From: a virus
Reading direction: 5' to 3' (one strand)
DNA: 21,490 nt
IMG/VR virus record: IMGVR_UViG_3300021185_001181
Location: 1 to 21,490 of that record
The notes under the pieces are model-generated. The model made no database searches. It saw nothing but the letters and a program-made list of their open reading frames with translations, and was not told where the DNA came from. The translations under genes were made by a program, and so were the position numbers. Below are positions 1 through 21,490 of the stretch, piece by piece. The stretch's first letter is position 1. Each line of letters begins with the position of its first letter.

Positions 1-30
1 TTATATATAATATCGGAAGAATAATCTTCC
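1..30 (+). promoter_or_regulatory. A/T-rich -10-like box followed by a short hairpin
   Basis: A TATAAT match lies at 6-11, and a perfect inverted repeat follows: GGAAGA at 15-20, loop ATAA, TCTTCC at 25-30. Any -35 box would be outside the window. The arrangement (promoter-like box, then a hairpin near the presumed 5' end of the transcript) resembles the one at 151-189. It is not an exact TATAAATA late box, so the promoter call is tentative. The hairpin could instead belong to the 3' end of a gene lying upstream of the window. Confidence 0.3.
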
Positions 31-53
31 CACCAATCTGGAGCAAAAAAGTT

Positions 54-155
54 ATGAAGACCCGCACATTTGGACGAGTAGAGAGACTCGGAGATGCGCT
101 ACTGAGTATGATAGTTTTAGTTACATCGATTGTTGCTATCCTACCACTTGTATAA
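54..155 (+). CDS. Small single-pass membrane peptide (33 aa)
   Basis: A short reading frame of 33 codons. Residues 1-14 are basic and polar (MKTRTFGRVERLGD). From about residue 15 to the C-terminus there is one hydrophobic stretch rich in Leu, Ile and Val, consistent with a single membrane helix. A GGAG ribosome-binding site at 40-43 sits 10 bases before the ATG. The stop codon TAA (153-155) lies inside the late-promoter box at 151-158. I do not recognise the family. Its size and topology would fit a small phage membrane protein, but no function can be assigned. It could be a chance frame, although the ribosome-binding site and the hydrophobic pattern argue against that. Confidence 0.45.
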   Translation: MKTRTFGRVERLGDALLSMIVLVTSIVAILPLV

Positions 156-158
156 ATA
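151..158 (+). promoter_or_regulatory. T4-type late promoter box TATAAATA
   Basis: An exact TATAAATA. In T4 this box is read by the gp55 late sigma factor with sliding-clamp help and places the start about 6 bases downstream, here near 164. It would drive the glycosyltransferase-like gene at 209. The upstream peptide's stop codon is embedded in the box. Confidence 0.7.
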
Positions 159-168
159 GATAAAACTA

Positions 169-189
169 GGGTGACTTAATCGGTCACCC
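169..189 (+). other. Perfect 7-bp hairpin at the 5' end of a late transcript
   Basis: GGGTGAC at 169-175 pairs with GTCACCC at 183-189 around a 7-base loop. It begins about 5 bases after the expected late start, so it would form the 5' leader of the next gene's mRNA. A T-run (TTTTT) follows six bases after the stem, so it could also act as a weak terminator for upstream readthrough. Confidence 0.5.
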
Positions 190-208
190 GACACTTTTTG
201 GATATATT

Positions 209-949
209 ATGAAAGCATACATGATTGCAGATTTGAACAATCCGACCTCTGTGAAGTATACAGAGATCGCACTGGAATCATGGAAGAAACAAAACATCCT
301 CGACATTGAAGTCATTCAGTGTTACACCCCCGACACTATCTCAGAACTAGAACCCCTCTACAACTGGAGACCTCTGCTTCATGGAATGCAGAAGGACAAA
401 CAAAGCACCAAGAGTGAACGTGCGGGTGATATAACTCATTGGCAACTTATTAAGAAACGTGCAGAGAGTGATGAACGTTTCTATGTAATGGAACATGACT
501 CATATCTAGAAGACCCTGATGAATTCAAACGTCAGTGGGAGTTCACTATGAGAAATGGATTGGATTGGGCGAATCATGGACTATTCATGTCATGTTATTC
601 ATTCTCTCGTAGGTGTGCTGAGTATATGAATTACCTGTTATTAGAAAAAGGATTCCCATTGAATGGTGGCCCCTATGGTTGTGTGGAGAGACTGGTCAAG
701 ACCTACTTGACACGTGTGCCTAATAATCGTGAGTATACCTTTATGACACATCATCGGAATAGTGAATGTGTTGGTGTGGGTGCAACAGCGAAAAGATTGT
801 TCGTTGTATATAATTGTGCAACAGACGAGTCCATGTTCAAGCGTGCCTCAACCCAAGTGATATCTAAGTCATTTGGTATTACCCAAGACCATGATGGAAT
901 GGATATAGAACCTTGGAAAAGATCAGAAGGTTTTAAAATTATTCCTTGA
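209..949 (+). CDS. GT25-like glycosyltransferase (LPS glycosyltransferase-like)
   Basis: A 246-residue protein that resembles glycosyltransferase family 25 and LPS-type transferases, which are frequent in large marine phages. The N-terminus (MKAYMIADLNNPTS) forms the expected first beta strand and nucleotide-sugar end. Residues 71-78 (RAGDITHW) match the family's pattern of Arg-Ala, a few residues, then Ser/Thr-His before the core helix. Residues 92-99 (YVMEHDSY) are in the place of the metal-binding 'LEDD' strand, here with the variant EHD. The gene follows a late promoter and a leader hairpin, and it ends on the -35 box of the gp43 promoter. Late expression suggests it acts on virion proteins or host surface glycans, but no substrate can be inferred. 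The fold assignment is from motif similarity only. Confidence 0.5.
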   Translation: MKAYMIADLNNPTSVKYTEIALESWKKQNILDIEVIQCYTPDTISELEPLYNWRPLLHGMQKDKQSTKSERAGDITHWQLIKKRAESDERFYVMEHDSYLEDPDEFKRQWEFTMRNGLDWANHGLFMSCYSFSRRCAEYMNYLLLEKGFPLNGGPYGCVERLVKTYLTRVPNNREYTFMTHHRNSECVGVGATAKRLFVVYNCATDESMFKRASTQVISKSFGITQDHDGMDIEPWKRSEGFKIIP

Positions 950-974
950 CATTCCTAGTATCGCCCTGTATAAT
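946..974 (+). promoter_or_regulatory. Consensus sigma70 promoter for gp43
   Basis: TTGACA (946-951), a 17-base spacer, and TATAAT (969-974): a perfect match to the host sigma70 consensus, with the -10 preceded by TG. The TGA stop codon of the preceding gene (947-949) lies inside the -35 box. This is expected to be an early promoter read by unmodified host polymerase. Confidence 0.85.
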
Positions 975-987
975 GTGTACTTCATTA

Positions 988-1002
988 TGAGGATTTTATA
1001 TG
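988..1002 (+). promoter_or_regulatory. TGAGGA-type translation start region of gp43
   Basis: TGAGGATTTTATATG: a GAGGA ribosome-binding site and an A/T spacer running into the ATG at 1000. The same layout recurs before uvsX, gp41 and the gene at 13210. It resembles the RegA target that I recall in front of T4 gene 44 (TGAGGAAATTATG). No regA gene is in the window. Confidence 0.5.
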
Positions 1003-3462
1003 GATTTTTATACATCAATTGACCGATTCGGTTCGACCCTTTTGTATCGGGGTTACTCGGGCGGTCAACGAGTAAAGAAGCGCATCCCATTCAAACCGAC
1101 ACTCTTTGTGAATGCCACGAAGGGTAGTGGGTGGACTACACTAGATGGTAGGTCAGTAGAACCCATTGAGTTTGAGACGATGCGTGAAGCGACTGAGTTT
1201 CAGAAGCGATACCAGTACGTGGACAACTTCAAGGTCTATGGACAGAACAATTTTATTATGCAATTCGTTGCCCAGAAGTTCCCAAACGACATAAAGTTTG
1301 AACGTGACCTTCCGGTAATCATGACCATCGATATTGAGGTTGCATCTGACGAGGGATTCCCCGAACCAGAGAAAGCAAACCATCCAGTTATCTCGATATG
1401 TACCAAATCAAACAAAGAGGATTTCTATCGTGTGTGGGGTCTGGGTGACTATGATCCGCCAGAGAATACAATCTATATCAAGTGTGAGAGTGAACTTCAA
1501 CTGATCGATAAGTTCCTTGACTACTGGCAGAACCACGGATCACCCGACATTGTGACTGGTTGGAACAGTAAGGGGTTTGACCTTCCATATCTTATTAACA
1601 GAACAAGAAAGGTTATTGGTGATGAGTCATGCAAACGATTCTCACCTTGGGGCACGGTGTCCGCAAGAACGTCTCGTGGTAAGATGGGTATGAAAGATGT
1701 TGAGACCTATGACATCATGGGTATCGCACAGTTGGACTACCTTGACCTGTTTAAGAAGTTCACCTACAATACACTGGGACAGCAAGAGTCCTATCGTCTG
1801 GATCATATTGCCCATGTCGTACTGGGTGAACGCAAACTATCGTATGAGGAGTATGGTAATCTCCATACATTGTACAAGGAAGATCACCAGAAGTTCATTG
1901 ACTATAACGTCAAGGATGTGGAGTTGGTTGACCTGTTGGAAGAGAAACTCGGACTGATCACTCTTGCAATGACTATGGCATATCGTGGTGGTGTTAACTA
2001 TGAGGACATCATGGGTACGACTGCGATCTGGGATTCTATCATCTATCGTATTCTAAACAAGAAGAAGGTTGCGATCCCGTCCAAGGAAGAGAAGACCAAA
2101 GGCGACTTTGCGGGTGGTTATGTGAAAGAACCTCAAGTCGGTTCGCACGACTGGGTCACCTCCTTTGACTTGAACTCCCTGTACCCTAACATCATTGTGC
2201 AATACAATATGTCACCTGAGACTGTGGTAGATGGTATCATCGATACTGACGTGGAACGTATGCTCAATAAGGTGACAAACATTACAGGAGACTATGCAGT
2301 TGCCCCATCGGGTGTTCGGTTCACCAAGGAGAGGGAAGGTATCATCCCCGCAGTGATTCGACAGTACTACTCGGAACGTAGAGTCATCAAGGATGAGATG
2401 TTGAAGTTACAACAAGAGTATGAGAACACTCCGACCAAGTCGCTGTCTAATCGTATCTCTCATCTGAACAACCAACAGATGTCTATCAAGATTCTTATGA
2501 ACAGTCTCTATGGTGCGTTGGGTAATCGGTGGTTCCGATACTTTGATCAGAGGGTTGCGGAGTCAATCACTCTCGCTGGTCAGATGTCAATCAAGTGGGC
2601 AGAACGTGCGGTCAATCGTGAGATGAACAAACTACTCGACAGTGATGAGGACTATGTGGTTGCGATTGATACTGACTCGGTCTATATGCGTATGAGTAAG
2701 TTGGTCGAGAAGTTCAACCCCAAAGACCCTGTCAAGTTCCTAGACAAGATTTGTTCTGAACACTTTGAACCTGTATTGAGTCGTGCGTACAGTGACATGG
2801 CAGACTACACCAATGCGTATGTCAACCGTATGGAGATGGGTCGTGAGGTAATCGCAGATAAAGGTATCTGGGTCGCAAAGAAACGATACATCCTCAATGT
2901 ACACAACAACGAGGGTGTCCAGTACAAAGAACCCAAACTCAAGATGATGGGTATCGAGGCGGTCAAGTCATCCACACCTCAAGTGGTGCGTAACAAGTTC
3001 AAAGAAATCTTTGACGTGATCATCAACAGTACGGAGAGTGAGACACAGAACTACATTCGTAACTTCCGCAATGAGTTTACCAGTCTCCCTGCCGAGGATG
3101 TGTCATTCCCTCGTGGGGTGAATGGTCTGGATAAGTGGAGTGACCGTAAGACTGTCTACAAGAAAGGTTGTCCCATCCATGTGCGTGGTGCGCTGTTGTA
3201 CAACAAATACACCAAGGGTATGCGGCACGAGGAAATCAAACACGGTGAGAAGATTAAGTTCGTCTATCTCAAGACACCTAATCCTATCAAGGAGGATGTC
3301 ATATCCTACCCGCAGAACTTACCTCGTGAGTTAGGACTTGATAAGTATGTTGACTATGACAAGATGTTTGAGAAGACATTCCTCAATCCGCTTGAACCCA
3401 TACTGGATGCGGTGGGATGGACTTCCGAACCTAAAGCTTCATTAGAAGATTTTTTCTCTTGA
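1000..3462 (+). CDS. 43: DNA polymerase, family B, T4 gp43-like
   Basis: The replicative phage DNA polymerase, with 3'-5' proofreading exonuclease and polymerase domains. It is 820 residues against about 900 in T4. Exonuclease motif I is at D111/E113 (TIDIEVAS), motif II at about 183-198 ([17 protein letters not shown]194) and motif III at 301-307 (YNVKDVE, D305). Polymerase motif A is at 387-398 ([13 protein letters not shown]389), motif B at about 496-507 ([12 protein letters not shown]) and motif C at 555-562 (IDTDSVYM, D556/D558). All catalytic acids are present. The C-terminus (ASLEDFFS) looks like the sliding-clamp-binding tail of T4 gp43. The ATG has a good ribosome-binding site and lies 26 bases after a consensus promoter. 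The stop codon overlaps the next promoter. Confidence 0.97.
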
Positions 3463-3487
3463 CATTAATTGATGACTGTGGTATTAT
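3459..3487 (+). promoter_or_regulatory. Sigma70-type promoter for the AEP-like gene
   Basis: TTGACA (3459-3464), a 17-base spacer, and TATTAT (3482-3487). The -35 contains the TGA stop of gp43 (3460-3462). The downstream ATG at 3494 follows the -10 by only 6 bases, so the transcript would start almost at the start codon. Either the mRNA is leaderless or translation depends on upstream readthrough. Confidence 0.75.
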
Positions 3488-3493
3488 TACAAC

Positions 3494-4450
3494 ATGAGAT
3501 ATTCACTTACAATATTCAAGAACACGTTTGACAACCAGACCCATCGGGGAATGGAGGTCGAGTCGTGGGAGAAATTTGAAGAACTACTATATCATATGTT
3601 TGATAAGGAGGGTAGAAAAGGTGGTCGAGATTCTTCTGTGCTTATTAGTCCTGCTCGTTATTTTCCCGATACTACAAGGAGTAATAAGAATGTTGATTTA
3701 TGGGGTGGTTGGGCTTGTCTTGATGTCGATGATTATGTACTACGTGGTGATCCCAATATTGATCCTGCTCTGAGGTTGAAAGAACAACTCGCAGAGAAGT
3801 ATGGTCGATTTCATTATGTATGTTATAATACTGCATCATCGACCCATGAGAAACCTAAGTTTCGACTGGTGTTTCCACTGACAAGACTGGTTCATACCAA
3901 GGAACTGCAACACTTCTGGTTCTCTATGAACAAACAGTTTGATGGACTGGGTGACAAGCAGACCAAAGATGTTTCTCGGATGTACTATGTCCCTGCACAG
4001 TATCCCGATGCGTATAGTTTCATCTTCATCAACAAGGGTGTACACCTTGACCCTGATATGTTGATGAATAAGTATTCGTTTGTTGAACCCACTGGTAAGA
4101 CATTCATGGAGAGACTGCCACCTGAGTTACAACAGGCAGTCATCCAACATCGTAAGGACGCACTAGAGGCAACCGACATCACATGGAGTGGTTATCGGGA
4201 CTGTCCGTTCTTCCCAAAACGAATGGCAGTGGAGTATCAGACAATCAGTGAGACTGGTTGGTACAGTAAGATGTATTCCATAATGATTGCGACTGCGGGT
4301 AATGCGTACAAGAGAGGTTATCCTATCTCTGCTATGCAGATCGCACAGATGTGTTCGGAGTTGGATATTGAGACTGGTAACTGGTATAAGAATCGTCCCT
4401 TGGATAAGGAAGCAGACCGTGCCCTAGAATACATTTATCGGAATGGATAA
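3494..4450 (+). CDS. AEP-fold primase / PrimPol-like protein
   Basis: This 318-residue protein shows the ordered motifs of archaeo-eukaryotic primase (AEP) superfamily enzymes. Strand GWACLDVDDY (72-81) carries the DxD metal motif (D77/D79). Residues 115-128 (SSTHEKPKFRLVFP) form the SxH motif, with H118 and the following basic strand. Residues 159-167 (DVSRMYYVP) carry the third acidic residue (D159) and the conserved Arg (R162). Residues about 250-318 are helical and resemble the PriCT region found after many plasmid and phage AEP domains. It has no TOPRIM or zinc-finger motifs, so it is not a gp61-type (DnaG-like) primase. It directly follows gp43, which supports a replication role, probably priming. 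No clear ribosome-binding site precedes the ATG. The motif-based call is fairly good, but activity is inferred. Confidence 0.6.
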   Translation: MRYSLTIFKNTFDNQTHRGMEVESWEKFEELLYHMFDKEGRKGGRDSSVLISPARYFPDTTRSNKNVDLWGGWACLDVDDYVLRGDPNIDPALRLKEQLAEKYGRFHYVCYNTASSTHEKPKFRLVFPLTRLVHTKELQHFWFSMNKQFDGLGDKQTKDVSRMYYVPAQYPDAYSFIFINKGVHLDPDMLMNKYSFVEPTGKTFMERLPPELQQAVIQHRKDALEATDITWSGYRDCPFFPKRMAVEYQTISETGWYSKMYSIMIATAGNAYKRGYPISAMQIAQMCSELDIETGNWYKNRPLDKEADRALEYIYRNG

Positions 4451-4487
4451 TAGAAGTCTATATAAGATACTAATAACGGAGTAAGTA

Positions 4488-5426
4488 ATGAGAATTTTAA
4501 TCACTGGTGCGGCAGGGTTTATCGGTTCGCATCTCGCAGACAGTCTATTAGAAGATGGTTTTGAGGTGTTTGGAATAGACAACTTCAACAACTATTATGA
4601 CCCCTCTCTGAAGTATGACAGAGTCGAGTACTTTGGGCATGAAGTCTACGAGTGTGATCTCAAGAACTTTGATGACCTAGATGTCATGTTCGGTAAGATA
4701 GAACCAGATATCGTCATCCACCTTGCCGCACGTGCGGGTGTACGTGACTCTGTTGGTAATGAACAACTGTATCACCAAGACAATATCCTCGGAACACAGA
4801 ATCTTATTCAAGTGTGTAAGATGTATAATGTGTTGAAGGTTGTTTACGCCTCTACCAGTTCGGTCTATGGTGGTACACCTATTCCATCTACAGGTTGGAC
4901 TGAGGACGAGGTTACTGGTCACCAGTTGAACCCCTATGCGTACACCAAGTACTGTAACGAATGTCAGTTCAAGATCAGTGGACTCAATAATGTTGGTCTA
5001 CGATTCTTCACGGTATATGGGCCTTGGGGTAGACCAGACATGGCACTGTATCAGTTCACCGATGCAATCTGTCATGACGAACCTATCCAAGCATTTAACT
5101 ATGGTAACATGAAACGAGACTTCACCTATATCGGTGACATCGTTGAAGGAATCAAGATTGCACTGTTTGCTGATTTGAAGTCTGGAGAGATATTCAATAT
5201 TGGTAGAGGTAAACAGGTAGACCTTATGCATTTTATTTCAAGCATAGGTAAAGAAGTTGGTAAGGAACCAGAAGTGATTCTGGCACCTCGCCACCCCGCA
5301 GACACTCTAGAGACTTGGAGTGATACTGCTAAATTGAGAGAACTGGGTTACAAACCCAAAGTGAATATCGAACAGGGTGTGCAAGCATTCGTTCGATGGT
5401 TTAAAGAATATTACGGAGTGAAGTAA
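4488..5426 (+). CDS. NAD-dependent sugar epimerase, UDP-glucuronate 4-epimerase-like
   Basis: An extended short-chain dehydrogenase/reductase of 312 residues. The Rossmann NAD site is G7-x-x-G10-x-x-G13 (GAAGFIG). The strand GIDNFNNYYDPSLK (29-42) is typical of UDP-glucuronate 4-epimerases (CapI/LpsL type). The catalytic Ser lies in STSSVYG (122-128), and Y150xxxK154 (YAYTK) is present. The expected reaction is UDP-glucuronate to UDP-galacturonate. The next gene, overlapping by the single base of TAATG, is the dehydrogenase that makes UDP-glucuronate, so the two form a coherent pathway. A GGAG-type ribosome-binding site precedes the ATG. UDP-glucose 4-epimerase activity is the main alternative. 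Confidence 0.85.
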   Translation: MRILITGAAGFIGSHLADSLLEDGFEVFGIDNFNNYYDPSLKYDRVEYFGHEVYECDLKNFDDLDVMFGKIEPDIVIHLAARAGVRDSVGNEQLYHQDNILGTQNLIQVCKMYNVLKVVYASTSSVYGGTPIPSTGWTEDEVTGHQLNPYAYTKYCNECQFKISGLNNVGLRFFTVYGPWGRPDMALYQFTDAICHDEPIQAFNYGNMKRDFTYIGDIVEGIKIALFADLKSGEIFNIGRGKQVDLMHFISSIGKEVGKEPEVILAPRHPADTLETWSDTAKLRELGYKPKVNIEQGVQAFVRWFKEYYGVK

Positions 5427-6349
5427 TGACTGAAGAGGTTAAAGAAAATCCCCACTGGGAAAAGTTGAAAGTCGGGATTGTTGGACATGGATTTGTAGGG
5501 GGTGCGGTGGACTACGCATTCACTCACAGAGACATTATTAAATTTTATGTAGACCCTAAACACGGTACTACTATTGATGACCTGCTCGATTGGAATCCGC
5601 ACGTAACCTTTATCTGTGCGCCCACACCTATGGCGGAGAGTGGTTTTGTTGATGCATCTATTGTAGAGGATGCAGTGTTGAAATTGTTAGAACATACTGA
5701 GGGTGGTGTTGTTGTCAAATCAACTATTCCACCAGACGTAGTTGATCGTCTGTATTCATCTGTGTTTGAAGATGATGTTAAACGATTGACTATCAACCCT
5801 GAGTTTCTGACCGAGTCGAATGCAAAAGAACAGTTTGTGATGGCGCCATATCATGTGATCGGTGGTCATCCAGATGCGTGTCAAGGTCTTGCACAACTCT
5901 ATGAAATATACAGTTTGTGTACTGCTAATGAATTCGTATTCTGTTCCGGCCCTGAGGCGGCATTTGTGAAGTATGGAGTGAATTCATTTCTTGCAACCAA
6001 GGTAACATTCTTCAATCAACTGTTTGATTCGATTGAGAAGTTTGGATGTAATTATCCGAGTATTATCTCTGCGATTACCAAAGACCCTCGTATTGGTGTC
6101 GGTCACACACGTGTGCCTGGCTATGATGGTAAACGTGGATTCGGTGGTGCGTGTTTCCCCAAAGACTTAAAAGCATTTACTTTATTCGATAAAGACTTGA
6201 CTTTAATTGATAAGTGTGTTAATATTAACAACAATTACAGAAAACAATATGAACTAGATGAACGTGAGGAATTAAATAATGTCAAGTATGATGGACAAAC
6301 TAAAGAAGAACAGCAAGATCAAGACAACGGAAGTGTTGTCGGAGAGTAA
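5426..6349 (+). CDS. UDP-glucose 6-dehydrogenase-like protein (short form)
   Basis: Oxidises UDP-glucose to UDP-glucuronate using NAD. The N-terminal NAD site is GIVGHGFVG (17-25). VTFICAPTPM (60-69) and VVVKSTIPP (95-103) match family strands, NPEFLTE (124-130) is the conserved substrate loop, and RGFGGACFPKD (237-247) holds the catalytic cysteine C243. At 307 residues it is much shorter than the usual 390-450. It stops soon after the catalytic region and lacks most of the C-terminal UDP-binding domain. The last 23 residues are hydrophilic and encoded in the overlap with uvsX. Because the core motifs are intact, it may be a minimal enzyme, but loss of the C-terminal domain could alter substrate specificity. 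Confidence 0.85.
   Translation: MTEEVKENPHWEKLKVGIVGHGFVGGAVDYAFTHRDIIKFYVDPKHGTTIDDLLDWNPHVTFICAPTPMAESGFVDASIVEDAVLKLLEHTEGGVVVKSTIPPDVVDRLYSSVFEDDVKRLTINPEFLTESNAKEQFVMAPYHVIGGHPDACQGLAQLYEIYSLCTANEFVFCSGPEAAFVKYGVNSFLATKVTFFNQLFDSIEKFGCNYPSIISAITKDPRIGVGHTRVPGYDGKRGFGGACFPKDLKAFTLFDKDLTLIDKCVNINNNYRKQYELDEREELNNVKYDGQTKEEQQDQDNGSVVGE
6265..6281 (+). promoter_or_regulatory. TGAGGA-type translation start region of uvsX
   Basis: TGAGGAATTAAATAATG lies inside the coding sequence of the preceding gene. It differs by one base from the gp41 start region at 7656-7672. This is a candidate site for coordinated translational control of the RegA kind. Confidence 0.5.
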
Positions 6350-7328
6350 ATTCTTTACTGAGAAAGATATGGTGCCAACCGATGTTCCGATGGTGAATGT
6401 CGCATTGGCGGGAAGTATTGACGGTGGTGTCACGCCTGGGCTAACAGTCCTAGCAGGGCCGAGTAAGCACTTCAAGACCTCGTTCGCACTGCTAATGGCA
6501 GGTGCGTACTTGAAGTCTAAGAAGGACGCTGTAATGTTGTTCTATGATAGTGAGTTTGGTAGTCCCCAATCTTACTTTGAACAATTCGGTATCGACACAT
6601 CACGGGTGTTACACACCCCCATTGCCAATGTCGAGGAACTCAAGTTCGACTTAATTGCACAACTTGAGAACATCGATAGAAAAGATGATGTAATAATTGT
6701 CATCGATTCAATTGGTAACCTTGCATCCAAGAAAGAGTTAGAGGATGCGATTAACGAGAAGTCGGTGGCAGATATGTCCCGTGCTAAAGCATTGAAGGGT
6801 CTCTTTAGGATGTGTACTCCATATCTGACTATGAAGAATATCCCTATGCTTGCCGTCAACCACACTTATAAGGAAATAGGACTATTCCCCAAAGACATCG
6901 TAGGTGGTGGTACTGGTATTTACTACAGTGCCGACAACATCTGGATTCTGGGTCGTAGACAGAACAAGACTGGTACAGAGGTAACAGGTTATGATTTCGT
7001 CATTAATGTCGAGAAGTCAAGGTATGTTAAAGAGAAGTCTAAAATACCTATTAGTGTTTCTTGGGAAGGTGGTGTTGAGCGCAACAGTGGTTTGTTGGAT
7101 GCTGCTCTTGCTGGTGGTTATGTCGCTAAACCTTCTAATGGATGGTATTGCCGAGTTGATCGAAATACTGGGGAGATGGTAGAGGGTAAGGTTCGAGAGA
7201 AGGATACTCTGAAGGATGAGTTCTGGTCACCTATCTGGGCGGAGACTGACTTCAAAGACTTCTTGCAGAACCAATATTCTATCACTCGTAAGTCACTTGT
7301 ATCAATGGATGATATTGTAAATGAGTAA
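6279..7328 (+). CDS. uvsX: UvsX recombinase (RecA-like)
   Basis: The phage RecA homologue that forms filaments on single-stranded DNA for recombination-dependent replication and repair. The protein is 349 residues, somewhat shorter than T4 UvsX (about 390), mainly at the acidic C-terminus. The N-terminal SKFFTEKDMVPTDVPMVN region aligns well with T4. The Walker A variant AGPSKHFKTS is at 59-68, Walker B VIIVIDSIGN is at 138-147 (D143), and NHTYKE is followed by the GGGTG/YSAD loop of the DNA-binding region. The start overlaps the end of the dehydrogenase gene by 71 bases, and the end overlaps the next gene by 8 bases. Confidence 0.97.
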   Translation: MSSMMDKLKKNSKIKTTEVLSESKFFTEKDMVPTDVPMVNVALAGSIDGGVTPGLTVLAGPSKHFKTSFALLMAGAYLKSKKDAVMLFYDSEFGSPQSYFEQFGIDTSRVLHTPIANVEELKFDLIAQLENIDRKDDVIIVIDSIGNLASKKELEDAINEKSVADMSRAKALKGLFRMCTPYLTMKNIPMLAVNHTYKEIGLFPKDIVGGGTGIYYSADNIWILGRRQNKTGTEVTGYDFVINVEKSRYVKEKSKIPISVSWEGGVERNSGLLDAALAGGYVAKPSNGWYCRVDRNTGEMVEGKVREKDTLKDEFWSPIWAETDFKDFLQNQYSITRKSLVSMDDIVNE

Positions 7329-7719
7329 TGACATAGAATCCATGTTGAGTGAAGATGTTCATTATGCGATAATCCCAGCCGAGAATCCTCACGGTTGGGA
7401 CATTCGTATCCTTGAGGAGTTTCCTGAAACTGTTATTCAATATGATGTGATTGAGGTGGTAGAGGACAAAGACCAACTCAGTTTTAACTTCACAATTGTT
7501 TCAACTCCAGATGAAGATTTATCTGTAAATGACTTGACATTACAGGAATATGCTGGTAGAATACTTACTAGTTTACTGGAAGTTGCAGTCAGTGAAGGTA
7601 CACTTGTTGCGGAAGATAAGAAGACAGGTGAGAGATTGGCAACAGATGAAATACATGAGGAATTAGATAATGAATATCAATTTGGAACAGACGATACTGA
7701 GGAACTTACTGACCAATGA
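7321..7719 (+). CDS. Small acidic protein of unknown function between uvsX and gp41
   Basis: 132 residues, strongly acidic, with no membrane segment or signal peptide. The N-terminal two-thirds has alternating hydrophobic strands followed by a helix (LQEYAGRILTSLLEVAVSEG). The C-terminal about 40 residues are very acidic and probably disordered. It overlaps uvsX at its start and gp41 by 50 bases at its end, so it is translationally tied to the recombination and replication genes. I do not recognise a family. A single-stranded-DNA mimic or a replication accessory factor would fit the charge and location, but nothing in the sequence proves either. Confidence 0.8.
   Translation: MSNDIESMLSEDVHYAIIPAENPHGWDIRILEEFPETVIQYDVIEVVEDKDQLSFNFTIVSTPDEDLSVNDLTLQEYAGRILTSLLEVAVSEGTLVAEDKKTGERLATDEIHEELDNEYQFGTDDTEELTDQ
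7656..7672 (+). promoter_or_regulatory. TGAGGA-type translation start region of gp41
   Basis: TGAGGAATTAGATAATG, embedded in the 3' part of the upstream gene. It matches the uvsX start region at 16 of 17 bases. Confidence 0.5.
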
Positions 7720-9073
7720 TGAGTATATGCGGAAGGTGGGTGCATTCCTATCTCCCGAATACTTTCAAGGTGCATACAAAGGTCTATTCAAAGAAGTAAC
7801 AAAGTTCGTAGCAAAGTACAACAAACTACCATCCCTTGAAGCATTCAAGATTGAGATCGATGAGAACAACTCTATGGGAGAAGACGATTACCGTATTGGT
7901 GTCGATCTTCTTCCTGATCTTTTCACCCCCGAACCTGAGAACCTTGAATGGTTGATTGAACGCACCGAGAAGTGGTGTCAAGATCGTGCCGTGTTCAATG
8001 CGGTAATGGAATCGATTCAGATCATTGATGGTAAACACGCAACCATGCAAAAGAATGCGATACCCGATGTCTTGAGTAAGGCACTGGGTGTTTCGTTTGA
8101 CACTAACATTGGTCACGACTATCTGGAGAATGTGGATGGTCGATATGACTTCTATCACGAACAGGAAGAACGTATTCCCTTTGACCTTGATCTATTCAAT
8201 CAGATCACCAAGGGTGGACTACCCAACAAGACACTGAACATTGCCCTTGCAGGTACAGGTGTTGGTAAGTCTCTGTTTATGTGTCATGTTGCGGCATCTG
8301 CATTGTCGCAGGGTAGGAACGCACTGTACATTACTATGGAGATGGCAGAAGAACGTATCGCAGAACGTATTGATGCGAACTTACTGAACGTACCGATTGA
8401 CCAACTGGAGAATCTATCTAAGGATATGTTCACCGACAAGGTATCGCAGATTGCCGCAAAGACCCAAGGTAAACTGATCATCAAGGAGTATCCTACAGGT
8501 GCGGCAAACACCAGTCACTTCCGTGCATTGTTGAATGAGTTGAAACTCAAGAAGAACTTTGTACCAGAAGTTATCTTTATTGATTATCTGAACATCTGTG
8601 CGTCTGCACGTATGAAAGGTATGGGTGGTGCTATCAACTCTTACTCTTACATCAAGAGTATTGCCGAGGAACTGCGTGGACTTGCGGTTGAGTTCAATGT
8701 GCCGATTATGTCTGCGACACAGACTACCCGATCTGGTTACAGTAATGATGATGTTGGTCTGGAGGATACTTCAGAATCATTTGGTCTACCCGCTACGGCA
8801 GACTTGATGTTCGCATTGATCAGTAATGAGGAACTAAATAATCTAGGTAAGATCATGGTCAAACAGTTGAAGAATCGTTACAATGATCCGACACGTCACA
8901 ACCGATTCACTGTCAAAGTTGATCGTAGTAAGATGCGACTGACCGATGATGATGATGAGGAGATGATACCTAGTGCTGACCCTGATAAGGGATGGGATGA
9001 TAAACCAGTCTTTGATAACAGTTCGTCTGGTCAGAGAATGAAAGCAGAAAACTTCAAGAACTTTAGGATGTAA
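7670..9073 (+). CDS. 41: Replicative DNA helicase, T4 gp41 / DnaB-like
   Basis: A hexameric 5'-3' helicase that unwinds the phage replication fork. 467 residues, close to T4 gp41. Residues 1-110 match a DnaB N-terminal domain (NINLEQTILRNLLTNDEY). Walker A is at 194-201 (AGTGVGKS, K200). LYITMEMAEERIAERI (219-234) is the DnaB H1a-like strand with the catalytic Glu. Walker B is VIFIDYLN (301-308). The motif around SATQTTRSGY corresponds to H3. The acidic tail (DDDDEE and following residues) is probably flexible. It begins inside the upstream gene with a strong GAGG ribosome-binding site. Confidence 0.96.
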   Translation: MNINLEQTILRNLLTNDEYMRKVGAFLSPEYFQGAYKGLFKEVTKFVAKYNKLPSLEAFKIEIDENNSMGEDDYRIGVDLLPDLFTPEPENLEWLIERTEKWCQDRAVFNAVMESIQIIDGKHATMQKNAIPDVLSKALGVSFDTNIGHDYLENVDGRYDFYHEQEERIPFDLDLFNQITKGGLPNKTLNIALAGTGVGKSLFMCHVAASALSQGRNALYITMEMAEERIAERIDANLLNVPIDQLENLSKDMFTDKVSQIAAKTQGKLIIKEYPTGAANTSHFRALLNELKLKKNFVPEVIFIDYLNICASARMKGMGGAINSYSYIKSIAEELRGLAVEFNVPIMSATQTTRSGYSNDDVGLEDTSESFGLPATADLMFALISNEELNNLGKIMVKQLKNRYNDPTRHNRFTVKVDRSKMRLTDDDDEEMIPSADPDKGWDDKPVFDNSSSGQRMKAENFKNFRM

Positions 9074-9074
9074 T

Positions 9075-9332
9075 ATGGAATTGCAATGGGGATGGCCGGT
9101 AGTCACTACTGTACTAATGTTTTGTTCTTTCTGGTATGGAAAGATTGTTGGATTTGTGGATGGTGAGGACGAGGGACGAGACGAAGGAATCGATCTTGCA
9201 AGTAAGGCAACTGCGAGAGTAGTAATGCAGTATATGAGGGAGAAGTATGAGTTGACGATCAGTGATCCCGAAATTGAAGAAGTTGTTGATGGGATAAGTA
9301 TAACACACCATGAGGTAGAAGAAGATGAGTAA
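9075..9332 (+). CDS. Small N-terminally anchored membrane protein
   Basis: 85 residues. One hydrophobic segment at about residues 7-27 (WPVVTTVLMFCSFWYGKIVGF) is followed by an acidic linker and a soluble, mostly helical tail with a very acidic end. It starts one base after the gp41 stop codon and overlaps the next gene by 8 bases, so it is part of the same transcript. I do not recognise it. Type and position suggest a membrane-tethered accessory protein, with no further inference possible. Confidence 0.65.
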   Translation: MELQWGWPVVTTVLMFCSFWYGKIVGFVDGEDEGRDEGIDLASKATARVVMQYMREKYELTISDPEIEEVVDGISITHHEVEEDE

Positions 9333-9591
9333 AGAAATAGTTGATATGTATCGTAGTGTAATGGACTTGAGGTTTAACCCACTGAGGTTTATTCCTGACC
9401 CTGTCCTACAGGGTTACCTGTTGATGGCACTGTTTGTTATGTGGTCTGCCTTTTTTGGTTTGGTCGCAATCTATTATATGGGTTGGGTTGGATATAGTAT
9501 CCCTGTATCAATCGGTGTTCATATGGCATTGATCGTACCCACAATCATAACCAATGCGGTATTCCTAGATGCGGAGAAAAAAAATAAATGA
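9325..9591 (+). CDS. Small membrane protein with two or three predicted helices
   Basis: 88 residues. Two hydrophobic segments are clear, about 29-51 (GYLLMALFVMWSAFFGLVAIY) and about 56-79 (GYSIPVSIGVHMALIVPTII). They are flanked by a polar N-terminal helix and a lysine-rich C-terminus. It starts inside the preceding membrane-protein gene and overlaps thyX by the ATGA at 9588-9591. The family is unknown. Pairing of two small membrane proteins upstream of thyX may reflect a local membrane function such as an inner-membrane anchor or superinfection protein, but this is not supported by any motif. Confidence 0.65.
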   Translation: MSKEIVDMYRSVMDLRFNPLRFIPDPVLQGYLLMALFVMWSAFFGLVAIYYMGWVGYSIPVSIGVHMALIVPTIITNAVFLDAEKKNK

Positions 9592-10244
9592 GTAGTGTAC
9601 AACTAATTGCATTGAGCAAACCAAACGCAACAACGGACTGTCATACTGCGGCAGAATTGATTGCCTATACCGCACGAGTTAGTAATCCTACTAATCAGTC
9701 AAACAAGGAGACCGCACCAAAACTGTTGCGTTACCTGATGCGTGAGAATCACTGGTCACCATTTGAGATGGTTCATATGACAATGGAGATCAAGACTACT
9801 CGTGATATCGCACGGCAGATTCTCCGTCATCGTTCGTTTTCATTCCAAGAGTTCTCCCAACGGTATGCGGTGAGTGAGAACATTAATGTGGTTCGTGAGA
9901 CCCGAACCCAAGATGAGAAGAACCGACAGAACTCTATTGTGACTGATGACCAACATCTCAAGGACGAATGGTTCCGATCTCAAGCAAGGGTTCGTAACTT
10001 TGCCAAGAAGGAATACGAAGGTGCGTTGAAGTTAGGCATCGCAAAGGAACAGGCACGAGCATTGTTACCCGAAGGTCTGACCGAGACAACCTTGTATATG
10101 GCAGGTAGTCTACGCAGTTGGATTCACTACTGTGACCTGAGACGAGCAAATGGTACACAGAAGGAGCATATGATCGTGGCAGACCAGTGTTGGGATGTTA
10201 TTGGTCAACACTTCCCTGACATAGTTAAGGCACTTGATGAGTGA
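9588..10244 (+). CDS. thyX: Flavin-dependent thymidylate synthase ThyX
   Basis: Converts dUMP to dTMP using FAD, NADPH and methylenetetrahydrofolate, supplying thymidine for phage DNA. 218 residues, the normal length. The diagnostic RHR-x7-S motif is at R80-H81-R82 to S90 (RHRSFSFQEFS), followed by QRYA. The C-terminal region EQARALLPEGLTETTLYM and the segment SLRSWIHYCDLRRANGTQKE are typical of the family's substrate-binding helices. A GGAG ribosome-binding site precedes the ATG, which overlaps the preceding stop codon. It belongs with the replication cluster. Confidence 0.96.
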   Translation: MSSVQLIALSKPNATTDCHTAAELIAYTARVSNPTNQSNKETAPKLLRYLMRENHWSPFEMVHMTMEIKTTRDIARQILRHRSFSFQEFSQRYAVSENINVVRETRTQDEKNRQNSIVTDDQHLKDEWFRSQARVRNFAKKEYEGALKLGIAKEQARALLPEGLTETTLYMAGSLRSWIHYCDLRRANGTQKEHMIVADQCWDVIGQHFPDIVKALDE

Positions 10245-10905
10245 GATAACGATTCGCAATAAGGACTTTCTGAAACTTCTTGACGATACTGTTGAGAGGT
10301 TTCTGGTTCATCGTGAATTGATGACTGAGATATCTGCGAATCAGGGGAATGTTCCTATTGGGGCTGGTGAGTACTATTGTCAACAAAAACATCTATTTGA
10401 CATGATGGACAATCCTGATGATCACGAGGGATTTCCCGAACACGGATATGGATTCCAAGTATCTCACGGTGCAAAGTCTCATCCAGAGATATTTGAACCA
10501 TTGAAGATGTGGACTAAGAATGAACTGGTTCGTATGTTTGGTGCAAACAATAACTCTCTGACATCCTACTATCCCCCCAATGGATATGTGGGTTGGCATA
10601 CTAATTGGAATGCCTTTGGTTATCAGATGATTCTCACTTGGTCTGAGAGTGGTGATGGTTACTTCTCTTATTACGACAATGAGACTAAGAGTATAGTGAC
10701 CCATCATGACAGGACTGGGTGGCAAGCGAGATGGTATCGGTTTGGTCGTAAAGATGAACCCAAACATCATTGTTGGCACGCTGCATGGACAAACTGTCCT
10801 CGGTTTACTCTTGCGTTTAAGTTTCCCTATGGTGAAGACACTGAGAGACATGACCAAGCATATGATGCAATACAAGATTTAATTTACGATATGGAAACAC
10901 CTTGA
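10237..10905 (+). CDS. 2OG-Fe(II) dioxygenase-like protein with HxN instead of HxD
   Basis: 222 residues from the ATG at 10237. A TTG three bases earlier is in frame, but the ATG is the more likely start. The segment YYPPNGYVGWHTNWN (111-125) matches the iron site of a phage-type oxygenase family, but the usual HxD is HTN (H121, N123). A distal His is at H181 in HHCWHAAW, and the 2-oxoglutarate-binding Arg lies in CPRFTLAF (R189). Similar HTN forms are, as I recall, found in cyanophage homologues, so it is probably a real family trait. The gene overlaps thyX by 8 bases, and its stop codon lies inside the next promoter. The substrate is unknown. The Asn ligand leaves catalysis uncertain. Confidence 0.65.
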   Translation: MSEITIRNKDFLKLLDDTVERFLVHRELMTEISANQGNVPIGAGEYYCQQKHLFDMMDNPDDHEGFPEHGYGFQVSHGAKSHPEIFEPLKMWTKNELVRMFGANNNSLTSYYPPNGYVGWHTNWNAFGYQMILTWSESGDGYFSYYDNETKSIVTHHDRTGWQARWYRFGRKDEPKHHCWHAAWTNCPRFTLAFKFPYGEDTERHDQAYDAIQDLIYDMETP

Positions 10906-10930
10906 CTTTTCGTCATAATGGTGATATACT
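10902..10930 (+). promoter_or_regulatory. Sigma70-type promoter for the lipid gene unit
   Basis: TTGACT (10902-10907), a 17-base spacer, and TATACT (10925-10930). The TGA stop codon of the oxygenase gene (10903-10905) is inside the -35 box, the third such arrangement in the window. It would transcribe 10966-13150. Confidence 0.75.
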
Positions 10931-10965
10931 GTAGGATTATATAACTTTAACTGAGAGGGAAAATT

Positions 10966-11256
10966 GTGAAAGGAACGACAAAAAATAATATTGAATACAA
11001 GTATGCCGAAGACAAGGCGATGACCGAACTAATGGATTACATTGATGGAACCTATGGAGAACACTACTCCAAGAATAAGTTTCAGGCGACTGAGTTTATC
11101 ATTGATGGTGGTCATGGTGATGGTTTCTGTATTGGTAACATTATGAAGTACGCACAGAGATATGGTAACAAGAACGGTTACAATCGTGCTGACTTGATGA
11201 AGGTGTTACACTACGCAATCATCCAACTTCATGTACATGATGTAAACGGGAGATAG
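10966..11256 (+). CDS. DUF3310-like small conserved phage protein
   Basis: 96 residues starting with GTG, preceded by an AGAGGGA ribosome-binding site. The core segment KYAEDKAMTELMDYI, then SKNKFQATEFIIDGGHGDGF, CIGNIMKYAQRYGNK and DLMKVLHYAIIQL resembles small proteins (often labelled DUF3310) found in most marine T4-like phages. It is wholly soluble with His and Cys residues in a compact helical core. The function is not established, and nucleotide-kinase labels for related proteins are weakly based. It is the first gene after the early promoter at 10902 and lies 2 bases from the ketosynthase gene. Confidence 0.75.
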   Translation: MKGTTKNNIEYKYAEDKAMTELMDYIDGTYGEHYSKNKFQATEFIIDGGHGDGFCIGNIMKYAQRYGNKNGYNRADLMKVLHYAIIQLHVHDVNGR

Positions 11257-11258
11257 AA

Positions 11259-12425
11259 ATGAAAGATAGAGTAGTTATTACTGGTGTGGGTTTAGTTGAT
11301 AGTCTGGGCACCAGTCCAATGGAATGTTGGGATAACATGATCAGTGATGATTATGTAGACCCTATAGACTTTGAGACTGAAGTTGAGTCTCTCAAAGGAA
11401 ACAAGTGTTTTAGGTCAAAGACTCCAGAATACATACTTCCAGAGGGTATTCGCAAACCAACCTTTGCCTCCTTGTCTACTGCGGCTAAGAATGCACTTCA
11501 TGTTGTACAACAGGCAATCGGTGACATTGATGATAATGATGTTGCGGTTGTCTTTAGTTCGGTTGCGGCGAATCCAGAGACCGTGGCGAAACCATTCCTT
11601 GAAAAGATGTTAGGTGGTAAACGTTTGTCTCCCCGCACTGGAGTGCAATTTCTCAAAGACTTCTCTGCTGGATTGATCAGTCAGGTATTTGATTTTAGGG
11701 GTGCGTGTGTCAGTATGGATGCCGCCTGTGCGACTGGACTATACTCTATCGACTATGGTGTTCATCTATTGGACACACACAAGTTTGTTGTTGTGGGTGG
11801 TACTGACAATCCCGCAGTGGATGACAACATATACATCTTTAGTCAGTTGGGTGCGCTAGGAACAAAGTCCAGTCCATTCGATAAGAATCGTGATGGGTTC
11901 ATTATGGGTGAAGGTGCTGGTGCGTTGTTATTAGAGAAAGAGTCTGATGCAATTGCACGAGGTGCAAACATCATTGGATACATCCATTCACTGTCACACC
12001 ATACAGATGGTGCCTTGGGCAAACCTACTGCACCAGACCCCAACAGTACAGGATCACTTGCATCAATGAGACAGGTGACTGATGGTATCGTTGACGATAT
12101 TGCATTTGTTAATGCACATGGTACATCAACTCCCTTGGGAGATGACCTCGAATATGGTGCAATTCAACAAGTCGTACCTAGTGTACCTGTAGTGAGTTTC
12201 AAGTCAAAGGTTGGACACTCTCTTGCAGCGAGTGGTATCAATGAGACAATCTATACTCTGATGTGTCTGTATAATAAAGTTATACCTAAAAACTTCAATA
12301 TAGATGAATGTGAACATGAGTTTGTGTATAAATACAGAAGAGAGATACATGGCAAATATGCAGTGAAGAATTCTTTCGCCTTTGGTGGTCGATCTTCTTC
12401 TCTGGTTCTGGAAGCAAAATGTTAA
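11259..12425 (+). CDS. Beta-ketoacyl-ACP synthase (FabF/KAS II-like)
   Basis: A thiolase-fold condensing enzyme of 388 residues, slightly shorter than bacterial FabF (about 410). All three catalytic residues are present: the nucleophile C157 in VSMDAACATG, H287 in NAHGTSTPLGD and H320 in FKSKVGHSLAASG. The N-terminal VVITGVGLVDSLG strand and the FIMGEGAGALLLE segment are also typical. In FabF the enzyme elongates acyl-ACP by two carbons from malonyl-ACP. No acyl carrier protein or other fatty-acid gene except a desaturase is visible, so it would work with host ACP. It overlaps the desaturase gene by 7 bases. An intact active site argues for a working enzyme, although ketosynthases of polyketide or lipid-A type cannot be excluded. 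Confidence 0.92.
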   Translation: MKDRVVITGVGLVDSLGTSPMECWDNMISDDYVDPIDFETEVESLKGNKCFRSKTPEYILPEGIRKPTFASLSTAAKNALHVVQQAIGDIDDNDVAVVFSSVAANPETVAKPFLEKMLGGKRLSPRTGVQFLKDFSAGLISQVFDFRGACVSMDAACATGLYSIDYGVHLLDTHKFVVVGGTDNPAVDDNIYIFSQLGALGTKSSPFDKNRDGFIMGEGAGALLLEKESDAIARGANIIGYIHSLSHHTDGALGKPTAPDPNSTGSLASMRQVTDGIVDDIAFVNAHGTSTPLGDDLEYGAIQQVVPSVPVVSFKSKVGHSLAASGINETIYTLMCLYNKVIPKNFNIDECEHEFVYKYRREIHGKYAVKNSFAFGGRSSSLVLEAKC

Positions 12426-13150
12426 AAAAATTTACTCTATCGAGTTTGATCGGCAGAAAACATAGTGGAAAATTGCACACAACAATTTATATGATGTGTG
12501 CAATACTCGCTGTTGTGTGGATACCCCAACACACAATTAGTGAGATGTTACTTTTCCTTCTGATCTCATTTCCTCTTGCGGGGTATCTCATATCGGGATT
12601 TCAACATAGGTATTGTTCTCATAAGTCTTGGCAACCTAGTCGCCCTGTAGAGATTCTGAGTGTGTTATTAGTTACAGGTTTTGCGTTGACCCCATGTATG
12701 GGATGGTCGGGAACTCATATGAACCACCACAGATATACTGATACTGAGTTAGACCCCCACGGAAACTACCATAGTCTCTGGAAAAATCTTTTTGTTTTTA
12801 ACTATCCTCCACAACTCTCAAATATTCCAAGATGGCAATTGAGGGATTTGTTATATGTAATTCAAGCAAAATATTACTGGGAGATTGTAATCCCATTCGC
12901 AATATTGGCGTTTGCCCTTGGGTTCGGACAGGCGTATCTATCGTTCATTGGATTTTGTTATATCTTTCAAGTATCACTGAATATAGTTGGACACCCCAAT
13001 CTAGAACCCACAAACAACGATTTCTTAGCTGCCGTATGGGGTGGTGAATTGTATCACAAGTTTCATCACGAAAATCCCCGTAATCCTCGCTTTGGTAAGT
13101 TTGATACTACCTACCAGTTCTTCATAAGATGGTTAAATATTAAAAAATAA
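12419..13150 (+). CDS. Membrane fatty-acid desaturase (acyl-CoA/ACP Delta9-type)
   Basis: An integral membrane di-iron desaturase of 243 residues with the three histidine boxes in order: H63-RYCS-H68, H100-MN-HH104 and H213-KF-HH217. An extra conserved His (NIVGHP, H192) is also present. Hydrophobic segments lie at about residues 22-60, 78-96 and 155-190. This matches the stearoyl-type desaturase family, which places a double bond in saturated fatty acyl chains using an electron donor. No donor (ferredoxin, rubredoxin) is encoded nearby, so the host's would be used. The coupled ketosynthase suggests a joint effect on membrane lipid unsaturation or chain length during infection. Short compared with the roughly 300 residues or more of many homologues, but the core is complete. 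Confidence 0.92.
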   Translation: MLKKFTLSSLIGRKHSGKLHTTIYMMCAILAVVWIPQHTISEMLLFLLISFPLAGYLISGFQHRYCSHKSWQPSRPVEILSVLLVTGFALTPCMGWSGTHMNHHRYTDTELDPHGNYHSLWKNLFVFNYPPQLSNIPRWQLRDLLYVIQAKYYWEIVIPFAILAFALGFGQAYLSFIGFCYIFQVSLNIVGHPNLEPTNNDFLAAVWGGELYHKFHHENPRNPRFGKFDTTYQFFIRWLNIKK

Positions 13151-13153
13151 TAC

Positions 13154-13183
13154 TTGACAAACCTTGTTCATTCGTGTTATAAT
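13154..13183 (+). promoter_or_regulatory. Sigma70-type promoter for the small-gene unit
   Basis: TTGACA (13154-13159), an 18-base spacer, and TATAAT (13178-13183). It lies right after the desaturase stop codon and upstream of the gene at 13210. Confidence 0.8.
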
Positions 13184-13197
13184 ACTTGTATTGAGAA

Positions 13198-13212
13198 TGA
13201 GGAATGATTATG
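13198..13212 (+). promoter_or_regulatory. TGAGGA-type translation start region that decides the start at 13210
   Basis: TGAGGAATGATTATG ends at the second of two in-frame ATGs (13204 and 13210). The ATG at 13204 has no spacing from AGGA, while the one at 13210 has a proper 6-base gap. Confidence 0.55.
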
Positions 13213-13554
13213 AATATTATTGAATATACCACTGATGTGAATGCCAACGGCACTTCTCGTCAAAGTACCACCAACACCACCTATGACAAGTTAGTATCCG
13301 TTCTGGGTGAACCTACCTATGTAGATATGGATCGTCATGAGAAAGTCAACTGTGAATGGTCTATGAAGGTTGAGTACCAAAACCCACTGTCTGATGACCC
13401 CACTGATACTAAGACCGAGATCGTCACCATCTACAACTGGTGTACTGGTAGTATCCCCTATACACTTTACCCTTGGCACATTGGTGGTAAGTCACTGATT
13501 GCCGAAGAGTTAGTTAACACAATTATCCGTAATGAAATTTCACCGAAGGAGTGA
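13210..13554 (+). CDS. Protein of unknown function, 114 aa
   Basis: Soluble, with no signal peptide. It begins MNIIEYTTDV and contains a helix TYDKLVSVLGEPTYVD, then alternating strands with conserved-looking aromatic residues (VNCEWSMKVEY, EIVTIYNWCTG, YTLYPWHIGG) and a C-terminal helix (LIAEELVNTII). The pattern of a short helix followed by a 'LGEPT' turn and beta strands recurs in small phage proteins that I cannot name. The start at 13210 is chosen over 13204 because of ribosome-binding-site spacing. It is the first gene of a sigma70-driven unit followed by two very small genes. Confidence 0.75.
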   Translation: MNIIEYTTDVNANGTSRQSTTNTTYDKLVSVLGEPTYVDMDRHEKVNCEWSMKVEYQNPLSDDPTDTKTEIVTIYNWCTGSIPYTLYPWHIGGKSLIAEELVNTIIRNEISPKE

Positions 13555-13559
13555 TTAAT

Positions 13560-13658
13560 ATGATGACACAAGAACAGTACGCACGATTATCAGGAGCAAT
13601 CTACGGATTGTATATCCTAATCTTTACAACCTCTTTATTGAATATGGTGACACAATGA
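13560..13658 (+). CDS. Tiny membrane peptide, 32 aa
   Basis: It begins MMTQEQYARLSGAIYG and continues with one hydrophobic stretch (LYILIFTTSLLNMV), giving a probable single membrane segment from about residue 13. An AAGGAG ribosome-binding site at 13546-13551 lies 8 bases before the ATG. The stop codon overlaps the next ATG in an ATGA arrangement (13655-13658). Its context and ribosome-binding site make it likely to be translated. Function unknown. Confidence 0.6.
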   Translation: MMTQEQYARLSGAIYGLYILIFTTSLLNMVTQ

Positions 13659-13846
13659 GTAGAATGGGACAGTTTGTTTACGAATGCCAAGAGATTGCTG
13701 AGAGCAATTACAACGAACCTCGTGAGGTAGTTGTTGCTGAAGTGGAGAGAGCATTCTTCCGTGATAAATCCCTAATCCCTATGGCAATGACAACTGCCCT
13801 AGAGCATTGGGAGGAAATCCAAAGGGACTTGCAGAGTCCCTATTAA
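13655..13846 (+). CDS. Small acidic helical protein, 63 aa
   Basis: Soluble and largely helical (QFVYECQEIAESNYNEPREVVVAEVER and the following residues). It shows no membrane segment or signal peptide and no recognised motif. It is translationally coupled to the tiny peptide before it, and its 3' end encodes a perfect hairpin (13824-13840). I do not recognise it. Confidence 0.65.
   Translation: MSRMGQFVYECQEIAESNYNEPREVVVAEVERAFFRDKSLIPMAMTTALEHWEEIQRDLQSPY
13824..13840 (+). other. Perfect 6-bp hairpin just upstream of a late promoter
   Basis: GGGACT (13824-13829) and AGTCCC (13835-13840) flank a 5-base loop TGCAG. It lies at the 3' end of the preceding gene and is followed by TATTAATT rather than an uninterrupted T-run, so it is at best a weak terminator. 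It may instead be an mRNA-stabilising or processing hairpin. Confidence 0.4.
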
Positions 13847-13847
13847 T

Positions 13848-13855
13848 TATAAATA
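13848..13855 (+). promoter_or_regulatory. T4-type late promoter box TATAAATA
   Basis: An exact TATAAATA, with an expected start near 13861. It is followed by the ribosome-binding site AAGGAGG (13864-13870) and the ATG at 13876. It lies right after a hairpin and two bases after the upstream stop codon. Confidence 0.7.
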
Positions 13856-13875
13856 AAGTCTTTAAGGAGGGCATT

Positions 13876-14028
13876 ATGCAAAAGGCAAAGAAAATAAAGT
13901 CTCGTCACGCACGAGTGCTGTTTGATAAGGACAGTCCCTATCGACAGAAAGTCGTTCCTGACAAGACAAAGTATAATCGAAAGAAGAATCCCCCAAAAGG
14001 GGATTTTTTTTGCCTTTTTAAAAGTTAA
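13876..14028 (+). CDS. Small basic protein, 50 aa, with a terminator in its 3' end
   Basis: A Lys/Arg-rich soluble protein (MQKAKKIKSRHARVLFDKD, then SPYRQKVVPDKTKYNRKK). As I recall, similar short basic proteins occur in marine T4-like phages, but I cannot assign a function. The ATG has an excellent AAGGAGG ribosome-binding site 5 bases upstream and a late promoter at 13848. The codons for its last residues (NPPKGDFF) form the stem and T-run of a strong terminator at 13987-14011, so full-length translation requires readthrough. The coding frame may really end functionally before the hairpin. Confidence 0.6.
   Translation: MQKAKKIKSRHARVLFDKDSPYRQKVVPDKTKYNRKKNPPKGDFFCLFKS
13987..14011 (+). 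terminator. Strong intrinsic terminator within a coding sequence
   Basis: AATCCCC (13987-13993) pairs with GGGGATT (13999-14005) around a 5-base loop, and a run of eight Ts follows (14004-14011). It should stop transcripts coming from upstream and so isolate the next late cluster. Confidence 0.8.
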
Positions 14029-14032
14029 TTCG

Positions 14033-14040
14033 TATAAATA
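14033..14040 (+). promoter_or_regulatory. T4-type late promoter for the curli/cyclase cluster
   Basis: An exact TATAAATA, placed directly after the terminator. The expected start is near 14046, only about 2 bases before the ATG at 14048, and there is no upstream ribosome-binding site. The mRNA may therefore be practically leaderless. Confidence 0.75.
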
Positions 14041-14047
14041 ACAGCGT

Positions 14048-14326
14048 ATGGATATATTCACCCTAATAAAAGAATTGGGGTTTCCTATCGCATCCGCCTT
14101 AATTGGTGGTTTCTTTATGTTTCTAACACTCAAGTATATTATGGATGGCGTCATCGGACAAGTGAAGTCGTTACGTGGTATAGTGGGAAGTCTCGATAAT
14201 CGTGTAAAAACTATGAACCATGATATGGTTCGTATGGATACTACTATGTGTGTTGTTCTGGGAATAAGACCAGACTTAAACAGAATCAGTAGAGCAGACG
14301 GTAAAGAAGATGCGAGGAGAGATTGA
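14048..14326 (+). CDS. Small holin-like membrane protein (paralogue A)
   Basis: 92 residues. The N-terminal amphipathic/membrane segment is at about 1-32 (MDIFTLIKELGFPIASALIG and onward). It is followed by a coiled-coil-like polar stretch (about 40-75) and a charged tail. The pattern resembles UviB/BhlA-type small membrane proteins, which are often annotated as holins. It is paralogous to the gene at 14804: both begin M[DE]I, then IK[ED][LF]GFPI, and share a later motif of the form [DN]R[VI] with [HN]D and R (NRVKTMNHDMVRMD and DRIRMLDNDIIRLQ). No Shine-Dalgarno is seen. It is the first gene of the late cluster and overlaps the next gene by a single base (TGATG). A holin role is not proven. 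Confidence 0.6.
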   Translation: MDIFTLIKELGFPIASALIGGFFMFLTLKYIMDGVIGQVKSLRGIVGSLDNRVKTMNHDMVRMDTTMCVVLGIRPDLNRISRADGKEDARRD

Positions 14327-14802
14327 TGGTTGACCCCTTTACGGCAGTAGCAACTGCTACCGCAGCGTTTAATGGCATAAAGAAAATGGTTGAAGCAGGA
14401 CAGAACATAGAGAATACGTTCGGTCAGATTGGTAAGTGGTATGGAGCAGTTGCTGACTTCAATGAAGCAAAGAGACAAGCAGAGAACCCACCACTATTCC
14501 AGAAACTAGTAAACAAGACTTCGGTTGAAGAAGAGGCGATGAACGTCTACATTCAACAGAAGAAAATAAAAGAACAAGAATCACAATTACGTGAACTGTT
14601 ACTTTATATGTATGGCCCTGAGGCGTATCGTGAGTTGACAGAGTTACGTAGAACTATAAAAGAAAAACGAGAGAAGACTGTATACGCACAAGCACGGAGA
14701 CAGAAAGCATTCTTCTGGAATGTGGCTGGTTGGAGTTGTGTAGGAGTTCTTAGTTATGGATTGTGGTTTGTGGTAGCGTTAATTATAAACGCAAGTCAGT
14801 GA
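14326..14802 (+). CDS. Coiled-coil protein with C-terminal membrane anchor
   Basis: 158 residues from the ATG at 14326 (an in-frame TTG is one codon earlier). Residues 1-20 are small and Ala/Thr-rich (MVDPFTAVATATAAFNGIKK). The middle (about 50-128) is highly charged and helical, with QQKKIKEQESQLRELLLYMYG typical of a coiled coil. A single hydrophobic segment lies near the C-terminus at about 135-156 (WSCVGVLSYGLWFVVALII), with a short tail. It sits between two paralogous small membrane proteins. This gene order suggests a membrane-associated complex, but I do not recognise the family. Confidence 0.65.
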   Translation: MVDPFTAVATATAAFNGIKKMVEAGQNIENTFGQIGKWYGAVADFNEAKRQAENPPLFQKLVNKTSVEEEAMNVYIQQKKIKEQESQLRELLLYMYGPEAYRELTELRRTIKEKREKTVYAQARRQKAFFWNVAGWSCVGVLSYGLWFVVALIINASQ

Positions 14803-14803
14803 T

Positions 14804-15052
14804 GTGGAAATAGTCGATACAATAAAAGATTTTGGTTTTCCTATAGTTGCGGCAGTTGGTATGCTGTACATGATTTATTTCGTGTGGAAAACCATAACAG
14901 AGGAAGTAGAAAAGAACCTAGATGAAACAATGACCACCCTAATAGGACTAATTGATCGTATTAGGATGCTTGATAATGATATTATCCGATTGCAACAGAA
15001 GTTAGATACCGCAATTGAGATGAGGAGAAAACAAGATGAAGAAGATAATTAG
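14804..15052 (+). CDS. Small holin-like membrane protein (paralogue B)
   Basis: 82 residues starting with GTG at 14804, one base after the preceding stop codon. An ATG at 14802 is in another frame and stops quickly, so GTG is preferred. A membrane segment at about 10-30 (GFPIVAAVGMLYMIYFVW) is followed by an acidic, coiled-coil-like region and a charged C-terminus. It is a paralogue of the gene at 14048. Similar small phage proteins beginning with an 'IKxFGFPI' motif are often labelled as UviB/BhlA-like. It overlaps csgF by 17 bases. Confidence 0.6.
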   Translation: MEIVDTIKDFGFPIVAAVGMLYMIYFVWKTITEEVEKNLDETMTTLIGLIDRIRMLDNDIIRLQQKLDTAIEMRRKQDEEDN

Positions 15053-15488
15053 CGTAGGAGTATGGATAGGACTTATATTTCTGGTAAGTAATGTAAACGC
15101 AGCACCCATAGAACACAAGTTCAAGTCTCCATCGTTTAGTGGCATAAACCAATCCAGTCACTACCTTACGATTGAGAATCAAGAGACCTCTCGGAAAGAC
15201 GCAATCAAACAAGAGTTGAAAGACCTTCAAGAACAACTGGAGAGGGATGCCGAGAACACGACACTCGCAAAGTTTATTCGTAATGTGGAAAGTAGAATTT
15301 ACTCTACACTTTCCCGACAAATTGTCGATAGTATGTTTGGGGAGAATCCTTCTGAGAGTGGGGAGTTTAACATAGAAGGAACAGGTATATCATATGTCAC
15401 TGATGGTGATAGTGTGGTATTAACAGTAACAGATGAGAATGGAAATGTCACGACTATTACTATTCCCCTTGGTGATTTTGGTATCTAG
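15036..15488 (+). CDS. csgF: CsgF-like curli assembly factor
   Basis: 150 residues. An N-terminal signal peptide (MKKIISVGVWIGLIFLVSNVNA) has likely cleavage after Ala22 or Ala23. The mature N-terminus (HKFKSPSFSG) matches the CsgF segment that inserts into the CsgG pore (E. coli: FQFRNPNFGG). A helical middle region (about 50-105) leads to a C-terminal beta region (VVLTVTDENGNVTTITIPLG) resembling the E. coli tail (LNVTDRKTGQTSTIQVSG). In E. coli, CsgF links the CsgG pore to the curli nucleator at the cell surface. The gene directly precedes csgG and overlaps it by about 50 bases, as expected for a paired function. Confidence 0.87.
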   Translation: MKKIISVGVWIGLIFLVSNVNAAPIEHKFKSPSFSGINQSSHYLTIENQETSRKDAIKQELKDLQEQLERDAENTTLAKFIRNVESRIYSTLSRQIVDSMFGENPSESGEFNIEGTGISYVTDGDSVVLTVTDENGNVTTITIPLGDFGI

Positions 15489-16248
15489 TTGTGCTTCGAT
15501 TGGCGGTGGTCAATTTGAAATACCAACTAGAGAAGAACCAGAGATTCAGTTCACATTATTGCAACAAGAACTGATCGATGTGGGTGAACCTACAAGGAGA
15601 CCTACACTTGCGGTTTACCAGTTTACAGACCAGACAGGGCAGAAGAGACAGAACAGTGCAGGTGGGACTTCCTTTAGTTCTGCGGTCACTCAGGCACCAG
15701 ATGTATATCTGATTCGTGCCTTGACCCGTGCGGGAAACGGAAAGTTCTTCAAAGTTGTAGACCGTCAAATTCTCGACCATCTGACGAGAGAACGACAGTT
15801 AATACGTCAAACTCGTCAATCTTACGAGGGTGAGGAAGGAAAACGACTCCCAGCGCTAACATTTGCTGGTATGATAATTGCAGGAGGTATAGTAGGATAC
15901 GATACTTCCGTTGACACGGGTGGTGCGGGTGCCAGATATCTTGGTATAGGTACTTCTCGTGAATTTAGTATTGACACAGTTACAATCAATATACGATTGG
16001 TGTCAGTTGCTACAGGTGAGGTATTGTTGGATGTTATATCCTCCAAGACCATACTCTCCACAGGAACAAGTGGAGATGTGTTTAGATTTATAGAACAGGG
16101 TACAGAACTGATTGAAATAGAATCAGGAGTTACCCAAAACGAATCTGTCTCTATTGCGACCCAACGTGCGATAGAAGCAGGTGTTCTAGAACTCATCTTG
16201 AGAGGAACTCAACGAGGGTTTTGGAAAATTAACGGAGAAAATAAATGA
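15433..16248 (+). CDS. csgG: CsgG-like outer-membrane curli export lipoprotein
   Basis: The nonameric outer-membrane channel of curli (type VIII) secretion. 271 residues, about the family's usual length. A lipoprotein signal with lipobox VSSC puts the lipidated cysteine at C20. The mature body aligns with E. coli CsgG across LAVYQFTDQTGQ (59-70), SFSSAVTQ (80-87, whose F81 aligns with the constriction Phe), IIAGGIVGYDTSV (148-160), GAGARYLGIG (164-173), IRLVSVATGEVL (187-198), SSKTIL (203-208) and GVLELILRGTQRGFW (250-264). The start is uncertain among three in-frame ATGs (15433, 15439, 15445). The last, giving MSRLLLF, leaves the shortest typical signal peptide. It is coupled to csgF and to the next gene by ATGA. 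Confidence 0.93.
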   Translation: MRMEMSRLLLFPLVILVSSCASIGGGQFEIPTREEPEIQFTLLQQELIDVGEPTRRPTLAVYQFTDQTGQKRQNSAGGTSFSSAVTQAPDVYLIRALTRAGNGKFFKVVDRQILDHLTRERQLIRQTRQSYEGEEGKRLPALTFAGMIIAGGIVGYDTSVDTGGAGARYLGIGTSREFSIDTVTINIRLVSVATGEVLLDVISSKTILSTGTSGDVFRFIEQGTELIEIESGVTQNESVSIATQRAIEAGVLELILRGTQRGFWKINGENK

Positions 16249-16964
16249 ACGCAAAACAAAAACTAACTTTTGTTATGATGTTCTTGGTAGGTAGTGCATA
16301 TGCCGATAACGAAATTTACATCGACCAAGTCGGTGATAGTTCTGTTATCGAAATCATACAGGACGGTTCAGGAAACAAGGTGGGCGGATCAACTTCCGAT
16401 GACACCAAGTTTGTACTGGATGGTGACAGCATGGATTTCAATGTCAATATGAGTGGTGGGAGTAATAACCTTATTGGTTCTATCTTCGGCACCTCTGTTG
16501 TTGATATCGACATCAATGGTTCGAGTAATGATTTGTTCTTTGATGTAGACAAGGACAATGCATATGGCGCAACCAACGGAGACTTTGTTTTTGATCTTAC
16601 TGGTAGTAACAATGAACTAGACTTGGATGTCGGTTCTCTGGATACTGCTAACGATCTGGACTTTGATATGATAGTCGATGGTGACTTCAATACCGCAGAC
16701 ATAAACATTGATGCTTCATCTTTGACATTCAACATGGATATGGCGGGAGACAATAATAACCTACTATATAATGGTAGTGGATATGATGGACATGAGTTCG
16801 TCTTGACTGGACTTGGTAGTTACTGGGACATTGAAGTTAATCAAGAATCTACTCTACAGACAGATTCATTGGAGATAGAATATGATGGTTCGGGAACAAG
16901 TACAACAGATTCTACTATTTGTATCACTCAGTCTGATTCTGGTATGGCCCACGGTTGTCAGTAG
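16245..16964 (+). CDS. Secreted curlin-like repeat protein (candidate CsgA/CsgB-type substrate)
   Basis: 239 residues. A signal peptide (MNAKQKLTFVMMFLVGSAYA) has an AYA cleavage site after residue 20. The mature N-terminus (IYIDQVGDSSVIEIIQDGSG, 24-43) closely resembles curlin repeats (compare CsgB IDQTGDYN and IIQKGSGN). From about 60 to 205 there are about six Asn/Asp/Gly-rich beta repeats with a hydrophobic-polar alternation, each around 'GSxN' (for example 66-78, 86-98, 114-127, 164-175). The end (ICITQSDSGMAHGC) is again curlin-like and has two cysteines. It directly follows csgG with an ATGA overlap and a GGAG site. An exported amyloid-forming substrate is the best reading. A non-amyloid beta-solenoid is possible. 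Confidence 0.75.
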   Translation: MNAKQKLTFVMMFLVGSAYADNEIYIDQVGDSSVIEIIQDGSGNKVGGSTSDDTKFVLDGDSMDFNVNMSGGSNNLIGSIFGTSVVDIDINGSSNDLFFDVDKDNAYGATNGDFVFDLTGSNNELDLDVGSLDTANDLDFDMIVDGDFNTADINIDASSLTFNMDMAGDNNNLLYNGSGYDGHEFVLTGLGSYWDIEVNQESTLQTDSLEIEYDGSGTSTTDSTICITQSDSGMAHGCQ

Positions 16965-17997
16965 TGATGTAGGTGCAGTGGATCGTGCGGTCGGGTGGAG
17001 ACAGATTGTACGAGAAGAGGAGAATATAGAACCGAAAAGTGGTCAGGATGTAATATCTAAAGATGACCTTCGCACAGGCGAGGGGCGTCTTCAGGTACGA
17101 TTTGTTGACGATTCTAAGTTACGTATGACCGAACACACTCGCATTGTGATTGACAATGTAGTATTTGATGATGATCCGAGTAAATCGGATTTGGCAATGA
17201 CGTTTGCACAGGGTACTGCGAGGTTTATATCTGGACAACTGGGAAAGGTTGATCGTGAGAACATCAGACTAAAGACCCCTACCGCATCTATCGGTATTCG
17301 TGGGACAGACTTCACGGTCACAGTTGATGAGTTCGGACAAACCCTCGTGGTACTCTTGCCTGATGTTGATGGTGTATCATCAGGTGAGATTGTTGTTTCG
17401 ACAATGACAGGTGAGGTGGTTCTCAACAAACCATTCGAGGCAACTCGGACGATGGTTCAAGAGAGTCCACCTTCATCACCTGCTATCCTAGATTTGACTC
17501 TGGATATGCTCAATAACATTATGATCATCAGTCCCCCCAAGAAGAAAGAAACCCAAGAAGAATTCATGGTCAATATCGATCCCGACAAGAACATCAATCC
17601 CCTTGATGTGGACTTTCTGGATGAGGACTTACTCGCAGAAGAAGAACTGGAACGAGACCTTCTGGAGTACAACGAACTGGACATCAACTATCTGGATGTC
17701 GATCTACTGGAGGACTTACTAGATTCCTTTGACTCTCTGGGTGAAGAGATGCTACAGGAGAAGCAGAGTACTGGTGAGATGGACATACAGGGAACAGAAG
17801 AGGGATTCGATACAGTCACTCAGGTTGCAACCATTGTGGATGGAGACAAGGTTTTGGTCAATCGTGAGGTCAATGATATTGCTCGTATATCGGTTGACAA
17901 GAGTGCATCCACCACCATCAATCTAGAACAGGACGGAAAAGAACTAGACCCCATCAAGATTAATGGATTTGGTACAGTTATAAATATAGTACAATGA
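16882..17997 (+). CDS. FecR-domain secreted protein
   Basis: 371 residues. A signal peptide spans residues 1-28 or so (hydrophobic QQILLFVSLSLILVW). The FecR domain is at about 50-190: GRLQVRFVDDSKLRMTEHTR (68-87), FAQGTARFISGQLGK (108-122), and the hallmark LKTPTASIGIRGTDF (130-144). A Pro-rich linker follows, then a stretch of Asp/Leu repeats (about 240-285, for example NPLDVDFLDEDLL and INYLDVDLLEDLL), and a C-terminal curlin-like tail (about 344-371, TTINLEQDG and GFGTVINIVQ). FecR domains in surface proteins bind ligands or scaffold assemblies. The start has a GGAG site at 16871-16874, and its signal peptide is encoded in an 83-base overlap with the upstream gene. It is followed directly by the cyclase, which is a familiar partner of FecR proteins. 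Confidence 0.85.
   Translation: MMVREQVQQILLFVSLSLILVWPTVVSSDVGAVDRAVGWRQIVREEENIEPKSGQDVISKDDLRTGEGRLQVRFVDDSKLRMTEHTRIVIDNVVFDDDPSKSDLAMTFAQGTARFISGQLGKVDRENIRLKTPTASIGIRGTDFTVTVDEFGQTLVVLLPDVDGVSSGEIVVSTMTGEVVLNKPFEATRTMVQESPPSSPAILDLTLDMLNNIMIISPPKKKETQEEFMVNIDPDKNINPLDVDFLDEDLLAEEELERDLLEYNELDINYLDVDLLEDLLDSFDSLGEEMLQEKQSTGEMDIQGTEEGFDTVTQVATIVDGDKVLVNREVNDIARISVDKSASTTINLEQDGKELDPIKINGFGTVINIVQ
17979..17986 (+). promoter_or_regulatory. T4-type late promoter box inside the FecR gene
   Basis: An exact TATAAATA, 7 bases before the cyclase ATG at 17994. This is the same geometry as at 14033 (box, 7 bases, ATG). The expected transcript begins about 2 bases before the ATG with no ribosome-binding site. 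It may instead be coding sequence that matches by chance, since it lies in the FecR C-terminal codons. Confidence 0.55.
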
Positions 17998-19814
17998 AAA
18001 CATGGCACTGTATTATAACACTGGGTATTCTGATTGGGATTAGGTTACTTGACCCATTCCTTCTAGAGAGTGCCAGACTGTCCTTCTTCGATTCCCTACA
18101 GAGGAACCAAGAAGTACAGGTGTCCGAACAGATTGTACTGGTGGATATTGATGAGAAGACCCTAGACAAGTTTGGACAATACCCCATCCCTCGTAAGGTG
18201 ATGGCAGATGAGATTGACAAGATTGAGGGTAGTATCATCGCATTCAATATCTTGTTCTCAGAACCAGACAGGATGGGAGGTGACGAACACTTCGCAGACA
18301 TCCTATCGTGGAAACAAGCAGTAGTCGCAATCGCACCATCCAATCGAACCAACACAGACTACAGACCACCCCGTATCGGTACTGCCACATTCGGTGACAG
18401 GGATGCCGAGGACTTCCGACCAGAACTACAGGGTATGCTTTTTGCTCAACCCATCATACACAAGTCATCATTTGGATACGGAACAATATCATCGGCCCAG
18501 GATGTTGATGGTATCATTCGTAGACAACCCCTACTAGAGAACTTTGACGGTAGACTTTATCCCGCATTTGCGTTAGACATACTGCGAGTTGCCGCAGGGG
18601 ATTCGTCCTACCAGATATCTACAGATGACTATGGAATCGAGTTCGTTCGTATACCCAAGTTCAAACCAGTACCCACAAGTGTAACTGGAGAGGTTACAAT
18701 CGCATACTGGAATGAGTTCAAGAGATACTCGTTCACTGAACTGGATACTATACCAGAGGGTTCGATAATCATCGTAGGTGCGACTTTCGAAGGTTCTAAT
18801 GTAGTTTCTACTCCGATGGGTGCGATGTATCCCCATGACGTACAAGCAAACCTAGTCAAGACAATGATCGATGGAGTGGTACTCAAAAGGCAGTCTGAAT
18901 TTATTTTGTACGAGGTCTTGACAACTCTTGCGTTATGTGTTATACTCTTAGCTCTGTTGCTGAGGGCTAATATACCAGTCGCAGGGATGACATTCTGTGT
19001 CTTTGTGATGGGTCTATATGTCTTCGCAACGGATACCTTTGCCACATATTACTTATTGTTTGACCCTGTGTTCCCTATACTGACTGTGGTGCTAGTATTC
19101 GCACATGGTTCCTTTGTTCAGTTCTATACTCAGTTCAAAGCAAAGCAGATGATCAAGGGACAGTTCGGTACATACCTTTCACCCGACATGGTAGATATGC
19201 TTGCCAATGATCCATCTCTGATGAAACTAGGTGGAGAGAAGAAGGAGATGACCTTCTTGTTTATGGACATATGTGGTTTCACCCCCATATCCGAACACTA
19301 CAAAAACAGAAACGATGCAGAGGGTTTGGTCACATTAATTAACAATTATCTCAATGAAATGACTAAAATAATACTAAATAACGGTGGTACAATCGACAAG
19401 TATATGGGAGATTGTATTATGGCATTTTGGAATGCCCCCCTACCGTGTGAGGATCATGCGGAAATGGCAGTTAAATCCGCAATAGAAATAGAAGAGAAAA
19501 CTAATGAACTCAGACAACGATATAGCGAACAGGGTCTACCCCCCATCAATGTTGGAACTGGTATCAATACAGGTACTTGCATTGTTGGTAATATGGGTAG
19601 TGAGTCACGGTTTGACTATTCAGTCATCGGAGACTCCGTCAACCTTGCCGCAAGACTTGAAGCAACTGCCGCACGAGGAGACTACCTTGAATACAAGACC
19701 ATCTACTCAAGTTACACAATGGAGCAACTTACAAACATTAAATCGAGATCAATAGGTAAGATCAAGGTTAAAGGTAAGGAGGAAGAAATTGACATCTACA
19801 CAGTGGATCGATAA
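17994..19814 (+). CDS. CHASE2-class III adenylate cyclase
   Basis: A membrane-anchored receptor cyclase of 606 residues. A single N-terminal membrane helix (about 4-20) is followed by a periplasmic CHASE2 sensor domain (about 28-298: FFDSLQRNQE, IVLVDIDEKTL, NILFSEPDR). Three membrane helices follow at about 303-375, then a cytosolic class III catalytic domain (about 415-580). The metal-binding Asp residues are D425 (FLFMDICGFT) and D473 (DKYMGDCIM). K469 and D541 (FDYSVIGDSVN) are the adenine-selecting pair, and N550 and R554 (SVNLAARLE) are the transition-state residues. All are present, so cAMP synthesis is expected. The start is coupled to the FecR stop codon by ATGA. Full-length sensory cyclases are very unusual in phages. 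Confidence 0.93.
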   Translation: MKTWHCIITLGILIGIRLLDPFLLESARLSFFDSLQRNQEVQVSEQIVLVDIDEKTLDKFGQYPIPRKVMADEIDKIEGSIIAFNILFSEPDRMGGDEHFADILSWKQAVVAIAPSNRTNTDYRPPRIGTATFGDRDAEDFRPELQGMLFAQPIIHKSSFGYGTISSAQDVDGIIRRQPLLENFDGRLYPAFALDILRVAAGDSSYQISTDDYGIEFVRIPKFKPVPTSVTGEVTIAYWNEFKRYSFTELDTIPEGSIIIVGATFEGSNVVSTPMGAMYPHDVQANLVKTMIDGVVLKRQSEFILYEVLTTLALCVILLALLLRANIPVAGMTFCVFVMGLYVFATDTFATYYLLFDPVFPILTVVLVFAHGSFVQFYTQFKAKQMIKGQFGTYLSPDMVDMLANDPSLMKLGGEKKEMTFLFMDICGFTPISEHYKNRNDAEGLVTLINNYLNEMTKIILNNGGTIDKYMGDCIMAFWNAPLPCEDHAEMAVKSAIEIEEKTNELRQRYSEQGLPPINVGTGINTGTCIVGNMGSESRFDYSVIGDSVNLAARLEATAARGDYLEYKTIYSSYTMEQLTNIKSRSIGKIKVKGKEEEIDIYTVDR

Positions 19815-20307
19815 CTTTCTGAATGAAGATGAGTTTGAGGAGATTGTTGAGCTGGGTCATGCGTGTCATATGTATGAGTCCCATGAGTATGCTGACAAGT
19901 ATGGTGATAGTAAGAGTAAGAACAAGTTGCTCAATTTTAACTGGATGGCGTGGCAGGGATGTAGACGCAGTGCAAATCTGGTTGGCTATCTAGGACACAT
20001 ATCATCCAAGATTAATGATCTCTTTGATGTACATGTCAGTAGACTGGAATACTTCCAACACCCCCTTGAGAACTTCCCTGTATATGAACCAAACCCCCGA
20101 CAACACATCGATGCCCGTTATCATTTCTCTGGTGTACTCTACCTCGATACAGGTGCAGTGGGACTGGGTACTACAGTTGGAGACCAATATGTTGAGTGGA
20201 AACCCAATAGATTGTTGACCTTTGACGCACTCACATACCACAATCCCCATATTGGTGGCACTGAACGTAAGGTGCTGACTTTCTTCTCTTATAAGAAAAA
20301 GTTCTAA
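19789..20307 (+). CDS. 2OG-Fe(II) oxygenase-like protein, 172 aa
   Basis: It starts with TTG at 19789. The exact ribosome-binding site AAGGAGG (19776-19782) is 6 bases upstream, so this start is favoured over later codons. The iron site HxD is at H106/D108 (QHIDARYHFSG), the distal His at H151 (YHNPH) and the 2-oxoglutarate-binding Arg at R160 (TERKVLTFF). This matches the jelly-roll dioxygenase family. It is cytosolic, and its substrate is unknown. It overlaps the cyclase gene by 26 bases, so it is likely in the same late transcript and may modify a product of the cluster. Its canonical HxD differs from the HTN of the other oxygenase at 10237. Confidence 0.8.
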   Translation: MTSTQWIDNFLNEDEFEEIVELGHACHMYESHEYADKYGDSKSKNKLLNFNWMAWQGCRRSANLVGYLGHISSKINDLFDVHVSRLEYFQHPLENFPVYEPNPRQHIDARYHFSGVLYLDTGAVGLGTTVGDQYVEWKPNRLLTFDALTYHNPHIGGTERKVLTFFSYKKKF

Positions 20308-20355
20308 GAAACACCTTTTTATTCCATTTTATTCTACTTATTATGAAAATAATAC

Positions 20356-20384
20356 TGGACAAACCCTGCGTGGGAGGTTATAAT
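20356..20384 (+). promoter_or_regulatory. Sigma70-type early promoter for the downstream small-gene unit
   Basis: TGGACA (20356-20361), a 17-base spacer, and TATAAT (20379-20384). The 110-base gap (20308-20417) holds this promoter and no other gene that I can see. It marks a return from late to early transcription. Confidence 0.75.
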
Positions 20385-20417
20385 GTGTATACAAAATGAG
20401 AAAAGAGAGAGAAAACT

Positions 20418-20558
20418 ATGTACTTTATCCGAAACATGATTAACGATAGACGAGTTAACGACAAGACTTTTGAGACTATGACTGCCGCACTTGCGTGGAG
20501 AATGTCTATGGGTCGCACCTTTATGAGTGAGACTTGGGTTGATTACAAAGAGGTTGCG
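20418..20558 (+). CDS. Small basic protein, 47 aa
   Basis: It begins MYFIRNMINDRRVNDKTFE and continues with a Met- and Trp-containing helix (TMTAALAWRMSMG). Soluble, with no recognised motif. A purine-rich stretch (GAGAGAGA) precedes the ATG. Its stop codon TAA (20559-20561) overlaps the next ATG (TAATG). Probably a real small early gene because of the promoter and coupling, but the function is unknown. Confidence 0.6.
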
Positions 20559-20560
20559 TA

Positions 20561-20743
20561 ATGAATCAATTAAGTAACTTAACCTATGTATCTTTTGAAG
20601 ACGGTGTTGAATTTATCGCCCCCTTGAAGTCTTACTCATTACTGCCCCAGTACTTCTGGCAGTTGACCAACCATAAACCTGTTGAGATGGTTGATGACGA
20701 GACTATTAAGTTTTATAACCCTACGGAGGTAGTTGGACAATGA
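20561..20743 (+). CDS. Small protein of unknown function, 60 aa
   Basis: Soluble, starting MNQLSNLTYVSFEDGVEFI. It contains aromatic and acidic residues (SLLPQYFWQL, VEMVDDETIKFYNP) and no membrane segment. The start is coupled to the upstream stop codon through TAATG, and its own stop codon overlaps the next ATG. It is an ordinary small early phage protein that I do not recognise. Confidence 0.6.
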   Translation: MNQLSNLTYVSFEDGVEFIAPLKSYSLLPQYFWQLTNHKPVEMVDDETIKFYNPTEVVGQ

Positions 20744-20898
20744 ATTTGATTTACGGTTTAGTTGGTGCGTTTCTAGTATTTGGTTCTGCGGGAGGTTTGG
20801 AACAGGACACGATGTCTATTGTTGAGTGTCTGTTCTATGCTTCAATCGGTTTTGGTCTTATTGGACTTGGTCTGCAAGATCATATGGAGATAAAATAA
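20740..20898 (+). CDS. Small two-helix membrane protein, 52 aa
   Basis: Two hydrophobic segments are visible (about 2-20, LIYGLVGAFLVFGSAGG, and about 27-45, VECLFYASIGFGLIGLGL), joined by a short acidic loop. It starts with an ATGA overlap at 20740 and ends with TAATG coupling at 20896-20900. Likely a small inner-membrane phage protein, function unknown. Confidence 0.6.
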   Translation: MNLIYGLVGAFLVFGSAGGLEQDTMSIVECLFYASIGFGLIGLGLQDHMEIK

Positions 20899-21164
20899 TG
20901 GCACTTGCCCCTTTTAGTGTTGAACCAGTATTGGGAGAGTTCACTGAGAAAGATTATGGGAACTACTTCCACTACTCTGAGAATGATGACCCCTTTAATT
21001 GGTGTGAGGACTTTCCCCACAAAATCTGGGTAGGAGGTCTGGGTCAACAGTATCGTTACGGTCTGGTGAAAAAGACCGTGGCATATATCTGTGTTGATGA
21101 AGATGAATTTGGTCTCCCTGTTGTCGAGAAATGGCAGTTGAAGAAGAATGTTACATTCGTCTAG
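20898..21164 (+). CDS. Protein of unknown function, 88 aa
   Basis: The ATG at 20898 is preferred to an earlier in-frame ATG at 20826. It overlaps the preceding stop codon (TAATG), has a GGAG site just upstream, and the earlier codons fall inside the membrane-protein gene. It is soluble and rich in aromatic residues (NYFHYSEN, FPHKIWVGGLGQQYRYG). It contains a conserved-looking VAYICVDEDEFG segment and a Lys-rich end. No recognised family. It overlaps the decarboxylase start by 17 bases. Confidence 0.65.
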   Translation: MALAPFSVEPVLGEFTEKDYGNYFHYSENDDPFNWCEDFPHKIWVGGLGQQYRYGLVKKTVAYICVDEDEFGLPVVEKWQLKKNVTFV

Positions 21165-21490
21165 ACCATTCTTACACATCTTTCTGAGGGATTTGAGAGA
21201 GAATGTCAAACAGTTCCGTACTGCCATGCCGAGGGTAAGACCTCACTATGCGGTCAAGTCCAATCCAGAGAAAAAGATTCTACAGGTTCTCCATGACGAG
21301 GGAACCTGTTTCGAGGTAGCATCTGTCGCAGAGATAGATGCCATGATTGACCTTGGGGTTGATATGGAGAAGGTGCTATACTCCAATCCAATAAAATGTA
21401 CCGATTCTATCCGATACGCAGTAGATCATGGTATGGTCTGGTTCTGCGTTGACACCCCCGAAGAAGTGTTGAAGATTGCCAATGTAGGAC
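21148..21490 (+). CDS. Ornithine/diaminopimelate decarboxylase-family enzyme (5' part, runs off the window)
   Basis: The 114 codons in the window form the N-terminal part of a fold-type III PLP decarboxylase. RPFLHIFLRDLRENV (6-20) matches the family start. PRVRPHYAVKSNP (28-40) carries the PLP-binding lysine (K37), followed by TCFEVASVAEIDAMIDLGV and SNPIKC (82-87). These are hallmarks of ornithine/arginine/diaminopimelate decarboxylases; the short SNPIK-type motif is most like ornithine decarboxylase. The likely product would be putrescine, a counterion for packaged DNA. The ATG at 21148 overlaps the preceding gene by 17 bases, with only a weak GAAG site. The gene is cut by the window end. 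Confidence 0.85.
   Translation, partial: MLHSSRPFLHIFLRDLRENVKQFRTAMPRVRPHYAVKSNPEKKILQVLHDEGTCFEVASVAEIDAMIDLGVDMEKVLYSNPIKCTDSIRYAVDHGMVWFCVDTPEEVLKIANVG

Follow-up and report, generated by a model that had tools for sequence, protein, structure and literature searches.

A candidate fatty-acid module of T4-like phages: a ketosynthase-like gene overlapping a membrane desaturase gene

A 2018 study by Roitman reportedly describes fatty-acid desaturases of cyanophages. Desaturases are likewise carried by Nitrospirota viruses (PMC7678222) and by Arctic viruses, in which they are proposed to raise unsaturation (PMC7300359). Genes of fatty-acid synthesis have also been found in phage-associated DNA, with acpP-fabF-fabG in Rhodobacteraceae prophages (PMC8224337) and fabF, fabG, and fabZ reads in deep viromes (PMC10653327). 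In the freshwater fonsimyophages, group PMP-D, fabF and a stearoyl-CoA desaturase were listed as unique genes (Zaragoza-Solas 2020, PMC7029224). The locus described here, a beta-ketoacyl-ACP synthase-like ketosynthase gene (KS) followed by a membrane fatty-acid desaturase gene (DES), shares both annotations with the fonsimyophages, which are related SAR11 myophages.

Gene layout and expression signals

The stretch of DNA that we analyzed (i.e., the window) is a virus record of 21,490 bases whose contig type is T4-like (pelagimyophage-type), from a marine phage. It contains the T4-like replication genes for a family-B DNA polymerase (PHROG 262, 1026 bits), UvsX, a DnaB-type helicase, and ThyX, and these are followed by phage CsgF/CsgG, FecR, and CHASE2-cyclase genes. 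The hosts of its relatives are SAR11 (HTVC008M, Mosig) and OM43 (Melnitz), and its G+C content of 42.5% is similar to that of phage C48C1, which has no host recorded (42.8% over the stretch compared). A DUF3310 gene, KS, and DES, all on the + strand, are sited between ThyX and the curli genes, with the following features:

10902..10930, + strand: sigma70-like promoter TTGACT-17-TATACT, 10/12, with TG before the -10, upstream of the DUF3310 gene
10966..11256, + strand: DUF3310 gene (PF11753, 2e-10), ending 2 nt upstream of KS
11248..11252, + strand: Shine-Dalgarno-like sequence GGGAG before KS
11259..12425, + strand: KS, 388 aa, with C157/H287/K315/H320 intact
12410..12414, + strand: Shine-Dalgarno-like sequence GGAAG within the end of KS, 4 nt upstream of the DES ATG
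12419..13150, + strand: DES, 243 aa, with three His boxes plus NIVGH
13154..13183, + strand: perfect sigma70-like promoter TTGACA-18-TATAAT, 12/12, downstream of DES

The ATG of DES lies inside the 3' end of KS, which gives a 7-nt overlap (ATGTTAA). This layout suggests that KS and DES are co-transcribed and translationally coupled, and the DUF3310 gene, which precedes KS in window-type and L006-type viral loci, is probably co-transcribed with KS. The original prediction that an early sigma70 promoter drives the pair holds in part. The site upstream of the DUF3310 gene is a candidate promoter that could serve all three genes; it is conserved in two relatives (L049 and L010), while a third (L005) has its own TTGACA/TATAAT-type site at this place, and we found no terminator-like site on the + strand from this promoter through the end of DES. 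The perfect site, in contrast, was rejected as the driver of the pair because of its position downstream of DES, and it probably serves the next gene (13204). Expression of the pair may be early.

Several observations concern the remainder of the window. The CsgF, CsgG, curlin-like, FecR, and CHASE2-adenylate/guanylate cyclase genes stand in series with overlaps (15036-19814), and the cyclase gene adjoins the phage curli module, which suggests a signalling function connected with this module. The curlin-like gene (16245-16964), between CsgG and FecR, encodes a secreted-looking 239-aa protein with curlin-like repeats and a weak Curlin_rpt match (E 0.08). Since CsgA/CsgB were reported missing from such phages (PMC7029224, PMC9004378), this protein could be the missing fibre subunit. 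The contig ends within the start of an ornithine/arginine decarboxylase gene (21148-21489); fonsimyophages have been reported to carry the polyamine gene speH (PMC7029224).

Catalytic residues and predicted folds of KS and DES

KS matches both ketoacyl-synthase halves (Pfam PF00109, 6.7e-26; PF02801, 1.9e-20). The Cys-His-His triad that had been read from this gene is indeed intact, since C157, H287, and H320, together with K315, are invariant in 15 aligned viral KSs and in 33/33 viral representatives; the gating Phe375 is likewise present in 33/33. KS aligns to FabF structures over its full length by sequence, and its predicted fold (mean pLDDT 83.5) superposes on FabF structures with a Z of about 48 and an rmsd of 2.6 over 371 residues. 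Given that KS scores far under the NCBIfam FabF equivalog cut-off TIGR03150 (213.1 vs 493.75 bits), we call it FabF-like and do not assign it as FabF. The dN/dS of KS is approximately 0.1-0.2, indicating purifying selection.

Chain length in FabF is limited by Ile108, as is known from the FabF I108F mutant. The KS lineage that is paired with DES has Ala at this position, by an assignment that depends on alignment within a low-confidence loop of the KS model, and this Ala may fit long acyl substrates. In the same lineage the C-terminal (ACP-side) gating loop is AFGG[RK]S vs GFGGTN in FabF, and the second loop has a two-residue insertion relative to FabF. Since KS is below the equivalog cut-off and its gating loop is altered, its substrate could be unusual.

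DES passes the PF00487 gathering score narrowly (30.7 vs a cut-off of 29.7 bits). Its assignment as a three-histidine-box desaturase was confirmed by HRYCSH (63), HMNHH (100), and HKFHH (213), together with the Asn/His ligand motif NIVGH (188); these 9 His and 1 Asn are invariant in 10 viral relatives. Its hydrophobic segments are compatible with a membrane protein. Among solved structures, the DES model, which is of moderate confidence (mean pLDDT 74), fits stearoyl-CoA desaturases only (Foldseek probability 1.00), with a VIA Z of 12.2 and an rmsd of 4.3 over 222 residues against 4zyo. As for KS, the dN/dS of DES (approximately 0.2-0.3) indicates purifying selection.

Recurrence and origin of the pair

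Relatives were found by IMG/VR scans, with identities from 95% down to approximately 34% for KS and from 94% to 38% for DES. The overlapping ketosynthase and desaturase pair, which the original prediction had also proposed to look for in other viruses, recurs widely: KS is directly followed by DES in at least 21 other virus contigs, the adjacent pairs span 12 KS clusters (92% identity), and one gene stands between KS and DES in three more contigs (L207, L224, L226). The usual overlaps are 1, 4, 7 or 11 nt; in L185-L187 and L191-L192 they come out longer when the longest ORF is taken. Because the same order is found in 21 further virus contigs, we regard the overlap as more than chance. The genomic setting of the pair varies: in the window lineage it adjoins the curli region, in L006 and L009 the genes for the clamp loader and the sliding clamp, and in L011 it is surrounded by oxygenase genes. 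KS and DES distances co-vary (Mantel r 0.93, p 1e-4, 16 pairs), and this correlation points to a module that was inherited together.

We also asked how often a desaturase accompanies KS at a distance. An FA_desaturase was found somewhere in 9/10 larger KS-bearing virus records and in 1/19 T4-like records without KS; five of the ten KS-bearing records were already known to have DES near KS. Where no DES adjoins KS, a desaturase was present in 4/5 larger and 3/13 shorter KS-bearing records; the resulting 7/18 vs 1/19 for the KS-less T4-like records (p=0.02) is limited by the fragment length of the records. When KS and DES are not adjacent, the association is thus less strong than it seemed from the first sample (4/5). 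Three window-type phages of a close lineage (L012, L182, L188) keep DUF3310-KS with no DES adjoining KS, and in a large KS-only viral clade only one of the larger contigs has a desaturase, distant from KS. In such phages a cell-wall-hydrolase-like gene lies upstream, and a 78-aa unknown gene follows KS in L013 and L188.

Other arrangements were observed in divergent loci. In L190, DES is near KS on the opposite strand, and the region L190:3998-7959 holds KS followed by an unknown gene, a gene without a clear Pfam match, a MaoC-like dehydratase (-), Asp_Arg_Hydrox, and a desaturase (-), possibly a larger viral lipid cluster. A NifU/IscU-like Fe-S scaffold gene adjoins KS in two divergent loci (L225:5224-5601 and L059:4796-5200), and the L225 record has four desaturase matches.

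In the KS tree, all 33 viral representatives group in one clade apart from bacterial FabF (99% SH-aLRT); the cellular KS rows of this tree carry the bias of having been collected using patterns from viral KSs. One 'cellular' row falls inside this clade, a 6.5-kb MAG contig (L059) with an apparent 37% match, and this contig is probably viral. For DES, too, the viral and cellular rows are split, although the branches are long and the support for the split is lower (84%). KS matches in the phage collection at approximately 25-34% identity were not used, as they look like bacterial genes within contaminated or prophage-type records.

KS and desaturases are common in bacteria, so the pair might stem from contamination during assembly or from recent capture of a host operon. 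Its flanks, however, are phage DNA polymerase, UvsX, DnaB, ThyX, and phage curli genes, and the pair recurs in many virus contigs. No close cellular relative was found for KS in 299 Pseudomonadota genomes or for DES when cellular desaturases were compared with the viral profile. The best cellular KS match reached 242 bits, at FabF length, whereas viral KSs found with a desaturase score 388-692 bits; the best cellular desaturase reached 63.6 bits against the viral DES profile, whereas close viral ones score 300 or more. With best cellular matches this low, KS and DES do not look like auxiliary metabolic genes recently acquired from a host. The close identity to host genes that would have betrayed contamination was thus not found for either gene among the cellular sequences compared, and given the viral KS clade and the low cellular scores we reject contamination and recent host capture as highly improbable.

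Proposed function and comparison with known systems

The intact catalytic residues, purifying selection, recurrence of the pair in other viruses, and lack of a close cellular relative lend good support to the earlier proposal of a phage fatty-acid module. We consider it fairly probable, from sequences and structural models, that KS and DES are a two-enzyme auxiliary metabolic module acting with the host type II fatty-acid synthase to lengthen acyl chains of the host and to introduce double bonds into them. No PP-binding ACP gene was found in ten KS-bearing virus records, so we rejected a phage-encoded ACP; this implies that KS must rely on the host ACP and on the reduction and dehydration enzymes of host FAS-II.

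In the mechanism that we propose, both proteins would be produced together from one mRNA with overlapping reading frames. KS, using a FabF-type mechanism, would accept an acyl chain on Cys157 from acyl-ACP of the host and condense it with malonyl-ACP using His287/His320, and host FabG, FabZ/A, and FabI would complete each elongation cycle. DES, predicted to have the stearoyl-CoA desaturase fold, would act as a diiron enzyme integral to the membrane and use O2 and electron carriers of the host to place a cis double bond in long acyl chains. The expected result is that the lipids of the host membrane contain a higher proportion of chains that are longer and unsaturated, and the membrane might thereby stay fluid and supplied during shut-off of host gene expression. 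Catalysis, chain length, double-bond position, the change in lipids, and the benefit to the phage are all expectations of this model. The benefits that the original prediction suggested, namely lysis, membrane-protein function at low temperature, or prevention of superinfection, are likewise conjectural. Since the pair is kept and co-diverges in many aquatic phages, our data suggest that phages with the pair remodel host membrane lipids during infection. A more far-reaching version, which we put forward tentatively and with more doubt than confidence, is that the virus-specific KS family, with its altered acyl pocket and ACP-gating loops, is long-standing and, with its co-inherited desaturase, imposes a fatty-acid profile foreign to host FAS-II, as a form of lipid reprogramming across many aquatic tailed phages.

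Two other functions were weighed against membrane lipid remodelling. KS and DES could serve to synthesize or alter a special acyl group (e.g., lipid A/LPS acyl chains, or a hydroxylated or unusual fatty acid), so that an altered host surface excludes other phages and bulk fluidity is not the point. In distant loci (L190, L193, L233) the neighbours of KS include Asp_Arg_Hydrox or 2OG-Fe(II) oxygenase genes and, in one case, a gene for a MaoC-like dehydratase, which keeps this explanation in play; the desaturase of Mosig also adjoins an Asp_Arg_Hydrox gene, a family to which the lipid A hydroxylase LpxO belongs, and the gating loops of KS are unlike those of FabF. However, such phages commonly carry 2OG oxygenases, for which a link to KS is not required, the window lineage has none between its KS and DES genes, and no LPS acyltransferase adjoins the pair, so we regard a special acyl group as unlikely. 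Slightly less likely again is that KS and DES are replacement enzymes, whose stability would sustain normal synthesis, with an unchanged lipid profile, while the host genome is degraded or silenced. Such a role would suit the T4-like replication genes that surround the pair, the usual limitation of elongation by KS, and the sigma70-like promoter, which suggests transcription by host RNA polymerase. Both proteins nevertheless belong to virus-specific lineages distant from cellular enzymes, and the differing pocket and gating residues fit altered specificity better than plain replacement. Remodelling of host membrane lipids is the function that we prefer. Since KS controls chain length, two genes may suffice to redirect the whole pathway by borrowing the other enzymes of the host. 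With a conserved module of two enzymes, whose KS forms a viral clade of its own, the idea that phages control fatty-acid synthesis in their hosts becomes concrete and testable.

Compared with FabF (KAS II), KS has the same fold, Cys-His-His and Lys, and full-length alignment, but it shares only about 25-30% identity, has 388 vs about 412 aa, falls below the equivalog cut-off, and differs in its gating loops and in the Ala at the Ile108 position. DES shares three His boxes, Asn-x-x-Gly-His, and the predicted fold with stearoyl-CoA/acyl desaturases (PF00487; 4zyo, 4ymk), but it has 243 aa and 14-16% identity over the aligned part. The Rhodobacteraceae prophages (PMC8224337) also have FabF within (pro)phage regions; there ACP and FabG accompany it in the gene order of a bacterial fab operon, whereas no ACP was found here and KS belongs to a virus-specific clade. 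The window shares a phage-borne desaturase with the Arctic viruses (PMC7300359) and the cyanophages, in which a ketosynthase partner is not known to have been described. The literature that we searched contained no description of an overlapping KS-DES module or of a viral KS clade. For the fonsimyophages (PMC7029224), which lack curli, the two genes were given only in a lipid gene list, whereas in the window they overlap, in a phage with curli genes, and their recurrence and co-divergence are shown here. Phage desaturases and fabF in SAR11 phages were thus already known, and the conserved overlapping module and the viral KS clade are apparently new.
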